Below are positions 1-64,000 of a stretch of DNA of 64,000 bases, piece after piece. The DNA lies in contig CALVRR010000007.1 in NCBI GenBank assembly GCA_944358705.1, positions 1-64,000 of the forward strand, given 5' to 3'. The position numbers were made by a program, and so were the translations under genes. Each line of letters starts with the position of its first letter. The stretch's first letter is position 1. The DNA is from an uncultured Bacilli bacterium. GTDB taxonomy: Bacteria; Bacillota_I; Bacilli_A; RF39; UBA660. The notes under the pieces are model-generated. The model was given only the letters and a program-made list of their open reading frames with translations. It had not been told where the DNA came from and did no database searches.

Positions 1-19
1 ACGACACGTATAAAATTTT

Positions 20-38
20 GTGATAACTATCACCTCCT
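20..38 (-). promoter_or_regulatory. SD-like site with small hairpin upstream of an off-window gene
   Basis: On the minus strand an AGGAGG (33-38) is followed at once by GTGATA-gt-TATCAC (20-33), a 6-bp inverted repeat. It probably belongs to a minus-strand gene starting at or beyond the left edge. No clear ATG is visible before the edge, so the start cannot be set. The hairpin overlaps the end of the SD and could modulate initiation, but this is inference. Confidence 0.3.
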
Positions 39-71
39 ACTGTATTATTAGAAATCAGTAGAAGTTTCCAT

Positions 72-100
72 AAAAAAACATATTATTTAAAATAATATGT
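72..100 (-). terminator. rho-independent terminator after rluD
   Basis: Inverted repeat with 11-bp arms (78-88 and 90-100) and a one-base loop. On the minus strand it is followed by a run of seven T (complement of 72-78). It lies 3 bases past the rluD stop and closes the dnaE-lspA-rluD transcript. Confidence 0.65.
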
Positions 101-103
101 AAA

Positions 104-1000
104 TTAATTACTATCTCTCAATAATTGTAATTTTTCTAAAAATTCTTCAGGAGGATCCACTTCAAAAAACATTTCTTCTCCAGTACTTGGATGTTTAAAC
201 TTTATGCTCTTAGAATGTAACATTTGACCAAACTCCGTAGACTTACCTCTACCATACATAGGATCATTCGTAACTGGGTAACCAATATAAGCCATATGAA
301 CACGAATTTGATGAGTTCTACCAGTTTCTAAAATACATTCTACCAAGGTATGGTTTAAAAAAGTTTCCAATACTTTAAAATGTGTAACTGCCTCTTTACC
401 ATGAACATCCGTAACTGCCATCTTTTGTCGATTGTTAGGATCTCTTCCAATAGGAGCATCGATAGTACCACTATCATGCTTTATCACTCCATCTACAATA
501 GCAAGATAATGCCGCTCTACTTCCTTATTAGCAATCATCATAGACAAAGCTTCATGAGTTTTCTCATTTTTAGCAACCAACATTAACCCAGATGTATCTT
601 TATCCAATCGATGAACAATACCAGGACGATATTTTTCTCCACCTTCCAATTGAAAACGATATAATAAAGCATTAACTAAAGTACCAGAGTAATGTCCAGG
701 AGCAGGATGAACAACCATTCCACTAGCCTTATTAATAACAAGTAAATCATCATCTTCATAAACAATATCAAGAGGTATATCCTCTGCTTCTATAGAAATT
801 TCATAATTTAAATCATCATTAACTATAATAATATCTCCTAATTTAACTACATAATTATTAGATACTACTTTCTCATTTACTGTAACAAGTCCCTGTTTTA
901 CAAGTTTTTGAATTTTACTTCTAGATAAATTCAGTTCATCTGCTAAATAAGAATCAATTCTCTTCTCGACTTCGCTTGTCACCTGTATCTCGAAATTCAT
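104..1000 (-). CDS. rluD: 23S rRNA pseudouridine synthase, RluD/RluA family
   Basis: Pseudouridine synthase of the RluA/RluD family, which isomerises uridines in 23S rRNA in the cytoplasm. An S4 RNA-binding domain spans about residues 12-58, followed by the catalytic domain with the signature HRLDKDTSGL near residue 130; its Asp is the family nucleophile. Length (298 aa) is normal. An ATG at 1006 abuts the SD AGGAGGG (1007-1013) with no spacing, so the ATG at 1000, six bases further on, is preferred. It overlaps the 3' end of lspA by about 47 bases, as in the usual Firmicute lspA-rluD pair. The exact uridine target cannot be told from sequence. Confidence 0.93.
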   Translation of the reverse strand: MNFEIQVTSEVEKRIDSYLADELNLSRSKIQKLVKQGLVTVNEKVVSNNYVVKLGDIIIVNDDLNYEISIEAEDIPLDIVYEDDDLLVINKASGMVVHPAPGHYSGTLVNALLYRFQLEGGEKYRPGIVHRLDKDTSGLMLVAKNEKTHEALSMMIANKEVERHYLAIVDGVIKHDSGTIDAPIGRDPNNRQKMAVTDVHGKEAVTHFKVLETFLNHTLVECILETGRTHQIRVHMAYIGYPVTNDPMYGRGKSTEFGQMLHSKSIKFKHPSTGEEMFFEVDPPEEFLEKLQLLRDSN

Positions 1001-1490
1001 TTCCATCCCTCCTAAGAATATTAATAGCTAATATAACAAAACCAACGGTAATACCAATATCAGCAATATTAAAGACTGGAAAACCATATCCAAAAATATC
1101 AAAAGATAAATAGTCAACTACCGCACCATACAAAATACGATCAATTAAATTACCAACAATTCCACCAATAACAATACCAAGTCCAAAAATTCTCCACTTC
1201 GTCATTTTCTCTTCCGTTAAAACATAATAATGAAGAAAAGCAAGAACTAAAACACTAAGAATAATTAATAAAATGGTTGCTCCACTAAAAAGACTAAAAG
1301 CAGCTCCCTTATTTTCTACATGATAAATAGAAAAGAAACCTGGAATAACATCAATTTCTTCCAACAAAGGAATCTTAGAACGAACTAACAGTTTAATAAG
1401 TTGATCAAGCATTAACCATACACAAGCAATACTATATACATATTCTCGATTTTTTAATAACATTTTTTCTTTTTTAGTTTTTCTTTTCAT
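954..1490 (-). CDS. lspA: lipoprotein signal peptidase (signal peptidase II)
   Basis: Membrane aspartyl protease that removes the signal peptide of diacylglyceryl prolipoproteins. Several hydrophobic segments are visible. The two family motifs are intact: GNLIDR followed by VVDYL, and FNIADIGI; the conserved Asp residues form the catalytic dyad. The ATG at 1490 has AAGGAG 8 bases upstream inside the dnaE tail; a TTG just before it is not needed. It is preceded by dnaE (17-base overlap) and followed by rluD (overlap), so it is translationally coupled in a three-gene unit. Substrates in this window include the arginine-binding lipoprotein at 14080-14811. Confidence 0.94.
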   Translation of the reverse strand: MKRKTKKEKMLLKNREYVYSIACVWLMLDQLIKLLVRSKIPLLEEIDVIPGFFSIYHVENKGAAFSLFSGATILLIILSVLVLAFLHYYVLTEEKMTKWRIFGLGIVIGGIVGNLIDRILYGAVVDYLSFDIFGYGFPVFNIADIGITVGFVILAINILRRDGNEFRDTGDKRSREEN

Positions 1491-4440
1491 CAAAATTCTC
1501 CTTCTCTTTTAAAAATTTAACTTTTTGCACAACCACTTGAAATTGATCCAAACGTTTTTCAACAGTACCCCGAATTTTTAACAAATCCCCTTTTTCTATA
1601 TTTTCATACAATCGATATATTTTAGGAAACAAAGTAAAATCCGCAGTAGCTGACTCATCACTACCAGTAATAAAAGCCATTTTATCTCCTTTTTTTGTAT
1701 TAATTACCTTTATTTTATCAACTAATATTAAAGTATCAACTGTTTTTGAGAAAAATTCTGGAATTTTATTTAAAGAAATTGCATAAGGATTATCTTTTTT
1801 ATACATAGTAGTAGGATGATTAGATAAATAAAAACCAAAGACTTCTTTTTCTTTTTCTAACAAATAACTATCTTCATATTCCTTCTTCTCTTCCATATCT
1901 GGTAACATAACTAAAGAAGGATCAATATCTTTCGTAAGTTCTGCATAATTAAATAAGCTATCTAAATTATAAATAAGAGTTGCTCTATTATAAGAGAATT
2001 CATGAAAAACATCAGCATAAATTAACGTTTCTAAATTTTTCTTACCAACCCCAGCAATATACAATCGACTAAAAGCATCATAAATACTAACAAACTTTCC
2101 TTCTTCTCTAGCCTTTAAAATACTATTCGCCACCACAACACCAATAGATTTTATATTAGAAAAAGGATAAATAATTTTTCCGTCTTTTACAACATATCGA
2201 ATATCACTAAGATTAATAGACGGTTTTAAAATATGCAAATGATTTGCACGTGCTTCCATAATATATTCATGAGTTTTAGACTCACTTCCGATAACATTCG
2301 TAAGCAAATTGGCAAAGAAAATAGTTTGGTAATGACTCTTCAAATAAGCCATTTTATAGGCAATAATAGAATAAGCAACAGAATGAGAACGATTAAATCC
2401 ATACCCAGCAAAATTTAATATCAAATCAAAAATCTTTTTAGAAACCTCATAACTATGACCATGTTCTAAACTTTTATGAATAAATTTTTCTTCTTCATTT
2501 TTTAACAAATCTAATTTTTTCTTACTCATTGCACGTCGTAAAATATCAGCTTCTCCCAAACTATATCCAGCAAATCTACTAGCCACTTGCATAATTTGTT
2601 CTTGATAAATAATAATACCATACGTATTTTTTAAAATTGGTTCTAAACATGGATCTAAATACGTAATTTCTTCTTCCCCGTGCTTTCTACGAATATAAGA
2701 ATCAATATTAATCGCAGGACCAGGTCGAAATAAAGCAATCGCCGCAAATATATCTTCAAATTGATTCGGTCTAAGATTACGCAAAAAATTTCTCATACCA
2801 GTCGATTCAAATTGAAATATTCCACTCGTATTCGCCATTTCAAAAATATGAAGAGCTTCTTTATCATCAAGAGGAATTTGATTAAAGTTAATCTTTTCTC
2901 CTAAAGTAGTTTCAATATCTTTTAAAATATTATGAATAATAGTAAGATTCTTAAGACCTAAGAAGTCCATTTTTAATAATCCTAAATCTTCTAAATATTC
3001 CATAGAATAACTAGTTAAATACATACCTTCACTAACCGTAAGAGGTAATACTTCATCCAAATCTTTCTGACACATAACAATACCAGCGGCATGCGAAGAA
3101 GTATGTCTTGGAAAGCCTTCAAAACGAAGAGCAATTTTAAACATCTTACTAAGTAACAAATCACTATCAATACGGGCTTTAAAAGAAGCATTCTTCTCAT
3201 AAAAATCAGAAAGCTTATCCTTTGTAAAAGAAGGAATAAACTTACTTAATCCATCCACTTTATAAGTAGGAACATTTAACACACGACTAACATCCCGAAT
3301 TACCTGTTTTGCTCCCATCGTACCAAAAGTAACAATTCCCGCCACTCTTTTTTTCCCATATTTTGAAACTACATACTGTATCACTTCATCTCGCTTATCA
3401 TCTGGAAAATCAGTATCGATATCTGGCATCGTTTTTCTCTCTGGATTTAAAAAACGTTCAAACAACAAATCATATTTCAAAGGATCAATTTCTGTAATCC
3501 CAAGACAATAAGACACCAAACTACCAGCGGCACTACCCCTTCCAGGACCAACCAAAATATCATGTTGTTTCGCATATTTAATAAAATCATATACCACCAA
3601 AAAATAATTTGAAAATCCCATTTCATCAATAATTTTCAACTCATAGCTAAGTCGCTTACGATAAGAATCACTAACGTTTTCTCCCAGACGACGATTAAGA
3701 CCAGCTTTAGAAAGTTCAAATAAATATTTACTAGGATCACTACACTCATAAATTGGAAGTAAAAGTTCAGGTTTTGGAAATTCTAAATTACAGGCATCAC
3801 TGATTCTCATAGTATTTAAAAGACCAACATTATCAGTACGTTCTAATAAATTAGGAATTTCTAATTCATGATTTAAAATATCATATTCCACTTCATCACT
3901 AACAGTCTTCCCATCACGTATTTTATATAAATAAGTAAGATAATCACTATCCTCTTTATGTAGATATAAAGAAAGAGGAAAAAACACGACATTTTTAGTA
4001 TCTAGTAAAACTTCTCTTTCTTCGACTTTATTAGAATATCCTAAATACAAATCAGAATAAATTTCTTTAACTAAGGAATACTTACTTCGACTATCAAAAG
4101 GTAATACACTAATAACATCAGAAGAAAAAGACTTTAAATCATCAACAGTTACTTTTCTTTCATTCTGAATAGTAGATAGTTTAATCAAATTTTGATATCC
4201 CTTATAATTTTTACAATATAATATAACCACAAAATCTTCTAAAGTAATAGTAAGACCAATTATAGGTTTAATATCTACTTTTTGACACTTCTTAATAAAT
4301 TCCATCACTCCATACATAGAATCATCACTAAGTGCTATACTAGAGATTTTATGATGTACCGCAAAAGAAACTAAATCATCGATTGTTAACATACTAGAAA
4401 GTAATGAATAATTACTCTTATTATATAATGGTATATACAT
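1474..4440 (-). CDS. dnaE: DNA polymerase III subunit alpha, DnaE type
   Basis: C-family replicative DNA polymerase of 988 aa. Order: PHP-type N-terminal domain (about 1-200), polymerase core with the palm signature PDIDTDFPDD, fingers and helix-hairpin-helix region, then a C-terminal OB-fold (about 890-985). The PHP domain looks degenerate: the usual metal-binding His motifs are replaced (LSDDSMYG where LTDH-like sequence is expected), so exonuclease activity from this domain is unlikely. An upstream ATG at 4455 overlaps the SD itself (AGGAGG), so the ATG at 4440 is chosen. First gene of the dnaE-lspA-rluD unit. Confidence 0.95.
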   Translation of the reverse strand: MYIPLYNKSNYSLLSSMLTIDDLVSFAVHHKISSIALSDDSMYGVMEFIKKCQKVDIKPIIGLTITLEDFVVILYCKNYKGYQNLIKLSTIQNERKVTVDDLKSFSSDVISVLPFDSRSKYSLVKEIYSDLYLGYSNKVEEREVLLDTKNVVFFPLSLYLHKEDSDYLTYLYKIRDGKTVSDEVEYDILNHELEIPNLLERTDNVGLLNTMRISDACNLEFPKPELLLPIYECSDPSKYLFELSKAGLNRRLGENVSDSYRKRLSYELKIIDEMGFSNYFLVVYDFIKYAKQHDILVGPGRGSAAGSLVSYCLGITEIDPLKYDLLFERFLNPERKTMPDIDTDFPDDKRDEVIQYVVSKYGKKRVAGIVTFGTMGAKQVIRDVSRVLNVPTYKVDGLSKFIPSFTKDKLSDFYEKNASFKARIDSDLLLSKMFKIALRFEGFPRHTSSHAAGIVMCQKDLDEVLPLTVSEGMYLTSYSMEYLEDLGLLKMDFLGLKNLTIIHNILKDIETTLGEKINFNQIPLDDKEALHIFEMANTSGIFQFESTGMRNFLRNLRPNQFEDIFAAIALFRPGPAINIDSYIRRKHGEEEITYLDPCLEPILKNTYGIIIYQEQIMQVASRFAGYSLGEADILRRAMSKKKLDLLKNEEEKFIHKSLEHGHSYEVSKKIFDLILNFAGYGFNRSHSVAYSIIAYKMAYLKSHYQTIFFANLLTNVIGSESKTHEYIMEARANHLHILKPSINLSDIRYVVKDGKIIYPFSNIKSIGVVVANSILKAREEGKFVSIYDAFSRLYIAGVGKKNLETLIYADVFHEFSYNRATLIYNLDSLFNYAELTKDIDPSLVMLPDMEEKKEYEDSYLLEKEKEVFGFYLSNHPTTMYKKDNPYAISLNKIPEFFSKTVDTLILVDKIKVINTKKGDKMAFITGSDESATADFTLFPKIYRLYENIEKGDLLKIRGTVEKRLDQFQVVVQKVKFLKEKENFDEKKN

Positions 4441-4547
4441 ATAAAACCTCCTCATATCTATTTTACCATAAATTATAAAAATAAAAATTTAAATTAACTT
4501 GATAAATAATAATAAGACAAAAATTATGAACTTTTAGACAAATATAT

Positions 4548-4576
4548 TTGACTTATAACACTTTTTATGTTAAAGT
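4548..4576 (+). promoter_or_regulatory. possible promoter for rpmB
   Basis: A TTGACT at 4548-4553 is followed at about 17 bases by a weak TAAAGT. It is the best candidate in the gap between the divergent dnaE and rpmB genes and leaves a roughly 35-base leader before the rpmB start. The -10 match is poor. Confidence 0.3.
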
Positions 4577-4614
4577 TATTAAGCAGAAAGAAAAAGAGCA
4601 AAGGAGGACGAAAG

Positions 4615-4794
4615 ATGGCAGCAAATGTATCAAAAAGAAAAGGAAATGTAAAAAATAAAAGATCTCACTCTTTAAGAGCTACAAAAGCAAGACAAAATTT
4701 AAATTTACAAATTGCAAAAATGGCTGATGGAACTAGAAAGAGAATTTCAACTAAAGAAAAAAGAACTTTATTAAAAAATGAAAAAGCTGCATAA
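4615..4794 (+). CDS. rpmB: 50S ribosomal protein L28
   Basis: Small basic ribosomal protein of 59 aa. Family traits visible are GNVKNKRSHS, TKARQNLNLQ and the C-terminal DGTRKRISTKEKRTL block, matching L28's SH-x-x-x-TKR/NLQ and R-(V/I)-S-T pattern. The N-terminal Cys-containing turn of many L28 proteins is absent, giving a cysteine-free form. The start is fixed by AAGGAGGACG directly before ATG 4615; a longer open frame from 4567 lacks an SD. Single-gene transcript closed by a terminator that begins inside the coding region. Confidence 0.85.
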   Translation: MAANVSKRKGNVKNKRSHSLRATKARQNLNLQIAKMADGTRKRISTKEKRTLLKNEKAA

Positions 4795-4811
4795 GAAATG
4801 CAGTTTTTTTA
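4787..4811 (+). terminator. rho-independent terminator of rpmB
   Basis: CTGCAT (4787-4792) pairs with ATGCAG (4798-4803), followed by eight T. The rpmB stop codon lies in the loop. Confidence 0.85.
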
Positions 4812-4816
4812 TTACA

Positions 4817-4841
4817 TAAAAATAAGGATACAAATGTACCC
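4817..4841 (-). terminator. terminator of the 4848-5555 gene
   Basis: On the minus strand GGGTAC-ATTT-GTATCC (4826-4841, one G-T pair) is followed by TTATTTTT. It starts 6 bases past the stop of the gene at 4848. Confidence 0.65.
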
Positions 4842-4847
4842 TTTTTA

Positions 4848-5555
4848 TTATTGACAAGTATATCCTCCACTCATAAGTTTTTGCTGGATAGCATCCTTCG
4901 TATTGGTAGAAGCAAACTCCACTCTCGCAAAACTATTGCTCGTATGAAGAGCAGTCAAAGTTGCTGGATTAAACTTAGTAAAGTCTACTGTCAAAGTTGC
5001 TGTATACCCATCCACAACGGTAGGTGTAGTACTAGCTGTTGGTGCTTTTTCTAATAAATAACCAGTAATTGGTGTTTGCATTAAATTAGTTAAAGAAGTA
5101 TCTAAACTAACAATACTAGAAGGAGTCTGTGTAACATTCGCTCCTGCTTTTATATTCATTACTTTTTTATAACTTGTTAATACACCAGTATCTTGAAACT
5201 GAAAAGTATACGTAGTGGTAACCAAGGTAGCATCCGTAGTGTTTGTTTGACTTGCTGTACATGTTAAAGTTAGAGGATTAATAGCAGTCTCATTATCATC
5301 TGAAGAAACATTTTCTTGTCTTTGCTCAGAAACTGTTGGAGTTTCCTCAATATCACGACTACTTAACATAATGCTAACCCCAGGATAACACAATCCAAGA
5401 GAAATAGAAAAAATTCCTAATATAGCAAAAACAGCTGCCGGTTTTTTACTAGTCTTTTTTTCGTATTTAGCAGCTTTTTCTAACTCTTTTAAATTTAATA
5501 CTTGAGTCCTTGTTAATTCTTCAAGTTCTTCTTTAGATTTTCTTCTACGAGCCAT
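4848..5555 (-). CDS. membrane-anchored protein of unknown function
   Basis: Not recognised. 235 aa: a highly charged cytoplasmic N-terminus (MARRRKSKEELEELTR) with a short predicted coiled coil, one transmembrane helix at about 42-65, an acidic linker, then an extracytoplasmic domain rich in Thr, Ser and Val. Type II-like topology (N-in, C-out) is inferred. GAGGGTG lies about 7 bases before ATG 5555; an upstream GTG at 5564 overlaps the SD. It stands alone between rpmB and typA. No catalytic motif is seen; the C-terminal beta-rich part ends in GGYTCQ. Confidence 0.75.
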   Translation of the reverse strand: MARRRKSKEELEELTRTQVLNLKELEKAAKYEKKTSKKPAAVFAILGIFSISLGLCYPGVSIMLSSRDIEETPTVSEQRQENVSSDDNETAINPLTLTCTASQTNTTDATLVTTTYTFQFQDTGVLTSYKKVMNIKAGANVTQTPSSIVSLDTSLTNLMQTPITGYLLEKAPTASTTPTVVDGYTATLTVDFTKFNPATLTALHTSNSFARVEFASTNTKDAIQQKLMSGGYTCQ

Positions 5556-5603
5556 AGCAATCACCCTCTACTATTATCATTATAGTAGAATTCATAAAAA
5601 ATA

Positions 5604-5632
5604 GCAAACAAAAATAGCCATTTCTGACTATT
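5604..5632 (-). terminator. terminator of typA
   Basis: Minus-strand AATAGTCA-GAAA-TGGCTATT (5613-5632, one G-T pair) followed by a T-rich stretch; it begins right at the typA stop. Confidence 0.65.
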
Positions 5633-5634
5633 TT

Positions 5635-7455
5635 TTAATTACTTTTTTTATTTCTAGCATCAAATTTCTTACGTTCTTCCGTATTTAGGATTTTTTTACG
5701 CAAACGAATGAAATTTGGTGTAACTTCAACTAATTCATCAGAATTAATATAATCAAGGGCATATTCCAAAGTAATTGGACGAGGACGTTTTAATACAACC
5801 GTATGATCACTTCCAGCAGCACGAGTGTTCGTCAATTGTTTTCCTTTCACAACATTAACTGCTAAATCGTTATCACGATTACATTCACCAACAATCATAC
5901 CTTCATATACTTCCGTACCAGGTTCAATAAACATAATTCCACGGTCTTCTAGGTTTCCAATAGAATAAGCTGTAGAAGAACCATTTTCCATAGAAACTAA
6001 AACGCCAAATTTTCTCTCTCCTACATCTACATTCTCATAAGGCATATACTCTTTAAAACTATGTGACATAATACCATAACCCTTAGTAAGAGTCATAAAA
6101 TCAGTAGAAAAACCGATTAACCCACGAGAAGGAATCGTATATAATAAACGTGTTTGTCCATTAATGTTCGTCATATTATCCATTTTAGCACCACGTAATC
6201 CTAATTGCTCAATAACAGCTCCAACAGAATCATCTGGAACATCAATTTGTAATTCCTCATATGGTTCGTATTTCACACCATCTTTTTCTTTAATAATAAC
6301 TTTAGGTTTACTAACTTCAAGCTCAAATCCTTCACGACGCATATTTTCAATTAAAATACTTAAATGTAATTCACCACGTCCACTAACAACAAAACTATCA
6401 TTCGTAAATGGTTCAACCTTTAAACTAACATCACGTTGCGTTTCTCTCATCAAACGTTCTTCAATCTTACGAGCTGTAACAATCTTACCATCCCGACCTA
6501 CAAAAGGAGATGAATTTGCCCCAAATGTCATTTGTAATGTTGGTTCATCAATATGCAATAACGGTAATGGTAAAACATCCGTAGTATTACATAAAGTTTC
6601 TCCAACCGAAATATCACTAAGACCCGCAACTGCAACAATATCTCCTGCTTCCGCTTGTTCAATCTCAACACGTTTGTATCCATAAAAACCAAATAATTTT
6701 TGAATTCTAAATTGTTTTGTAGAACCATCTAAACGACAACAAGTTACCATTTCACCAGTCTTAATCGTACCATTATGTACACGACCAATACCAATTCTAC
6801 CAACAAATTCATTATAATCTAAAAGTGCAGGTTGGAATTGTAAAGGTTTCGAACTATCACCAGTAGGTTCAGGAATTTCTTCTAAAATAGTATCAAGAAT
6901 TTCTCCAAAACCTTCCGTTTGTGTACTTAAATCATCACTATAAGAACATGTACCATTTAAAGCAGATGCATAGATAACTTTAAAATCAAGTTGACTATCA
7001 TCAGCTCCAAGTTCAATAAATAAATCCAACACTTCATCAACGACTTGACTACATCTAGCACTAGGTTTATCAACCTTATTAACAACAACAATAGGTTTCA
7101 CATGAGCTTCAAATGCTTTCTTTAATACAAAACGAGTTTGTGGCATAGCACCTTCATAAGCATCAACAACCAAAATAACTCCGTCAACCATATTCATAAT
7201 ACGTTCCACTTCTCCACCAAAATCAGCATGTCCTGGCGTATCTAAAATATTAATACGTACACCCTTATAATCTAAAGCCGTTGTCTTTGCTAAAATAGTA
7301 ATACCACGTTCTTTTTCTAATGCATTAGAGTCCATTGATACATTAGAAACATCTTCATTATCACGAAACATTCCAGAATGTTTCAAAATACCATCTACTA
7401 ATGTAGTTTTACCATGGTCTACATGCGCAATAATCGCAACATTTCTCTTATTCAT
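5635..7455 (-). CDS. typA: ribosome-associated GTPase TypA/BipA
   Basis: Translational GTPase of the EF-G/LepA class that acts on the ribosome, linked in other bacteria to 50S assembly and growth under stress or cold. 606 aa, full length. G1 [10 protein letters not shown] (about residue 10), switch [17 protein letters not shown]4 NKVDK and G5 SALNG are intact. These are followed by domain II, an EF-G-like domain V and the BipA-specific C-terminal domain. AGAGGTG precedes ATG 7455. Monocistronic; its own terminator overlaps the stop. Confidence 0.96.
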
Positions 7456-7497
7456 ACTTCACACCTCTTCTTACATCGCTCCCAATTATAGCACAAA

Positions 7498-7528
7498 ACA
7501 AAAAAAAATACTAGACATTTCTAATATT
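7498..7528 (-). terminator. terminator of the interrupted small gene
   Basis: Minus-strand AATATTAGA-AATG-TCTAGTATT (7507-7528) followed by nine T, about 10 bases past the TGA at 7538. A functional terminator implies that the interrupted unit upstream was, or still is, transcribed. Confidence 0.75.
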
Positions 7529-7537
7529 TTTATTTTA

Positions 7538-7813
7538 TCAAAGACGACGAAAGTTCTGTCTTTCTTCCTCAGAACAAGGACGTAAAGTACCATCCTCCAT
7601 AACCTCAGCCAAATCCTCAGGTACAGAATCATAATCCTCTAAATTATGAGTTCTTAACCATTCTTCATATCTCTCTTGAGCTTCTGGATGACTAGCTCTA
7701 TATTCAGCAATTTCTTAATTAATTGAGTCTCCAATCGGATCCAAAGTTGGTTCAGATACTCCTCCCATAACATCTCCAAAAGATATATTGGTACGATTTG
7801 TATTATTTTCCAT
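7538..7813 (-). pseudogene. small acidic protein gene interrupted by an in-frame TAA
   Basis: A 92-codon frame starting at ATG 7813 (SD AGGGGG, good promoter at 7833-7861) runs 32 codons to TAA at 7715-7717. It then continues in the same frame for 58 codons to TGA at 7538-7540, directly followed by a strong terminator. The second part is strongly coding-like (EIAEYRASHPEAQERYEEWL, then acidic and Trp/Tyr-containing sequence). The frame is preserved across the stop, so a single point mutation or a recoded stop is the simplest reading. Function unknown; small, acidic and probably soluble. Confidence 0.6.
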
Positions 7814-7832
7814 AGCAAAATCCCCCTAAAAA

Positions 7833-7861
7833 AGTATATAATACTATTTACGGAAAAGCAA
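7833..7861 (-). promoter_or_regulatory. promoter of the interrupted small gene
   Basis: Minus strand: TTGCTT (7856-7861), 17-base spacer, TATACT (7833-7838), ending 20 bases upstream of the ATG at 7813. The remaining gap to 8000 shows no other signal I recognise. Confidence 0.6.
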
Positions 7862-7999
7862 TATTACATCAATCTCTAAAAAGCATCAATGAACGATATT
7901 ATTTATTAATTTCTTCATTTAAAATAAAAATCAAACAAACTCTTTAATAACCATGTCATCACATTATCTCATCATCATATATTTCACACTTTTATTAGC

Positions 8000-8030
8000 A
8001 AAAAAAAGATGCAGACAAATGTCTACATCT
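8000..8030 (-). terminator. terminator of the arginine operon
   Basis: Minus-strand AGATGTAGAC-ATTT-GTCTGCATCT (8007-8030, one G-T pair) followed by eight T. It starts 9 bases past the YfcC gene stop and closes the seven-gene unit that begins at 14811. Confidence 0.85.
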
Positions 8031-8038
8031 AATGAATT

Positions 8039-9484
8039 CTAAAGCATTACCATCAAGAACGTTAATATAATAATATTAACAACTGCAATAGTAAGTACAA
8101 CTTTTCCTGCCCATTTTACCCAGGTAGTATATTCTACTTTAGCTAAAGCAAGACCTCCCATGATAGCTCCACAAGTTGGTGTAATAAGATTTACTAAACC
8201 ATTAGCAGCAACCATAGTCATAATCGTAGTTTCAACACTATATCCTACTTGATTAGCAAGTGGCCCAATAATAGGTGCAGATAAAGTTGCTAAACCTGAA
8301 CTAGATGGAACAAGTACAGATAATACTACATGTAATAAGTAATTTAATGGAGCAAATACAAATTCAGGTACAAGTTGTAAAATATTAGCAGCATTATAAA
8401 TAATATAATTATCTAAATAAGTACTTTGCATTAAAACAGAAGCACCTCTAGCGATAGCAATAATTAAAATTACTCCTACCATATCATCAGCACCATCAAT
8501 AAAGGTATCTACAAATTGTTTCTCACCAGTACGGTTAATAAATCCAATAACAACAGACATAACTAAAAACCAAAGTGCCGCTTCATAGAAATACCAACTA
8601 CCAAGAGGAGTACCAGTTAACCATCCAGTAGTATCTTTAAAGAAAGTTACTCCAAATTCTTCCCATGGAATAAATCCAACAATCATAACAATGAAAGTCA
8701 ATCCAAATAAACATAAAGTAATAATTTGTTTCGTTGTTAATTTTACATCCTCATTCTTTTTAGCAGCATGAGCTCCATATTCCATTTCCATGTTCTTTCT
8801 CTCTTGCAAAGAAAGAATTGTAGAACCCTTCTTTTTAATAACTTTTTTAGCATAATTTGTGACAAATAAAATAGAAATTAATAAAGTAGTAAGCCATAAG
8901 ATAACACCAATAGCAATAATCAATCCCTGATTTACTTTAACATTATCAGGTAAAGCACTAACTGCTGCTCCTACAGCAAAAGGGTTAATTGTAGATCCCA
9001 AAACTCCAGAACCTGCTCCTAATAATACAATAGCAGAAGACACTATAGTATCCATTCCTGCCATAACCATAGCAGCAGCAAGTAAAGCATAGAAACCTAC
9101 TGTTTCCTCTAACATACCATAAGTAGTACCTGCAATAGAGAAAATAAACATTAAGATAGGAATTAAAGCAAGTTCATTTCCCTTTAACTTCTTAACTAAA
9201 ACTTGAATTCCTGTCTCTAAAGCTTTCGTTTTTCCAACGACAGCTAAGAACCCTCCTAAAATAAGTACGAAAATACATACATCAATTGCATTTTCAAATC
9301 CTAAAATTGGGGACATTAATATATCTGATAATGATGCTCTAACAACACCAGTACCATTAATAATAGTATCTCCATCAAATTGAGCTGCTGGTAAAATATA
9401 TGTTAGCAACCCTAAAAGAAAAATTAAAATTAATATAATTGAAAAAGCTGTTATAAAGCCTTTTCTTTTCTTTTTTGTAGCCAT
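8039..9484 (-). CDS. YfcC/ArcD-type membrane carrier of the arginine deiminase operon
   Basis: Polytopic membrane protein of 481 aa with about 12 hydrophobic segments, of the YfcC / C4-dicarboxylate anaerobic carrier type. This family includes arginine/ornithine antiporters found in arc operons. Charged N-terminus MATKKKRKGF, then alternating helices; a Gly/Asn-rich NPFAVGAA and a PSSSGLATLSAP re-entrant-like motif resemble ion-transporter-superfamily hairpins. Last gene of the operon, 2 bases after arcC. Context suggests export of ornithine in exchange for arginine, complementing the ABC importer at the operon's head; substrate is inferred, not seen. Confidence 0.85.
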   Translation of the reverse strand: MATKKKRKGFITAFSIILILIFLLGLLTYILPAAQFDGDTIINGTGVVRASLSDILMSPILGFENAIDVCIFVLILGGFLAVVGKTKALETGIQVLVKKLKGNELALIPILMFIFSIAGTTYGMLEETVGFYALLAAAMVMAGMDTIVSSAIVLLGAGSGVLGSTINPFAVGAAVSALPDNVKVNQGLIIAIGVILWLTTLLISILFVTNYAKKVIKKKGSTILSLQERKNMEMEYGAHAAKKNEDVKLTTKQIITLCLFGLTFIVMIVGFIPWEEFGVTFFKDTTGWLTGTPLGSWYFYEAALWFLVMSVVIGFINRTGEKQFVDTFIDGADDMVGVILIIAIARGASVLMQSTYLDNYIIYNAANILQLVPEFVFAPLNYLLHVVLSVLVPSSSGLATLSAPIIGPLANQVGYSVETTIMTMVAANGLVNLITPTCGAIMGGLALAKVEYTTWVKWAGKVVLTIAVVNIIILTFLMVML

Positions 9485-9486
9485 AA

Positions 9487-10428
9487 CTATAATTCCTTCC
9501 TACTAATTACTGTTCCAGTTTTTCCTTCTAACGCTTGCTTAGCCTTATCTAAAGATGTAATCAATGCTTGCGCATTTCTTCTATTATGCTCCACAAACTG
9601 AAGACATGCTTCAATCTTAGGTAACATACTACCTTCTTTAAATTCCCCCGTTTGCATATATCGTCTTGCTAATGCTGGAGTTAAGAAATCAATTGCTTTT
9701 TCATTCGCAGTATTATAGTTAATACAAACTTTTTCAACTGCCGTTAATATTAAGAAAATATCTGCTTTAATATCAATCGCAATTCTAGCACTAGTCTTAT
9801 CTTTATCAATAACAGCGTCTACTCCCTTTAGTTTATTATAATGATAAACTACAGGAATACCTCCGCCTCCACCAGCAATAACAATATTTTTGTTTTTCAA
9901 AAGCAAATCTATAGTCTTTGCCTCTACTATTTTTTTAGGTTCAGGAGAAGGAACAACTCTACGATATCCTCTTCCAGCATCTTCTTTAAAGATATAACCT
10001 CTTTCAATATATAACTTATCTGCTTCTTCTTTCGTATAAAAACTACCAATTGGTTTTGTAGGATTGGTAAAAGCAGAATCTTTCTTATCAACAACAACTT
10101 GAGTAAGGACTGTAATACAATTACGACGCATATTTCTTCTTACTAGTTCTTCTTGAATTGATTGTTGTAAATGATATCCTATATATCCTTGACTCATAGC
10201 ACCACATTCAGCAAATGGAACACTTGGAGTATTAACCTCCTCATGAGAAACTTCCATTGCCATATTAATCATACCAACCTGTGGACCATTTCCATGAGTA
10301 ACAACAATATCATAAGTATCTGCCAAATCCACAATGTATTTTGCAGTTTTTTGTACCAATCTTAATTGTTCCTCAGGAGTACTTCCTAAAGCATTACCAC
10401 CTAATGCAATTACTATCTTCTTTTTCAT
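9487..10428 (-). CDS. arcC: carbamate kinase
   Basis: Final energy-yielding step of the arginine deiminase pathway: carbamoyl phosphate + ADP gives ATP + carbamate. 313 aa, normal for the amino-acid-kinase fold. N-terminal phosphate-binding loop ALGGNALG (8-15), THGNGPQVG, and the family block GGGGGIPV near 186 with downstream [10 protein letters not shown] are all present. It starts in a 4-base ATGA overlap with the argF stop, so the two are translationally coupled. Confidence 0.96.
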
Positions 10429-11414
10429 TTCTTCATCGTCGCATACATGACAGCTTTTATAGTATGAAGTCTATTTTCTGCTTCATCAAACACTTTTGAT
10501 TGATCAGACTCAAAAACTTCATCCGTTACTTCCATCTCAGTAATTCCAAACTTATCATGTATCTCCTTTCCAATCTTTGTATTAATATCATGGAAAGATG
10601 GTAAACAATGTAAGAAAATAGCATCTTCATTTGCAAGACTCATAAGCTCTGAAGTAACTCGATATGGAGTCAATAATTTAATTCTTTCTTTCCATAAGCT
10701 ATCATCTTCACCCATGGAAACCCAGACATCCGTATAAACAACAGAAGCACCTTTTAATCCTTCATGAACATCTTCTGTTAATAAAATCTTAGACCCTTGA
10801 GCTTCAGCAAATTTACGGCACTGACTAACTAACTCGGAATTAGGAAACAACTCTGATGGTGCACAACAACAAAAATCAATTCCAAGTTTAGAACAAATAA
10901 CCATCAAAGAATTACCAACATTATTTCTAGCATCACCTAAAAATACAAGTTTTCTTCCTTTCACACTACCGAAATTTTCATACATTGTCATAATATCCGC
11001 TAACATTTGAGTTGGATGAAATTCATTTGTAAGACCATTCCATACAGGAACAGAAGAATACTTAGCCAACTCTTCCACAATAGCTTGATCAAAACCACGA
11101 TATTCAATTCCATCATACATTCTAGATAAAACCCTTGCTGTATCTTTAATACTTTCTTTTTTACCCATTTGTGAACCAGTAGGACCTAAATAAGTAACAC
11201 CCATACCTAAATCCATAGCTCCAACTTCAAAAGCACAGCGAGTTCTAGTAGAATCTTTTTCAAATAGTAAAACAACATTTTTACCTTTTAAATAATCATG
11301 TTTTTTACCCATCTTTTTCTTCTTTTTAAATTCCATTGCTAATTGGATTAAATATAAAATTTCTTGCTCACTATAATCAAGTAACTTCAAAAAATCCCTA
11401 TTATAAAAGTTCAT
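10425..11414 (-). CDS. argF: ornithine carbamoyltransferase (catabolic, by context)
   Basis: Phosphorolyses citrulline to ornithine and carbamoyl phosphate when used catabolically. 329 aa. Carbamoyl-phosphate site STRTR (in [11 protein letters not shown]), HPTQMLAD and the ornithine-site HCLPSFHD are intact. AGGGAGG precedes ATG 11414. It lies between arcA (1 base apart) and arcC (4-base overlap), so the catabolic role (often named arcB) is inferred from context; sequence alone does not separate it from the biosynthetic enzyme. Confidence 0.95.
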
Positions 11415-11415
11415 A

Positions 11416-12657
11416 TTAATCCTCCCTTATTAATGGCATACTCATACATCTTGGACCTCCACGTCCACGAGAAAGTTCTGCCCCAGGAATTTCTAGAACT
11501 TTAAGACCGTTTTCTCTAAGTACTTCATTAGTAATAACGTTTCTATCATAAACAACAACAACTCCAGGTGCTATACATAAAGTATTAGAACCATCATTCC
11601 ATTGTTCTCTTTCAGAAGCTACTTTATCACCACCAGCACAAGGAATTAAAGTTACTGGAATTTTTAAATAAGAAGATAAAATATTCTCTAAAGTATCATT
11701 AATTTCTACAACATTTAGATCCTCATCACTATCTTCCACATTACCTTCCGTAATTTCAAATACTTGTAAAGTATCTACAATACCAGGATGATAAGTAAAT
11801 TTATTACGATCTACTTGTGTAAATACTGTATCCAAATGCATAAATGCACGACTATTTGGAATATTAAAAGCAAGTACAGTATCAATCTTACATTTCTCAT
11901 CTTTAAATAAGTTTTTAGCCAATTGATCAATTGCCTCAGCTGTAGTTCTCTGAGAAATACCAACTGCTAAAATATGATCATTCAAGTTTAAGATATCTCC
12001 ACCTTCAATATGATAAGGTAAATCACGATCATAATATTTATCCACTTGTCCTTTAAAGTCTGGATGATATTTAAAGATATACTCTGCATAAATAGTTTCA
12101 CGATTTCTAGTAACAGAATACATTTTATTTAAAGAAACTCCTCGACCAATACTAGCAAAATTATCTCTAGTAAAATAAAGATTAGGCATAGGATCAGCTA
12201 AGAAATCAGTCTCTTCTGTTACTAAATCAACCAAAGATTTTTCATCTTTTCTTTGATCTCTATTAATCTCATAAATTTGAATACCTTCCATAGTTTTAAG
12301 AACAAGTTCATATTCATCTTTAAAACTATTTAAATAGTGGAAAACTAAATCACGATATTTAGGAGTTCTAATACCAGCTTCAAAAATAAATTGTTTGATA
12401 AATTCTTCACGAATTTCATCACTTAAAGCTAAAACTTCAGCCATTAGCTTCTCCAAATAAACAACCTCTACCCCGTTTTCTTTCAAAACTCTTGCAAATT
12501 CATCATGTTCTCTTTGTGCAACTGGTAAATATGGAATATCATCAAATAACAAATCTCCTAAGGTATTAGGAGTTAAATTTAATAACTCATTACCAGGTCG
12601 ATGCAACAAAACTTTTTTCAATGGTTTAATTTCACTTGTTACATTAATTTTATTCAT
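11416..12657 (-). CDS. arcA: arginine deiminase
   Basis: Hydrolyses L-arginine to citrulline and ammonia, first step of the fermentative arginine pathway, and helps raise pH. 413 aa. Guanidinium-modifying-enzyme fold with the catalytic Cys in [10 protein letters not shown] (about residue 404), the substrate loop HIEGGDIL and the His motif [10 protein letters not shown], all intact. GGAGGTAG precedes ATG 12657. Coupled downstream of the amino-acid ABC transporter, an arrangement joining uptake and breakdown in one transcript. Confidence 0.97.
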
Positions 12658-12670
12658 CTTTCTACCTCCA

Positions 12671-13390
12671 TTACTGAATATTACTTAAAAACTGCTGTAA
12701 CCTATTTGTTCTAGGATGTTTAAAAATCTGCTCTTTATCGCCTTCTTCTACAATTTTTCCATGGTCCATGAAAATAACTCTAGTGGCAAATTCTTGAGCA
12801 AAATTCAACTCGTGTGTCACCACAATCATAGTAATCTTTTCTTTACTCACCTCCAATATTAACGATAAGACTTCTCCTATCATTTCAGGATCTAAAGCAC
12901 TAGTAGGCTCATCAAATAAGATAACCTCAGGATTCATCATTAAACTTCTGATGATAGCAACACGTTGCTTTTGTCCTCCAGATAAATCCATAGGATAACT
13001 ATTTTCTTTATCCTCTAAATGAATTTGTCTTAAATATCTTCTTGCTTTACTGATTGCCTCCTCTTTAGACATCAATTTATTTAAAACCGGAGCTAGTGTT
13101 AAATTATCAATTACTGTTAAATTATCAAATAACTGATAATTCTGAAATACCATTCCGATTTTACCCTGAATATTCTTATACAATTTATCATCAAGATTTT
13201 TCCCATGATAATAAATACTACCACTTGTAGGTTTTTCTAATAAGTTCAAACACCTAAGCAGTGTCGACTTACCAGAACCAGAGGGTCCAATAATAACTAT
13301 TTTTTCATTTTCTTTTATTTCTAAATTAATATTTTTCAAAACAGAAGTATTACCAAACTTCTTAACTAATTTTCTAACTTGATACAACAT
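12671..13390 (-). CDS. polar amino acid ABC transporter ATP-binding protein
   Basis: ATPase of an arginine/glutamine-type importer (GlnQ/ArtM/HisP class), 239 aa. Walker A GPSGSGKST (about 34-42), Q-loop VFQNYQLF, signature LSGGQKQR, Walker B VILFDEPTSALDP and the switch His in VVTHE are all present. Overlaps the permease gene by 17 bases and lies 13 bases before arcA. Arginine as substrate is inferred from the operon. Confidence 0.93.
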   Translation of the reverse strand: MLYQVRKLVKKFGNTSVLKNINLEIKENEKIVIIGPSGSGKSTLLRCLNLLEKPTSGSIYYHGKNLDDKLYKNIQGKIGMVFQNYQLFDNLTVIDNLTLAPVLNKLMSKEEAISKARRYLRQIHLEDKENSYPMDLSGGQKQRVAIIRSLMMNPEVILFDEPTSALDPEMIGEVLSLILEVSKEKITMIVVTHELNFAQEFATRVIFMDHGKIVEEGDKEQIFKHPRTNRLQQFLSNIQ

Positions 13391-14066
13391 GGTTTAACTT
13401 CCTTTCTCCATATTTCATAATTTTAGATAAAATAAAAGTTAATAATAAATAGACAATCGCCGCAATAATTAATGGGAAGAAATAATCATAAGTTCTAGAA
13501 GAAATAATATCTGCTGCCTTAATAAGTTCAACTATTCCAACATATCCTGCAATAGAAGTTTCTTTAACTAAAGTAATAATCTCATTTCCTAAAGCCGGAA
13601 ATATTTTAGCTAAAGATTGAGGAAAAATAATATATCGCATAGTTTTTATATAATTTAAACCTAAAGTTTTTGAGGCTTCTCTCTGACCTTTATCAATACC
13701 ATCATAACCTGCTCTAAAAATCTCTGCTACATAAGCACCAGAGTTAATTCCAAACGTTAAAATACCAACAATAATTGGTGATAACGTTGATGTTTTAAAA
13801 ATAACATAATATAAAATCATTAATTGTAACAAAGTAGGTGTACCACGAATTACATAAACATAAATGTCACATATCTTACTTAATAGAAAACATTTACCTG
13901 TCTGTTTATGAAAATCTCTAATAATAGAAATTAAAATTCCTAATACCAATCCAAGCAAAATAGAAAAGAAGGCAATAATCAAAGTAAATTTGATACCTTC
14001 TAAAAAGTACAAATATCTATCTTCAAAAACAAACGTCTGGTAAAAAGAATCCCATATCTCACTCAT
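13374..14066 (-). CDS. polar amino acid ABC transporter permease
   Basis: Membrane subunit of the His/Glu/Gln/Arg family, 230 aa, with about five transmembrane segments. The cytoplasmic EAA-type loop for ATPase docking is visible around QREASKTLGLN, followed by IIFPQSLAKIFPALGNEI, which is typical of HisM/GlnP-class permeases. The SD GAGG lies before ATG 14066, 13 bases after the binding-protein gene. Only one permease gene is present, so it probably works as a homodimer. Confidence 0.92.
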   Translation of the reverse strand: MSEIWDSFYQTFVFEDRYLYFLEGIKFTLIIAFFSILLGLVLGILISIIRDFHKQTGKCFLLSKICDIYVYVIRGTPTLLQLMILYYVIFKTSTLSPIIVGILTFGINSGAYVAEIFRAGYDGIDKGQREASKTLGLNYIKTMRYIIFPQSLAKIFPALGNEIITLVKETSIAGYVGIVELIKAADIISSRTYDYFFPLIIAAIVYLLLTFILSKIMKYGERKLNHVVSS

Positions 14067-14079
14067 ACTACCAACCTCA

Positions 14080-14811
14080 CTATTCAGAATACTTAAGCAC
14101 CAATTTGTCTATTGTTCCATCATCAACTAAACGTTTTAAAACTTTATTAATTTGTTTTCTTAATTCATCATTTCCCTTTTTCACAATCATTCCATATCGA
14201 TCTTGGAATAAAACTCCATCCATGATTTTTAATTCATTATTAGCTTTTACAATCTCTTTGGCAGGAAGTTCATCCATAATTAAACAATCAACTTTTTCTG
14301 CTTTCACATCTTCAACAGCAGACAAATATTTTTTGTGTTGAACTAAAGTGGCATCTGGATAATTATCACTAACATATAAATCCGCAACCGTACCAAGTTG
14401 TACAGCAATTCTCTTATTACGAATTTCATCAAAACTTGTTATAGGACTATCCTTTTTTACAACAACTACTTGATTAGAAACAGTATACTCATCCGTAAAA
14501 TCCACTTGTTTCTTTCGTTCATCCGTAATACTAATTCCAGCAGCTGCAAAATCGGCTTTCCCACTTTTTACTTCATTTATTAAAAAGTCAAAAGATACAT
14601 CTTTAACAACTAATTCTTTTCCTAACTCTTTCGCAATCTCTCTCGCAATCTCTATATCTACTCCTACAATTTCTCCATCTTGATAAAATTCATAAGGAGC
14701 AAAACCAGCTTCCGTAACTAAAACAAGTTTATTATCGTCTTTAAAAGAACAACCACTAACGAAAAATAAACATATAAAACAAATAAAACAACAAATTAAA
14801 ACTTTTTTCAT
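14080..14811 (-). CDS. amino acid ABC transporter substrate-binding lipoprotein
   Basis: Solute-binding protein family 3, 243 aa. Lipoprotein signal peptide of about 20 residues with lipobox VSGC, so it is lipid-anchored outside the membrane by Lgt and LspA. Mature-domain features of family 3 include VTEAGFAPYEF, GVDIEIAREIAKELG, DFAAAGISITDERKKQVDFT and GTVADLY. It heads the arginine operon with a well-formed promoter 30 bases upstream. Ligand arginine is an inference from the downstream arcA-argF-arcC. Confidence 0.94.
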   Translation of the reverse strand: MKKVLICCFICFICLFFVSGCSFKDDNKLVLVTEAGFAPYEFYQDGEIVGVDIEIAREIAKELGKELVVKDVSFDFLINEVKSGKADFAAAGISITDERKKQVDFTDEYTVSNQVVVVKKDSPITSFDEIRNKRIAVQLGTVADLYVSDNYPDATLVQHKKYLSAVEDVKAEKVDCLIMDELPAKEIVKANNELKIMDGVLFQDRYGMIVKKGNDELRKQINKVLKRLVDDGTIDKLVLKYSE

Positions 14812-14839
14812 ACTCTACACACTACCTTATCTTATTAAG

Positions 14840-14868
14840 AGTGTAGCACGAAATTAAAATAAAGTAAA
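14840..14868 (-). promoter_or_regulatory. promoter of the seven-gene arginine operon
   Basis: Minus strand TTTACT (14863-14868), 17-base spacer, TACACT (14840-14845). Just downstream, CTACAC and GTGTAG flank the leader as an imperfect inverted repeat (about 14818-14846) that could be an operator. It does not clearly match an ArgR box, and no argR-like gene occurs in the window. Confidence 0.65.
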
Positions 14869-14874
14869 CCAAAA

Positions 14875-15468
14875 TTATCTCTTATGTTTTTTTATCTTCT
14901 TATAAAAATAAAGTATTATAAAAAAAACAAGGATAATTTTAATAGGAGTCTTTAACCAAGAAATCTTAGCACTAACATATATCCATCCATTTCCTAAAGT
15001 ATAACCTAAATAAACAAACAAAAAAGTCCAAGGAATCGATCCTATAATAGTAAAAAATAAAAACTTAAAAAAAGACATTCGCATAATACCGATAGGAAGA
15101 GAAATCAAAGTACGAACAATAGGAAAATTACGACCAATTAACGCTCCAAACATACCATATCTAGAAAACCAAGAATCACTTCTTTCTAAATCTTCTTCTT
15201 TCATAAAAAAATATTTCCCAAATTTCCGAATAAAAGGTCTTCCTCCAAAAAACCCCATATAATAAATAACAATAGCACAAAAAACACTACCAACAAGTCC
15301 AGTAAAAAAAGCTCCCCAGAAAGAAAAAATTCCCCGACTCGCCAAAATACCTCCCGTTGCTAAAATAGCTTCACTAGGAATGATAATAATAACTGCTTCT
15401 AAAACCATTCCTAAAAACATACCAAAATAACCAAAATTCTGAATCAGTGAAAAGATAAAATCACTCAT
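14875..15468 (-). CDS. DedA family membrane protein
   Basis: DedA/SNARE-associated (VTT domain) membrane protein, 197 aa. Family members act in undecaprenyl-phosphate or phospholipid recycling and membrane homeostasis. Signature pieces are ILATGGILASRG near 35-46, FIRKFGKYFFMKEEDLE, and GRNFPIVRTLISLPIGIMRM with the conserved Arg, followed by IPWTFLFVYLGYTLG. CAGGTGATGTT precedes ATG 15468. It follows the HAD gene by 32 bases, so they are probably co-transcribed. Specific lipid substrate unknown. Confidence 0.9.
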   Translation of the reverse strand: MSDFIFSLIQNFGYFGMFLGMVLEAVIIIIPSEAILATGGILASRGIFSFWGAFFTGLVGSVFCAIVIYYMGFFGGRPFIRKFGKYFFMKEEDLERSDSWFSRYGMFGALIGRNFPIVRTLISLPIGIMRMSFFKFLFFTIIGSIPWTFLFVYLGYTLGNGWIYVSAKISWLKTPIKIILVFFIILYFYKKIKKHKR

Positions 15469-15500
15469 AACATCACCTGGTAAAGTATATGAAAAAAGAA

Positions 15501-16187
15501 TTAGTTTCTTTCTAATTCTTCAATATATTCATATAAAGTATTATAACTTTTCTTACCTAAATGATCTAATTCTTTACTATGATTTTTCATAATAGCTCCC
15601 TGAAAGGAAGTAAGCATTTCTAAATCATTAACACTATCTCCAATAACATATAAATCTTCTTTATAACAATACGCATGAACCAAAAGTTTTTCCAAAGCAT
15701 TCTTCTTATTAACAGAAGAATCTAAAATATTAATATAATACATACTGAGATATGCATAAAAACCTTCTTTAATCAAAATATCAACGACTTTTTGTGCCTC
15801 TTCCCTTCTATTTCCAATAACCCCTACAACCTTAACGCAATCATCCATATTAGTAGTTTCATTATAACCATCATCCAAATAATAATCAAAGTGATACTCT
15901 TCCAAAACAGGAACAATCCTTACAATATCCTCTCTAGATAAAGAAACCGTAGAAAAACAATAATCCATAGAATCGAATAATTTTGCTCCATCTTGGCATA
16001 TTAAATAATGATAAGGAATATCATATTGATTAAGTAATACTTTAATATCCGAATAATTTCTCCCAGTAATAATACCAAATAAATTTCCATTTTTCATAAA
16101 ACGACGAATCGCCATAACATTCTTTTTTACAATTTCTAAATCGTCTACATATAACGTTAAATCAAAGTCACTAGCAAGAACTTTCAT
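15501..16187 (-). CDS. HAD-superfamily hydrolase, Cof type
   Basis: Haloacid-dehalogenase phosphatase of the Cof/IIB group, 228 aa. Motif I DFDLTLY (7-13; both Asp present), motif II Thr in IITGRN, motif III Lys in the SSVNKKNAL region and motif IV GDSVNDLEML are intact. The cap between motifs II and III fits a small sugar-phosphate or nucleotide substrate. AGGATGTGATACT precedes ATG 16187. First gene of a two-gene unit with DedA; substrate not predictable. Confidence 0.88.
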   Translation of the reverse strand: MKVLASDFDLTLYVDDLEIVKKNVMAIRRFMKNGNLFGIITGRNYSDIKVLLNQYDIPYHYLICQDGAKLFDSMDYCFSTVSLSREDIVRIVPVLEEYHFDYYLDDGYNETTNMDDCVKVVGVIGNRREEAQKVVDILIKEGFYAYLSMYYINILDSSVNKKNALEKLLVHAYCYKEDLYVIGDSVNDLEMLTSFQGAIMKNHSKELDHLGKKSYNTLYEYIEELERN

Positions 16188-16238
16188 AGTATCACATCCT
16201 ATAATAATTATATAAAACTAAAAAAGATAAAAAAAGTA

Positions 16239-16266
16239 TTGACAATAACCATATATTTGATATAAT
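16239..16266 (+). promoter_or_regulatory. strong promoter of tRNA-Gly
   Basis: Consensus TTGACA (16239-16244), 16-base spacer, consensus TATAAT (16261-16266). It gives a leader of about 60 bases before the mature tRNA. Confidence 0.85.
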
Positions 16267-16332
16267 TGTAAATGTCTACTGATTAAGAGACAGAACTTTA
16301 GTACTTACGGCTGAGGTTCAAAAACAATTTAT

Positions 16333-16406
16333 GCGGATGTAGTTTAATGGTAGAACCTCAGCCTTCCAAGCTGACTACGAGGGTTCGATTCCCTTCATCC
16401 GCTCCA
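16333..16406 (+). tRNA. tRNA-Gly (anticodon TCC)
   Basis: Cloverleaf: acceptor stem GCGGATG (16333-16339) with CATCCGC; D-arm with AATGGT; anticodon stem TCAGC/GCTGA around loop CTTCCAA; T-arm with GGTTCGATTCC; discriminator T and an encoded CCA (16404-16406). Reads GGN glycine codons. Single-gene transcript with its own promoter and a strong terminator 10 bases downstream. Confidence 0.96.
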
Positions 16407-16416
16407 TTAGAAATAC

Positions 16417-16446
16417 AAGAACTAGTTATCTACTAGTTCTTTTTTA
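16417..16446. terminator. terminator of tRNA-Gly, shared with the convergent gene
   Basis: Perfect 10-bp stem AAGAACTAGT/ACTAGTTCTT with loop TATCT, followed by six T on the plus strand. The convergent minus-strand gene stops inside it (TAG at 16422-16424), so it encodes that protein's last codons. A near copy lies at 17621-17650. Confidence 0.88.
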
Positions 16447-17234
16447 TTATCCCTCGTAGAGCTTGGAAGAAAACGTCCCTTATTTCTATAAAATGCCATT
16501 ACTTCTATAATATTGTCTGAAATATTATACCATTTCACTTGAACAAAACTTCTACAAACCTCATATTTGGGATTATAATTAAGATTACGTGTCATAGGTT
16601 GCAATGTTAACAGAGATATATGTAATGATGTCACCTCATCTTTTAAATGTTTTCTCATTATATAATAAACTTCATCTTTTGTAATCCAAATAAAATCTTC
16701 AACAACACCATATATAATAGCATCAACCTCATATTCTGACTTATTTCCTTGTAAAACAAAACGATTAACAAAAGCATTGATATATTTCTCATCATTAAGA
16801 ACCTTATTAATTTCATCAATATCTTTTTGATTATTTTCTCGGTAAAGAGAGCTCGACATACGTATTTTACCAGTACCATCCATTGTGCCATCAGCATATT
16901 GATAATACAAATATTTTTTTATTATATCCCCATCAATACCTATTTCTCTAAAAAATGAAACCAAGGTACCAATAGACTCATTATGAACAGAGTTCTTAAC
17001 CCCTTTCTTAATACTAATACCTCTAACATAACCATTAATCTTAATATAAATATCTGCTTTTCGTTTTGACTTATTAACCCAACATTCTATATAATCTTTA
17101 TAATCAAGATAACCATACAATTTATATAACAAGTCTAAAAAATTAGGATAAACTCTCCCCACATGCTTTCCATTAAGATAAGAAGCAAACTCTTCTTCAT
17201 TCTCATAACCAGTAATTTCTTTATTAAAAACCAT
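16422..17234 (-). CDS. putative PD-(D/E)XK nuclease-like protein
   Basis: 270 aa, not firmly recognised. KADIYIKINGYVRGISIKKG at about 90-109 has the layout of a PD-(D/E)XK core (Asp on one strand, S-x-K on the next), followed by NSVHNESI. This suggests a restriction- or repair-type nuclease fold. The rest is mixed alpha/beta with no other known motif. Start: AAGGGAG seven bases before ATG 17234; a longer frame to 17333 has no SD and crosses a hairpin. It sits convergent to tRNA-Gly at the edge of an accessory region. Nuclease activity is inference. Confidence 0.7.
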   Translation of the reverse strand: MVFNKEITGYENEEEFASYLNGKHVGRVYPNFLDLLYKLYGYLDYKDYIECWVNKSKRKADIYIKINGYVRGISIKKGVKNSVHNESIGTLVSFFREIGIDGDIIKKYLYYQYADGTMDGTGKIRMSSSLYRENNQKDIDEINKVLNDEKYINAFVNRFVLQGNKSEYEVDAIIYGVVEDFIWITKDEVYYIMRKHLKDEVTSLHISLLTLQPMTRNLNYNPKYEVCRSFVQVKWYNISDNIIEVMAFYRNKGRFLPSSTRDNKKELVDN

Positions 17235-17305
17235 AACATTTCTCCCTTCACTAGTATTATTAAAGAAAAAAATAAATTTCTTTAATTTTTTTGACATTAC
17301 ATTAT

Positions 17306-17340
17306 AAAAAGGATGAAATTTGATTAATATCATCCTTTTT
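17306..17340. terminator. hairpin upstream of the nuclease-like gene
   Basis: Stem AAAAAGGATGA (17306-17316) with TCATCCTTTTT (17330-17340) and a 13-base loop; U-rich on either strand, so it may act in both directions. A TATAAT-like -10 for the 16422-17234 gene (17301-17306, minus) overlaps its edge. Confidence 0.5.
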
Positions 17341-17552
17341 TATACTTTTTCTTTCTCATTTGTAAAACTAAGTTCATCCTTAAATGAAATTTTGTTATCA
17401 AAACAATTACAAATAAAAGGTAATCTATTAAATTAAAAAAACTATGTGGCCATTAATTTCTATTAAGTTTTATCATATAATTTATTTAACGAGTAAGGAA
17501 TATTTTTTTGATAACAGGTTTAAAACCTTCTTATCAATCACTCCAAATGTTA

Positions 17553-17588
17553 CTGAAAAGAACTTAGTTTATACTAAGTTCTTTTCAG
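17553..17588. repeat. perfect 16-bp inverted repeat
   Basis: Arms CTGAAAAGAACTTAGT (17553-17568) and its exact complement (17573-17588) around a TTAT loop. No long T run follows, so it may be a processed or bidirectional terminator or a structured RNA element. Confidence 0.7.
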
Positions 17589-17620
17589 ACTATTAACAAA
17601 ATTTACTTTGTCAACACTCT

Positions 17621-17650
17621 AAGAACTAGTCAACAACTAGTTCTTTTTTT
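17621..17650 (+). terminator. terminator-like hairpin, near copy of the tRNA-Gly terminator
   Basis: AAGAACTAGT-CAACA-ACTAGTTCTT followed by T residues: the same 10-bp stem as at 16417 with a different loop. No plus-strand gene precedes it, which fits a duplicated tail rather than a live transcript end. Confidence 0.7.
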
Positions 17651-17680
17651 ATATCTCCCGTAAAGCTTAAAATACATAGA
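17626..17680 (-). pseudogene. degraded duplicate of the end of the 16422-17234 gene
   Basis: Read on the minus strand the segment encodes ILSFTGDIKKELVVD-stop, which lines up with FLPSSTRDNKKELVDN-stop at the end of the nuclease-like gene. The flanking DNA (GTAAAGCTT against GTAGAGCTT) and the overlapping hairpin also match. Upstream codons hold stops, so only the tail of a former paralogue survives. Confidence 0.45.
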
Positions 17681-17784
17681 ATTTACTAAAAAGATTTTAA
17701 CAAAATAAAATAATTTTACCTCATTAAAGCAAACTTATTTTTTGCCATTACAATGTTATACATACAAATTAATATAATTTAATT

Positions 17785-18227
17785 TTATAATAGTCTCCTT
17801 AACTTCTCTACTATTTTTCCATAATTAGGATCAGAACTTAATTCATCGATATTAATCCATTTATAATTAGATAGTTCTGTTCCATCTACTTTTACATTTA
17901 ATATTTTATCAATAATAAATAAATATCTAAAATCAAAATGATAATGTTGTGGTAAATTCAATCTTGCATTATAACTGATAATATGTGTATTTATATCCAC
18001 AGGAACCAATTCATTTTTTGCTATATTAACTTTTTCAAAATTCATTGATTCAATTTTCTCTTTTAACTTTCTAATTGCAACAACTAAAGAATTAACATCA
18101 CATAAATCAATGTACATACCTAAATAGGTATACATTTTCATTTTATTATGATACATAACCAAAACTTTTTATCATTCTTAAAATAAATAAAACCACTTAC
18201 AACTATATGTGTGCTAAAATTATTCAA
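17785..18227 (-). pseudogene. Nudix hydrolase gene broken by a frameshift
   Basis: The C-terminal part (17785-18162, 125 codons) has Nudix features: LPQHYHFDFRYLFIID and ELSNYKWINIDEL. Its N-terminal part is in another frame: from a TTG at 18227 with SD GGAGG, it reads HIVVSGFIYFKNDKKF and then shifts frame in an A/T-run near 18160. The Nudix box itself is degenerate (MYIDLCDVNSL then AIRKLKEKIES instead of GGH-x-D and REL-x-EE-x-G). Both lesions point to loss of activity. It follows the small cold-shock-like gene with no gap. Confidence 0.6.
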
Positions 18228-18228
18228 A

Positions 18229-18438
18229 CTATTTTCCTCCAGTAGACATCAACTTTATATTTCTAGCTATCCTTATATTTTGAAACTTTGTTTCTAATCT
18301 AAATTCAACCATATCTCCGATATTAACATCAGAATTCAAAGATATATCTTTAAAAGAAAAATCAATTATTTCTTTGTTTTCTGCAACAATTGTCCCAAAT
18401 TTACCATTATAAGTATTTATTTTCCCTATTAATTTCAT
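18229..18438 (-). CDS. small cold-shock-like (OB-fold) protein
   Basis: 69 aa. The pattern GKINTYNGKFGTIVAENKE, then DFSFKDIS and VNIGDMVEFRLE resembles a cold-shock/S1-like OB-fold that binds nucleic acid, though the aromatic RNP residues of true Csp proteins are only partly kept. Start at ATG 18438, after AAGGAGAG; a longer frame to 18489 overlaps the upstream gene without an SD. It lies 17 bases after the 1090-residue gene and runs into the Nudix remnant, so the three form one unit. Confidence 0.65.
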   Translation of the reverse strand: MKLIGKINTYNGKFGTIVAENKEIIDFSFKDISLNSDVNIGDMVEFRLETKFQNIRIARNIKLMSTGGK

Positions 18439-18455
18439 ATTTTCTCTCCTTATAA

Positions 18456-21400
18456 TCAAAGTTTGATTTCCTGTTTTCTTTCTAACCATTCACTTTTAGT
18501 AATAGTAGAAAGCATTAAATTGATTTCATCTTTTTGTGAATCTATACCTAGCACATCCTTTACTTCCCTGATTTCTCTTCTCATTCTCATATCATCAATT
18601 GGTAAAGTTAGTTCTTCTACTGTACCATCATTTTTAACTGCAATATACCAGTCTTCTCCACATATTTTCTTCTTATACTCTTCAGAGTAAAATGGTTCAA
18701 AGTCACGTGACATATTTTCTTTAACCTCAGAATCAGTTTCCATAATTATCTTAAGTGCACGCAATCTAGTAATTTCAGTTTCAGTTGGATAATACGATAT
18801 TTTTTTTCTAGGTTTTTCATAAGAAACTAAAGGAGCCACATCAAAATCCAACTCTATTTCATCAAGACCTTGCACCTTATTTTTTGAACTCAATAATATA
18901 GCGGAATCTGAAAAATCAGCATGAGGAAACTTACTCATAAATCTGTTATCTTTTACAGAAATATTATCATCTGTATGAAAATTAAATGATGAATTATTTA
19001 CAAAGACATAATCGATGTTATCATGGCTGAAAATTGATTGGTGAATAATTTGATTGCCAATAGTTTTAAATAAATCCATTGGTAACCCCTCTCCTGATCG
19101 TGTTACCATTTGAATAACATTTCCTCGTCTAAAAAGAAGTATTCTTGAAATCAGTTTTTTTTGTGCATCCCTAATTAATATTACATCTCCAGAATTTTGC
19201 AACAATACTTCCTTATATGTCTTTGCTCCTGCCGAATTTAGTAAATCTATACAACTATCTTTACTAGGTCTCTTACCAATAAGTAATCTTTCGGGATCTG
19301 AATACATCCCAGATTCTAAATAATATTTTGGTGTTTGCAAAAAAAGAGGGGGAATACTTCCTTTCCGTTTATTTGCCATTTGTATATAGAAATCTAAATA
19401 CTTAGAACTGTTGTACTCTCCTACCTCAGAAACAATACTTCTTCCTAAAGCATACAAAGTAATATCATCTACTGAACTATATGCATTGGCTAAAGATATT
19501 ACAGCGTCCAATTTTTTTAAAACAATAGTCTTAAAATTAGAAGCTTCGGAAAGCTCCATTGTACTCATAAGTTTATCTTTAATTCTATCATACTCACCTA
19601 AAATATTAATAAAAGTATTTACATCTAATTCCTCAATTAAATTTAAAAAAGGCAATAAAACTGTAGTGTCCTTTATTAAATCTTTATGATCTAATATTTT
19701 AGTAATAGTTTCTTCATCAAGCTTTAACAAAAGTTCCGAAAGATTATTTATATATCTATCATTATCTCCAATTACATAATTAGTCTGATTTAAACCACTT
19801 ACCTTACTTCTATCCCATTCGGAAATATGAGAATCTTCTTGTGTTAAAGAAATATTATCTATATATTTAAATTTAATTTGTTCAAATTTTTTTATAATAA
19901 AACTTAATACTCCATCATCATTAATACGTAAGATATCTTTAACAAAATTTGCATCTATATGACCATAATATTTAAACCTATTTGCAATATAATTTAATCT
20001 CAAAACATCAAATTGAATACCCTTTTTCTTAATATTTTTATTATTTAAAATAGCATTCTTTGCATTCTCAATATCTAACTGAAATTGTTCTTCAGTAATA
20101 CCCAATTGGTGGTAATCATTATCACTAATATATCCATCTATTTTAGCCATTTTTCTTCCATTAAGAATGGTAGCAGTTTTTTTGGAAGTTAATTTCAGCT
20201 TTTTTTCTATACTAGCTAAAATTTTACTTTTTTCATTATTCATAAAATAATCTCTATGATGATTAAGAATTTTATTACAAAATTCATTTGTAATAGATAA
20301 ATTAAGGGATTGATTATTATAAATCTCAAAATACTTTCCTACTTCTTCTGTTAATTGTTCAATTGGAATTGTTTTACCTATAAAAGTATATAATTCCTTA
20401 ACATAATCTGAAATCAATTCATAATTTTCTGTCTCAGTTACATCATTAAATAATTGTATAAGGGAATCATTCATTACCACTATATCAGGATATTTAAATG
20501 AAAATTTATTTTGAGTATACCTAATGCGTATTATTCCATCTATTATTTTATCAAGTATTCGTAAATAATCTTGTTGTATATCTAAATCATCTTCATTAAT
20601 AGATATATCTAAATATTGAAGTAATTCATTTATGTGATTAATATTTATTTTTCCACCAAATTTTTCATCTAAAAATGGTAATGCTGATGTTGTTAAAATA
20701 CGTGACTTTTTTAACTGTTCAGCAACTGCACTTTCTTTTGCTTCATCATTTAAATATGCAGAATATAAAGAAAATTCTGGCAATAGAGTCATTAATGTAT
20801 AATTTTTAGTTAATACTGGATTATTTTCCAAATCCTCTTTAGTAATTTTATACTTACTCAAAGTTTCTTGCATTAAAGAATAAGACAGATAACAATTTTC
20901 ACCAAGCATAGTTATTAATTTAGGATTGTTTTTAATGGCATCTTCCATAATGTATTCGTTATTACGTAAGTTTGGATTTTCTAATAAATCCTTTTCATCC
21001 GCTACAAATCCTCGATTACGTGCTGACATTACTGCATTAGAAATCTGATCTTTTGGAAAGTATACGATTATAGATGGGTCATATTCAAAAGCTTTATCCA
21101 ATAATTTTCTTTTAGTTTTTAAATATGGATGATCAATAAAATGATCTTTTTTCGGAACATATCCGTGACTCAAAGCAATATTAATAAGTTTATCTGTAGG
21201 ATTTTCAAGTCTGAGCAATAATAAAGGATTTTCACTAATAGCATTTCCCATTAGCTTTTCACTTTTAAAAAATAATGCACTCTTATCTAAATCTGCAACA
21301 TCTGGAGTATAATCTGAGTTTTCTAATATAGTAATAATTCTTTCCGTTATTTGAGATTTATTCATTTTTTTTAAAACTGCTGGAAAAGTGCTTAACGCAT

Positions 21401-21728
21401 TTTCACAAATTATGTGATTTTCTAATAATATAGGATATTTATCAATATGATGCGGATATATTTCCACACCTGAATTAGCAATCTTATTAATACATTCTGT
21501 AGAAAATGCTTCAGAATCAAACTGTTCAAAAATATTTTTATTTATATCTAACATATAACTTAATACATCAGAATTTTTATTTAAAGTATGATTTCTTTTA
21601 AAATAATAAGCAGGTATTTCAACTTTTTTGATTATTTGAAAAAAATCAGTAACAGATAAATCAGAAAAATGATTTAAAACATATCTTTTTAATATTGGTT
21701 TAGGTAATGATAAAATTATTTTATTCAC
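18456..21728 (-). CDS. 1090-residue protein with ~51-residue helical repeats, function unknown
   Basis: Not recognised. Residues about 41-294 form about five helical repeats of 50-53 residues; the clearest (141-190, 191-241, 242-294) share the pattern DL-x-x-NP-x-L ... A-x-x-x-NP-x-L-I-x-x-L. A middle helical region follows. The C-terminal third (about 840-1090) holds a compact domain around IGKRPSKDSCIDLL, ILFRRGNVIQMV and later GEDWYIAVKNDGTVEELTLP. No signal peptide or membrane helix, so cytoplasmic. It heads an accessory unit with a cold-shock-like protein. A scaffold-plus-effector plan is inference. Confidence 0.8.
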   Translation of the reverse strand: MNKIILSLPKPILKRYVLNHFSDLSVTDFFQIIKKVEIPAYYFKRNHTLNKNSDVLSYMLDINKNIFEQFDSEAFSTECINKIANSGVEIYPHHIDKYPILLENHIICENALSTFPAVLKKMNKSQITERIITILENSDYTPDVADLDKSALFFKSEKLMGNAISENPLLLLRLENPTDKLINIALSHGYVPKKDHFIDHPYLKTKRKLLDKAFEYDPSIIVYFPKDQISNAVMSARNRGFVADEKDLLENPNLRNNEYIMEDAIKNNPKLITMLGENCYLSYSLMQETLSKYKITKEDLENNPVLTKNYTLMTLLPEFSLYSAYLNDEAKESAVAEQLKKSRILTTSALPFLDEKFGGKININHINELLQYLDISINEDDLDIQQDYLRILDKIIDGIIRIRYTQNKFSFKYPDIVVMNDSLIQLFNDVTETENYELISDYVKELYTFIGKTIPIEQLTEEVGKYFEIYNNQSLNLSITNEFCNKILNHHRDYFMNNEKSKILASIEKKLKLTSKKTATILNGRKMAKIDGYISDNDYHQLGITEEQFQLDIENAKNAILNNKNIKKKGIQFDVLRLNYIANRFKYYGHIDANFVKDILRINDDGVLSFIIKKFEQIKFKYIDNISLTQEDSHISEWDRSKVSGLNQTNYVIGDNDRYINNLSELLLKLDEETITKILDHKDLIKDTTVLLPFLNLIEELDVNTFINILGEYDRIKDKLMSTMELSEASNFKTIVLKKLDAVISLANAYSSVDDITLYALGRSIVSEVGEYNSSKYLDFYIQMANKRKGSIPPLFLQTPKYYLESGMYSDPERLLIGKRPSKDSCIDLLNSAGAKTYKEVLLQNSGDVILIRDAQKKLISRILLFRRGNVIQMVTRSGEGLPMDLFKTIGNQIIHQSIFSHDNIDYVFVNNSSFNFHTDDNISVKDNRFMSKFPHADFSDSAILLSSKNKVQGLDEIELDFDVAPLVSYEKPRKKISYYPTETEITRLRALKIIMETDSEVKENMSRDFEPFYSEEYKKKICGEDWYIAVKNDGTVEELTLPIDDMRMRREIREVKDVLGIDSQKDEINLMLSTITKSEWLERKQEIKL

Positions 21729-22041
21729 ATTTACTCACATCCTATGATATCTAAATACATTATACCATTAAGACTTATAAACTTCATCATTTATATTGAA
21801 AATATTACAATAACACATTTTTTATTAATTTACTAATAAAATAATAGTTACTTTATCTATAAGTCATAAAATATAGAAAATTCGTTTCATTACTAACTAC
21901 AATATACAAATATTATTTATCATCAATAATTTTTTATGTAGCAATAAAACTTCGTATCCCACATCAAAAAAAGTTAACTATATCCAAGAAAACAATCGTA
22001 ACTGATAATATTATCAAAAAAAAAGAATAAAACAACTAAGT
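21729..22041. other. AT-rich gap between divergent genes
   Basis: Very AT-rich, without a convincing promoter. The plus-strand frame of the next gene stays coding-like upstream (about 21900-22002, for example SYPTSKKVNYIQENN) but is cut by TGA-TAA at 22003-22008, hinting that this DNA is the decayed 5' end of that gene. Confidence 0.4.
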
Positions 22042-22719
22042 TTGCAACCTATAATAAAAATACTGGATGTATTAGTTCTTGTAAAAGAAGCACACGTATT
22101 CCTAGTTTACCCATCATTAAAAAATAACAAACTTTATTTTACTATTTTCGATCCTGGATTTCGAGTAACAAATACAATATCATTTTATGATGGTAAAGAT
22201 TCTATAAAATATCCATATCTATCCCAAGGAACAATAAGTACAAAATACATTCCAAATAATATCAATTATCCATATGAAATAGTTACTAATAAAAGGATAA
22301 ACTATAAACACGAAATTATAGATGCCAATATTCACTGGGAATTTAATCCATATTATGAAACATTAAATATTGATGATTATAATGAAAAATTATATCACGC
22401 AATGTTCTCTCTAAAATTAATGAATTATCCGAAAGATATAAATAAATATCTTTGCATCCGTTCTAAAATATTAGAAAAAACATTAGAAATATATACTATT
22501 AACGAATATAAAATCTATTCTTTTAAAGAACTATCACTATTAACTCAACAAGAGCTAAAAAATATGTTTAAAAATTATTTTTTACAAACAGAAATTTCTA
22601 TCAAAGAATTAAATAAATTTTCAAAAAATATTTTCTTATTAATACATAATATAGATACCTACATAAATAAAGAAATTAACCCAACAGTTATAAAAGAATA
22701 TGATCCCAAATATAAATAG
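22042..22719 (+). CDS. hypothetical protein, possibly 5'-truncated
   Basis: Not recognised. 225 codons from a TTG that has no SD; no ATG lies near the start of the open frame. Composition (FTIFDPGFRV, NIHWEFNPYYE, long helical C-terminus) is coding-like and low-GC like its neighbours. Because frame-consistent sequence continues upstream past two stops, the gene may have lost its 5' end. It is transcribed against the flanking genes and ends before a long bidirectional hairpin. No motif supports a function. Confidence 0.45.
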   Translation: MQPIIKILDVLVLVKEAHVFLVYPSLKNNKLYFTIFDPGFRVTNTISFYDGKDSIKYPYLSQGTISTKYIPNNINYPYEIVTNKRINYKHEIIDANIHWEFNPYYETLNIDDYNEKLYHAMFSLKLMNYPKDINKYLCIRSKILEKTLEIYTINEYKIYSFKELSLLTQQELKNMFKNYFLQTEISIKELNKFSKNIFLLIHNIDTYINKEINPTVIKEYDPKYK

Positions 22720-22744
22720 AATAAATAAAATCATATAAAAACTA

Positions 22745-22790
22745 GCGAGTAATAATAACATTGGATAAAATGCTATTATTACTCGCTTTT
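22745..22790. terminator. bidirectional terminator
   Basis: GCGAGTAATAATA (22745-22757) pairs with TATTATTACTCGC (22774-22786) with a short inner stem, followed by TTTTATTTT. It lies between the convergent 22042-22719 and 22905-24863 genes and can serve both. Confidence 0.8.
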
Positions 22791-22796
22791 ATTTTA

Positions 22797-22912
22797 TTAA
22801 ATTGCAAATAACGTTAATACCACTTCATATGCCATATCTATTTCTTTAGTATAGATATTATTTTTAAACACATTTCATACAAAACCTTTTTATCTTTTTC
22901 CTTTTCAGACAC
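22797..22912 (-). pseudogene. possible broken small ORF after the 652-residue gene
   Basis: A GTG at 22912, inside the last codons of the 652-residue gene and preceded by GAGGTGG, opens a frame (SEKEKDKKVLYEMC) that stops early. The neighbouring frame continues with NNIYTKEIDMAYEVVLTL to a TAA at 22797, just before the terminator. A one-base shift would join them into about 38 residues. Could also be chance. Confidence 0.25.
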
Positions 22913-24863
22913 TTAAACCACCTCTTTTTTGATCTGTTTTATTTGGAACAATTGGTAAATCTAATGTAGTTTTATCATATGAACAACTTGCCATTTTTTT
23001 ATATTCATCCGATAGAAAACTTTTAAATTCTTGTCTTTGGTCCACCAAAATATTATCATCTATTTCATTTAATAAATCTTGGAAAAATTCATTTGAAAAA
23101 TAATTTTCCCTAATATATTGATGTTGTGAACCTCTACAACCATTTCTATTATTATTAAATTTAGTAATTATTCCTTTTAACAGATTCATATCATGACTAA
23201 CAGTATAATCATCTAACATTGTTCTAATCATTTTTATTTCATTTTTAGCAATTTTTTCCCTGTTAATTACTAATATTGGAATATTTCCAAACTCCTTAGC
23301 AGCCTTTATTGAATTAGCTAAATATTCATCATATTGTTTTCTAGCAATAGAATCTAAGGAATCAATATCTTCTACTTCTTGATCTAAAATAATAAAATCG
23401 GGATTTTTCTTAAATTCACTCGATGATAAATGACTATCTTTTCTTTCATAATCCAGTTCATTATGCCATCTACGAGTATGATTAATAAAATCTTCTGGAA
23501 AATATAATTTTGAATATATCTTTACTAGCATTTCTCTACTATAAGGAGAACTATTTATATCGGAAACACCACCACCCAAAAACATCTTTTCATCAAAATT
23601 TAAAAACCCTAATTTTATATGCACATTACCATCTTGCTCAGCAAAAGCTAAATTATCATGCCTAATAAGACTTACAGCATTTACATGACTTCTATATCGG
23701 TTATCATTCCATTCTAAATAATAATTTTCTGTATCTTTTCCATCTCCAGAAAAAGCACCTAAAGTTTTTACTATTGCATAAAAATTTTCACCAGAATCAT
23801 AAAATTTTATTCCTTCTTTTGTCCCAAGAAAATTATCATCACTAAATTTAGGTTTACACTTATTAAATTCCTTAGCATAAAGTAACAATAAATTTTCTTC
23901 AATCAAAGAATTATTAAACAAATTTATTTCATAATCAGGATTATTTATAAATTCATTAGCTACTTCTTTTAATTGCTCTATATCATCAGTTTCTAGTAAC
24001 ATTCTTAATGCTAATACTTCTACAACACCTGGATTGGTATAGTATTCTTCTGAAATGCCATCAATATTAAAATCTTTAATCAAGGAATTCGCATCACTTA
24101 AACCTATAGAAAACAAAATTAAAACTAAGTTTTCCTTTAATTCTTCAAGTTTAACATCTTTATCTTCTACTTGTTCTTTTAAAATATCTTTGATTGCATC
24201 ATTATAATTAATTATTTCGTCAATAGTTGAAGGAAATACAATTGCTTCCTTTAAAACAATAGCAATGTTACTTAACATCTTTTTATCTATTATTCCATCA
24301 GCCATTTCATAATCCTGTAATAATCTAAAGAGATGCTCAAACCAATTCAACCGTTTTTCATCATTTCTCATAGGAACAGACGAACATCCAATATTATCTA
24401 TAATAGTTGCTATTATATTGCTAGGATTCACTCCATAATCGGTAGAATATTCAACTATCCTTTTTAAAACCGATATCTCATAATCATTAAGACTTAATAA
24501 TTTATCTTGAGCCATCGGATCTACAACCAACGTATCCAATACTGGAGTTAAAAATTCAAACTTAGGATCTAATACGTAAGGGTTTAATGTCATTAACAAC
24601 TCATTATTATTTTCTAATAACTTTGATATTAAATTTTTTTGATATTCACTTAAACCAATAGAATTATATAAAGCGTCTATTGCTACTTTATCTTTTGCCA
24701 ACGTTGCCAAGGAAAATTTATCAACTGGATTATCAATTTTTTCAATAAACCTTAAAGTATCTTCAAATACAGTTGATAAAACTCCATAAAACGAGATTTC
24801 ATGGTCATTACAATTATGACAAATTTCATACCATATTTTACCTGCATCAACTTTCTTTCTCAT
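22905..24863 (-). CDS. 652-residue protein of unknown function
   Basis: Not recognised. No signal peptide or membrane helix. The N-terminal two thirds are mainly helical and acidic. The C-terminal third contains a distinct domain (about 375-600) with YYLEWNDNRYRSHVNAVSLI, LGFLNFDEKMFLGGG, NHTRRWHNELDYE and IPILVINREKI. The His/Glu-rich patch around RRWHNELDYER could be an active site, but this is only an impression. Alone in its transcript, in the accessory region after tRNA-Gly. Size and plan recall the 1090-residue gene, without clear sequence match. Confidence 0.75.
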   Translation of the reverse strand: MRKKVDAGKIWYEICHNCNDHEISFYGVLSTVFEDTLRFIEKIDNPVDKFSLATLAKDKVAIDALYNSIGLSEYQKNLISKLLENNNELLMTLNPYVLDPKFEFLTPVLDTLVVDPMAQDKLLSLNDYEISVLKRIVEYSTDYGVNPSNIIATIIDNIGCSSVPMRNDEKRLNWFEHLFRLLQDYEMADGIIDKKMLSNIAIVLKEAIVFPSTIDEIINYNDAIKDILKEQVEDKDVKLEELKENLVLILFSIGLSDANSLIKDFNIDGISEEYYTNPGVVEVLALRMLLETDDIEQLKEVANEFINNPDYEINLFNNSLIEENLLLLYAKEFNKCKPKFSDDNFLGTKEGIKFYDSGENFYAIVKTLGAFSGDGKDTENYYLEWNDNRYRSHVNAVSLIRHDNLAFAEQDGNVHIKLGFLNFDEKMFLGGGVSDINSSPYSREMLVKIYSKLYFPEDFINHTRRWHNELDYERKDSHLSSSEFKKNPDFIILDQEVEDIDSLDSIARKQYDEYLANSIKAAKEFGNIPILVINREKIAKNEIKMIRTMLDDYTVSHDMNLLKGIITKFNNNRNGCRGSQHQYIRENYFSNEFFQDLLNEIDDNILVDQRQEFKSFLSDEYKKMASCSYDKTTLDLPIVPNKTDQKRGGLSV

Positions 24864-24957
24864 CTTTTTTCCTTCCGTTACACATCATATTATTTTATAT
24901 AATTGATTATATCATAAACTTCAAATATCAAAATAATTTATACCAAATACTTTTTTA

Positions 24958-25281
24958 TTATTTATAAATAAAACCATTGCTACTTTTTTCTAACCTAGTT
25001 CTTAATAATGGCAAAGCTTCCACATTCCAAAATTCTCCAGAGATAACTCCAGAAGACATTCCTCCTTGTGCAAACCCTTGACATTTCCCAACACTTTCTC
25101 TCGTAAGTTCTACACCTGTTAATTTTAAGTGTTCTTCCTTAACAATTTTCTCAAATTCATTATATTCCAAAGGGAATTCATATTCAGAAAACTTTTCTTC
25201 TAAATACTCCCAAAAATAAGAATCCCCTCGAAGTCCCCATTGTTTTGGTTTATCTTTAAATATAATAGAAACCTTTTCCAT
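24958..25281 (-). CDS. small conserved-looking protein of unknown function
   Basis: 107 aa. Begins with KDKPKQWGLRGDSYFWEYL and ends with GGMSSGVISGEFW followed by ALPLLRTR. These islands look strongly conserved, typical of a small soluble domain family I know only as unnamed hypotheticals. AAGGGG precedes ATG 25281; its SD overlaps the stop of the upstream ART-like gene, so the two are co-transcribed and possibly coupled. Confidence 0.65.
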   Translation of the reverse strand: MEKVSIIFKDKPKQWGLRGDSYFWEYLEEKFSEYEFPLEYNEFEKIVKEEHLKLTGVELTRESVGKCQGFAQGGMSSGVISGEFWNVEALPLLRTRLEKSSNGFIYK

Positions 25282-25283
25282 CT

Positions 25284-25997
25284 TTACTTTTCCCCTTCCT
25301 GATAAATATAATTATAATACTTATACAATAATTCTAAATTTTCTTTTACGTAATCAAAGTTTTTATCTATCAAATATTTTAATATTTTTTCTGCGGAAAT
25401 ATCCTGTTGAAACTTCAACAGCTTGATTTTTTGAGGTTCAATCACTTTATTAGAATAAGTATGCATGTTCCAATATTCCATCTTATTACTATTTAAATCA
25501 CTATTATATTTATAAACCCCTTTTAAGAACCGCCTTGGAAATGCTTGTTTTTTAACTTCATCTACATCTTCAAAATCATAATCCACATTCTCTTCTAAAT
25601 CCAACACAAGATAGCAACTATTATCTAATATTTCTTTCAAAGTATCACAAGCCATAATAAACTTTTTATTACTTTCATGATAAAATTTAAAAATCACATC
25701 ATAAATAAATTTAGGAAAATACGATTGCTTCATAAAATAAGCACCTAATCGGTAAATATATTTGTTTTTTGGTCTAGACATTAACCATTTTAACCATACA
25801 TCCATAATAATAAGTGCATTCTTTTCTCCAATCGTAAAAAACACTTTTTTAGTTTGTTCTAATCCTTTCGCATTTTCACCAATTCTAGGTTCTAACCCAT
25901 TTTTAAATATACTATAAATATTATCTTTACTAGTATAATGAAGAAAAATATTTTCTAAATTAATATCATTAATATCTATGGTAGGAATATTATCCAT
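25284..25997 (-). CDS. putative ADP-ribosyltransferase-like protein, function unproven
   Basis: 237 aa from ATG 25997 (SD AGGGG); a longer frame to 26120 has no SD. The N-terminal block FLHYTSKDNIYSIFKNGLEP, then FFTIGEKNAL, has the His-Tyr...I-x-x-x-G-L-x-P layout seen in ART-fold and KptA-like proteins, where it lines an NAD pocket. No clear catalytic Glu motif is assigned. The C-terminal half is Lys/Tyr-rich and helical. Forms a pair with the 107-residue gene, 2 bases downstream. The enzymatic role is inference. Confidence 0.6.
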   Translation of the reverse strand: MDNIPTIDINDINLENIFLHYTSKDNIYSIFKNGLEPRIGENAKGLEQTKKVFFTIGEKNALIIMDVWLKWLMSRPKNKYIYRLGAYFMKQSYFPKFIYDVIFKFYHESNKKFIMACDTLKEILDNSCYLVLDLEENVDYDFEDVDEVKKQAFPRRFLKGVYKYNSDLNSNKMEYWNMHTYSNKVIEPQKIKLLKFQQDISAEKILKYLIDKNFDYVKENLELLYKYYNYIYQEGEK

Positions 25998-26123
25998 TAT
26001 TACCACCCCTTCCATATAGAGATAACACTCTAATTTTACCACAAAATGCATATTTTTAAACACACTAGACAAATAAACAAATATATTTATCAACAAAAAA
26101 GATAATTGTGTTAATATCACGAA

Positions 26124-26996
26124 TCATCTTTTTCTTATCCTAGTATATATAATATAAAATAACATCATTCCAAAAGTACATAATATTAAATCATCTACAT
26201 CAAAAACACCAACTTTAAATATATATTGAAATAATTCTACTAATAACACAATTCCCAGGGATAGGAAAAAATTGGTTGAAAACTTTTTAATATGAAATAA
26301 TTCAATCAAAAAATATTCTAATGGCATAAATACAAATAAATTTCCAAATATATTTATAATAATTGAATATATAGACCCATTTTTTAATATATTAATAAAA
26401 GATTGAAAAGGAATCAGATTATAACTATCAATACTATGATATCTTGCAAAAAATCCCATATTAAATAAAAGAATAACATAATATATAAAAATTATTACAT
26501 GAGAAAGTTTCGATACTTTCTTTTTATCTTCTAGTTTTTCTACATAATTATTACTATATATTCTATTACCAATAATTACAAAAATAGAAGCAATAACTAT
26601 AATAAGCAATCGTATAAAATAATTCACTTCTATATTAGGATCATATTCAAATCTTAAATAAAATAAAAATGATAGTATAGATAATACATAAAAGAAAATA
26701 ATTAACTTAAATTGGAAATTATATTTGTTTGTTTTAACAATTTCATTATATTCAATTAGTTGTTCAACATCATTTTTACCTTTTTTGTTTTCTTCTCCTT
26801 TTAATAATCCAGATACATCTACATTAAGTTCTTTAGAAAGTGGAAGAAGTAAAGATATATCAGGAGTTCCCCTTCCAGTTTCCCATCTTGAAACTGCTTT
26901 TTCTGTAACAAATAATCTTTCTGCAAGTTTCTCTTGAGTTATTCCTAATTCTTTTCTTTTTATTTTTATAAAGTTAGATATTTTATTTAGATTCAT
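26124..26996 (-). CDS. XRE-family regulator fused to a VanZ-like membrane domain
   Basis: 290 aa. Residues about 1-62 are a Cro/CI helix-turn-helix (KRKELGITQEKLAERLFVTE, then KAVSRWETGRGTPD). After a linker come about six transmembrane helices. The last part has VanZ signatures: NLIPFQSF, GNLFVFMPLEYF and VFDVDDLILCTFG. Such fusions suggest membrane- or envelope-responsive regulation; VanZ is linked to glycopeptide tolerance. Start at ATG 26996 with GGTGAT; 14-base overlap with the upstream membrane gene. Target genes unknown, probably its own operon. Confidence 0.85.
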   Translation of the reverse strand: MNLNKISNFIKIKRKELGITQEKLAERLFVTEKAVSRWETGRGTPDISLLLPLSKELNVDVSGLLKGEENKKGKNDVEQLIEYNEIVKTNKYNFQFKLIIFFYVLSILSFLFYLRFEYDPNIEVNYFIRLLIIVIASIFVIIGNRIYSNNYVEKLEDKKKVSKLSHVIIFIYYVILLFNMGFFARYHSIDSYNLIPFQSFINILKNGSIYSIIINIFGNLFVFMPLEYFLIELFHIKKFSTNFFLSLGIVLLVELFQYIFKVGVFDVDDLILCTFGMMLFYIIYTRIRKR

Positions 26997-27630
26997 GTAT
27001 ATCACCAACCAACTTACAATGATGAGTATTTAAATAATTATTATACTCTTCCCTAGAAACTTCATTTCGTTCGCTATAAGATATAGATAGTATACCATCG
27101 ATATCGAAAAACTCATAATACTTTCCTATACTATAATGAAAACCATCCATTGCTCCAGCAGAATACGAATATACTTCATAATTATTTTCGCAATAATAAT
27201 GAGCACTATCATAAATATCATTTCTCTCTTTTTCCTCATTTACATTCATTCCAAATACAAGTAAATAACCAAAGAAGAATGGCATTGAAAAAGTGGCAAA
27301 AAATATGGTAATAAGTATCGAAAGTACCTTAATAAAATTACTTCCTAAAAAACCAATTACTATTAAAGTTATCATACTAGAAATTTCAAAAACACATTGT
27401 AAAGTATTTTTCGAAAATAACCATAGAAAGAAATAAACTACTATGATAAGACTTTTACACTTTATATCTTTTCTAAATATAATCAATATAATTATATTAG
27501 TAACAATTAAAATTACCATAAAGACTTGATAAATTAATCCACTAATTTTCAAATTATCCAAGATAAGATTATAAATAATAAATAAACCCATCATTACTAA
27601 TGCATAGTAATTAATTAAAAACTTTTTCAT
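26983..27630 (-). CDS. membrane protein of unknown function
   Basis: 215 aa. About five hydrophobic segments in the first 125 residues, then a soluble C-terminal domain (EERNDIYDSAHYYCENNYE, SAGAMDGFHYSIGKYYEFFD) that is probably extracytoplasmic. AAGGGATTTTT precedes ATG 27630. The XRE-VanZ regulator gene overlaps its 3' end by 14 bases, so the two are co-produced; a sensor/partner role for the regulator is inference. Confidence 0.7.
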   Translation of the reverse strand: MKKFLINYYALVMMGLFIIYNLILDNLKISGLIYQVFMVILIVTNIIILIIFRKDIKCKSLIIVVYFFLWLFSKNTLQCVFEISSMITLIVIGFLGSNFIKVLSILITIFFATFSMPFFFGYLLVFGMNVNEEKERNDIYDSAHYYCENNYEVYSYSAGAMDGFHYSIGKYYEFFDIDGILSISYSERNEVSREEYNNYLNTHHCKLVGDIHESK

Positions 27631-27722
27631 AAAAATCCCTTCTTTCTAAAATCATAATATTATAAATCTTAGAAGAAGTAACCCTATGAATCGTAGGATT
27701 TAATAAATACATAACAAATAAA

Positions 27723-29360
27723 CTATTTCTTTAACTTTTCTCTTTCAAAAGCAATAACACTTTTATCATATCTTTCATATAATGGTGAAATATCCTTCTT
27801 TATAGAAACCGTAGAAATTCTTTCATATTTCCATTGAAAGTTATAATTTCCTAAATAATTTTCTACCTTTTCACAAGAAAAAGGCAAATACGGTTTTAAT
27901 AAAGTATTAATATTATAAATAATATTTACACAGTTAAACAAAATATGATTGCACTCAGCAGTATCTGTTTTAGCAATAACCCAGGGCTGTTTCTCATCAA
28001 AATATTTATTAGCAAAACTGATAAAATCAAAGATTTGTTGAATTCCATCTTTTACATTTCCACAATCAATAGCTAAGCCAACATCCTCAAACAATAACTT
28101 CAACTTTTGTTCAATATCGTTATCAATAACAGATTTATTTAGTTTTCCATCAAAAGATTTATTAATAAATGCCAAAGTTCGATTAATAAAATTTCCCCAC
28201 TTACCTAAAAGTTCTCCATTAATAGAATGAATAAAATCATCCCAGGTAAAATTAAAATCTCTTTTTTCTGGATTATTTATTAAAAAATAATATCGAATAG
28301 CATCCGCAGGATATCGATTTAACAAATCTCTAACTGATATATAATTTCCCTTACTTTTAGATAATTTCTCTCCCTCTATAGTAATATATTCATCCGAAAC
28401 TATCTTATCTGGTAATTTATAATCTTCTTTGGTTCCTAACAAAAGTGCTGGAAAAACAACCGTATGAAAAGGAATATTATCTTTCGCATGTACTAAATAA
28501 ATTTTATTCTCTCGATTCTTCTTCCAAAAATCTTCCCAGTTAAGATTGTGCTCTTCACAATATTTTTTACTAGCAGTGACATATCCCCAAACATTTTCAA
28601 ACCATCCATAAATTTTCTTATCCTCATACCCCTGGATAGGAATATCAATTCCCCAATTCAAACTACGAGAAGCACATCGATCAGGAATACCTTCCTCTAA
28701 ATATCTTTCCGTAAATAAAACCGCATTTTCTCTCCACTGATTTTTACGAAAAGAGACAAGTTCTTTTAATTCTTTTTGAAATTTAGATAAGGCAAAATAC
28801 AAATTTTTTGTTTGTTTAATACTCGTTGGATTACCGCAAATAGCACATTTCGTTTCTTTAACCTCATGAATTTCTAAAAGACTACCACACTTCTCACACT
28901 CATCACCTTTAATATTCGCTCCACATCTCGGACAAACACCAAGAATATAACGATCCGCTAAAAACAATTGACAATGACTACAATAAAGTTGTTCTTCTGT
29001 TTTCTCATAAAGATAACCATAATCATAATATTTTTTAAACTGTTTTTTTACAAATTCCTTATGATAAGAATCATCCGTTCGATTATATAAATCAAAACTA
29101 AATCCTAAATCCTTAAAGTCTTTGGAAAAATTTTCATGACAAGTATCTACAATTTCCTTAGCTGTTTTCTTTTCTTGCAATGCTTTAACATCAATTGGAG
29201 TCCCATGACAATCACTTCCAGATACCAAAATCACACAATTTCCTTTTAATCGATGATATCTAGCAATAACATCACCAGGTAAACTACTGGCAGCATGACC
29301 TATATGTAAATCTCCATTCGCAAAAGGCCAACTAATTCCTATTAATATATTCATTTTCAT
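27723..29360 (-). CDS. metG: methionyl-tRNA synthetase
   Basis: Class I aminoacyl-tRNA synthetase charging tRNA-Met. 545 aa: catalytic fold with SWPFANGDLHIGHAASSLPG (HIGH motif), zinc-binding CP domain (four Cys pairs such as CSHC, CPRC, CEKC, CAIC), KLSKSKGNYIS (KMSKS loop) and the anticodon-binding helical domain with WGNFINRTL. The C-terminal EMAP/Trbp111 domain of many Firmicute MetG proteins is missing, so this is the short form. Expression is controlled by the T-box just upstream. Confidence 0.96.
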   Translation of the reverse strand: MKMNILIGISWPFANGDLHIGHAASSLPGDVIARYHRLKGNCVILVSGSDCHGTPIDVKALQEKKTAKEIVDTCHENFSKDFKDLGFSFDLYNRTDDSYHKEFVKKQFKKYYDYGYLYEKTEEQLYCSHCQLFLADRYILGVCPRCGANIKGDECEKCGSLLEIHEVKETKCAICGNPTSIKQTKNLYFALSKFQKELKELVSFRKNQWRENAVLFTERYLEEGIPDRCASRSLNWGIDIPIQGYEDKKIYGWFENVWGYVTASKKYCEEHNLNWEDFWKKNRENKIYLVHAKDNIPFHTVVFPALLLGTKEDYKLPDKIVSDEYITIEGEKLSKSKGNYISVRDLLNRYPADAIRYYFLINNPEKRDFNFTWDDFIHSINGELLGKWGNFINRTLAFINKSFDGKLNKSVIDNDIEQKLKLLFEDVGLAIDCGNVKDGIQQIFDFISFANKYFDEKQPWVIAKTDTAECNHILFNCVNIIYNINTLLKPYLPFSCEKVENYLGNYNFQWKYERISTVSIKKDISPLYERYDKSVIAFEREKLKK

Positions 29361-29379
29361 CCCTTCCTTTCAAATAAAA

Positions 29380-29653
29380 AACCTCTTAGGAAATCATTCC
29401 TAAGAGGTGAATATATCACGTTACCACTCTTAATTCATTAATACATTACTGCATTAATCTCATAAACCTACTTATGTCTTAGCATAGTTATAGGTTTGTG
29501 CTATAACAGGCACACCTGTAATGACTTACTTAGTTTCAGCCAATCACCCTTGAGGGCCATGTTCGAAAAATCATTACATCCTCATTTTCACCAAACAGAG
29601 TTCTCTTTAATGCTTGTATTTTTCTACTTCTTCCTCGCACTGGTTTTAATAAT
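29380..29653 (-). ncRNA. T-box riboswitch, methionine-specific (metG leader)
   Basis: Minus-strand leader of about 270 nt. T-box sequence AAGAGTGGTAACGTG (29417-29431), terminator CCTCTTAGGAA-TGAT-TTCCTAAGAGG plus T run (29382-29407), and a Stem I region with the ATG specifier in GAACATGG (29558-29560). Uncharged tRNA-Met should bind and stabilise the antiterminator, letting transcription into metG. Confidence 0.93.
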
Positions 29654-29659
29654 GTCTAG

Positions 29660-29688
29660 ATTATACTTTATTTTATGCATATTGTCAA
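29660..29688 (-). promoter_or_regulatory. promoter of the metG T-box
   Basis: Minus strand TTGACA (29683-29688), 17-base spacer, TATAAT (29660-29665): full consensus, placed right after the tyrS stop (29692). Confidence 0.85.
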
Positions 29689-29691
29689 ATT

Positions 29692-30936
29692 TTAAACATC
29701 TTCAAAATGAACTTTCAAAAAAACTTTTTTCCCTTTTTGTAAAACTAACGAATTATCCTTTAAATCCTTATCTGTAACAAACTGTTCAACAGACTTTACT
29801 TTTTCCTGATTAATAGAAACCCCATTTTGTTCTATTAATCTTTTCGCTTCAGATTTAGAAGATACCAAGTTAACCTCAACTAATAAATCAACAACACGAA
29901 TATTCAAGTGTTTTTTAGAAACAGAAACAGATGGCATATTATCTGAACATTTCTTATTACCGAACAACTCTTCTGCAGTTTCTCTAGCTTTCATAGCCTC
30001 TTCTTCACCATGAACCAATTTCGTAACTTCAAAAGCTAATAACTTCTTAGCTTCTCTTATATCTTTTTTACATAAGTCTTTAATATCTGAGATTTCCATT
30101 CTAGTAAAGAAAGATAAACTTCTCTCTACATCTTCATCAAAGGAATTTATCCATGCTTGATAAAAATCAAAAGGTGTAGTTTTATCTCTAGATACCCATA
30201 AAGTACCTGAAGCCGTCTTACCCATCTTTTCTCCATCGGCTTTGATAAGTAATGGACAAGTCCATCCGAATAAAGAATCAATTTTCTTACCCTCACTAAA
30301 TCCAATTTTACGAGAAAGATCAGCTCCAGCCAAAATATTTCCCCATTGATCAGATCCTCCAATCTGTAACCTACAACCAAATTCCTTATTTAAATGAACA
30401 AAATCATAAGCTTGCATTAACATATAACCCATCTCTAAAAAAGTTAATCCCCCATTTTCTAATCTCTTTTTATAACAATCCGCAGATAACATATTATTCA
30501 CATTAAAATGTACACCAATATCTCTCATAAAATCTACATAAGTTTTATCACAAATCCAATCTGCATTATCTACAATAACGGCAGGATTCTCTCCATCTGT
30601 TCTAACAAATCGTTTAACCAATTCTTTTACTTCCTCTTTATTATGAGCAACCTCCTCTTTAGAAAGCATCTTTCTCATATCACTTTTTCCCGTTGGATCT
30701 CCAATTAATGCCGTTGCTCCACCGATTAAAATAATTCCATGATGACAAAAATCTTGTAACCATCGAAACATAGTTAATGCAAAAAAATGCCCTATATGTA
30801 AACTATCCGCCGTAGGATCAATTCCCAAATAAAAAGTCATAGGTTCACCATTAACTAAATCCATAATTTCCTTCTCTTGTGTTAAATCTTTTACATATCC
30901 TCTTTCCATAAGAATATCAAATAATTTCTTTTCCAT
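29692..30936 (-). CDS. tyrS: tyrosyl-tRNA synthetase
   Basis: Class I synthetase, TyrS1 type, 414 aa. HIGH-type motif HIGHFFAL near residue 46, tyrosine-pocket QAYDF-VHL and GGSDQWGNI, KMSKS-type KMGKTASG, and a C-terminal S4 domain (about 345-410) with VVDLLVEVNLVSSKSEAKRL. SD TTAGGAGGAAT precedes ATG 30936. Controlled by a T-box and, unusually, overlapped at its start by a tyrosine-rich leader ORF. Confidence 0.96.
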   Translation of the reverse strand: MEKKLFDILMERGYVKDLTQEKEIMDLVNGEPMTFYLGIDPTADSLHIGHFFALTMFRWLQDFCHHGIILIGGATALIGDPTGKSDMRKMLSKEEVAHNKEEVKELVKRFVRTDGENPAVIVDNADWICDKTYVDFMRDIGVHFNVNNMLSADCYKKRLENGGLTFLEMGYMLMQAYDFVHLNKEFGCRLQIGGSDQWGNILAGADLSRKIGFSEGKKIDSLFGWTCPLLIKADGEKMGKTASGTLWVSRDKTTPFDFYQAWINSFDEDVERSLSFFTRMEISDIKDLCKKDIREAKKLLAFEVTKLVHGEEEAMKARETAEELFGNKKCSDNMPSVSVSKKHLNIRVVDLLVEVNLVSSKSEAKRLIEQNGVSINQEKVKSVEQFVTDKDLKDNSLVLQKGKKVFLKVHFEDV

Positions 30937-31018
30937 ATTTTTTTATTCCTCCTAAGTAATTTGTATAGTTAATTAAATTACAATCATCAAAGTAATAATA
31001 GTAATAGTCACTATCCAT
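30917..31018 (-). CDS. tyrosine-rich leader peptide overlapping the tyrS start
   Basis: 33 codons from ATG 31018 with a very strong SD (AGGAGGTGG, 31021-31030) to TGA 30917-30919. The peptide begins MDSDYYYYYFDDC: five Tyr codons in a row (TAT TAC TAT TAT TAC), eight Tyr in 33 residues. It lies between the T-box terminator and tyrS. The tyrS SD is within its codons (TTA GGA GGA) and its stop lies about 17 bases inside tyrS in another frame. A ribosome stalled on Tyr codons would leave the tyrS SD free, while a moving one would cover it. Leader-peptide control is inference; the ORF itself is seen directly. Confidence 0.7.
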   Translation of the reverse strand: MDSDYYYYYFDDCNLINYTNYLGGIKKYGKEII

Positions 31019-31040
31019 ACAAACCACCTCCTCAAAATAA

Positions 31041-31250
31041 AAAAAAGAACAAGCATCCAAAAGGACGACTTGCTCGTGGTACCACCTTTATTTGTAATAA
31101 TAGTTATTACCTCTTACTGATAACGGATACAATCCGATTAAAATCATCATCTGTAATTCATTATTTTAATTTTACTTGTTTCCACCAACCACAAGTTCTC
31201 TATAAAACATTATAAAATAACTACTTCGAATGAATCGCTTTTTAATTAAC
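31041..31250 (-). ncRNA. T-box riboswitch, tyrosine-specific (tyrS leader)
   Basis: Minus-strand leader. T-box AAAGGTGGTACCACGAG (about 31073-31089), terminator GAGCAAGTCGTCC-TTTT-GGATGCTTGTTC with a long T run (31041-31075), Stem I with AGAGAAC and GGTTGGTGG, and the specifier TAC (31153-31155) in GAATTACAG. Uncharged tRNA-Tyr should promote read-through to the leader ORF and tyrS. Confidence 0.94.
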
Positions 31251-31257
31251 TGGCTTA

Positions 31258-31286
31258 ATTATACTACATTTTATAGAAAATATCAA
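31258..31286 (-). promoter_or_regulatory. promoter of the tyrS T-box
   Basis: Minus strand TTGATA (31281-31286), 17-base spacer, TATAAT (31258-31263). Divergent from the cytidine deaminase promoter a few bases away. Confidence 0.8.
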
Positions 31287-31290
31287 ATTT

Positions 31291-31319
31291 TACTAAAGAA
31301 ACAAGAAATATGATATAAT
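31291..31319 (+). promoter_or_regulatory. promoter of the cytidine deaminase gene
   Basis: Perfect TATAAT at 31314-31319; the -35 is weak (TTACTA-like near 31290-31296, spacer about 17-18). Confidence 0.5.
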
Positions 31320-31350
31320 CAAAATAAAGTTTTACTAGAAAGGAAATATT

Positions 31351-31749
31351 ATGAATATAGAAAAAGAAATGTTTCATAAAGCATTAAATTTTTTAAACGA
31401 AAGATATGGAGAAAATAAAGCCGGTGGTGTAGCTGTATTAAGAATCGAAACTGGAGAATATTTAACTTCAGTATGGGATGAAGAAAGAAATTCTAGTGCC
31501 TATTTATGTGCAGAAACTGGAGCAATATGTGAAGCACACAAATTAAATAAAAAAGTTACTCATTCATTATGCATATGTAGACAGGAAGATAATCAGCCAT
31601 ATGAAATATTATCCCCATGTGGAATATGTCAAGAAAGATTATATTACTGGGGAAAAGATGTAAAATGCGCTATATCAACAAAAGATAATAGTATTGTTTT
31701 TAAAACGTTAGAAGAATTGCAACCATATTACTGGTTAGATAAAAAATAA
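31351..31749 (+). CDS. cytidine deaminase / blasticidin-S-deaminase-like protein
   Basis: Zinc-dependent nucleoside deaminase fold, 132 aa. Zinc motif 1 CAETGAICEAHKL carries the catalytic Glu; motif 2 PCGICQERL supplies the other two Cys ligands. The GAICEAHK form is closer to blasticidin-S-deaminase-like proteins than to classical Cdd, so the natural substrate may be cytidine or a related cytosine compound. AAAGGAAATATT precedes ATG 31351. Monocistronic, with the next gene having its own promoter. Confidence 0.85.
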   Translation: MNIEKEMFHKALNFLNERYGENKAGGVAVLRIETGEYLTSVWDEERNSSAYLCAETGAICEAHKLNKKVTHSLCICRQEDNQPYEILSPCGICQERLYYWGKDVKCAISTKDNSIVFKTLEELQPYYWLDKK

Positions 31750-31782
31750 AAAACAGAACAATTCCATAAAATACATACATAC

Positions 31783-31810
31783 TTGAAAAAAGAAAACCTT
31801 TTGCTATAAT
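31783..31810 (+). promoter_or_regulatory. promoter of the adenylate-forming enzyme gene
   Basis: TTGAAA (31783-31788), 16-base spacer, TATAAT (31805-31810), about 40 bases before the ATG at 31852. Confidence 0.75.
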
Positions 31811-31851
31811 TAGATTGATAATAGGAAATAAAAAAGTAAAGGTGATATCTC

Positions 31852-33183
31852 ATGTTATTAAAACTTCTATTCAAATTATATCAATCAAAGAAAAGATTAA
31901 CTATCTCTAGAGAAGAATTAGAAAAATATCAAAAAAAGAAAATGACGGAAATACTTCTCTATGCTTATGACCACTCTACTTACTATAGAAAAAGGTTTGA
32001 AGAAAAAAACATTTCAAGAAAAGATATTGGATTAATCCCTATCGAAAATTATCCTAGCTTGACTAAAAAAGAATTGATGAAAAATTTTAATGAAATAGTA
32101 TGCACCAATGTAGATATAAATGAAATGAGAAGTTTTGATGCAAATCCTGATAATAACAATAAATTATATAAAGATAAATATCACATTGTTCACTCATCTG
32201 GAACCACTGAAAAACCCGGTTATTTTATCTACGATGAAAAAGCTTGGCAACAAATGTTAATCGCAACAATACGAGCAGCTCTTTGGGACATGTCAATGAA
32301 AGAAATTATTAAATTATTATCCAAAAAGCCAAGAATCGTCTATATTGCCGAAACTGATGGAAGGTATGGAGGAGCAATGGCAGTAAGCGACGGAATTGCC
32401 GGAGTAAAAGCAAAACAATTATTTTTAGATATTAAAATGCCACTAGACGAATGGATAGATAAGATTAGCAAATTTCAACCAAATATAATAATAGGCTATC
32501 CATCCGCTATTAAAATTCTTATGGAATCCGTAGCCAGAGGAGAAATAAAAACCAATTTATTTCGAATTATTTCCTGTGGAGAACCACTAAGCAAAAATTT
32601 AAGAGATTGCTTTACAAAAACGTTTAAATGCAAAGTAATTAACTTTTATGGAGCTAGCGAATCACTTGCTTTAGGTGTTGAAGTAGGAAATGAAGATGAA
32701 ATGTATTTGTTTGATGATATGAATTACATAGAAATATTAGAAGATGGCATCTACATCACCTGTCTTTATAACAAAATTCAACCATTAATTAGATATAAAA
32801 TTAGTGACAAAGTTACATTACATGGTATTAGTAAACATGTTCCTCTCACAACCGTGACAAATATTTTAGGAAGAAATGAGGATTTACTATGGTTTAAAGA
32901 TAAAAATGGAAAAAAAGAATTTCTTCATCCCCTATCGGTAGAAGGATTTTGTATTGATGGAATGTTAGACTATCAATTTAGAAAAATAAATGATCAAGCA
33001 TTTGAAATGATAATTGAATTAAGTAAGAATGAAAAACAAGAATCTGTAAAGAATGAAATGAAAAAACTTATGAAAAAAATATTAAATGAAAAAAAATTAG
33101 ATTATGTAGAATTTACAATTAGATTGGTAGAAGACATTTTACCAGATGAAAAAACAGGTAAAAAGAAATTAATTATTATATAA
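31852..33183 (+). CDS. adenylate-forming enzyme, PaaK/CapK-like
   Basis: ANL-superfamily protein related to phenylacetate-CoA ligase and CapK, 443 aa. Phosphate-binding loop HSSGTTEKPG (114-123), YPSAIKIL, the adenine-site motif NFYGASESLALGVE, an LxRYxxxD-like LIRYKISDKV, and a C-terminal lid ending GKKKLIII. It probably activates a carboxylic acid as an acyl-AMP, perhaps for transfer to a sugar or CoA; in capsule clusters such enzymes decorate polysaccharides. No partner genes are adjacent, so the substrate is open. Confidence 0.85.
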   Translation: MLLKLLFKLYQSKKRLTISREELEKYQKKKMTEILLYAYDHSTYYRKRFEEKNISRKDIGLIPIENYPSLTKKELMKNFNEIVCTNVDINEMRSFDANPDNNNKLYKDKYHIVHSSGTTEKPGYFIYDEKAWQQMLIATIRAALWDMSMKEIIKLLSKKPRIVYIAETDGRYGGAMAVSDGIAGVKAKQLFLDIKMPLDEWIDKISKFQPNIIIGYPSAIKILMESVARGEIKTNLFRIISCGEPLSKNLRDCFTKTFKCKVINFYGASESLALGVEVGNEDEMYLFDDMNYIEILEDGIYITCLYNKIQPLIRYKISDKVTLHGISKHVPLTTVTNILGRNEDLLWFKDKNGKKEFLHPLSVEGFCIDGMLDYQFRKINDQAFEMIIELSKNEKQESVKNEMKKLMKKILNEKKLDYVEFTIRLVEDILPDEKTGKKKLIII

Positions 33184-33189
33184 ACAAAG

Positions 33190-33214
33190 AAGCTAGCAAT
33201 AAACTAGCTTTTTT
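33190..33214 (+). terminator. terminator of the adenylate-forming enzyme gene
   Basis: AAGCTAG (33190-33196) pairs with CTAGCTT (33204-33210), followed by T residues. Confidence 0.8.
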
Positions 33215-33263
33215 CTTACCCCATTAAAACATTTCTGGTTCTACTATATTATCTCTATCCTAA

Positions 33264-34061
33264 TTACATTAATCTAATTTCATGTTTTAAAACTTTACAT
33301 TTACTATCTAGTAAAAATTTTCCTTCAAATAATTCATCTTTAAATAAATATGGTGTAAATTTTTGGTTTTGCTCAAACTGTGGAATATTTTCCAAATCTT
33401 CTAATTTTATCCATTCCAAAGTACCTTCCTCCGAAACATCGGTAAAACTCCCTTCAAATTCTTCCGCTGTATAGATAAAAATAATTCCTTCTGCTTCATC
33501 TTGCCAATAAGATATTCCTTGAAGTCTAGGATGAATTAATGTTAATCCAGTTTCCTCATAAAATTCTCTCATAATACAATCTAATGGAGTCTCCCCTCTT
33601 TCAAACTTTCCCCCAGGAGGAGCATAAACATGACCCCATTTTTTAGCAAATTTTATCATTAAAACTTTATCATCTTTTCTTAAATAACAAGCCGTCGCAT
33701 TAAGATGAGATATTCTATGTTTTTTTATAGAAAAGACAACACACCCATTTTCTTCTGACTCCTCCTTAGTATAATATCCCCCATTATACGTATCCTCTAC
33801 AACCTGAGAAACATCTAAATAATTATCTTTAAAATCTTCCTCAAAGTATTTAGAATAGCAATCATACCAAGTATCAAATATTTCTACTTTTTCCACATCC
33901 ACAATAAATTCTTCTTTCAAATCAGGAAGTTTTAAAAATTTAATCGTATCCCCAACTCTTACTAATCTTCTTTTATCATCATTAAGACGATACTCCCTTT
34001 TTTTCTTTCCACTTTTTAAGTCTTCAAAATTAGATGCATAAAGTTTCATAACATGTTCCAT
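33264..34061 (-). CDS. ASCH domain fused to a Nudix hydrolase
   Basis: 265 aa with two domains. Residues about 5-113: ASCH domain (KLYASNFEDLKSGKKKREYR, VRVGDTIKFL), an RNA/nucleotide-binding PUA-like fold. Residues about 117-265: MutT-type Nudix domain with an intact box GGKFERGETPLDCIMREFYE followed by ETGL. The Nudix part may sanitise oxidised nucleotides or cleave another nucleoside diphosphate. AGAGGTAGG precedes ATG 34061. It stands alone between two plus-strand genes. A second, single-domain ASCH protein is at 52846-53244. Confidence 0.87.
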   Translation of the reverse strand: MEHVMKLYASNFEDLKSGKKKREYRLNDDKRRLVRVGDTIKFLKLPDLKEEFIVDVEKVEIFDTWYDCYSKYFEEDFKDNYLDVSQVVEDTYNGGYYTKEESEENGCVVFSIKKHRISHLNATACYLRKDDKVLMIKFAKKWGHVYAPPGGKFERGETPLDCIMREFYEETGLTLIHPRLQGISYWQDEAEGIIFIYTAEEFEGSFTDVSEEGTLEWIKLEDLENIPQFEQNQKFTPYLFKDELFEGKFLLDSKCKVLKHEIRLM

Positions 34062-34142
34062 AAATCCTACCTCTTCTAAAAAAACTTTAATATCGTATTT
34101 ATATTACCACACATAAAAATTATATCATATTTAAAATAAGAA

Positions 34143-34171
34143 TTGCTTTTTAAATAAAGAAACCTTATACT
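34143..34171 (+). promoter_or_regulatory. promoter of the serpin gene
   Basis: TTGCTT (34143-34148), 17-base spacer, TATACT (34166-34171). The leader contains a tiny SD-preceded frame (TTG 34201, nine codons) before the serpin SD. Confidence 0.7.
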
Positions 34172-34252
34172 TTAATTAAATAGAATAAGGAGTGATAGTT
34201 TGAGTTTGAGAGAGAAAAAAAGTTTATAATTACAAAAAAGGGAGAAAGAAAA

Positions 34253-35776
34253 ATGAAAAAAAATAAAAAGAAAATAATTATTATTAGTCTAGTAGTAATA
34301 CTTATTATTGCAGTAGCAGTTGCCATATTTTTATTTATGACAATGAATAACAAAGAAGAAAAAGAAATAAAAACAAAACCAGAGGAAAAAAAGTCAGCAT
34401 ATAGAATCTCTGGAAACGAATTACAAGACTTTGATTTATACTTTTTACAATTAGAAAATGAAAAAGTAAATAAACTATATAGTCCTCTATCAATAAAATA
34501 TGCTTTAGAAATGCTTAAAGAAGGTGCAAAAGAAAATTCAAAAAGTCAAATTGAAAATATAATTGGGGACTATGAAGCCAAAACATATTCAAATAATGAA
34601 CATATGTCATTTGCAAATGCTATGTTTATTCAAAACGCATACAAAGATGCAATAAAAGAAGAATATACAAACACTTTAAAAAGTAAATACAACGCAGAAA
34701 TAATTTATGATTCTTTTGAAAATGTAGATAATTTAAATACCTGGGTCAGTAACAAAACCTTTAACTTAATCAATGATTTATTTGATAACGTATCTGGCCA
34801 AAGCTTTATCCTAGTCAATGCTCTAGCAATCGATATGGAATGGGAAAAACCAATACAAGCAACAGCAAAAAACTATAGAGATATGTATAGTGTAAATTAT
34901 GCCCATGAAAATTTTAATTCCTATATTTCTCCAATCGATGGAGATAATTATAGTTCCGTAAAATTTAATGATAATATAGAAGCAAAAGCCGTAGAAATAG
35001 GAGCAGCCATAAATAACTATGATATCGTAAATGATTTAGGAGAAGAAAACATCCGGAAAACCGTAGGTGCAGAATATGAAAAATGGTTAAAAGAAGGTGG
35101 TTGTGGAAATGATCTTGATACAGCAACTTATCTAGATAATTATATAAAAGAATTAGACTCAAACTATAAAAAAGTAGATTCTTCAACAGATTTCTTATTC
35201 TATGATGATGAAAACATAAAAGCTTTTGCAAAAGATTTAAAAGAATATGATAACACCACATTACAATATGTTGGTATTATGCCAAAAAAAGAAAGCCTTG
35301 ATAGCTATATCAAAGAAACAAATGCCAAAGAAATAAATAAAGTAATTAATAATTTAAAAGAAATAAAAAGTGAAAATTTTAAAGAAGGTGTAGTAACCAA
35401 AATAACAGGTTTTATTCCCCTATTTAAATTCGATTACGAATTAAAACTAATGAAAGCTTTAAAACAACTAGGAATTACAGATGTATTTAATATCAACAAA
35501 TCGAATTTATCTGGAATTGCAGAAAATGGTCCAGTGGCTATTAACAAAGTAACTCATAAAGCAAACATCGAATTTTCAAACGAAGGTATTAAGGCCGCTG
35601 CCGCAACACAAATGGGCGGACTAGGATCTGCAAGTTGTGAATTTGAATACTTATATGATGTACCAGTAGAAACGATAGACTTAACTTTTGATAATCCATA
35701 TTTATTTCTAATTCGAGATAAAAATACTGGAGAAGTCTGGTTCACAGGTACTGTCTATAACCCTACAACAAAATAA
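34253..35776 (+). CDS. membrane-anchored serpin (serine protease inhibitor)
   Basis: 507 aa. Lys-rich N-terminus and one transmembrane helix (about 9-33) place the domain outside the cell. Serpin features: SPLSIKYALEMLKEGAKENS, FANAMFIQ, NALAIDMEWEKP, and near the C-terminus the hinge EGIKAAAAT (444-452), a reactive loop with LGSAS, then LTFDNPYLFLIRD. The hinge is of the inhibitory type (small residues P12-P9). By loop length P1 falls on Ser or Ala, which suggests elastase-like targets. It is about 120 residues longer than usual because of an insert around 215-330. Likely guards against host or microbial proteases. Confidence 0.9.
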   Translation: MKKNKKKIIIISLVVILIIAVAVAIFLFMTMNNKEEKEIKTKPEEKKSAYRISGNELQDFDLYFLQLENEKVNKLYSPLSIKYALEMLKEGAKENSKSQIENIIGDYEAKTYSNNEHMSFANAMFIQNAYKDAIKEEYTNTLKSKYNAEIIYDSFENVDNLNTWVSNKTFNLINDLFDNVSGQSFILVNALAIDMEWEKPIQATAKNYRDMYSVNYAHENFNSYISPIDGDNYSSVKFNDNIEAKAVEIGAAINNYDIVNDLGEENIRKTVGAEYEKWLKEGGCGNDLDTATYLDNYIKELDSNYKKVDSSTDFLFYDDENIKAFAKDLKEYDNTTLQYVGIMPKKESLDSYIKETNAKEINKVINNLKEIKSENFKEGVVTKITGFIPLFKFDYELKLMKALKQLGITDVFNINKSNLSGIAENGPVAINKVTHKANIEFSNEGIKAAAATQMGGLGSASCEFEYLYDVPVETIDLTFDNPYLFLIRDKNTGEVWFTGTVYNPTTK

Positions 35777-35785
35777 TCAAGAAAA

Positions 35786-35819
35786 AAGAATTTAGTTTTT
35801 GTACTAATTTCTTTTTTTT
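35786..35819 (+). terminator. terminator of the serpin gene
   Basis: Imperfect hairpin AAGAATTTAGT...ACTAATTTCTT followed by eight T. It also overlaps the end of the convergent 41-residue ORF. Confidence 0.6.
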
Positions 35820-35943
35820 ATAATAATTTCTTTTCTACAATTAATTTTTTAACTTCCGAAGTATGGCTTCGATAGTCCGTTTTATACTCAGAAGGAATCC
35901 GTATTTGATGTCTTTCTTCAACCTCATTTAAAAAACTAGACAT
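35818..35943 (-). CDS. 41-residue ORF downstream of the HipA-like kinase gene
   Basis: ATG 35943 lies 6 bases after the stop of the kinase-like gene and the frame runs to TAA 35818-35820, inside the serpin terminator. The peptide (MSSFLNEVEERHQIRIPSEY, then a Lys-rich tail) is charged and probably helical. No good SD, so translation would rely on coupling. Position and composition suggest a real micro-gene, perhaps a partner of the kinase, but function is unknown. Confidence 0.5.
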   Translation of the reverse strand: MSSFLNEVEERHQIRIPSEYKTDYRSHTSEVKKLIVEKKLL

Positions 35944-35949
35944 ATCAGA

Positions 35950-36690
35950 TTACATTAATAAATGCAATAATTCTTGAAATTTACTATCCTTCTTTAATAT
36001 CATTAAAGTTTCTGGATTCTGTAAATTAATCTCAGCAATTTGATTTCTATAAACATCAACATACGAAGTTTCAAAAGAATTTTCATAATCATATAAAGGA
36101 GCTAAACGAATACCAGAGGGAGTTTGTTGAAATAAAAAATTATTCCCACTTCGATCTAATTGCGAAGTATAAAAATCTCGAATAAAAAACTTTTTTAAAT
36201 CTTCCACCAAAAGTAAATATTCTTTTTCAGAATGACATATACTTTGTACCTCTTTTAAAATATCCAAATCTTTTCTAGGAGAAAAGCCATAATCCCAACT
36301 TCTTTTATATTGGTAGTTAGGAGTACAAAAATTTTTAGAAACAAGACCATATCTTATTGACTCATCTTTAACACATAAACTAGCAACATGATAATGAACT
36401 GTATCCAAACCAAAATATTCGGATATTACTTCTCCTAATAACTCATTGATAAAATGAAAATCATAATCATCACTTTTATAAAAGTACCATAAATCATGAA
36501 TTTTATGCCAACGATCAAGAAAAAAGAAATATGGAGGTGTATAAATAAGATTTTGAGGAACACCAGTTTCCCTACTAATATTTTCAGCAAGAAAAGAAAA
36601 ACGTTTAATATCAGTTTCGTTAAATTCTATCAATTTATCTACTTGAATTTCAAAAATTTTTGTTTGCTTAGTAATACAATCTTCAATCAT
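35950..36690 (-). CDS. HipA/CtkA-like protein kinase fold
   Basis: 246 aa. The C-terminal half carries a HipA-type kinase core: DFYTSQLDRSGNNFLFQ (catalytic loop with Asp and Asn) followed by IRLAPLYDYENSF (metal-binding Asp). The N-terminal half (IYTPPYFFFLDRW and so on) does not match the usual HipA N-terminal domain, and no HipB-like HTH antitoxin is adjacent. Start at ATG 36690 (SD AGGAAGG). HipA relatives phosphorylate aminoacyl-tRNA synthetases or other proteins; the target here is unknown. Confidence 0.75.
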   Translation of the reverse strand: MIEDCITKQTKIFEIQVDKLIEFNETDIKRFSFLAENISRETGVPQNLIYTPPYFFFLDRWHKIHDLWYFYKSDDYDFHFINELLGEVISEYFGLDTVHYHVASLCVKDESIRYGLVSKNFCTPNYQYKRSWDYGFSPRKDLDILKEVQSICHSEKEYLLLVEDLKKFFIRDFYTSQLDRSGNNFLFQQTPSGIRLAPLYDYENSFETSYVDVYRNQIAEINLQNPETLMILKKDSKFQELLHLLM

Positions 36691-36736
36691 ATTCCTTCCT
36701 CTTTTCAACTCAACAATTTCTATCTATAGAATAACA

Positions 36737-36766
36737 CAAAAAAACCTATATCAAAAAATAGGTTTT
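36737..36766 (-). terminator. terminator of the flavodoxin-hydrolase operon
   Basis: Minus strand AAAACCTAT/ATAGGTTTT with loop and T run (36737-36766); it abuts the hydrolase stop. Confidence 0.7.
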
Positions 36767-37698
36767 TATAAAATATGATCTAACCAACTAGATACTTTTT
36801 CTGACCAATCTCCTCCAATACCAAATCCATGAGGAAGTCCATCAAACACTTCTATTTCAGCGTCTGTTCCATTCTTTCGTATTTCTTCTGTTCTTTCTTC
36901 CATAATACGATAGTCAGCAATACCATCGCTAGTACCTACACAACTATAAGTAGGGACTTCATCTCCCGTTACTTCACTAAGTCCTGTATATTGGATAATA
37001 GCAACCGCTGGTCTAGGATAAGCTTTCTCTCCAAAACTTTCTGTACCATAACTTGAAATCCAAGCAGTCATTCTACCGCCCGCAGAACCTCCCCAGACAG
37101 AATAGTCTGTCATATCTATTTTTAATTCTTCTTGATGTTCATGAAGAAAAGCGATTGCTTTGGCTAATTCTTCCATGGCGGTGTCTGTTCCCGAACGATA
37201 GATTAAAGCAAAGGCATTGTATCCCATTTTTGATAAAGCTAATGCATGAGGGAAACTATCTTGCATTGTGCCAACATACATAAATCCTCCGCCAGCATTT
37301 ACAACTGCTGTTTTCGCATTTTCTTCCCCTCGAAAGAAGAATAATCCTGTATTTCTTTTTTCTGGAGTTTGTCTCATTTCTTCTTCTGTATAAATGGGGT
37401 AAAAGACTTGATTACCAGAATCAGCATCTTCTTTTAAAGAGTTCACAATATCCACGGTAGTATCATCATCTATATAGTTATACCAGATATAAATATCATC
37501 AATATCATCTAATCTAGTATCTCCATCCATTGGTCTATCTACTGGGAAAATTAAATTACCAAAACCTTCAAACGATGCATTATTCATAACATCAGAGATA
37601 GTTGAAGATTTTGTAAAAGTTTTAATATGATTTACTTCATTAGAAGTTGTATTTTTATTAAAATACCGAAAAAGCCCATATCCGCCTATAAGAATCAC
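36766..37698 (-). CDS. alpha/beta hydrolase, signal-anchor start apparently frameshifted
   Basis: Alpha/beta-hydrolase (esterase/lipase-like): nucleophile motif WGGSAGGRM (GxSxGG), oxyanion-type NAGGGFMYVG, and the C-terminal DGLPHGFGIG with the catalytic His. About 310 codons from a GTG at 37698 that lies inside a hydrophobic stretch. Upstream codons continue the signal anchor (IIGLIILIGVILIGGYGLF), but the only ATG with an SD (37751, GAGGTGATGT) is one base out of frame across an A6 run (37728-37733). So the intact form would start at 37751; here it is frameshifted or relies on slippage. It follows the flavodoxin gene by 9 bases. Confidence 0.8.
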   Translation of the reverse strand: MILIGGYGLFRYFNKNTTSNEVNHIKTFTKSSTISDVMNNASFEGFGNLIFPVDRPMDGDTRLDDIDDIYIWYNYIDDDTTVDIVNSLKEDADSGNQVFYPIYTEEEMRQTPEKRNTGLFFFRGEENAKTAVVNAGGGFMYVGTMQDSFPHALALSKMGYNAFALIYRSGTDTAMEELAKAIAFLHEHQEELKIDMTDYSVWGGSAGGRMTAWISSYGTESFGEKAYPRPAVAIIQYTGLSEVTGDEVPTYSCVGTSDGIADYRIMEERTEEIRKNGTDAEIEVFDGLPHGFGIGGDWSEKVSSWLDHIL

Positions 37699-37760
37699 CC
37701 CGATTAAAATTATAAGTCCTATGATTATTTTTTATTTTGTAAAGATTTCATACATCACCT

Positions 37761-38222
37761 CTACTCAACTGTCATTGTATTTAGTATTTTGCCTCCATCG
37801 GAACTATCTACAACAACACCTTTTAATTTCATTTCCATAAGATAGCATAAGCGAGTTGCAAGATATGTAATAGAGTTTTCTGTATCTTTACTAGGTGCAG
37901 AACCTTGAGCAAATAAATATAGTTTCTTCTCCTTCAAAATTTGTGCTTCATCTAACATATATAAACGATCGATAAATGTTTTTAAAAGCCCTCCTACCGT
38001 ATACCAATATACTGGTGCACCAATTACTAAAGTGTCAACATCTTTTATTTTTTTAAATACCTCACTTATTTGATCATCTTCAAAAACTTGACCATACTGT
38101 GAAATTTTATAATCAACCATTTGCAATGTTTCATGATCTATATTTTTCAACAGTTTTTCTCCTATGAAGTTTGTGTTTCCATTTTTATTTGGACTAAAGT
38201 TCATAAATAATGTTTTATTCAT
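37761..38222 (-). CDS. flavodoxin-fold FMN-dependent NAD(P)H reductase
   Basis: 153 aa. The FMN-binding start is FSPNKNGNTNFI, followed by VIGAPVYWYTVGGLLKTFID, typical of NADPH-dependent FMN reductase / quinone reductase proteins. It probably reduces quinones, flavins or electrophiles in the cytoplasm. AAGGAGAG precedes ATG 38222. First gene of a two-gene unit with the alpha/beta hydrolase, behind a promoter with MerR-type geometry, which suggests induction by redox or chemical stress. Confidence 0.85.
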   Translation of the reverse strand: MNKTLFMNFSPNKNGNTNFIGEKLLKNIDHETLQMVDYKISQYGQVFEDDQISEVFKKIKDVDTLVIGAPVYWYTVGGLLKTFIDRLYMLDEAQILKEKKLYLFAQGSAPSKDTENSITYLATRLCYLMEMKLKGVVVDSSDGGKILNTMTVE

Positions 38223-38243
38223 TTTATCTCTCCTTCCATTTTC

Positions 38244-38274
38244 AATATATACCCGGGAGATGCTCCCTAGTCAA
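38244..38274 (-). promoter_or_regulatory. MerR-type promoter/operator
   Basis: Minus strand TTGACT (38269-38274), a long 19-base spacer, TATATT (38244-38249). The spacer contains the perfect inverted repeat GGGAG-CAT-CTCCC. A 19-base spacer with a dyad between -35 and -10 is the hallmark of MerR-family activators. No merR-like gene is in the window. Confidence 0.7.
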
Positions 38275-38301
38275 CAAAAAAATGATAATTTTTTAATTAT
38301 C
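38275..38301 (-). terminator. terminator of the hydrogenase operon
   Basis: Minus strand GATAATT-AAAA-AATTATC followed by A and a run of seven T (38276-38301). The stop codon of the flavoprotein gene (38293) lies inside it. Confidence 0.75.
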
Positions 38302-39555
38302 ACTTTTCTTTTCTAAATATTCTAAAATGGCATAGGCTGCATCTCTTCCACTTCTACCAGCAAAAGCAACAGTTCCTGGAGTGTTAGTTAAATCTCCTCC
38401 AGCAAATATTTTTTCATTAGAAGTTCTACCTTCTGAATCAATTTTTATTTTTCCTCTAGCTGTTCTTTCTAACTCTAATGTTCCAACAACACTTTCTTCT
38501 ACAGTGGAACCAATGGCCATCATTACATAGTCACATGGTATATGATAGTTACTACCTTCTATATTTACAGGACTAAGACGACTTTCCCCTTCTTTTTGTA
38601 CTAATTCTGTCTTAATTACTTCTACACCTGTTACTTGAGTTGTTCCCTCAATGTTTAAAATGTTATGTTGAAATAAAAATTCTACTCCATCTTTTTTGGC
38701 ATCCGCAATTTCTTCTTTCGTTGCTGGCATCTCTTTTTCACCACGCCTATAAATAACATAAACATGTTCTGCTCCCAGACGTTTTACTGTTCTAGAAACA
38801 TCCATCGCAACATTTCCTCCACCACTGACAATTACAGTCTTCCCACGATATTCAGGATGGATTTTGTTTTCTAAAAGTTCATTACCACCGAATACTCCTT
38901 TTAAATTTTCTCCAGGAATATGCATTTGTAGTGAGATGTTGCCACCAATTCCTAAAAAAACTGCATCATATTCTTTTTCTAAATAATCTAAAGTAATATC
39001 ACGCCCTAACTCCTGATTTAATTTTACCTCGACACCTAAATCTAAAATCTTATCAATAGTTTTCTTTAAAATATCTTTCGGAAGTCGAAAGTCTGGAATT
39101 CCATGATATAGGATACCACCGAGATAGTTATGTTTTTCATAAATTGTTGGATGTACTCCATTTTTCGCTAGGAAGGCAGCGCAAACTAACCCTGCTGGTC
39201 CCCCACCGATAATAGCTACTTTTTCTTTTCTATTGGAACTATCTTTTTTAGGAATCATCCAATTATTTTCAATGGATAAGTCACCAAGAAAAGTTTCTAA
39301 TTCACCAATACTTACAGCATCATAAGATACTCTCTTTACACAAGCTCCTTGACATTGTTTATCATAGGGACAAACTCTACCACAGATAGCTGGTAAGACA
39401 GTAGTTTCAGATAGTACTTCATAAGCATGCTGATAGTCTTTATTTTTTATATCTTTAATAAACGATGTAATATCATTATTAAATGGGCAACCTATTTGGC
39501 AAGGCTTGATAACACAACTAGCACAGTAGTTTGCTTTTTCTAGGATATTATTCAT
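38293..39555 (-). CDS. GltD-like NAD(P)H-dependent FAD oxidoreductase
   Basis: 420 aa flavoprotein of the glutamate-synthase-small-subunit family. N-terminal Fe-S domain with Cys clusters CASCVIKPCQIGCP and CGRVCPYDKQCQGAC; FAD site IIGGGPAGLVCAAFLAK; NAD(P)H site VSGGGNVAMDVSRTVKR; C-terminal FAGGDLTNTPGTVAFAGRSG. GAGGTGAGG precedes ATG 39555, inside the hydrogenase gene (8-base overlap). With no GltB-like large subunit nearby and tight coupling to an [FeFe] hydrogenase, it most likely passes electrons between NAD(P)H and the hydrogenase; inference from context. Confidence 0.88.
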   Translation of the reverse strand: MNNILEKANYCASCVIKPCQIGCPFNNDITSFIKDIKNKDYQHAYEVLSETTVLPAICGRVCPYDKQCQGACVKRVSYDAVSIGELETFLGDLSIENNWMIPKKDSSNRKEKVAIIGGGPAGLVCAAFLAKNGVHPTIYEKHNYLGGILYHGIPDFRLPKDILKKTIDKILDLGVEVKLNQELGRDITLDYLEKEYDAVFLGIGGNISLQMHIPGENLKGVFGGNELLENKIHPEYRGKTVIVSGGGNVAMDVSRTVKRLGAEHVYVIYRRGEKEMPATKEEIADAKKDGVEFLFQHNILNIEGTTQVTGVEVIKTELVQKEGESRLSPVNIEGSNYHIPCDYVMMAIGSTVEESVVGTLELERTARGKIKIDSEGRTSNEKIFAGGDLTNTPGTVAFAGRSGRDAAYAILEYLEKKSDN

Positions 39556-40915
39556 GTTCCTCACCTCTTAATAAATAGGATTTGTCTGTGAAACTAGTAT
39601 GTAGGAGTTGTTTTGCTTTTTTACTACTTGGAGTTTCTAAGAACTTTTCATATATTTCTTTAATTTCAGGGTTTTGATGACATAGCCTTATCTTGGCAAT
39701 TTTATCTTCTTTTTCTATACTTTCTAAACGACTTTTTTTTCTTTCTTTCATTTCTAACAGTGTAAGTTTTGGTTCTCCTCCACCACCTACACATCCATAA
39801 CTACAACTCATGACTTCTATAAAATCATAGTCTACTTCTTTCTTTTTTATCTTTTCTAATAAAGAAACTGCATATTTCATACCATTTACTATCGCCACTC
39901 TTAAAGTTACTTTTCCTAAATCTAGCGTTGCTTCTCTAACCCCTTCAATTCCACGTACTTCATCAAACTTGATTGCATCTTCTTCTAGATCTTTTCCATT
40001 TAAGAAATAGTAAGCTGTACGAAGAGCTGCTTCCATGACTCCTCCAGTTTTACCAAATAAAAGACCCGCACTAGAACCTTTTCCTAATGGTGATGAAAAT
40101 TCTTTACTTGGTAAAGAGTTAAAATCAATATTACTTTCATTTAGTAATGAAATTAATTCACGTGTTGTTAAAACATAGTCAGTATCGTTTATGCCACTTA
40201 TCTTGAAATAGTCACTTGCTCGATTAATTTCTTTCCTTTTTACTTCTTTCTTTTTCGCAGTACATGGTGCGACAACAACATTTAGAATTTTACTGGCATC
40301 TATCTTTTCTTTTTCGGAGAAATAAGTTTTTATCATTGTACTTTGCATAGTGATTGGACTTTTACAACTAGATAGATTGGGTAAAAACTCTGGATAAAAG
40401 ATTTCTGCGTATTGTACCCAGGCTGGACAACAAGAAGTAAACATTGGCAATATTCCTTTATTTTTAATACGATTTACTAATTCCATCGCTTCTTCCATAA
40501 TAGTTAAATCTGCTCCAAAAGTAATATCAAAAACATAATCAAAACCTATTTTCTTTAATCCTGATACAATTTTCCCTTCATAATTTTCTTCTCCTAAAGA
40601 AAAGGCTTCTCCTATCGCAACACGTACCGCTGGAGCAATACTAATTGTTTTTACTATATCTTTTCTTTCTAACTCACTTTTTACCTTTAGATAGTCTAAC
40701 CTTTCATGTACGGCTTCGGTTGGACATAGATTAGTGCATTGTCCACAATGAATACAGATTGGCTTTTTCGTTTTATTGATATCATACATTTTTGCTACGG
40801 TGACTTCATCACGACAAGCTTTAACACAATAACCACACTCTATACATTTATCGTCATCCTTTTCAATTGCTGGATTATCATCACTATAAATAATTTCTAA
40901 ACCGTTATCTTTCAT
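39548..40915 (-). CDS. [FeFe] hydrogenase
   Basis: 455 aa. Two 4Fe-4S ferredoxin motifs at the N-terminus (CIECGYCVKAC and CIHCGQCTNLC), then the three H-cluster motifs: L1 FTSCCPAWVQ, L2 APCTAKKKEVKRKE, L3 EVMSCSYGCVGGGGEP. All H-cluster Cys are present. L2 has A in place of the usual M before PC and the flanks differ from group A enzymes, suggesting a non-group-A (group B-like) hydrogenase. It should make or oxidise H2 during fermentation. Maturases HydEFG are not in the window. First gene of a two-gene operon. Confidence 0.92.
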   Translation of the reverse strand: MKDNGLEIIYSDDNPAIEKDDDKCIECGYCVKACRDEVTVAKMYDINKTKKPICIHCGQCTNLCPTEAVHERLDYLKVKSELERKDIVKTISIAPAVRVAIGEAFSLGEENYEGKIVSGLKKIGFDYVFDITFGADLTIMEEAMELVNRIKNKGILPMFTSCCPAWVQYAEIFYPEFLPNLSSCKSPITMQSTMIKTYFSEKEKIDASKILNVVVAPCTAKKKEVKRKEINRASDYFKISGINDTDYVLTTRELISLLNESNIDFNSLPSKEFSSPLGKGSSAGLLFGKTGGVMEAALRTAYYFLNGKDLEEDAIKFDEVRGIEGVREATLDLGKVTLRVAIVNGMKYAVSLLEKIKKKEVDYDFIEVMSCSYGCVGGGGEPKLTLLEMKERKKSRLESIEKEDKIAKIRLCHQNPEIKEIYEKFLETPSSKKAKQLLHTSFTDKSYLLRGEEHE

Positions 40916-40935
40916 TACAACACCATCCTAATTTC

Positions 40936-40964
40936 ATAATACAGGTAACCCATAACTTGGTCAA
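40936..40964 (-). promoter_or_regulatory. promoter of the hydrogenase operon
   Basis: Minus strand TTGACC (40959-40964), 17-base spacer, TATTAT (40936-40941), 20 bases before the ATG at 40915. Upstream, CTAGGGAG at 41009-41016 matches one half of the MerR-type operator at 38244-38274. Confidence 0.65.
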
Positions 40965-41027
40965 GAAAAATATTCTTACATTAACGTATACAAATTAAGA
41001 ATAACACTAGGGAGTAACACACGATCA

Positions 41028-41054
41028 AGAAAAAAAGTAACATAAAAGTTACTT
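41028..41054 (-). terminator. terminator downstream of the uracil-glycosylase-like gene
   Basis: Minus strand AAGTAAC-TTTTAT-GTTACTT followed by a T run (41028-41054), about 60 bases past the stop at 41117. It separates the hydrogenase promoter region from the operon upstream. Confidence 0.7.
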
Positions 41055-41116
41055 CAAATCAATTCATTAAAATAATAACATCCATATCTTTCCAAAATTT
41101 AAAACAACACACAATC

Positions 41117-41827
41117 TCAATCTAAAAAATGCCAAATGGTTTGATATCTCGCAAGCTGAACTTCACTTTTTATCTGAGCTGTCGGATGATAACATGGAAT
41201 AATAACAAAATCCTCTTGTTTTATAACTGGCATATCACGAATCACATCACTTAATTTATGACTAATGTCAAATCCATAAACAGTAGCAAAAGAAAGTAAA
41301 GGATAATAACCTAAAGTAACAATCACTTTAGGCTTTACAATCTCTACTTGTCTTTTTAAAAACCCACTACAATAAATAGTAGACTTTAATAAATCAATAT
41401 TATCTCCTCGATAATTATTCCCTCTTCTAGCACACATAATCGCATTCGTAATAAATATATCATCCATAGATATAGTAGCATGACATATCTTAGCTGACTC
41501 TACCAAAAACTTAGTTAGCATCTTTTTAGTAAGACTCTTTTCCCTATCAATTAAAACCTTCCAATTCTCGAATGTAGGACTTGCTAAATAAGAATCATAT
41601 AACTTTTCCATATCCACAAAAGGTCCCCAATCTTGCCCAACAATCATAATTTTAGAATCCAATCGACGATACCAGTCAGTCCAAATAGACGGAATACTTT
41701 TACCAAAACATTCATCACGATAAATATTAACTAACGAACAATCACGACCGTTTCTCTTCTTTAAAGACATACATTTTCCACATTTAGACATACTTGTTAT
41801 AAGATTATCAAACTCTTTTTTCTTCAT
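41117..41827 (-). CDS. uracil-DNA glycosylase superfamily protein
   Basis: 236 aa. UDG-fold signatures: IMIVGQDWGPFVD (first catalytic motif), FITNAIMC, VIVTLGYYPL and CYHPTAQ (second motif, His). CGKCMSLKKRNGRDC near residues 16-30 could supply Fe-S ligands as in family 4/5 enzymes. Likely removes uracil or another damaged base from DNA; exact specificity open. It ends a long minus-strand run starting near 46552 that holds two more HhH-glycosylase-like genes. Confidence 0.75.
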   Translation of the reverse strand: MKKKEFDNLITSMSKCGKCMSLKKRNGRDCSLVNIYRDECFGKSIPSIWTDWYRRLDSKIMIVGQDWGPFVDMEKLYDSYLASPTFENWKVLIDREKSLTKKMLTKFLVESAKICHATISMDDIFITNAIMCARRGNNYRGDNIDLLKSTIYCSGFLKRQVEIVKPKVIVTLGYYPLLSFATVYGFDISHKLSDVIRDMPVIKQEDFVIIPCYHPTAQIKSEVQLARYQTIWHFLD

Positions 41828-41842
41828 ATAAACTCCTAAAAT

Positions 41843-42709
41843 TTAATCAAACTGATTGGCTAATTGATCTATTGTAATACCACCATTACCTTCCCAATCA
41901 ATAGAAACACCATCAAACTCACTACTTCGAAACTGATTTAATTTTTTATAGTCCTCTCTACTCATTTCAAAATCAAAAGACTGAATATTCTCACAAATTC
42001 TCTCTACATTTGTACTTTTAATAAGTGGATAAATATTTTTTTCCTTCCATACCCAATTTATAATAATTTGATTTTGCGTTTTATTATATTTTTTAGAAAG
42101 TTCTAAAAGCAGAGGATAATTCCTCTTAGCGGTTCTACCACGTCTTAATACTTGATAACAAATAAACCGGATACCATTTTTCTTACAATAATCCAAAACA
42201 CCATTATCTTCATATATCTTACATTCTAAATTATAAACACCTTCAAAAAAATCAATCGGAACGACACTATGAACTGTTATTAACTGTTCCAAATTCACAT
42301 TACTAATACCAATATAACGAACTATACCCATAGAAACTAATCTTTGAATTTCTGTATAAACATCAACCAAAGGTATTTTAGAAAACATAGGACTATGAAG
42401 CTGAAGACTATCAACATAATGAATATCTAAGATTTCCAAATATTTATTAAGTTGTTCAAAAACATCTTGAATATCTTCAATCGTAGGTTCTAAATTAACA
42501 GTAATAAATAAATGTTCCCTACCAACTTGGTCAATAAACTTCTTTACTTTCTTTACAACTTCGCCATGATTATATAACATATACAAAGATAAATAATTTT
42601 GTCCATGAGAAAAAGAATACATTAAGGAAGGAATTTCTTTTTCTATATTTTCGCAATCAATATTCCAAGTACCAATACCAATAGGAAAAATATCTTCTTT
42701 ACGAACCAT
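41843..42709 (-). CDS. aldo/keto reductase-like protein with altered active site
   Basis: 288 aa TIM-barrel of the aldo/keto reductase family: PIGIGTWNI start, DSLQLHSP, VRYIGISNVNLEQL, and the C-terminal NADPH-site block IKSTNVERICENIQSFDFEM. Of the catalytic Asp-Tyr-Lys-His set, Tyr (LYNHGE) and His (LQLHSP) are visible, but the Asp position (YLSLYML) and the Lys position (FITVNLEP) are replaced. So it may be a divergent or non-redox member. 11-base overlap with the YgjV-like gene. Confidence 0.75.
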   Translation of the reverse strand: MVRKEDIFPIGIGTWNIDCENIEKEIPSLMYSFSHGQNYLSLYMLYNHGEVVKKVKKFIDQVGREHLFITVNLEPTIEDIQDVFEQLNKYLEILDIHYVDSLQLHSPMFSKIPLVDVYTEIQRLVSMGIVRYIGISNVNLEQLITVHSVVPIDFFEGVYNLECKIYEDNGVLDYCKKNGIRFICYQVLRRGRTAKRNYPLLLELSKKYNKTQNQIIINWVWKEKNIYPLIKSTNVERICENIQSFDFEMSREDYKKLNQFRSSEFDGVSIDWEGNGGITIDQLANQFD

Positions 42710-43205
42710 TCTTCATTCCTCCCAAAACATCATTCTTCCAAACCGCATACAATCCTGTAATAATTAAAATAACATCTCCTAATACCATAACCCAACTATC
42801 ATAATAAACATAATAAGCACCATAAAAAACACCAGTGGTAATACCAGACAATCGAACTAGTGTCATATTTGTCTGCCATAAACAATAAGTACGTATCATA
42901 GAAGCAAACGTTGGTAAAAACGAAATAAATCCATGCCAAGTTATAACACAATTAATAACAATAATTCCTTCAAAGAAAAATAAAAGAAGTAAATAAACAT
43001 ATTTATGAATTTTATTTTTGTTTAAATATAAAAAACTACGAATAAAATTAATAAGACCTAATACTGCTCCAGTATAAGCAGAAATAAAAAAATTATAAAT
43101 TGCTTCAAACAAACAATTTAATGATTGAACAACAAGCGACTTATTCCTCTCTTTAATACAAATACTAATAACTAAACACAGAAAAGCTAAAACACTAAAA
43201 ATCAT
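42699..43205 (-). CDS. YgjV-family inner membrane protein
   Basis: 168 aa, about five transmembrane helices. Features typical of the small YgjV family: QSLNCLFEAIYNFFISAYTG, NFIRSFLY and a C-terminal GDVILIITGLYAVWKND. Function unknown in all members I know of. Overlaps the aldo/keto reductase-like gene by 11 bases, so they are probably translated together. Confidence 0.75.
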   Translation of the reverse strand: MIFSVLAFLCLVISICIKERNKSLVVQSLNCLFEAIYNFFISAYTGAVLGLINFIRSFLYLNKNKIHKYVYLLLLFFFEGIIVINCVITWHGFISFLPTFASMIRTYCLWQTNMTLVRLSGITTGVFYGAYYVYYDSWVMVLGDVILIITGLYAVWKNDVLGGMKNGS

Positions 43206-43270
43206 TCTATGACACCTATCTTCTAAACTACATCATTAATTATAGCATAGAAATTCATTACAAAACAATG

Positions 43271-43816
43271 TTACTTTTCGAAATGTTCTTTGATTCCTTG
43301 TTCTTTTAGACCTAACTTTTTATGATTCCAATAACAAATCTTTTTATCGGTCAAACTCATAGAAAAAATATAAGTTATTAATCCCTCGGGTTCATAGGGA
43401 TCTTTATCTTCAGGATTGTCATAGACTTCTGAAATCATTCCTTTTTTCTTATATAACTGGTGAGCATCTCGAAAAGTTTCATCAGAATAAAGACGTAATG
43501 ATTGATACCCTTTTTCTTTCGCTAATAAAACTGTCCAATCAAAGATAAGACCACCATATCCTTGATTTCGAAAATTAGGTAAAACCCCAAACCAAGCAAG
43601 CCAAGCATCCTCAGGATATTCATGGTAAGAATAAATCCCAGTAACCCCCATAGGAACATTCCCAACATAAACAAGATAATAATCCATTTCCTTTCGATAA
43701 GGATTCTTTTCAATACACTCAACAAAATTCTCTGTTCCATCTTCCATAGGAAATATTTCATTTTGAACTTTACTAGCAATAGCTAGATTATCTGTAGTAA
43801 TTTTTCTAAACTCCAT
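43271..43816 (-). CDS. GNAT acetyltransferase
   Basis: 181 aa. GNAT fold with acetyl-CoA motif A GVLPNFRNQGYGGLIFDW (R/Q-x-x-G-x-G/A pattern) near 75-92, followed by LRLYSDETFRDAHQLYKKKG, a typical motif B. A C-terminal tail of about 50 residues is unusual. Substrate unknown. It follows another GNAT gene by 9 bases. Confidence 0.85.
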   Translation of the reverse strand: MEFRKITTDNLAIASKVQNEIFPMEDGTENFVECIEKNPYRKEMDYYLVYVGNVPMGVTGIYSYHEYPEDAWLAWFGVLPNFRNQGYGGLIFDWTVLLAKEKGYQSLRLYSDETFRDAHQLYKKKGMISEVYDNPEDKDPYEPEGLITYIFSMSLTDKKICYWNHKKLGLKEQGIKEHFEK

Positions 43817-43825
43817 ATATTTTCT

Positions 43826-44263
43826 CTACTTTTCAATTTTTTTATAATAAGTAATCATATCAGAAGAAGAAAATCCTAACTTACCTAACGCTTGCATCAT
43901 AACTTTATTTTCCTTACCTACAAAATCCATAATAAAATTACATTCTTTTTCTCTAACTTCTAGCTCTTCTAACATTTGTCTTAATATACCTTGTTTTCGG
44001 TACTCCTCTTTTACATACGCTTGTGATAAATAAATACCACATCCAGAATCTGCAAAATATAAATAAGAATACAAAAGAAAACCAACTTGATTCCCATCCA
44101 CTTCCGCAACAATTACCTTACATATTTTATCTTGAAATAAATCTTTATCAATATTTTTAAAAAAACGACTTTCCTTAAGTCCAGAAACTTGATTAATCTC
44201 TTTATGTGCTTCTAAAATAAATTCTTTATCATCAATCTGAACTTCCCGAAATAAAATATTCAT
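43826..44263 (-). CDS. GNAT acetyltransferase
   Basis: 145 aa. Acetyl-CoA loop EEYRKQGILRQMLEELE with the preceding strand GIYLSQAYVK, then motif B around KVMMQALGKLGF. Strong SD AAGGAGG before ATG 44263. Tandem with the next GNAT gene but not a close copy. Substrate unknown. Confidence 0.83.
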   Translation of the reverse strand: MNILFREVQIDDKEFILEAHKEINQVSGLKESRFFKNIDKDLFQDKICKVIVAEVDGNQVGFLLYSYLYFADSGCGIYLSQAYVKEEYRKQGILRQMLEELEVREKECNFIMDFVGKENKVMMQALGKLGFSSSDMITYYKKIEK

Positions 44264-44313
44264 AAAACTTCCTCCTTACCTCATTATTAACAGAATTTGA
44301 TATTTGAAAAACA

Positions 44314-44976
44314 CTAACTATTAATACATTTTACTTTTTCTGCTTTGCCACATTTTTCCACAATAGGTTCCATTGTAGTAAGAAAAGCCTCTTTATCATT
44401 CGCTAAAGATCTCATCTGATTTAAAAACTCCTGTTGTTCTTCCGTACCAATCCAAAAATGAACCTTTCCTTCATTACCAAATTTAAAATTTAGTTGTTCA
44501 AAAACATTTTCTAAACATTCTTCTTGATTAAAATCTGGAAAATAAGCCAAGGTAAATTCATAAGCCCTCGTTAAGGAAGTTTCCAAATCATTATCTTTAT
44601 CAGCATCACAAACAATTTTACCATAAATACTCCTTGGCTCTCTTCCAAGGGAAGTAGAATGGTCTTCTACGGCTTCCTTAATAATTCTAATTTCGTCACG
44701 ATCAAAAAAATTTCTTAGTCCTTCATTATTCTGAACAATTAAACCAGAATAAAAAGCATGATTTTTTCTCTGTTGCTGAATTCCTATATCATGCAAAGAA
44801 GCAGCCGCATAAACGATATCAATATCCAAACCATCAATACTATCAGCAATTTTCAAAGCTCTATCAATAACTTCTTTAATATGTTTTAAATCATGTCCTT
44901 TATCAAAAGTTTCATAAATTGGAAAAAACTCTGTTTCTATATAAGCAACCAACTCTGAATTTATTTCTTTTCTCAT
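44314..44976 (-). CDS. HD-domain phosphohydrolase
   Basis: 220 aa. HD superfamily: first His in KGHDLKHIKEVIDRAL, His-Asp pair in AASLHDIGIQ, His in EDHSTSLG and Asp in VCDADKDNDLE, so the metal site appears complete. Likely hydrolyses a nucleotide or phosphoester; YpgQ/YedJ-like proteins have this layout. Start at ATG 44976 with GAGGAGTGATAGT; a longer frame to 45024 has no SD. Confidence 0.83.
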   Translation of the reverse strand: MRKEINSELVAYIETEFFPIYETFDKGHDLKHIKEVIDRALKIADSIDGLDIDIVYAAASLHDIGIQQQRKNHAFYSGLIVQNNEGLRNFFDRDEIRIIKEAVEDHSTSLGREPRSIYGKIVCDADKDNDLETSLTRAYEFTLAYFPDFNQEECLENVFEQLNFKFGNEGKVHFWIGTEEQQEFLNQMRSLANDKEAFLTTMEPIVEKCGKAEKVKCINS

Positions 44977-45027
44977 ACTATCACTCCTCACGTTCAATAT
45001 TATAACGCATTCCATCAAAAACAAAAA

Positions 45028-45783
45028 TTATTTATCTATTTTACTTACACAACATACTACCTTTAAAGGACATTCACTGCATTTTTTCTTATTACAAAAA
45101 CTATTTCCTACCTCCCATAAATATTTATCAATAACACTTGCTCTAATATTTAACTCTTCTCCCAGAAGAATATAAATATCAGACAACACTTGAATATCTT
45201 TTTCATTTAACTTTTTAGAATCAATAATCCCCGTAAAATAGCTAATCTCAATATCATGTCTATCAATAGGAATACTTTTCAAATCTTCCCTAAAATTACA
45301 AATACCAGAATCATAAATAATTCGAATTAATAAACCTCCAGTTTTTTGACCATAACCAGAAATACTTTTTATAAAATCATTCAAATCCTGAAAACAACAA
45401 AAAGTATTTAAATAATCAACAAGATTAGGATACGCTAATAAACTTTTAGATAACATCATCCACTTTTTCACTGCTACATTAGGATATCTAGGATGAACAT
45501 GAGAAACTAAAATATCCTTAAGTTCTTCCTCCGACATAGTAACAACATAGTTAGGATTAAAAATAGAAGGATACTTCCAATAAGTTTCTATTAAATTATG
45601 ATGATAAATCTTAGACCGCATACCATAATCTAATAGACAAGAATAAAACATATATAAATAATACTCATTGGACTTATAAATAATATTAGAAGGATATTCT
45701 ACTGCTGCAAGATGATCTTTATTTTGATAATACTTATCTAACAATACTATCACATCTCTACATCGATCATAATTGATATTCAC
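45028..45783 (-). CDS. HhH-GPD DNA glycosylase-like protein with Fe-S loop
   Basis: 251 aa. Helix-hairpin-helix ISGYGQKTGGLLIRI near 145 and an Asp region PIDRHDIEIS match the layout of endonuclease III/MutY-type glycosylases. The C-terminal CNKKKCSECPLKVVC resembles the 4Fe-4S cluster loop. The usual catalytic Lys in the HhH hairpin is not evident, suggesting a monofunctional glycosylase. Start at GTG 45783 is preferred (GGTGAT upstream); GTG codons at 45792-45795 overlap the SD. Confidence 0.65.
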   Translation of the reverse strand: MNINYDRCRDVIVLLDKYYQNKDHLAAVEYPSNIIYKSNEYYLYMFYSCLLDYGMRSKIYHHNLIETYWKYPSIFNPNYVVTMSEEELKDILVSHVHPRYPNVAVKKWMMLSKSLLAYPNLVDYLNTFCCFQDLNDFIKSISGYGQKTGGLLIRIIYDSGICNFREDLKSIPIDRHDIEISYFTGIIDSKKLNEKDIQVLSDIYILLGEELNIRASVIDKYLWEVGNSFCNKKKCSECPLKVVCCVSKIDK

Positions 45784-45808
45784 TTTAATCACCACACTAA
45801 ATATTTAT

Positions 45809-46552
45809 CTATTTAATATCTATAAAACCATTTCTACTCCATAACCACAAAGGTGTATGAATATCAATTGGTCTATATTTCGTACCTTTAAGCAATTGAT
45901 TCCAACGTTCTATAACAATGAGTTGAACATCATTCCTACCTAGTTCTTCCTCTGTAATTAAACCAAGTCTATAAGTAGCTTGCACCACGTGTGTATCAGG
46001 AGCAACCGTCAAACATTCCATGTTTTGATACTCTCTATCTGTATATTGCCAAATAACATACAACCAATAATTACATATTTTAGTACCAGATAGATATGGA
46101 AATTTCTTTTTATTTTCTTTCTGAATAAAAATCTTAATCTGATTAACATCATTATTAAATTGATTAAATAATTTCCTAATATCTCCATCAAAAAGATCTA
46201 AAAAAGTATAACACAAAGAAATCCATATTTCTGTTTGTTTATTTTTTTGTAATGCAACTTTATATTTTGTTAATGCATATTGAACTTCTTCAAATGACCT
46301 ATTAACACATTCTTTAGGATTAAAAACAAACCTAGTTTCTTCATCTTGGAATGTTTGATTCGCAGACTCCCATAAAGTATAAGAATTTCTTTGATAATTT
46401 AACGCCATAGGCAAAGTAAAATACAAATAGTTCTCAAGAGAAGCCTTATCCAAACCAGGATTTTCATCTTCCGGCATCACTTCACCACCTAGCAATCCCT
46501 TCTTCCACATCTTATACAAAAGATCTACTTTTCCTAAGATTTCTTCTTTCAT
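45809..46552 (-). CDS. protein of unknown function, possibly glycosylase-related
   Basis: 247 aa, not firmly recognised. KFPYLSGTKICNYWLYVIWQ and TVAPDTHVVQATYRLGLI recall the HhH-GPD segment where an Asp-Thr-His precedes a helix with RLG; ends HTPLWLWSRNGFIDIK. The N-terminal half is helical. It lies between the Fe-S glycosylase-like gene (25 bases downstream) and a 419-residue unknown, in one transcript. A DNA- or nucleoside-repair role is inferred from motif resemblance and context only. Confidence 0.55.
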   Translation of the reverse strand: MKEEILGKVDLLYKMWKKGLLGGEVMPEDENPGLDKASLENYLYFTLPMALNYQRNSYTLWESANQTFQDEETRFVFNPKECVNRSFEEVQYALTKYKVALQKNKQTEIWISLCYTFLDLFDGDIRKLFNQFNNDVNQIKIFIQKENKKKFPYLSGTKICNYWLYVIWQYTDREYQNMECLTVAPDTHVVQATYRLGLITEEELGRNDVQLIVIERWNQLLKGTKYRPIDIHTPLWLWSRNGFIDIK

Positions 46553-46566
46553 AACATCACCAACAC

Positions 46567-47826
46567 TTAAATATTTTTACCTCGAATCAAAACTTTACCT
46601 TTTCCTTCATAATTACTTAATTCTTTATCAAAATGACGATCAATATAATAAGAAGAAAAATCCATTTCCTTAACATCATCCAATTTAGCATCATAAACAA
46701 TTTTAGGAATAATATACAAACTCCATCCCTGATTTAAATAATTCTGAAACTCTTCAATAGCATACAAAGAAGACGTAGTAATCTTTTTTTCACAACTTTC
46801 GACTTTATGAAAACCAGAATATCGAACCAAGATATCCGAAAAATCCTGATTACTAAATGCATTAATTTTTTGAATAATATCCTTTTTTCTTTGAGAACCA
46901 TTTATTTTTTGAAAAGAATGAAAAAAATCTTCTTCAGCTGCCAAATGACCAATAACAAGTTTAATAATATTAGGCTGATAGCTTCTCTCTAGAGCAGGAA
47001 AAGAAAAATCTTCTTTTTGTATTAACTGTTCCTCTTCTAAATCTGAAAGCTTCAAAATATTTTGAAAGCGCATAATGTCATGCTCCACCTCAGGAGTTAA
47101 AATTGTAGGAAGAGAATACACCAAATTAGCATAATTCTGAAATTCTCCAGAAGTAACATATCCTCGTTCAATTATTTTTTTTATTTGTTTATGATTAAAA
47201 ACATCCGAAACCTCCCAATTTTGTAACAAATAATTATAAATTTTAAAAAAGGGATATAATAAATTTCCATTTTTATGACCATCTTCTCCACCTGTATTAT
47301 ATAAATAACCAGAAGGAGTTAAAAACCAAGCATTTGGACATGTAAAAACAACTCCATCACTCTCCGCTGGTAAAATTATTTCCGTTCTTTTCTCTAATTC
47401 TTTCTGCATCTCTTGAATCTTTTTCTGAGTATCCATCAAACCTTCTTGAAACTGTGGAAATATTTCAATAAAACCTTCACAACAATCAAAATATTCTCTC
47501 AACATATATTTTAAATCCGAGACACTAGAAATAACAAAAGAAGAATCTTCTATAAAATGATTTTCTTTATATTGAAAAAAATCACAAAAACGCAAATACT
47601 CATCTTCAAACAAATAAGGACTCATAAAAATGAACTCCTCACGAAGACCATGAAATAACAAATCTAAAAAGGAAAGTCTTTGGAAAATATCTTCATATTT
47701 ACGAAAGAAAGAATCTTCCAAAAAAATATTAGAAACGATTCTTTTTTTCTGATCTTCAAAAGGATCTTCCTTCAAATAAATTTTAAAATCATCCGGACAA
47801 TCAAGTTCTGAAAAATAAGCATACAT
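46567..47826 (-). CDS. 419-residue protein of unknown function
   Basis: Not recognised. Aromatic- and acid-rich N-terminal region, a short coiled-coil-like helix (QKKIQEMQKELEKRTE) near 130-150, then FTCPNAWFLTPSGYLYNTGG, a mixed middle part and a C-terminal YAIEEFQNYLNQGWSLYIIP followed by SSYYIDRHFDKELS. No signal peptide or membrane segment. GGGGGTGATAAT precedes ATG 47826. 14 bases upstream of the glycosylase-related gene. No function assigned. Confidence 0.7.
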   Translation of the reverse strand: MYAYFSELDCPDDFKIYLKEDPFEDQKKRIVSNIFLEDSFFRKYEDIFQRLSFLDLLFHGLREEFIFMSPYLFEDEYLRFCDFFQYKENHFIEDSSFVISSVSDLKYMLREYFDCCEGFIEIFPQFQEGLMDTQKKIQEMQKELEKRTEIILPAESDGVVFTCPNAWFLTPSGYLYNTGGEDGHKNGNLLYPFFKIYNYLLQNWEVSDVFNHKQIKKIIERGYVTSGEFQNYANLVYSLPTILTPEVEHDIMRFQNILKLSDLEEEQLIQKEDFSFPALERSYQPNIIKLVIGHLAAEEDFFHSFQKINGSQRKKDIIQKINAFSNQDFSDILVRYSGFHKVESCEKKITTSSLYAIEEFQNYLNQGWSLYIIPKIVYDAKLDDVKEMDFSSYYIDRHFDKELSNYEGKGKVLIRGKNI

Positions 47827-47889
47827 ATTATCACCCCCAGATATACTTATTTACTCTCTGTTTTAATAAAACAAGAATAGATAATTAGC

Positions 47890-48384
47890 TCACTTTACAT
47901 AATCAATATAATGTGGTTTATCTTTATTTTTCTCATAATAGGAAATAATTCCATCTCGTTTAATTTCCATATTACCATCCAACCATTTTTTTATAATTTC
48001 CTTTGAATAAATCTTTTCATTCACTTTATCACAAGGGAATCTCTGACAAAAAGCACAAAACAAAACCTGATGCTCTTCTACACAATCTGGAATAACACAG
48101 CCTCTAATACAACACCCATTCGCTCTTTTATTTCTACATCCACCACACTTAGAAGTAGCAAGTTTATTTAATTTTTTGTGAAACACTTTATATTCATTCA
48201 ATTTATGACGATATCTCTCACTTAAATTTTGATTTAAAAATTCCTCATGTCCCTCTAACAAATGAAGTAACTCTTTAGCATGATGATGAATATCCCCATA
48301 ACTACAACCAGTACAAGTACTACAAAACATAGAACAAGGAGCAATAGCCGAGAGTATTTCCTCATCAATTTTTTCTTTAAGCAT
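47890..48384 (-). CDS. Cys-rich DUF3795-like protein
   Basis: 164 aa with about 16 Cys arranged as CSMFCSTCTGC, CGGCRNKRANGCCIRGC and CAFCQRFPC. The pattern fits the DUF3795 group of small zinc- or Fe-S-binding proteins. No enzymatic motif. AGGTGATATT precedes ATG 48384. Role unknown; metal binding is the only safe inference. Confidence 0.72.
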   Translation of the reverse strand: MLKEKIDEEILSAIAPCSMFCSTCTGCSYGDIHHHAKELLHLLEGHEEFLNQNLSERYRHKLNEYKVFHKKLNKLATSKCGGCRNKRANGCCIRGCVIPDCVEEHQVLFCAFCQRFPCDKVNEKIYSKEIIKKWLDGNMEIKRDGIISYYEKNKDKPHYIDYVK

Positions 48385-48410
48385 AATATCACCTAAAGAA
48401 AGTATACCAT

Positions 48411-48442
48411 AAAAAAGAAGATATCAAAATTTTAATATCTTC
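48411..48442 (-). terminator. terminator of the 48458-48925 gene
   Basis: Minus strand GAAGATAT/ATATCTTC (48417-48424 with 48435-48442) followed by six T. Confidence 0.78.
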
Positions 48443-48457
48443 ATAAAAAATCTTTTT

Positions 48458-48925
48458 CTATCGAACTTTTACTTGTGTTGATGGTGTTTCAATAACTGGC
48501 GAACTAGCAATCCATGGTTCAACAACAAAATTACTAGAACTTAATTCTTTTTCAACAGAAGCATTTAATAGTGCCACAGCCTCCCCAGACTCTAAATCAC
48601 TAGAAGTAATAACAGGATTTTCAAAATCATGTTTTAGAGATATCCTCTCAGACAATGGCATACGATTTAATACTTCACTTGCTTGATTTTCTAGAACTGC
48701 TTGTTGAAACATTTGAACATTTCTCCTAGAAATCTCATTTTTTGCTTCTTCTATCTTACTAGCTAATTCATCTTTTCCAGAAAGTAAAGAATAAGCACGC
48801 AATGTTGACCAGTCCATATCACTAGTAGAAAGATAGGTAACCATTTCCTCAGAAGATAAATTACTACGTTCTAGTTTTGTTATTTCATCTAATACTTCTT
48901 TTAAAGTACTCTTCTTTTTTTCCAT
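48458..48925 (-). CDS. 155-residue helical protein of unknown function
   Basis: Not recognised. Acidic, mostly helical (STLKEVLDEITKLERSNLSS), no membrane segment, ending in a Ser/Val/Pro-rich tail. AGGGGAG precedes ATG 48925; the frame to 48940 starts inside the SD. Single gene with its own terminator. Confidence 0.6.
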   Translation of the reverse strand: MEKKKSTLKEVLDEITKLERSNLSSEEMVTYLSTSDMDWSTLRAYSLLSGKDELASKIEEAKNEISRRNVQMFQQAVLENQASEVLNRMPLSERISLKHDFENPVITSSDLESGEAVALLNASVEKELSSSNFVVEPWIASSPVIETPSTQVKVR

Positions 48926-48988
48926 ACAAACTCCCCTCATAAATTTTCCATATTATAACATAAAAGATTAAATTTAACAATATTAACC

Positions 48989-50275
48989 TTACTTACGTTC
49001 TAATATTTTTTGATTTTTCTGAAAGTCTCGCATAAATTCTTGTCCAAAATAACTAATATACTTAGGATGAAAAGAAAAACCAAAATCAATAGAAGAATGT
49101 AAAACGTCTTTCACATCACTTACTAAAATTCGATTAATAACTTCCACACCAAAAAAATCATAATATTTATCACGATTCATAACAATATTATGATTATAAT
49201 CAATAACAGTATTGCTATCATCAATTTCAACCCAGGAATGATAAAAATAATCTTTTTCATTTTCTAAAAATTTACCACCCACAACATAAGCACTTTGAGC
49301 ATCTTTTTTTGCTAAAGAACAAGCAACCATAATAAAATTTTTATGACATTTATGATATCGATTTTTAGACAACAATTCTTTTTTCACATCAGAATCAAGA
49401 ACGAAATCAGAAAACAAAGAAAATGTAAAAGAACCAAATTTTCTATCTTTCCATTGATAACAAGATTTTTCCTTATTATAAGATATATGTTTAGAAGGTA
49501 AGGAAGGATTTTCTGTAAAATTATTTAATTCCCTTACTAATTTCTCATATTTCAAACGTCCAATATCTTCCTCTTGAAAAAATAAACAATCATGATTATT
49601 ACCAAAAAGTAAATAATTATGCCCATGAATACCATCACAATCATAGGTACTAAAAAAGGAAGAAAAAATTGGTTGTTTTTCAAGATCGTGAAATATCTCC
49701 TTTGTAAAAATTAAATATTCAAAAATATGTCTTTCATCCTGGAATTCATCCATCAAATAATGAATTTGATATAAATCAAATTGATCAACTACATTAATGT
49801 CCTGAAAACAAAATATTTTATAATAATCCTCCTGATTCATAACTAAATTTTTAGAATAATCAATAACCTTATTTACTCCATCTTCAGAAAACAAAATTAA
49901 TAATGAAAAATTCTCCATCAAAGAATTTCCAATAACCACTTTAGGAGAAACAAGGTCTAAAGAACAAGCTAGTTTTAAAGTTCTCCCCAAAAATTCCTTA
50001 TAACGTTTATTGCTTTTTAATATCTTCTTATCATAATCCTGCAGATCATAATCAGAAAAAAGAGAAAATGGATAAGAGTTTCCCTCATAATGAAACATAT
50101 AGGAATATCCATCTTCTTGATTTAAATTTTTCTGAAACAAAGAAGTTTTACTAAAAAGTTCACGTTCCAACTTAGAACAAGCCGTAAATAAAGAAAGTTT
50201 TAACAATTCCTTAGGAATTTCTTCTTCCCTATAACAATTATCAAAAAACAAACTGACATTAGAAAATGATTCCAT
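48989..50275 (-). CDS. internally duplicated protein with possible Cys-His-Asp fold
   Basis: 428 aa made of two related halves. Half 1 (about 60-210) and half 2 (about 270-400) share SF-x-LFSD, RYK/RYH, V/MACSL, VIDY-x-x-N-x-VMN and YY-x-x-F. Half 2 also has ACSL ... YHSWVEIDDSN ... VIDYN, a Cys/His/Asp order as in transglutaminase or papain-like folds; half 1 lacks the His (FSLLILFSEDG). So one half may be catalytic and the other structural. GGAGGAG precedes ATG 50275. Activity is inference. Confidence 0.65.
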   Translation of the reverse strand: MESFSNVSLFFDNCYREEEIPKELLKLSLFTACSKLERELFSKTSLFQKNLNQEDGYSYMFHYEGNSYPFSLFSDYDLQDYDKKILKSNKRYKEFLGRTLKLACSLDLVSPKVVIGNSLMENFSLLILFSEDGVNKVIDYSKNLVMNQEDYYKIFCFQDINVVDQFDLYQIHYLMDEFQDERHIFEYLIFTKEIFHDLEKQPIFSSFFSTYDCDGIHGHNYLLFGNNHDCLFFQEEDIGRLKYEKLVRELNNFTENPSLPSKHISYNKEKSCYQWKDRKFGSFTFSLFSDFVLDSDVKKELLSKNRYHKCHKNFIMVACSLAKKDAQSAYVVGGKFLENEKDYFYHSWVEIDDSNTVIDYNHNIVMNRDKYYDFFGVEVINRILVSDVKDVLHSSIDFGFSFHPKYISYFGQEFMRDFQKNQKILERK

Positions 50276-50318
50276 AACTCCTCCAAAATTGCTACATATT
50301 ATAACATAAAAAGAGAAT

Positions 50319-51254
50319 TTAATCAATCAAACGATCTAAAATAGATAATTGTTTTATTTTAACATTATTATTTTTACCAGTACCAAGAAAAATACTAGGT
50401 TTAATAGATTTTCCATGAAAATCTGTTCCACCACTACATAATAAATGGTACTTATCAGCTACCTCCCGATAAAATTGAGACTCATCCTCCGTATAACTAG
50501 AATGATACACTTCAATTCCCTCTAATCCTAAATCTATAAATTCTTCTAGTTTCTTATAAAATTCTTTATTTTCTAATTCCAATGTTTTCGGATGAGCAAG
50601 AACAGGAATCCCCCCAGCTTCTTTAATTAAGGAAATACATTCTGCATATGGTAGTCCTTTATCATTTTTACCTCTCGTTTTTAAAAATGCATCCACCAAA
50701 TATTTATCAAAAGCATCTTGTACATGAATAGCATAACCTTTCTCAACACACTTTTTAGCAACATCCACACGATTAACATTATGCTGTGACTGTATAATTT
50801 GTTCCACTTCAGAATCCGTAAAAATAATACCATAATCTTTTTTTATCTGCTCAATAATAGTTAAAACAGCAGAAATACTACGTTCATGTAAATATTTTAA
50901 AGTATCATTTAATTTTTTATTAGTTAAGTCAATACCATAACCTAAAACATGCATACGACCATGCTTTATTTGAGCAGACAATTCTACTCCCGAAACTATA
51001 GTAACCTCATCAATAACTTCGACTTTTTTATCGGTAAGCGAACGAATTCCTAAAATAGTATCATGATCTGCAATAGAAAGAATAGAAACATTTGCTTCTT
51101 TGGCCAATCGAATAAGTTCTAACGGACTTTGATCTCCATCAGAAAAATTACTATGAACATGCAAATCAATAAGAGATTGCTTCATAGATTCTAAAAATGA
51201 AACCGTTCGATCAATATCTTGTACTTCAAAATCAAAACAATCAGATACACTCAA
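50319..51254 (-). CDS. PHP-domain phosphoesterase (TrpH/RNase AM-like)
   Basis: 311 aa. Metal motifs of the PHP family are LIDLHVHSNFSDG (H-x-H), SIADHDT, a Glu in VSGVELSA, VLAHPK and GGTDFHG, all intact. Closest in layout to YciV/TrpH enzymes that hydrolyse 3',5'-nucleotides or trim RNA 5' ends. Starts at a TTG (51254) with SD GGAGGG seven bases upstream; no ATG fits better. Confidence 0.88.
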   Translation of the reverse strand: MSVSDCFDFEVQDIDRTVSFLESMKQSLIDLHVHSNFSDGDQSPLELIRLAKEANVSILSIADHDTILGIRSLTDKKVEVIDEVTIVSGVELSAQIKHGRMHVLGYGIDLTNKKLNDTLKYLHERSISAVLTIIEQIKKDYGIIFTDSEVEQIIQSQHNVNRVDVAKKCVEKGYAIHVQDAFDKYLVDAFLKTRGKNDKGLPYAECISLIKEAGGIPVLAHPKTLELENKEFYKKLEEFIDLGLEGIEVYHSSYTEDESQFYREVADKYHLLCSGGTDFHGKSIKPSIFLGTGKNNNVKIKQLSILDRLID

Positions 51255-51334
51255 ATTTATCCCTCCAAATCACATAATAAAATATTTCTAATATTGAAAC
51301 TTATATTATCATAATATTTAATTTTCACAAAAAA

Positions 51335-51820
51335 TTAGTGTTTTTTCTTCAAATACATCTTCTTTTGTACAATAGGGTCTACATAACTAAGAATATCTTT
51401 TCCAAGAGAAAAAACTTCTTTTACCATACTAGAAGATATAAACTGATATTCTTTATCTGCAAATAAACAAACCGTATTTACAGCTCCATTAGAAATTTCT
51501 TTATTAATTTGTTGCATCCCCACCTCATAATCAAAATCAGTAAAGCTTCGAAGCCCACGAACAATAGCCTTACAATCATAAAGAGCAGCAATATCAACCG
51601 CCGCAAGAGAAGAAGAAACGACCTTAATATTATCAACAGAAGAATATAACTGCTGAATCATATCCACTCTCTCCTCTACCGAAAACATAGAATTTCTTTT
51701 ATTTGGATTACAAAGTACAGCAACTACCACTTCATCAAACAAAACACTTGCTTGCTCAATAATATTCATATGTCCCCTAGTAATAGGATCAAAACTCCCC
51801 GGATATAAAACTTTACTCAT
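51335..51820 (-). CDS. coaD: phosphopantetheine adenylyltransferase
   Basis: Fourth step of CoA synthesis: 4'-phosphopantetheine + ATP gives dephospho-CoA. 161 aa. Nucleotidyltransferase motif PGSFDPITRGHMNII (HxGH variant RGHMN), AIVRGLRSFTDFDYE and ISSSMVKEV, all typical of CoaD. Its start overlaps the end of coaE by 8 bases, so the last two steps of CoA synthesis are coupled here. Confidence 0.95.
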   Translation of the reverse strand: MSKVLYPGSFDPITRGHMNIIEQASVLFDEVVVAVLCNPNKRNSMFSVEERVDMIQQLYSSVDNIKVVSSSLAAVDIAALYDCKAIVRGLRSFTDFDYEVGMQQINKEISNGAVNTVCLFADKEYQFISSSMVKEVFSLGKDILSYVDPIVQKKMYLKKKH

Positions 51821-52373
51821 AAAACTTCACCAATCTTTCAAAAATATCTTCTATATCACTATCTACGATATCAAAATCACGAAAACAATAATCAAGACTT
51901 GCACTTTCTCTTAAATCAAACAAACTATCAGAAATAGAATCTCTAGAAATCACTCGTTGTTTTCGAACTTCATAAGGAACATCCAAAAGAACAGTCATAT
52001 CACACTTCGCAAAATATTCTGTCTTAGGAAGTAAAGCCCAATCGAGTATAATAATAGAGTTAGAACTTTCAGAAAGAAAAGAATCGATAGACTTCTTCAT
52101 ATATTTCCAAGTAATATCCGTAAGCTTTTCCATAGCAGCACTCGAAGAAAAGGCAATTTTACTAAGATTAGGACGGTAAATTTTACCATCTTGTACAATA
52201 GAATCTCCAAAACAAGCAATCAATTCTTCTTTGACATTTTCTATTTCTAAAGTCTGGTGACCGATTTTATCAATATCCAAATGAATAACAGAAATATTTT
52301 TATCATTGTGAATTAATTTTTCAGCAAGAGTAGTTTTTCCACTACCTGACTTTCCACAAATCCCAACAATCAT
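51813..52373 (-). CDS. coaE: dephospho-CoA kinase
   Basis: Last step of CoA synthesis, phosphorylating the ribose 3'-OH of dephospho-CoA. 186 aa. P-loop GICGKSGSGKTTLAE, substrate region DIDKIGHQTL, CFGDSIVQDGKIYRPNLSKI (equivalent of the FG-x-x-I ... R-x-x-L block) and a lid with DVPYEVRKQRVISRD. Divergent from typical CoaE, but placement directly before coaD supports the assignment. GAAGAGGTGATTAT precedes ATG 52373. Confidence 0.87.
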   Translation of the reverse strand: MIVGICGKSGSGKTTLAEKLIHNDKNISVIHLDIDKIGHQTLEIENVKEELIACFGDSIVQDGKIYRPNLSKIAFSSSAAMEKLTDITWKYMKKSIDSFLSESSNSIIILDWALLPKTEYFAKCDMTVLLDVPYEVRKQRVISRDSISDSLFDLRESASLDYCFRDFDIVDSDIEDIFERLVKFYE

Positions 52374-52510
52374 ATAATCACCTCTTCAAAAATATTATAT
52401 AAAAGGAATTATAATAATTAAAATATATATTAATTATATCTACCATAACAATCTGTTATTATAAAAAAGTTATTTCTAGAAACTCTTATATATAAAAAGC
52501 AAAAATTAAC

Positions 52511-52533
52511 AAAAAAAAACTACTTAAAGTAGC
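52511..52533 (-). terminator. terminator of the zinc-ribbon gene
   Basis: Minus strand CTACTT/AAGTAG (52520-52532) followed by nine T, just past the stop at 52537. Confidence 0.65.
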
Positions 52534-52536
52534 TTT

Positions 52537-52797
52537 TTAATCACCAAAAATTTCAAATACTTCACCTAAGAAAGACTCTTTTTTTCTTTTTTTAGAATAT
52601 TTATTGTGATTATGTTTATCTTCATAATCATCATATTCTCTTTTTGCTTCTTGATAAGTTTTCTCTTCTTTTTCAATTAACTTTTCAAGCTCTCCACGGT
52701 CAAGCCATATTCCTCGACATTCTGGACAATAATCTATTTCAACTCCCCTTTTTTCTGACATCAATAATGTAACATCTTTACAAACTGGACATTTCAT
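52537..52797 (-). CDS. TFIIB-type zinc-ribbon protein
   Basis: 86 aa. Zinc ribbon CPVCKDVTLL ... YCPECRGIWLDRGELEKLIE (two CxxC), the zf-TFIIB family signature, followed by a charged, Lys/Asp/His-rich tail. The function of this small family is not established; probably protein- or nucleic-acid-binding. AAGGAGG before ATG 52797, own terminator. Confidence 0.87.
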   Translation of the reverse strand: MKCPVCKDVTLLMSEKRGVEIDYCPECRGIWLDRGELEKLIEKEEKTYQEAKREYDDYEDKHNHNKYSKKRKKESFLGEVFEIFGD

Positions 52798-52845
52798 AAT
52801 ATTCCTCCTTTTCTATATTATACAAAAACAAACAAGGAAAAGAAA

Positions 52846-53244
52846 CTATTTATTCTCAGGATAGGTATAATTCCACAAACCAAGTTTTCCATTAACAGAA
52901 ATAGGAGGAATTTTTTCTACATTTTCAAGCAAGAAACCATACCCTTCCCACTCAGGATGTTTAATAACCCCAGAATAAACAAGTTCATTTTCTTTTGACA
53001 AATTCTTACGTAACAAATCATCTACTAAAACACAATCGGTAATCATTGCCTTAGCTATAATACATCCAGTTGGATAACTAAGCCCCAACCTCTCAAATTT
53101 CTTCATTGCTTTCTTATCAATACTTTTACCTGCATGAATTAAAATTTCTCCACGATACTTGGTCTTCCACGTACGAAATTCGTATCTTTTTAAGCCTTCC
53201 GCAATCAATGTTGCAAAAGGTTGCTTAATAGTAATGACTTTCAT
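52846..53244 (-). CDS. ASCH domain protein
   Basis: 132 aa. Begins VITIKQPFATLIAEGLKRYE with FRTWKTKYRGEILIHAGK, the classic ASCH (PUA-like) pattern; ends KIPPISVNGKLGLWNY. Family members bind RNA or act as amidohydrolases on N4-acetylcytidine (YqfB type), but the catalytic Lys/Glu context is not clear here. Start at ATG 53244 (AGGTGATTGGTT). Confidence 0.83.
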   Translation of the reverse strand: MKVITIKQPFATLIAEGLKRYEFRTWKTKYRGEILIHAGKSIDKKAMKKFERLGLSYPTGCIIAKAMITDCVLVDDLLRKNLSKENELVYSGVIKHPEWEGYGFLLENVEKIPPISVNGKLGLWNYTYPENK

Positions 53245-53310
53245 AACCAATCACCTACAAAAATTATAGCATAAATAAAAAAACATAATAAAGAATATGG
53301 AAAGAAAAAA

Positions 53311-53332
53311 AACAAAAAAATTCTTAGAATTT
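53311..53332 (-). terminator. weak terminator of the DUF3298 gene
   Basis: Minus strand AAATTC/GAATTT (53318-53332) followed by T-rich sequence; begins at the stop codon. Confidence 0.45.
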
Positions 53333-53871
53333 CAATCTTCAAAAATTTTAGTATAAGGAACCACTATTTTAAAAGCACCCGAAGAATAAGGGGCAATCTG
53401 ATATTCTGGAAAATAAATCATAATCCCAGTAGGAACAAAAGCAAATATTTGATAATTAGAAATATCAGGACTAGTACCAGTAAGTAATAAATTGGAATCT
53501 GTTATTTTAGGATTACTAGATAAAATCTTTCTACTTTCTTCTGATAAAACCGAAAGTAAGTTTTCTTTTTCAAAAACCAAATCTTGCATAGTAATAATTT
53601 TTTCCTTTGAAATATCATAAACAATAGAATAAATTTGATGGCTAGGATGTGCTGCACCCGTATAAGAAGAAATATAAAAAACAATCGATAAATAATCTTG
53701 ATAAGTGTATTCATCATGAGAAATATCAAAAGTATAAGTAAAATTTTCTTGAATAGGTTCTTTCGCAAAATTCATAAACTCTATGATATGATTTTGAACC
53801 ACTTCACACATCGCCTGATTTAAATTTTTATATTTTGTTCTAGGATAAATTACTTGTATCCCATTATTCAT
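53332..53871 (-). CDS. DUF3298/RsiV-like domain protein
   Basis: 179 aa. SIVFYISSYTGAAHPSHQIY, DISKEKIITMQDLVF and a closing YQIAPYSSGAFKIVVPY match the DUF3298 domain found in anti-sigma factor RsiV and secreted lysozyme-responsive proteins. Unlike those, no signal peptide or transmembrane segment precedes the domain, so it appears cytoplasmic here, or its anchor has been lost. GGTGATGTT precedes ATG 53871. Confidence 0.8.
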   Translation of the reverse strand: MNNGIQVIYPRTKYKNLNQAMCEVVQNHIIEFMNFAKEPIQENFTYTFDISHDEYTYQDYLSIVFYISSYTGAAHPSHQIYSIVYDISKEKIITMQDLVFEKENLLSVLSEESRKILSSNPKITDSNLLLTGTSPDISNYQIFAFVPTGIMIYFPEYQIAPYSSGAFKIVVPYTKIFED

Positions 53872-53909
53872 AACATCACCATTAAATTATATGTAAAAAA
53901 AGAAAAAAC

Positions 53910-53938
53910 TTGAAAAGAAGAAAAAAGAAAGTTATAGT
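53910..53938 (+). promoter_or_regulatory. promoter of the deoxyinosine-glycosylase gene
   Basis: TTGAAA (53910-53915), 17-base spacer, TATAGT (53933-53938), 16 bases before the ATG at 53955. Confidence 0.7.
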
Positions 53939-53954
53939 ATTTTTAGGTGATAAC

Positions 53955-54446
53955 ATGAAAGTAAAACATACACTAAAACCAATTTATGATGAAAATTCTG
54001 AAGTCTTAATATTAGGAAGTCTTCCATCAATAAAATCAAGAGAAATAGGATTTTATTATGGACACCCTAAAAATAGATTTTGGAAAACCTTAGAAACTGT
54101 ATTTAATGAAAAAATTGGAAAAACAAAAGAAGAAAAAATTACTTTTCTAAATAAGCATCATATAGCTTTATTCGATGTAATAAAAGAATGTGATATAACT
54201 TCATCAAGCGATGCCTCTATTAAAAATGTAATACCAAATAATTTAAAACCAATATTAAAAAATTCAAATATAAAAACAATCTTTACAACTGGAACCAAAG
54301 CACATCAATTATATAAAAAATATATCTATCCTAAAATAAAAATAGAAGATATACCTTTACCAAGTACATCCCCTGCCAACTGTAAAAAAGGAATTGAAGA
54401 ATTATTACAAAAAGAATATATAAAAATAAAAAATAATATTCAATAA
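53955..54446 (+). CDS. DNA-deoxyinosine glycosylase (UDG superfamily)
   Basis: 163 aa. LILGSLPSIKSREIGFYYGH then PKNRFWKTLE is the family-6-type (HDG) catalytic region, where the Asn after PK aligns with PxNxFW; ALFDVIKECDI, TIFTTGTKAH and PLPSTSPAN complete the UDG fold. It should remove hypoxanthine arising from adenine deamination. SD AGGTGATAAC before ATG 53955; the longer frame from 53910 lies within the promoter. The only plus-strand gene between 41 and 60 kb. Confidence 0.85.
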   Translation: MKVKHTLKPIYDENSEVLILGSLPSIKSREIGFYYGHPKNRFWKTLETVFNEKIGKTKEEKITFLNKHHIALFDVIKECDITSSSDASIKNVIPNNLKPILKNSNIKTIFTTGTKAHQLYKKYIYPKIKIEDIPLPSTSPANCKKGIEELLQKEYIKIKNNIQ

Positions 54447-54463
54447 GGAATATTATTTTTTTT
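54432..54463. terminator. bidirectional terminator
   Basis: AATAATATTC/GAATATTATT (54432-54441 with 54448-54457) with T run on the plus strand and A/T-rich flank on the other. The glycosylase stop lies in the loop, and the ankyrin gene ends inside the stem from the other side. Confidence 0.82.
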
Positions 54464-55169
54464 GCAATATCTGTTTCATTTTCTGAGTTGCTTCCTCTAC
54501 CAAATCTTGAGTATCTTGAAAAGAAACAGAAGGAACAGATAAATTTTTATCCGCAAGGAACTTACTATCTATAGTAAGTGAAGAAGAAGGATTAATATCA
54601 AAAATCGTTTGATTAAGACTATTACGATTTCCTAAGTAACTCCCCGCTTGAACCAACGCATGAAAAGATTCTTTATTATCATGTATTTTAGCACTAAACA
54701 AAGCAGTATCCCCATCAGAACATCTAGCATTAATATCCGCTCCTAAAAGAATTAAAAGATTCAAAATACGAACATAATTACGTCTAGCTGCATCCATACA
54801 ACAAGTAGTACCATAATCATTTACTTGATTAACATCCGCTCCAGCTCGGACTAAAAGTATAAATGTTTTTATATATCCTCTTCTACAACAAACAAGTAAT
54901 GGAAATATTTTCTTCTGACTTGTTTTATATTCTAAATTAGCACCATCAAAAACCAAATTAACAACTTCATCAAATTGTGTATCATCTTTCTCATTATAAT
55001 CTTTTTTATTAATAATATTATATAACTTTTTTCCCAATTTATCAGCTTCTTCTTCCGAAACTTTCTTTATTGTACTCCGAAATTCCAAATTACTTTCTTC
55101 ATCCAATTTATATTTTTTTAATAATTCTAATCTTTCTTGTTCAATTTCTAAAATATTTTTACTGTCCAT
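54453..55169 (-). CDS. ankyrin-repeat protein
   Basis: 238 aa. About three to four ankyrin repeats between roughly 80 and 190: FPLLVCCRRGYIKTFILLVR-AGADVNQVNDYGTTCCMDAARR, then NLLILLGADINARCSDGDTALFSAK. The N-terminal 75 residues are charged and helical; the C-terminus is Ser/Lys-rich. A protein-interaction module. Its ATG overlaps the end of the AAA+ gene by 11 bases, so it is produced with that ATPase and may be its adaptor or substrate selector (inference). Confidence 0.85.
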   Translation of the reverse strand: MDSKNILEIEQERLELLKKYKLDEESNLEFRSTIKKVSEEEADKLGKKLYNIINKKDYNEKDDTQFDEVVNLVFDGANLEYKTSQKKIFPLLVCCRRGYIKTFILLVRAGADVNQVNDYGTTCCMDAARRNYVRILNLLILLGADINARCSDGDTALFSAKIHDNKESFHALVQAGSYLGNRNSLNQTIFDINPSSSLTIDSKFLADKNLSVPSVSFQDTQDLVEEATQKMKQILQKK

Positions 55170-56958
55170 AAGTTATTTGTTTTGTTTTACCTTTCATTAA
55201 TTGTGTAGAAGCATTCGTAGCATTTTCAACATCAGAACAAGAAAACTTTTCAAGATTAGAATCAAGTTTTTGAGTACTAAATGGTTCAAAAATTTGATCT
55301 GCAAAAGTAAAATGATATACATGAGAAGATATTTCATCCATATCAAGAGAAGTATCATTATAAATTAAGGTATCAATAGAATAACGCCCCATCGACATAT
55401 TTAAAGCAGAGTTAACAACATTCTTCGTAGGTTTAGCTTCTTGCAACTGATAAGTACAATTACAAGTGGTTAAAAAATGTTTAATGTCTGCAACAAAGGT
55501 AGAAGGAATAACTGCTTGACTAGACATAATACGATAACGTAAATTTCCATCAGGATCATTTTCATAAATAACAATAAGTTCCTGTTGATTATCTTTATCT
55601 TCTTTTAATACTATTCCATTTTCATAAACAACCGTATCAATTTGATTAACATATTTTATAATACCCTGAATTAAATCATGATGAGATAAACCATTAAAAT
55701 ATACACTACCAACATCCGTCCACTCTTTAGGAGATAATTCAAAAATATTGTATCCTCTTTTTATACGAGCACTTTCATCTTCAAAATTTCTAAGAGCATT
55801 AGGATAATCAACCGTAGAAACTAAAGTACCATGTTCCAAAGAAATCCTTTGAATTTCTTGCTCAATTGCCTCTTTACGTTGTTCTTCCATCAAAGCAAAC
55901 TTCTCACGATATTCTTGAATCAAAGCATTCATCTCTTGTGTTTTTTCTGCAAGATTTTTTCCTTCATCAGTAAATATTTTCTGAGCAATTAAACTATTAA
56001 TATTGATATCTTCATCAGCAGGTGCATCTTTCATAGAATCAATAAGACTAGATAGTTTATCATTTTTACTACTCCCAACTTGCGATTCAAATGTTTTTAT
56101 ATCATCTTCAAACTTCAACATATTATCAATAATATTCTGATAAATATCTGTCTTAGAAAATCCCGTACTTCTTAGTAAAATATGAGCATCCATAATCGCC
56201 TGTTTACATTCAGAACAAGAAGGAAGTTTTCGATACACTTCTCTATTTTGATACATATTCTCATACATCAATAAAACCAAATTTAACAATCCACTATCAC
56301 ACTGATAATCATTTGCAAATTTTTCTAATATTAAAAACATACGATCTGGCTTCATATAGTCCAAACGAATAATCCTATTTCTTCGAATCATAGGTTCTGA
56401 CAACTCAGCTCTCATATCATTTTTACATAAGAACACTTGCAACTTTCCTAAATTCTCAGGGGCAATCTGAACATCTCCATGTTGTACCGTATTAAGTAAT
56501 CCTTCCTGTAAGACATTATTAAAAAAGGTATCAGTAGAATCTCTTGCCTTATCATATTCATCCATTTTTAAAACTACATAATAGCCTTGATTAACCAATT
56601 GAAAAGCTTTTAATATAGCCCCAGCCAATCGAACTTTATCAGGATCATCAGAAATTGCCGCAACAATATCAATATCCTCATACAAATCAGTTTTCCCAGT
56701 TTCTCCATCCAATTGGAAATTAATAAATTTCACCGGTTGTTTTAATAATTCAGAAGCAACTTTTCGATAAGCGTCCACAAAACTAGTTTTTCCAGCACCA
56801 GATGGACCATCTAGACAAAGAGAATAAACATCTTGTCCAACATTCTTCTTTTCTATAAAATATTCTAACGCCACATAGGCTTTCGATAGACTAGAATCAT
56901 CAATATAATATCCATCAGATTCAAACATCTCTTTTAATTTACTTTTTGATATATTCAT
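55159..56958 (-). CDS. MoxR-type AAA+ ATPase
   Basis: 599 aa. N-terminal AAA+ module: Walker A LDGPSGAGKTSF (about 46-57), Walker B VVLKMDEYDKA (about 127-137), sensor 1 near FLCKNDMRAE, and Arg fingers in EPMIRRNRIIRLD. A helical lid follows, then a coiled-coil segment (about 325-375) and a C-terminal domain unlike known MoxR tails. MoxR ATPases work with VWA proteins as chaperone-like metal-insertion or complex-remodelling machines, and here the VWA gene is directly upstream (2-base gap). Target complex unknown. Confidence 0.85.
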   Translation of the reverse strand: MNISKSKLKEMFESDGYYIDDSSLSKAYVALEYFIEKKNVGQDVYSLCLDGPSGAGKTSFVDAYRKVASELLKQPVKFINFQLDGETGKTDLYEDIDIVAAISDDPDKVRLAGAILKAFQLVNQGYYVVLKMDEYDKARDSTDTFFNNVLQEGLLNTVQHGDVQIAPENLGKLQVFLCKNDMRAELSEPMIRRNRIIRLDYMKPDRMFLILEKFANDYQCDSGLLNLVLLMYENMYQNREVYRKLPSCSECKQAIMDAHILLRSTGFSKTDIYQNIIDNMLKFEDDIKTFESQVGSSKNDKLSSLIDSMKDAPADEDININSLIAQKIFTDEGKNLAEKTQEMNALIQEYREKFALMEEQRKEAIEQEIQRISLEHGTLVSTVDYPNALRNFEDESARIKRGYNIFELSPKEWTDVGSVYFNGLSHHDLIQGIIKYVNQIDTVVYENGIVLKEDKDNQQELIVIYENDPDGNLRYRIMSSQAVIPSTFVADIKHFLTTCNCTYQLQEAKPTKNVVNSALNMSMGRYSIDTLIYNDTSLDMDEISSHVYHFTFADQIFEPFSTQKLDSNLEKFSCSDVENATNASTQLMKGKTKQITYGQ

Positions 56959-56960
56959 AC

Positions 56961-59225
56961 CTATTCCCCACCTTTTTTCAACACTTTTGGATTTTCAACA
57001 AAGCATAAATTTTCAAATCTTCTTTCATTTACTTTAATAAGTCCATGAACAATATCATTAGCATCTTGAACAGGATAAAGAAATCCTTTATATCCCTCTA
57101 AATCACTTCTTTCAAAGTCAGTTTCAAAGCAAAACCAATAAACGTCCGTTTTCTGAGATAACTGTACCACTTCACTTAATGGATCAAAATCTGCAAAAAC
57201 AACACATTTTTCCGCTTTCTTCTCAATTAAATATTGATCAATATCTTGATTGACAAATTTATACTCTACCCTAGAATCTTTTTTAAAAGATTCTGAACTC
57301 CCCCATATAGAGCTATAACCAGCACTACACAAAATAGAGGCAAGTTCACTAACATCAATCTCTTGCTTTAAAGAATCAATTTGAACATTTACTCGTTCAT
57401 TAAATCCTATCAAAACTTTAACATCTTTTTTTAAAAGTTCTATGGCAAGTACAGCCAACATATTAGTATAACTACTCATACTAGTAGACATATCAAAATA
57501 AAATGACAAAGGAACATTTTGAAATCTTCCATTTGCATATTGATAACCATACTTATCACGTAATACTTTAGTATATTGATATGTAGTATAATCAAAAATA
57601 ACTTTCTTTAAATCCCATTTATAAAAACCATAACTTTTTTCTAAATCCGTACTACGATGATTTAAATCACTAGCTTTATTACAAAATCTTTGATTTAAAA
57701 ACTTAATAATTAAAGTTCGAACTAAACTATCAGGTAATTCTGTAAGACTATCCGTATCAATAGAATACCCATCGCCACGTTCTCGATCTTTAAAAGATGG
57801 AAGTTCCTTTAACTCCTGTAAAAACTGATTGTTTTCTAAAGATAATACTTCCGCATTGTCATCAACAATTTCATCAGAATCTACTTCACTCTCCTCTGAA
57901 TCTATTTCTTGATTATCAACATTCATTTCCGAAACTTGTTCTACTTTATCATCTTTATTTAGTTTTATTTCATGACTTTGTTCCATATCATCAAAATCAT
58001 TCAAACCTTCAGAAGATTCTTCTATTGATTCTCCTTGTTCAGAAATAGGACCGAGTTCACCGTCCTGTTCTTCAATATTAGACCCTTCCGTATCTAAAGA
58101 AGATTCTTCAAAAGCATCCGACTCTTCAGAATTTTGTTCTTCTCCATTAGATTCATCCGAACCTTCTGAGGAACTTTCCATAGATTCTCCTTGTTCAGAA
58201 GAAGGGCCAAGTCCACCATCTTGTTCTTCAATATTAGACCCTTCCGTATCTAAAGAAGTACCGTCAAAAGAGTCTGCATTTCCAGAATTATTCCCTATTC
58301 CAGTAGAACCATCCAAACCTTCTGAGGAACTTTCCATAGATTCTCCTTGCTCAGAAGAAGGGCCAAGTCCACCATCCTGTTCTTCAATATTAGACCCTTC
58401 CGTATCTAAAGAAGTACCGTCAAAAGAGTCTGCATTTCCAGAATTATTCCCTATTCCAGTAGAACCATCCAAACCTTCAGAAGAATTTTCGATTGATTCC
58501 CCTTGTTCAGAAGTAGGACCAAGCTCACCATCTTGTTCTTTTCCATTAGACCCTTCGGTATCGAAAGAAGATTCTTCAAAAGCATCCGACTCTTCAAAAT
58601 TCTGTTCTTCTCCATTAGATTCATCCGAACCTTCTGAGAAACTTTCCATAGATTCTCCTTGTTCAGAAGAAGGGCCAAGTCCACCATCCTGTTCTTCAAT
58701 ATTAGACCCTTCCGTATCTAAAGAAGTACCGTCAAAAGAGTCTGCATTTCCAGAATTATTCCCTATTCCAGTAGAACCATCCAAACCTTCAGAAGAATTT
58801 TCGATTGATTCCCCTTGTTCAGAAGTAGGACCAAGCTCACCATCTTGTTCTTTTCCATTAGACCCTTCGGTATCGAAAGAAGATTCTTCAAAAGCATCCG
58901 ACTCTTCAAAATTCTGTTCTTCTCCATTAGATTCTTCAGTATCTAGAGAAGAACCATCAAAAGAATCCGACTTTTCAGAATTCTGTTCGTCTCCATTAAA
59001 TTCATTCGAACTCTCAGAGGAACTTTCCATAGATTCTTCTTGCTCAGAAGAAGAATCTGTTTCACCTAACTGTTCTTCACTATTTTGTAATTCACTATCA
59101 GTCATTGTAGAAGTATCAATATCTTCTAAACGAGGATCATCAATATTAGTTTCTTCCATATCAGAAGAAACAACTTCAGAATTTTGTTTTAAAAAATCTT
59201 TCGCTACAAACTTCCAAATCCGCAT
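56961..59225 (-). CDS. VWA-domain protein with long acidic repeat arm
   Basis: 754 aa. Residues about 1-450 are a low-complexity Ser/Glu/Gly/Asp arm built of imperfect 52-residue repeats (DTEGSNIEEQDG, LGPSSEQGESMES). The C-terminal 300 residues hold a metal-binding VWA-like domain with MIDAS FYFDMSTSMSS (D-x-S-x-S; Asp about 578), then SAGYSSIWGSS and VVFADFDPL. No signal peptide, so cytoplasmic. Partner of the MoxR ATPase encoded next, as in RavA-ViaA or CbbQ-CbbO pairs. The acidic arm is unlike those and may be a flexible spacer or binding platform. Confidence 0.85.
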   Translation of the reverse strand: MRIWKFVAKDFLKQNSEVVSSDMEETNIDDPRLEDIDTSTMTDSELQNSEEQLGETDSSSEQEESMESSSESSNEFNGDEQNSEKSDSFDGSSLDTEESNGEEQNFEESDAFEESSFDTEGSNGKEQDGELGPTSEQGESIENSSEGLDGSTGIGNNSGNADSFDGTSLDTEGSNIEEQDGGLGPSSEQGESMESFSEGSDESNGEEQNFEESDAFEESSFDTEGSNGKEQDGELGPTSEQGESIENSSEGLDGSTGIGNNSGNADSFDGTSLDTEGSNIEEQDGGLGPSSEQGESMESSSEGLDGSTGIGNNSGNADSFDGTSLDTEGSNIEEQDGGLGPSSEQGESMESSSEGSDESNGEEQNSEESDAFEESSLDTEGSNIEEQDGELGPISEQGESIEESSEGLNDFDDMEQSHEIKLNKDDKVEQVSEMNVDNQEIDSEESEVDSDEIVDDNAEVLSLENNQFLQELKELPSFKDRERGDGYSIDTDSLTELPDSLVRTLIIKFLNQRFCNKASDLNHRSTDLEKSYGFYKWDLKKVIFDYTTYQYTKVLRDKYGYQYANGRFQNVPLSFYFDMSTSMSSYTNMLAVLAIELLKKDVKVLIGFNERVNVQIDSLKQEIDVSELASILCSAGYSSIWGSSESFKKDSRVEYKFVNQDIDQYLIEKKAEKCVVFADFDPLSEVVQLSQKTDVYWFCFETDFERSDLEGYKGFLYPVQDANDIVHGLIKVNERRFENLCFVENPKVLKKGGE
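58010..58960 (-). repeat. 156-bp in-frame tandem repeat (VNTR) in the VWA gene
   Basis: Unit length is 156 bp (52 codons): the same segment starting CCTTCTGAG recurs at 58162, 58318 and 58630, with variant units between and around. Neighbouring units are nearly identical over long stretches, including synonymous sites, which points to recent expansion and likely length variation between strains. All changes keep the reading frame. Confidence 0.85.
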
Positions 59226-59226
59226 A

Positions 59227-59994
59227 TTATTTACCCTTACTATCTACCTGTTTTAATAATTCCGGTCCAGCAACAGCAATATCTCGCCTAGAATATGGAT
59301 TATAAGAAGACATTGTTATTAAATTTCCAGTATAGTTAAATTTCCAAGGAAAATATTTAGCATCCTCATGAACACAAATATCTCCATATATTTCAGAATT
59401 TGATTCAATACCATAAATCCTATTCTGGGTTGGATAAGTTCTCCTAACTTTTTCTTCACCATTTTTATAGATAATAAAAGTAAAACCATAATGTTCTCCA
59501 CCAAATACAACACCTGGATAAGTAGGTAAAAATTCACCAGTTTTATCATCCGCTAAAACAGAAGAAGAAAAACCATTATTATCCTCTTCCACTTTTATAA
59601 CAACAGGATCCTTAATCTCCGCTTTTTTATGAAACAAATATTCTTGTCGATCTTGTGATGGTAAATAAACACTAGGATTTCCTTCAATAGATTGAAGTAA
59701 TTTACCTTTTTGGGAAAAAAGCCAAGAAGATTTCTTACCATATTCATAAATAGCAACCGCGTTGCCTCTCATTCCAACCGCTTGGACCGGACATTCCGTA
59801 GAATAAACCACTTCATCTTGAGATTGATTGTTTTCACTAACAACAACAAAACCATAAAAACTATCTGTGTCAAAAAACACCCCTGGAAGAAGAGGTAATT
59901 CTTCTTCTTGATTATTTCCATTCTGAATAATAACTTTATTTTCTTTTCCTAATTTTATTAAAGGTGGACGTAAAATTTTCCCTTCTAATGCCAT
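59227..59994 (-). CDS. internally duplicated beta-rich protein, first gene of the MoxR/VWA operon
   Basis: 255 aa from ATG 59994 (SD GGAGGG); a longer frame runs into the divergent promoter. Two similar halves: PLLPGVFFDTDSFYGFVVVS ... AVAIYEYGKKSSWLFSQKGKL and PTYPGVVFGGEHYGFTFIIY ... DICVHEDAKYFPWKFNYTGNL. Each reads as a beta-rich unit with a Trp-Phe turn, loosely like WG-type or beta-propeller blades. No catalytic motif. One base before the VWA gene, so translationally coupled. Function unknown; probably the third component of the AAA+/VWA machine. Confidence 0.7.
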   Translation of the reverse strand: MALEGKILRPPLIKLGKENKVIIQNGNNQEEELPLLPGVFFDTDSFYGFVVVSENNQSQDEVVYSTECPVQAVGMRGNAVAIYEYGKKSSWLFSQKGKLLQSIEGNPSVYLPSQDRQEYLFHKKAEIKDPVVIKVEEDNNGFSSSVLADDKTGEFLPTYPGVVFGGEHYGFTFIIYKNGEEKVRRTYPTQNRIYGIESNSEIYGDICVHEDAKYFPWKFNYTGNLITMSSYNPYSRRDIAVAGPELLKQVDSKGK

Positions 59995-60054
59995 AGTATC
60001 CCTCCATTGTTTTACTATACTAACAAAAACTTCTTTCTTTTGCAAGAAAATGAA

Positions 60055-60082
60055 TTGAATATTTCCATAAATTTGATATAAT
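60055..60082 (+). promoter_or_regulatory. promoter of the LRR_5 genes
   Basis: TTGAAT (60055-60060), 16-base spacer, TATAAT (60077-60082), 20 bases before the ATG at 60103. The divergent MoxR/VWA operon must start in the same 110-base gap (TATAGT-like -10 on the minus strand near 60015). Confidence 0.7.
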
Positions 60083-60102
60083 AATCCATTACAAAGGAAG
60101 AG

Positions 60103-63100
60103 ATGGGAATGAATGTCAAAAATAATGTCTTGATAAAAATAACCAAGGATGAAATTATAAACGAAATACTGAATATTCCAGAATACATACAAGTAATTGG
60201 TAGTTATGCAGTACACAATTTAAACATGAAAAGAATAAAATTTTCAACTAATTTAATAATAATAGAAGATTTTGCTTTTCTAAACTCCGAAGATTTAGAA
60301 GAAATAACAATTCCTGATTCTGTAATAAGGATTGGAGAGAGAGCTTTTGCAAATGCAAAAAAACTAAAGAAATTGACTCTACCAGAGGGATTAACGAATC
60401 TAGGAAGAGGCGCTTTTTCAGGGTGTGAAAACCTTGAAGAAGTTGTTTTACCAAGCTCATTAAAAAAAATTAATTCTAGAACATTTGCCAATTGTAAAAA
60501 TCTGAAAAAAATTATTATCCCAGAAGGTGTAGAAGAAATTGACTGGGGTGCTTTTGCTGGATGCGAAAATCTTGAAGAAATTGTCCTACCAAGTACTCTA
60601 AAAAAATTAGGAAAAGAAGCGTTTATGAACTGTAAAAAACTAAAGAAAATAAATATTCCAAAACAAATAGATACTTTACCAAATTCTCTTTTTAAAGGTT
60701 GTAAAGAATTAAATATTCCATTACCAGATCACATAAAAACATTAGAAGATTCTGTTTTCGAAGGATGTAGTCGTCTGACTTATTTTCCAAAACATGTAGT
60801 AAGTTTCGGAAAGAATTGTTTTAAATATTGTAAGAGTTTAAAAGAAATCACAATAAACCCTGAAGTTACAGAATTTCCAAATAGTATGTTTGAAGGTTGT
60901 ACAAATTTATTTAAAATAAACCACACTCAAAATCAAAAAGTAACAATTGGAAAAAGATGCTTCAAAAATTGTAAAAGCCTACCATCCATTCCAGAAATAG
61001 TACAAAATTTTAACGAAGAAGCCTTTAAAAACTGTATAAATATCAAAGCTATAAATATTATTGACAAGGTAATTCCTTTTGCATGTTTTCAAGGATGTAA
61101 AAATCTAGAAATCATCCAAGGAGATGAAAAAATAGAAGTATTAAAAAGTTTTGCTTTCTCTAATTGCCAAAAATTAAGACAAATAAACTTAGAAAACTGT
61201 ATAAAGATATCTTCTGAAGCTTTAAGCCATTGTCTTCTACTAGAAAAAGTAAGATTAGGTCACAACTTAAAAGAAATAGGAACCATGGCCTTTTATAATT
61301 GTATCTCATTAACAGATATAAATATTCCAGATGCACTAGAATCAATAAAAAAGAAAGCCTTTCAAAAATGTATAAGTTTAAAAACATTTCGAATTCCAGC
61401 CAACCTAAATACCTTAGGTATTGCTGCCTTAAACTACATGGATTCCCTAGAACGAATTGAAGTATCACCAGAAAATGAAAAGTTTCTAACACCAGACAAT
61501 AAAATATTAATTAAACGTATGGAAGGAGAATTAGTTCTCTATGCCGGAGGATTAAAACAAAAAAGTTACTCTTTATATGACTATTGCGTCGATACTACAC
61601 AAAATATTGAAACAATACAACCTCTAAACTCTATTGGAGCTTATGCTTTTGCAGGAAATCCTTACTTAGAAGAATTAACCATCTGTAGTTGTACAAATAG
61701 TCTAGATATCACCAGTTTTAAAGGATGTCCAAATTTAAAAAAATTAATATTGAAACAAATTCCTCTATATACTAGTCATGGATTTGAATTAAAAGATAAC
61801 AATAGATTCTACATGGAAAAATTTTCTAAAAATACTCCATTTCTACCTTTCGAAGAAGTAGAATACCAAGGAAACTTTACATTAATAAATCACAATGCAC
61901 TACCACATTTTACAAATGTAACAAAAATTATTCTACCAGAGAACAACACAACTTGTGCCATTGGAAACTCAGCGTTTAAAGATTGTAGTATAAAATCCAT
62001 AAGAGTACCAAAGAATATCACACGAATCGAAAAAGAAACATTCAAAAAAAATGTTAGCGTAAATTTTGATAACGGATTTTCTCTAATAACCCCACTAGAA
62101 TACAGCATCAATAACAATTATTATGGAAACTACAGATTATATACTTTACCAGAAAAATATTATATAGAAGAAACAAAAAAAGAAGAATCAGTAATCACAA
62201 CACTAACAAAAAAACAAATTCGTAGAGTCTGTAGATACCCAGAAGTAATTGAAAATAATCCAATTGCCTTTTTAGACATTATGAATGAATTAATAAATAG
62301 AAATTTAGATACTCCATTATTGACAAATGGAATTCTAATGAAAAATATTGACTTAAAAGACCGAGAAATATTATTTAGTTATTTAGAACAAGAAAAGGCC
62401 TTTGCTTTTCAAATACTAAGGAAAAGTAAGTTATTAGAAGAAGATGATTCTCTAATTCAAGGACTATTACAAAATGAACATGCAAAATCAATTATAAAAT
62501 TCATAGAATTATTAAAAAAATATCAAAAAGAAAATAACTTTTTAACAAATAAAATGTTTATATACATTATGGACAACCCAAATGCAGAAGACTTCTTTAA
62601 ATATTTTGATACAAATATGAAACATCTAATTAACAAAAGTCAAATAAAAGAAAATCCTTCCACTATAAAAGAAAATTTAAATGATTTGCTAACCTTATTA
62701 AAAATAACAGGTGCCCTAGAAGAAGATCCTATTACTAGACAAAAAGCAATGATGTTCATCATAGAAAAAATATTTGCAGAGAAATTACCAAATGGAGAAA
62801 AAAATGAAGACCAAATTGTTAAAGACAAGATACATACTATTTTCGATTACTCTCTAATTCCAAATATTATTTTTGATAAAGATTTTAGTGAATTTTTTAT
62901 GAAAAACTATCACGAATTAATGAAATTAGAAAAAAGAAAAGCAGGTACCATAAAAAGAATTTACTCAAATTTCCAAGAAATTAAAAAAACTTCCACTTCG
63001 AATAAAGGAGAACAAAGAAAATTAAAAGTAACCATAGAAAAATGTATCAATTATTTAAATACAAAAAAATTCGATAATATTACAAAAGAAAACAGAGAAC

Positions 63101-63828
63101 TAGCAATTTTAGTAGGATCTTGGTTTGATAGCAATGAAACTTGGAATTATGCCCAAGCAGTATATAAAGAATCACTAACAGCACCAAGAAACATTTTTGC
63201 CAAAAAGACACAAAATGAAAATGGTGAAGAGATATTCGATAATAATCCAAAGGACGATTTAAAAGGAACCGTAGAATGTGGATATTCATACGAATGGTTA
63301 CCAAAACAAGATTACATAAACTTAGTATTAGGAAAATACTGTGGCTGTTGTGCTCACTTAGAAGGAGCTGGGTTTGGAATTATGCGAGCTAGCATGATAG
63401 ACAAAAACTCTCAGAACCTAGCATTAAAAATGGAAAATGGTGAAATCGTTGCGAAAGCAACTATTTATGTAAATAGGAGTGAACAGTATGCAGTATTTAA
63501 CACCATCGAAGTATCTCTAGGTCACAGAGAGAAAGAACAACTACAAAATCTTCGAGAAACATTTATTGAGGGAACAAAAGCCTTTTTAATAGCTTATAAC
63601 GAAAACAATCCAGAAAAAATGTTAAAAAATATCTATGTTGGAACTAAGAGAAATACTGTTTTTGAAGGATGGGACAATAAGGAGTACCCAGAAACAAACG
63701 TCCATACCTCACTTGACTACTCGACCTACTCTCTTAGTGGAAGGGGTTTTCATAAAGGAGATTGGATGATAGGTCAAAGATTGGTACTAAGTAAAAAACC
63801 AGAAAAAATAGTACTAAAAAGAAAATAA
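60103..63828 (+). CDS. large cytoplasmic LRR_5 (BspA-type) protein with C-terminal unknown domain
   Basis: 1241 aa. Residues about 25-650 are BspA-type leucine-rich repeats of about 23 residues (for example GAFAGCENLEEIVLPSTLKK). Then an all-helical middle (about 690-1050) and a C-terminal domain of about 165 residues with LGKYCGCCAHLEGAGFGIMR, QNLALKMENGEIVAKATIYV and AVFNTIEVS. Unlike secreted BspA proteins it has no signal peptide or sorting motif. ATG 60103 or the ATG two codons on is used (SD AAGGA). Divergent from the MoxR/VWA operon, followed after 15 bases by a second LRR_5 gene. Function unknown. Confidence 0.85.
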   Translation: MGMNVKNNVLIKITKDEIINEILNIPEYIQVIGSYAVHNLNMKRIKFSTNLIIIEDFAFLNSEDLEEITIPDSVIRIGERAFANAKKLKKLTLPEGLTNLGRGAFSGCENLEEVVLPSSLKKINSRTFANCKNLKKIIIPEGVEEIDWGAFAGCENLEEIVLPSTLKKLGKEAFMNCKKLKKINIPKQIDTLPNSLFKGCKELNIPLPDHIKTLEDSVFEGCSRLTYFPKHVVSFGKNCFKYCKSLKEITINPEVTEFPNSMFEGCTNLFKINHTQNQKVTIGKRCFKNCKSLPSIPEIVQNFNEEAFKNCINIKAINIIDKVIPFACFQGCKNLEIIQGDEKIEVLKSFAFSNCQKLRQINLENCIKISSEALSHCLLLEKVRLGHNLKEIGTMAFYNCISLTDINIPDALESIKKKAFQKCISLKTFRIPANLNTLGIAALNYMDSLERIEVSPENEKFLTPDNKILIKRMEGELVLYAGGLKQKSYSLYDYCVDTTQNIETIQPLNSIGAYAFAGNPYLEELTICSCTNSLDITSFKGCPNLKKLILKQIPLYTSHGFELKDNNRFYMEKFSKNTPFLPFEEVEYQGNFTLINHNALPHFTNVTKIILPENNTTCAIGNSAFKDCSIKSIRVPKNITRIEKETFKKNVSVNFDNGFSLITPLEYSINNNYYGNYRLYTLPEKYYIEETKKEESVITTLTKKQIRRVCRYPEVIENNPIAFLDIMNELINRNLDTPLLTNGILMKNIDLKDREILFSYLEQEKAFAFQILRKSKLLEEDDSLIQGLLQNEHAKSIIKFIELLKKYQKENNFLTNKMFIYIMDNPNAEDFFKYFDTNMKHLINKSQIKENPSTIKENLNDLLTLLKITGALEEDPITRQKAMMFIIEKIFAEKLPNGEKNEDQIVKDKIHTIFDYSLIPNIIFDKDFSEFFMKNYHELMKLEKRKAGTIKRIYSNFQEIKKTSTSNKGEQRKLKVTIEKCINYLNTKKFDNITKENRELAILVGSWFDSNETWNYAQAVYKESLTAPRNIFAKKTQNENGEEIFDNNPKDDLKGTVECGYSYEWLPKQDYINLVLGKYCGCCAHLEGAGFGIMRASMIDKNSQNLALKMENGEIVAKATIYVNRSEQYAVFNTIEVSLGHREKEQLQNLRETFIEGTKAFLIAYNENNPEKMLKNIYVGTKRNTVFEGWDNKEYPETNVHTSLDYSTYSLSGRGFHKGDWMIGQRLVLSKKPEKIVLKRK

Positions 63829-63843
63829 GAAAGGATTGGGAAA

Positions 63844-64000
63844 ATGGAAGTAAATGAATTCTATAGCTACGATAGTAAAACAAAAACGATAAAAGTCCAC
63901 GATGGTGTAACCACAATTCCAGCAAACGCTTTCCAGGATTTTAAATCAGTAGAAGAAATCATTCTACCAGATTCCGTAACAGTAATAGAACATCACGCTT
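63844..64000 (+). CDS. second LRR_5 protein, cut by the window end
   Basis: Partial, 52 codons. ATG 63844 with SD AAAGGATTGG; the frame reads MEVNEFYSYDSKTKTIKVHD and then a repeat unit (TTIPANAFQDFKSVEEIILP), a BspA-type leucine-rich start without signal peptide. It follows the 1241-residue gene by 15 bases, so a tandem, co-transcribed paralogue. Confidence 0.85.
   Translation, partial: MEVNEFYSYDSKTKTIKVHDGVTTIPANAFQDFKSVEEIILPDSVTVIEHHA

Follow-up and report, generated by a model that had tools for sequence, protein, structure and literature searches.

The tyrosyl-tRNA synthetase gene (tyrS) in the 64-kb stretch of DNA analysed here, hereafter the window, is preceded by a tyrosine T-box riboswitch and, between the T-box terminator and the gene, by a conserved short ORF that contains five consecutive Tyr codons. 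With a probability of about 0.55, we read this arrangement as tandem sensing of uncharged tRNA-Tyr, in transcription and again in translation, as in the Bacillus subtilis rtpA operon, here placed on a synthetase gene.

The Tyr leader ORF between the T-box and tyrS

The features of the region are as follows, in 5' to 3' order.

31258..31286 (-), promoter-like element TTGATA-17-TATAAT, 5' of the T-box, read directly
31058..31243 (-), Tyr T-box riboswitch (Rfam RF00230), with specifier position GAAUUACA, antiterminator GGTGGTACC and terminator stem
31034..31050 (-), U-tract of the terminator, GUUCUUUUUUUUAUUUU, the predicted partner, after read-through, of the spacer between the tyrS Shine-Dalgarno sequence (SD) and ATG (fold z -6.7)
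31024..31032 (-), leader SD AGGAGGTGG, near-perfect, of which AGGAGGTG is invariant in relatives
30954..31029 (-), conserved 31-bp hairpin, with the leader SD, ATG and Tyr codons in its 5' arm and a 3' arm that ends at the tyrS SD
30917..31018 (-), 33-codon Tyr leader ORF MDSDYYYYYFDDCNLINYTNYLGGIKKYGKEII, beyond the T-box terminator
30992..31006 (-), run of five Tyr codons, TAT TAC TAT TAT TAC (codons 5-9), read directly and unique in the window
30948..30953 (-), tyrS SD AGGAGG, within the leader ORF
29692..30936 (-), tyrS, tyrosyl-tRNA synthetase, 414 aa (NCBIfam TIGR00234, 415 bits)

The promoter-like element, by direct reading of the minus strand, has its -35 hexamer at 31286-31281 and its -10 hexamer at 31263-31258. 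The T-box named in the original prediction was recovered at 31243-31058 by the RF00230 covariance model (101.5 bits; gathering score 93), and both the T-box motif and a terminator are present. Uncharged tRNA lets transcription pass the terminator of such an element. The specifier codon, read by eye against a Phe T-box (GAAUUUCA), suits the downstream gene: it is GAAUUACA in the window and in the relatives, the DAHP synthase locus included, while that of L156 is GAAAUACA.

Beyond the terminator, the strong SD that had been predicted lies at 31032-31024 and is followed, after 5 nt, by the leader ATG at 31018-31016; the TGA is at 30919-30917. Direct reading bore out an ORF of 33 codons with eight Tyr, five of them consecutive. 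The ORF also spans the SD and the ATG of tyrS (start at 30936) in a different frame, as had been proposed, and it ends inside the gene after 17 sense bases, or 20 counting the stop codon. Codons 18 and 21 are Tyr as well, and a ribosome that stalled at either would cover the tyrS SD, which speaks against the reading adopted here. A six-frame search of the window found no stretch of at least five Tyr other than that of the leader, and Tyr makes up 4.8% of the residues in window ORFs of at least 100 aa.

A similar layout is known from the rtpLP/rtpA (anti-TRAP, at) operon of B. subtilis, in which transcription and translation both respond to uncharged tRNA-Trp (PMC11255114, PMC4027176). In that operon, as in the window, the T-box terminator is followed by a short ORF that has its own SD, contains cognate codons in a row and lies near the regulated start. 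The at operon combines Trp with a regulator gene, whereas here Tyr (and Val, see below) is combined with synthetase or DAHP synthase genes. In addition, the rtpLP leader stops just before the SD, whereas the leader described here usually overlaps the start of the gene and forms one long hairpin; the comparison is one of layout. Two-step sensing of one uncharged tRNA is firmly known from this one operon, in Bacillus. The original prediction was right to call such control of a synthetase gene unusual, although one precedent exists. The tyrS and tyrZ T-box leaders of Firmicutes (RF00230) share the standard Tyr T-box and terminator, but the known examples run straight from the terminator to the synthetase. 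A review of T-boxes does not mention leader peptides (PMC7583486), and nothing comparable was found in the open-access literature on T-boxes with a leader peptide and tyrS. The combination of a T-box with a leader peptide is known in kind; what looks new is the choice of amino acids, synthetases as the targets, the overlap joined to a hairpin, and the spread as a cassette.

Conservation and spread of the leader

Relatives were gathered by a tyrS search of genome contigs and by whole-genome searches. These yielded some 25 distinct leader copies, SD-led, located after a T-box and scattered over genera, and because that many relatives have the ORF it is, on this comparison, well beyond chance. 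All tyrS genes of the window type (80-100% identical) with upstream sequence have the leader. The original prediction had called for an alignment of tyrS leaders, and this showed the SD and the Tyr run (at least three Tyr in codons 5-9 or near equivalent) to be kept across many genera; an absent or frameshifted ORF, which it had named as contrary evidence, was not encountered in relatives sharing this tyrS. In L016 and L066 the three or more Tyr codons lie close by rather than within codons 5-9.

The leader region is 96% conserved, equal to the T-box core, against approximately 70-85% in the adjoining spacers. Three indels within codons 1-17 (L016, L059, L157) all comprise whole codons, whereas 1-nt indels are present in the spacer before tyrS. 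In L018 and L066, whose tyrS is 65-67% identical, the SD and MDSDYYY or MDSDYDY are retained, and the rest, including the hairpin, is lost. In the Tyr T-box loci L018/L072 and L066, tyrS shares its frame with the SD-ATG-DSDYYY start; these loci thus have two starts and possibly an N-terminal extension of 18 residues. The leader start is ATA instead of ATG in L061 and L157, which retain the SD, the frame and the hairpin pairing.

Three kinds of genes are preceded by the Tyr leader: tyrS of the window type, a divergent tyrS (G014, G186, G470), and the gene for DAHP synthase (G510), the enzyme that opens the pathway to aromatic amino acids. T-boxes stand upstream of the leader in all three settings, and the GAAUUACA specifier region is the same where read. 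Found before these three kinds of genes with the same specifier region, the T-box and leader thus behave together like a transferable module for tyrosine genes. Meanwhile, the leader DNA was found in about 13 of the approximately 150 genera searched in the host's family. Since the leader is scattered over these genera yet has no match in four genomes of the same genus, its patchy distribution points to horizontal spread. Viral contigs gave no match to the leader and none to tyrS. The class-wide match outside the host's family, L237, lacks a T-box and was set aside as a chance match. Contamination is disfavoured as an explanation, since the contig seems to be properly placed: a flanking gene at 34253-35776 (+), judged by eye to encode a serpin-like secreted protein, shows 82% DNA identity with the same-genus genome G174.

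Relative to the downstream ATG, the leader stops at +20 in most tyrS loci and at -6, +28 and +46 in frame variants; it stops at +8 to +34 before the divergent tyrS and at -25 before DAHP synthase. Every leader ends on the downstream SD or ATG or at most about 10 nt upstream, and with stops from -25 to +46 around the ATG a leader ribosome at or near its stop would cover the downstream SD, as in the at operon.

Proposed mode of action and other explanations

In the first step of the proposed mechanism, one that is established for T-boxes, uncharged tRNA-Tyr would allow transcription to continue past the T-box terminator. The read-through transcript would then bear the strongly initiated Tyr-rich ORF across the tyrS start. 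When Tyr-tRNA is short, ribosomes would stall at codons 5-9 and hold the long hairpin open, and a stall at these codons would keep the tyrS SD and ATG, which lie about 35-60 nt further on, accessible to initiating ribosomes. When charging is restored, ribosomes would traverse the leader, sweep over the tyrS start and terminate on it, the hairpin would re-form behind them, and translation of tyrS would drop. The analysis shows the layout, its conservation, the hairpin, the occurrence before three gene types and the enrichment of cognate residues in other leaders; we infer that the leader is translated, that ribosomes stall in it and that this affects tyrS. Because the end of the leader lies on or near the downstream SD, a ribosome completing the leader must occupy the next start, and one held at the Tyr run would leave that start clear.

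The original prediction had the stalled ribosome free the tyrS SD. This part did not stand: when the region was folded with a simulated stalled ribosome, stall-driven unmasking was not seen (mean unpaired probability 0.57 in the free RNA and 0.48-0.57 with the stalled ribosome), and it was rejected as showing no clear gain of accessibility in the model. The translational layer itself is still favoured by the persistence of the SD, the frame and the Tyr run across many genera, and by related Val leaders with the anatomy of translational attenuation. Given the anatomy, start occlusion by ribosomes that complete the leader suits tyrS better than unmasking of the SD. The erm and cat translational attenuators resemble the present case in that a stall in the leader would open a hairpin at the next start, and the Val leaders fit them well. 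They differ in that the signal here would be a lack of charged tRNA instead of an antibiotic, and in that the tyrS SD is not firmly masked; the erm-type behaviour, an SD masked when the leader is empty and freed by the stall, is not seen at tyrS. The proteobacterial attenuators (trpL, hisL and the pheST leader) also have a regulatory codon run in a leader ORF, but they choose between terminator and antiterminator in transcription, whereas the hairpin here is followed by GGAATAAAAAAATATGG with no U-run, that is, no terminator of the trp/his type stands after the leader.

The conserved element might instead be the RNA hairpin itself, acting as an mRNA stabiliser, an RNase site or a regulator of the tyrS start, in which case the Tyr ORF would be a by-product of the AU-rich 5' arm and not a sensor; we consider this unlikely. 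The segment that starts with the leader SD and ends immediately upstream of the tyrS SD does fold as one long hairpin of 31 bp (z -6.7). Pairing was kept at 15 of the 28 paired-site changes against 9.8 expected (P 0.004). A covariation test is itself weak on so highly conserved an alignment. Since codons 2-17 of close relatives show 4 synonymous and 12 nonsynonymous changes where 3.9 and 11.4 are expected, selection on the peptide appears not to be measurable among them, and several Tyr codons have become Cys through changes that preserve the hairpin pairing. The RNA fold rather than the amino-acid sequence thus seems to explain the leader substitutions among close relatives. Because the synonymous and nonsynonymous changes in these codons stand in a neutral ratio, what recent evolution appears to have guarded is the fold together with the start signal, more than the precise peptide; the ATA starts of L061 and L157 also favour a hairpin without a sensor. 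However, the SD motif AGGAGGTG is invariant although its predicted pairing partners vary, the SD and MDSDYYY persist in L018 and L066, where the hairpin is lost, and indels inside the ORF are codon-sized only. A chance run of five Tyr after a Tyr T-box would be very unlikely at 4.8% Tyr, and leaders with cognate codons are also seen for Val, Thr, Ser and Gly. The leader region contains both coding and structural signals.

The leader might also be a translational coupler: its ribosomes would open the hairpin, start again on tyrS and so increase tyrS translation, with no sensing of Tyr. The strong leader SD, the 20-nt overlap and the location of both starts in one folded region agree with this, and in L018 and L066, where the starts are in frame, leader ribosomes would yield an extended TyrRS. 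We nevertheless regard coupling as quite improbable: it leaves unexplained both the Tyr codons after a Tyr T-box and the cognate codons in other leaders, the stop positions are widely spread around the downstream ATG, and tyrS retains a strong SD of its own. Highly improbable, in our view, is a functionless relic, the 5' end of a CYTH-domain gene from the other Tyr operon of the family. In that operon, which is arranged as T-box, CYTH-domain gene and tyrS, the start of the CYTH gene (SD GGAGGTG, then M(D/H)TEYEV) resembles the GGAGGTG and MDSDYYY/MDSDYDY of the leaders, and the leader may, as a speculation, descend from the 5' end of a CYTH-type gene. But its conservation above the spacers and its pair-keeping substitutions imply that the leader is under selection now, and such ancestry is compatible with present function.

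Leaders of other T-box genes and further observations

The T-boxes of eight genomes that carry the cassette, and of G000, the genome of the window itself, were surveyed for SD-led mini-ORFs, and most of them have none. A valS leader of 12 codons, M(K/R)(F/Y)(I/V)(F/L)(K/Q)G(D/H)YVRV, was found after the T-box in G000 (contig 33) and, by the survey and a pattern search, in four other genomes (loci L326, L327, L328, L241 and L264). The five peptides are MRFIFQGDYVRV, MRFIFKGDYVRV, MKFIFKGDYVRV, MKYILKGDYVRV and MKYVLKGHYVRV. They are always of 12 codons, with the 3' end GTA CGA GTC followed by TAA, TAG or TGA, and they precede two types of ValRS. The first set of pheS and valS relatives examined showed no such leader ORFs. 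The bases that come next after the Val codons are predicted to base-pair with the SD or the start of valS, and placing a model ribosome at the final Val codon released the SD or start in four of the five leaders: the unpaired probability rose from 0.01 to 0.68 and from 0.15 to 0.63 at the SD, and from 0.11 to 0.59 and from 0.09 to 0.71 at the start, with the fifth leader unchanged. In these models the valS leader has the features of a translational attenuator more plainly than the Tyr leader, and it speaks for a genuine second layer in the host's family.

SD-led ORFs with at least one cognate residue each, often encoded by rare codons (ACC, TCG), also follow Thr-, Ser- and Gly-type T-boxes (L305, L310, L317, L320, L321, L168). 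The leader of a Thr-family T-box gene, whose identity was judged by eye, is MTKKESETKYSQK, with ACC for both Thr; the serS leaders are MKKF(C/S)FNNLIFSKVSC and MNEFWKDIVSVRQ, and the glyS leader is MDYRMLIFILSITYSGDYRGN. In a small sample of 11 leaders, partly gathered by hand and including one Val leader from a targeted pattern search, the cognate residue made up a fraction of 0.150 against 0.076 with shuffled labels (P 6e-5); P was 7e-4 without Tyr and 0.0014 with the Val leaders collapsed to one of their conserved form. On contig 10 of G000 (L166, L176), a Phe T-box precedes a second pheS and comes with an SD-led ORF with a TTG start, LKNDFNSDFRLITLNR, that is not kept in relatives.

Tandem sensing may then be a general architecture in this family of uncultured, gut-type Bacilli, in which a T-box and a cognate-codon leader move as cassettes for Tyr, Val and probably Thr, Ser and Gly, in front of non-homologous genes or divergent genes for the same amino acid, and act through occlusion of the start (Tyr) or masking of the start (Val). 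We put this tentatively, at somewhat short of even odds. If true, two-step sensing would extend to synthetase genes, to at least two amino acids, to transferable cassettes and to two modes of start control, turning an exception into a design principle, and the natural variants could be used to ask what a cell gains from checking again once the T-box has been passed.

Several further features were seen in the window and the genomes. Directly downstream of tyrS lies a second, weaker T-box (29400-29649, minus strand; 88.8 bits), followed by a MetRS-like gene (27723-29360, minus strand), and two T-box synthetase genes thereby adjoin. A gene at 31351-31749 (+), by eye cytidine/blasticidin-S-deaminase-like, diverges from the T-box promoter. 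Contig 22 of the genome carries a second tyrS-like gene, 37.6% identical to that of the window. G000 has, over its contigs 6, 7, 10, 22 and 33, a second and divergent version of tyrS, of pheS and of valS, with a T-box in front of each, and the second-copy types of pheS and valS are also patchy in the host's family. Finally, tyrS genes of the Clostridia/Christensenella type without a T-box (L098-L100, L102, L104, L106, L107, L113, L114, L118) have a conserved TACGCCC...GGGCGT inverted repeat upstream. In many of them the repeat falls within a short ORF that has an SD (MKRFIFRTYAHLGVKT, for example), and it is possibly another control element of tyrS.
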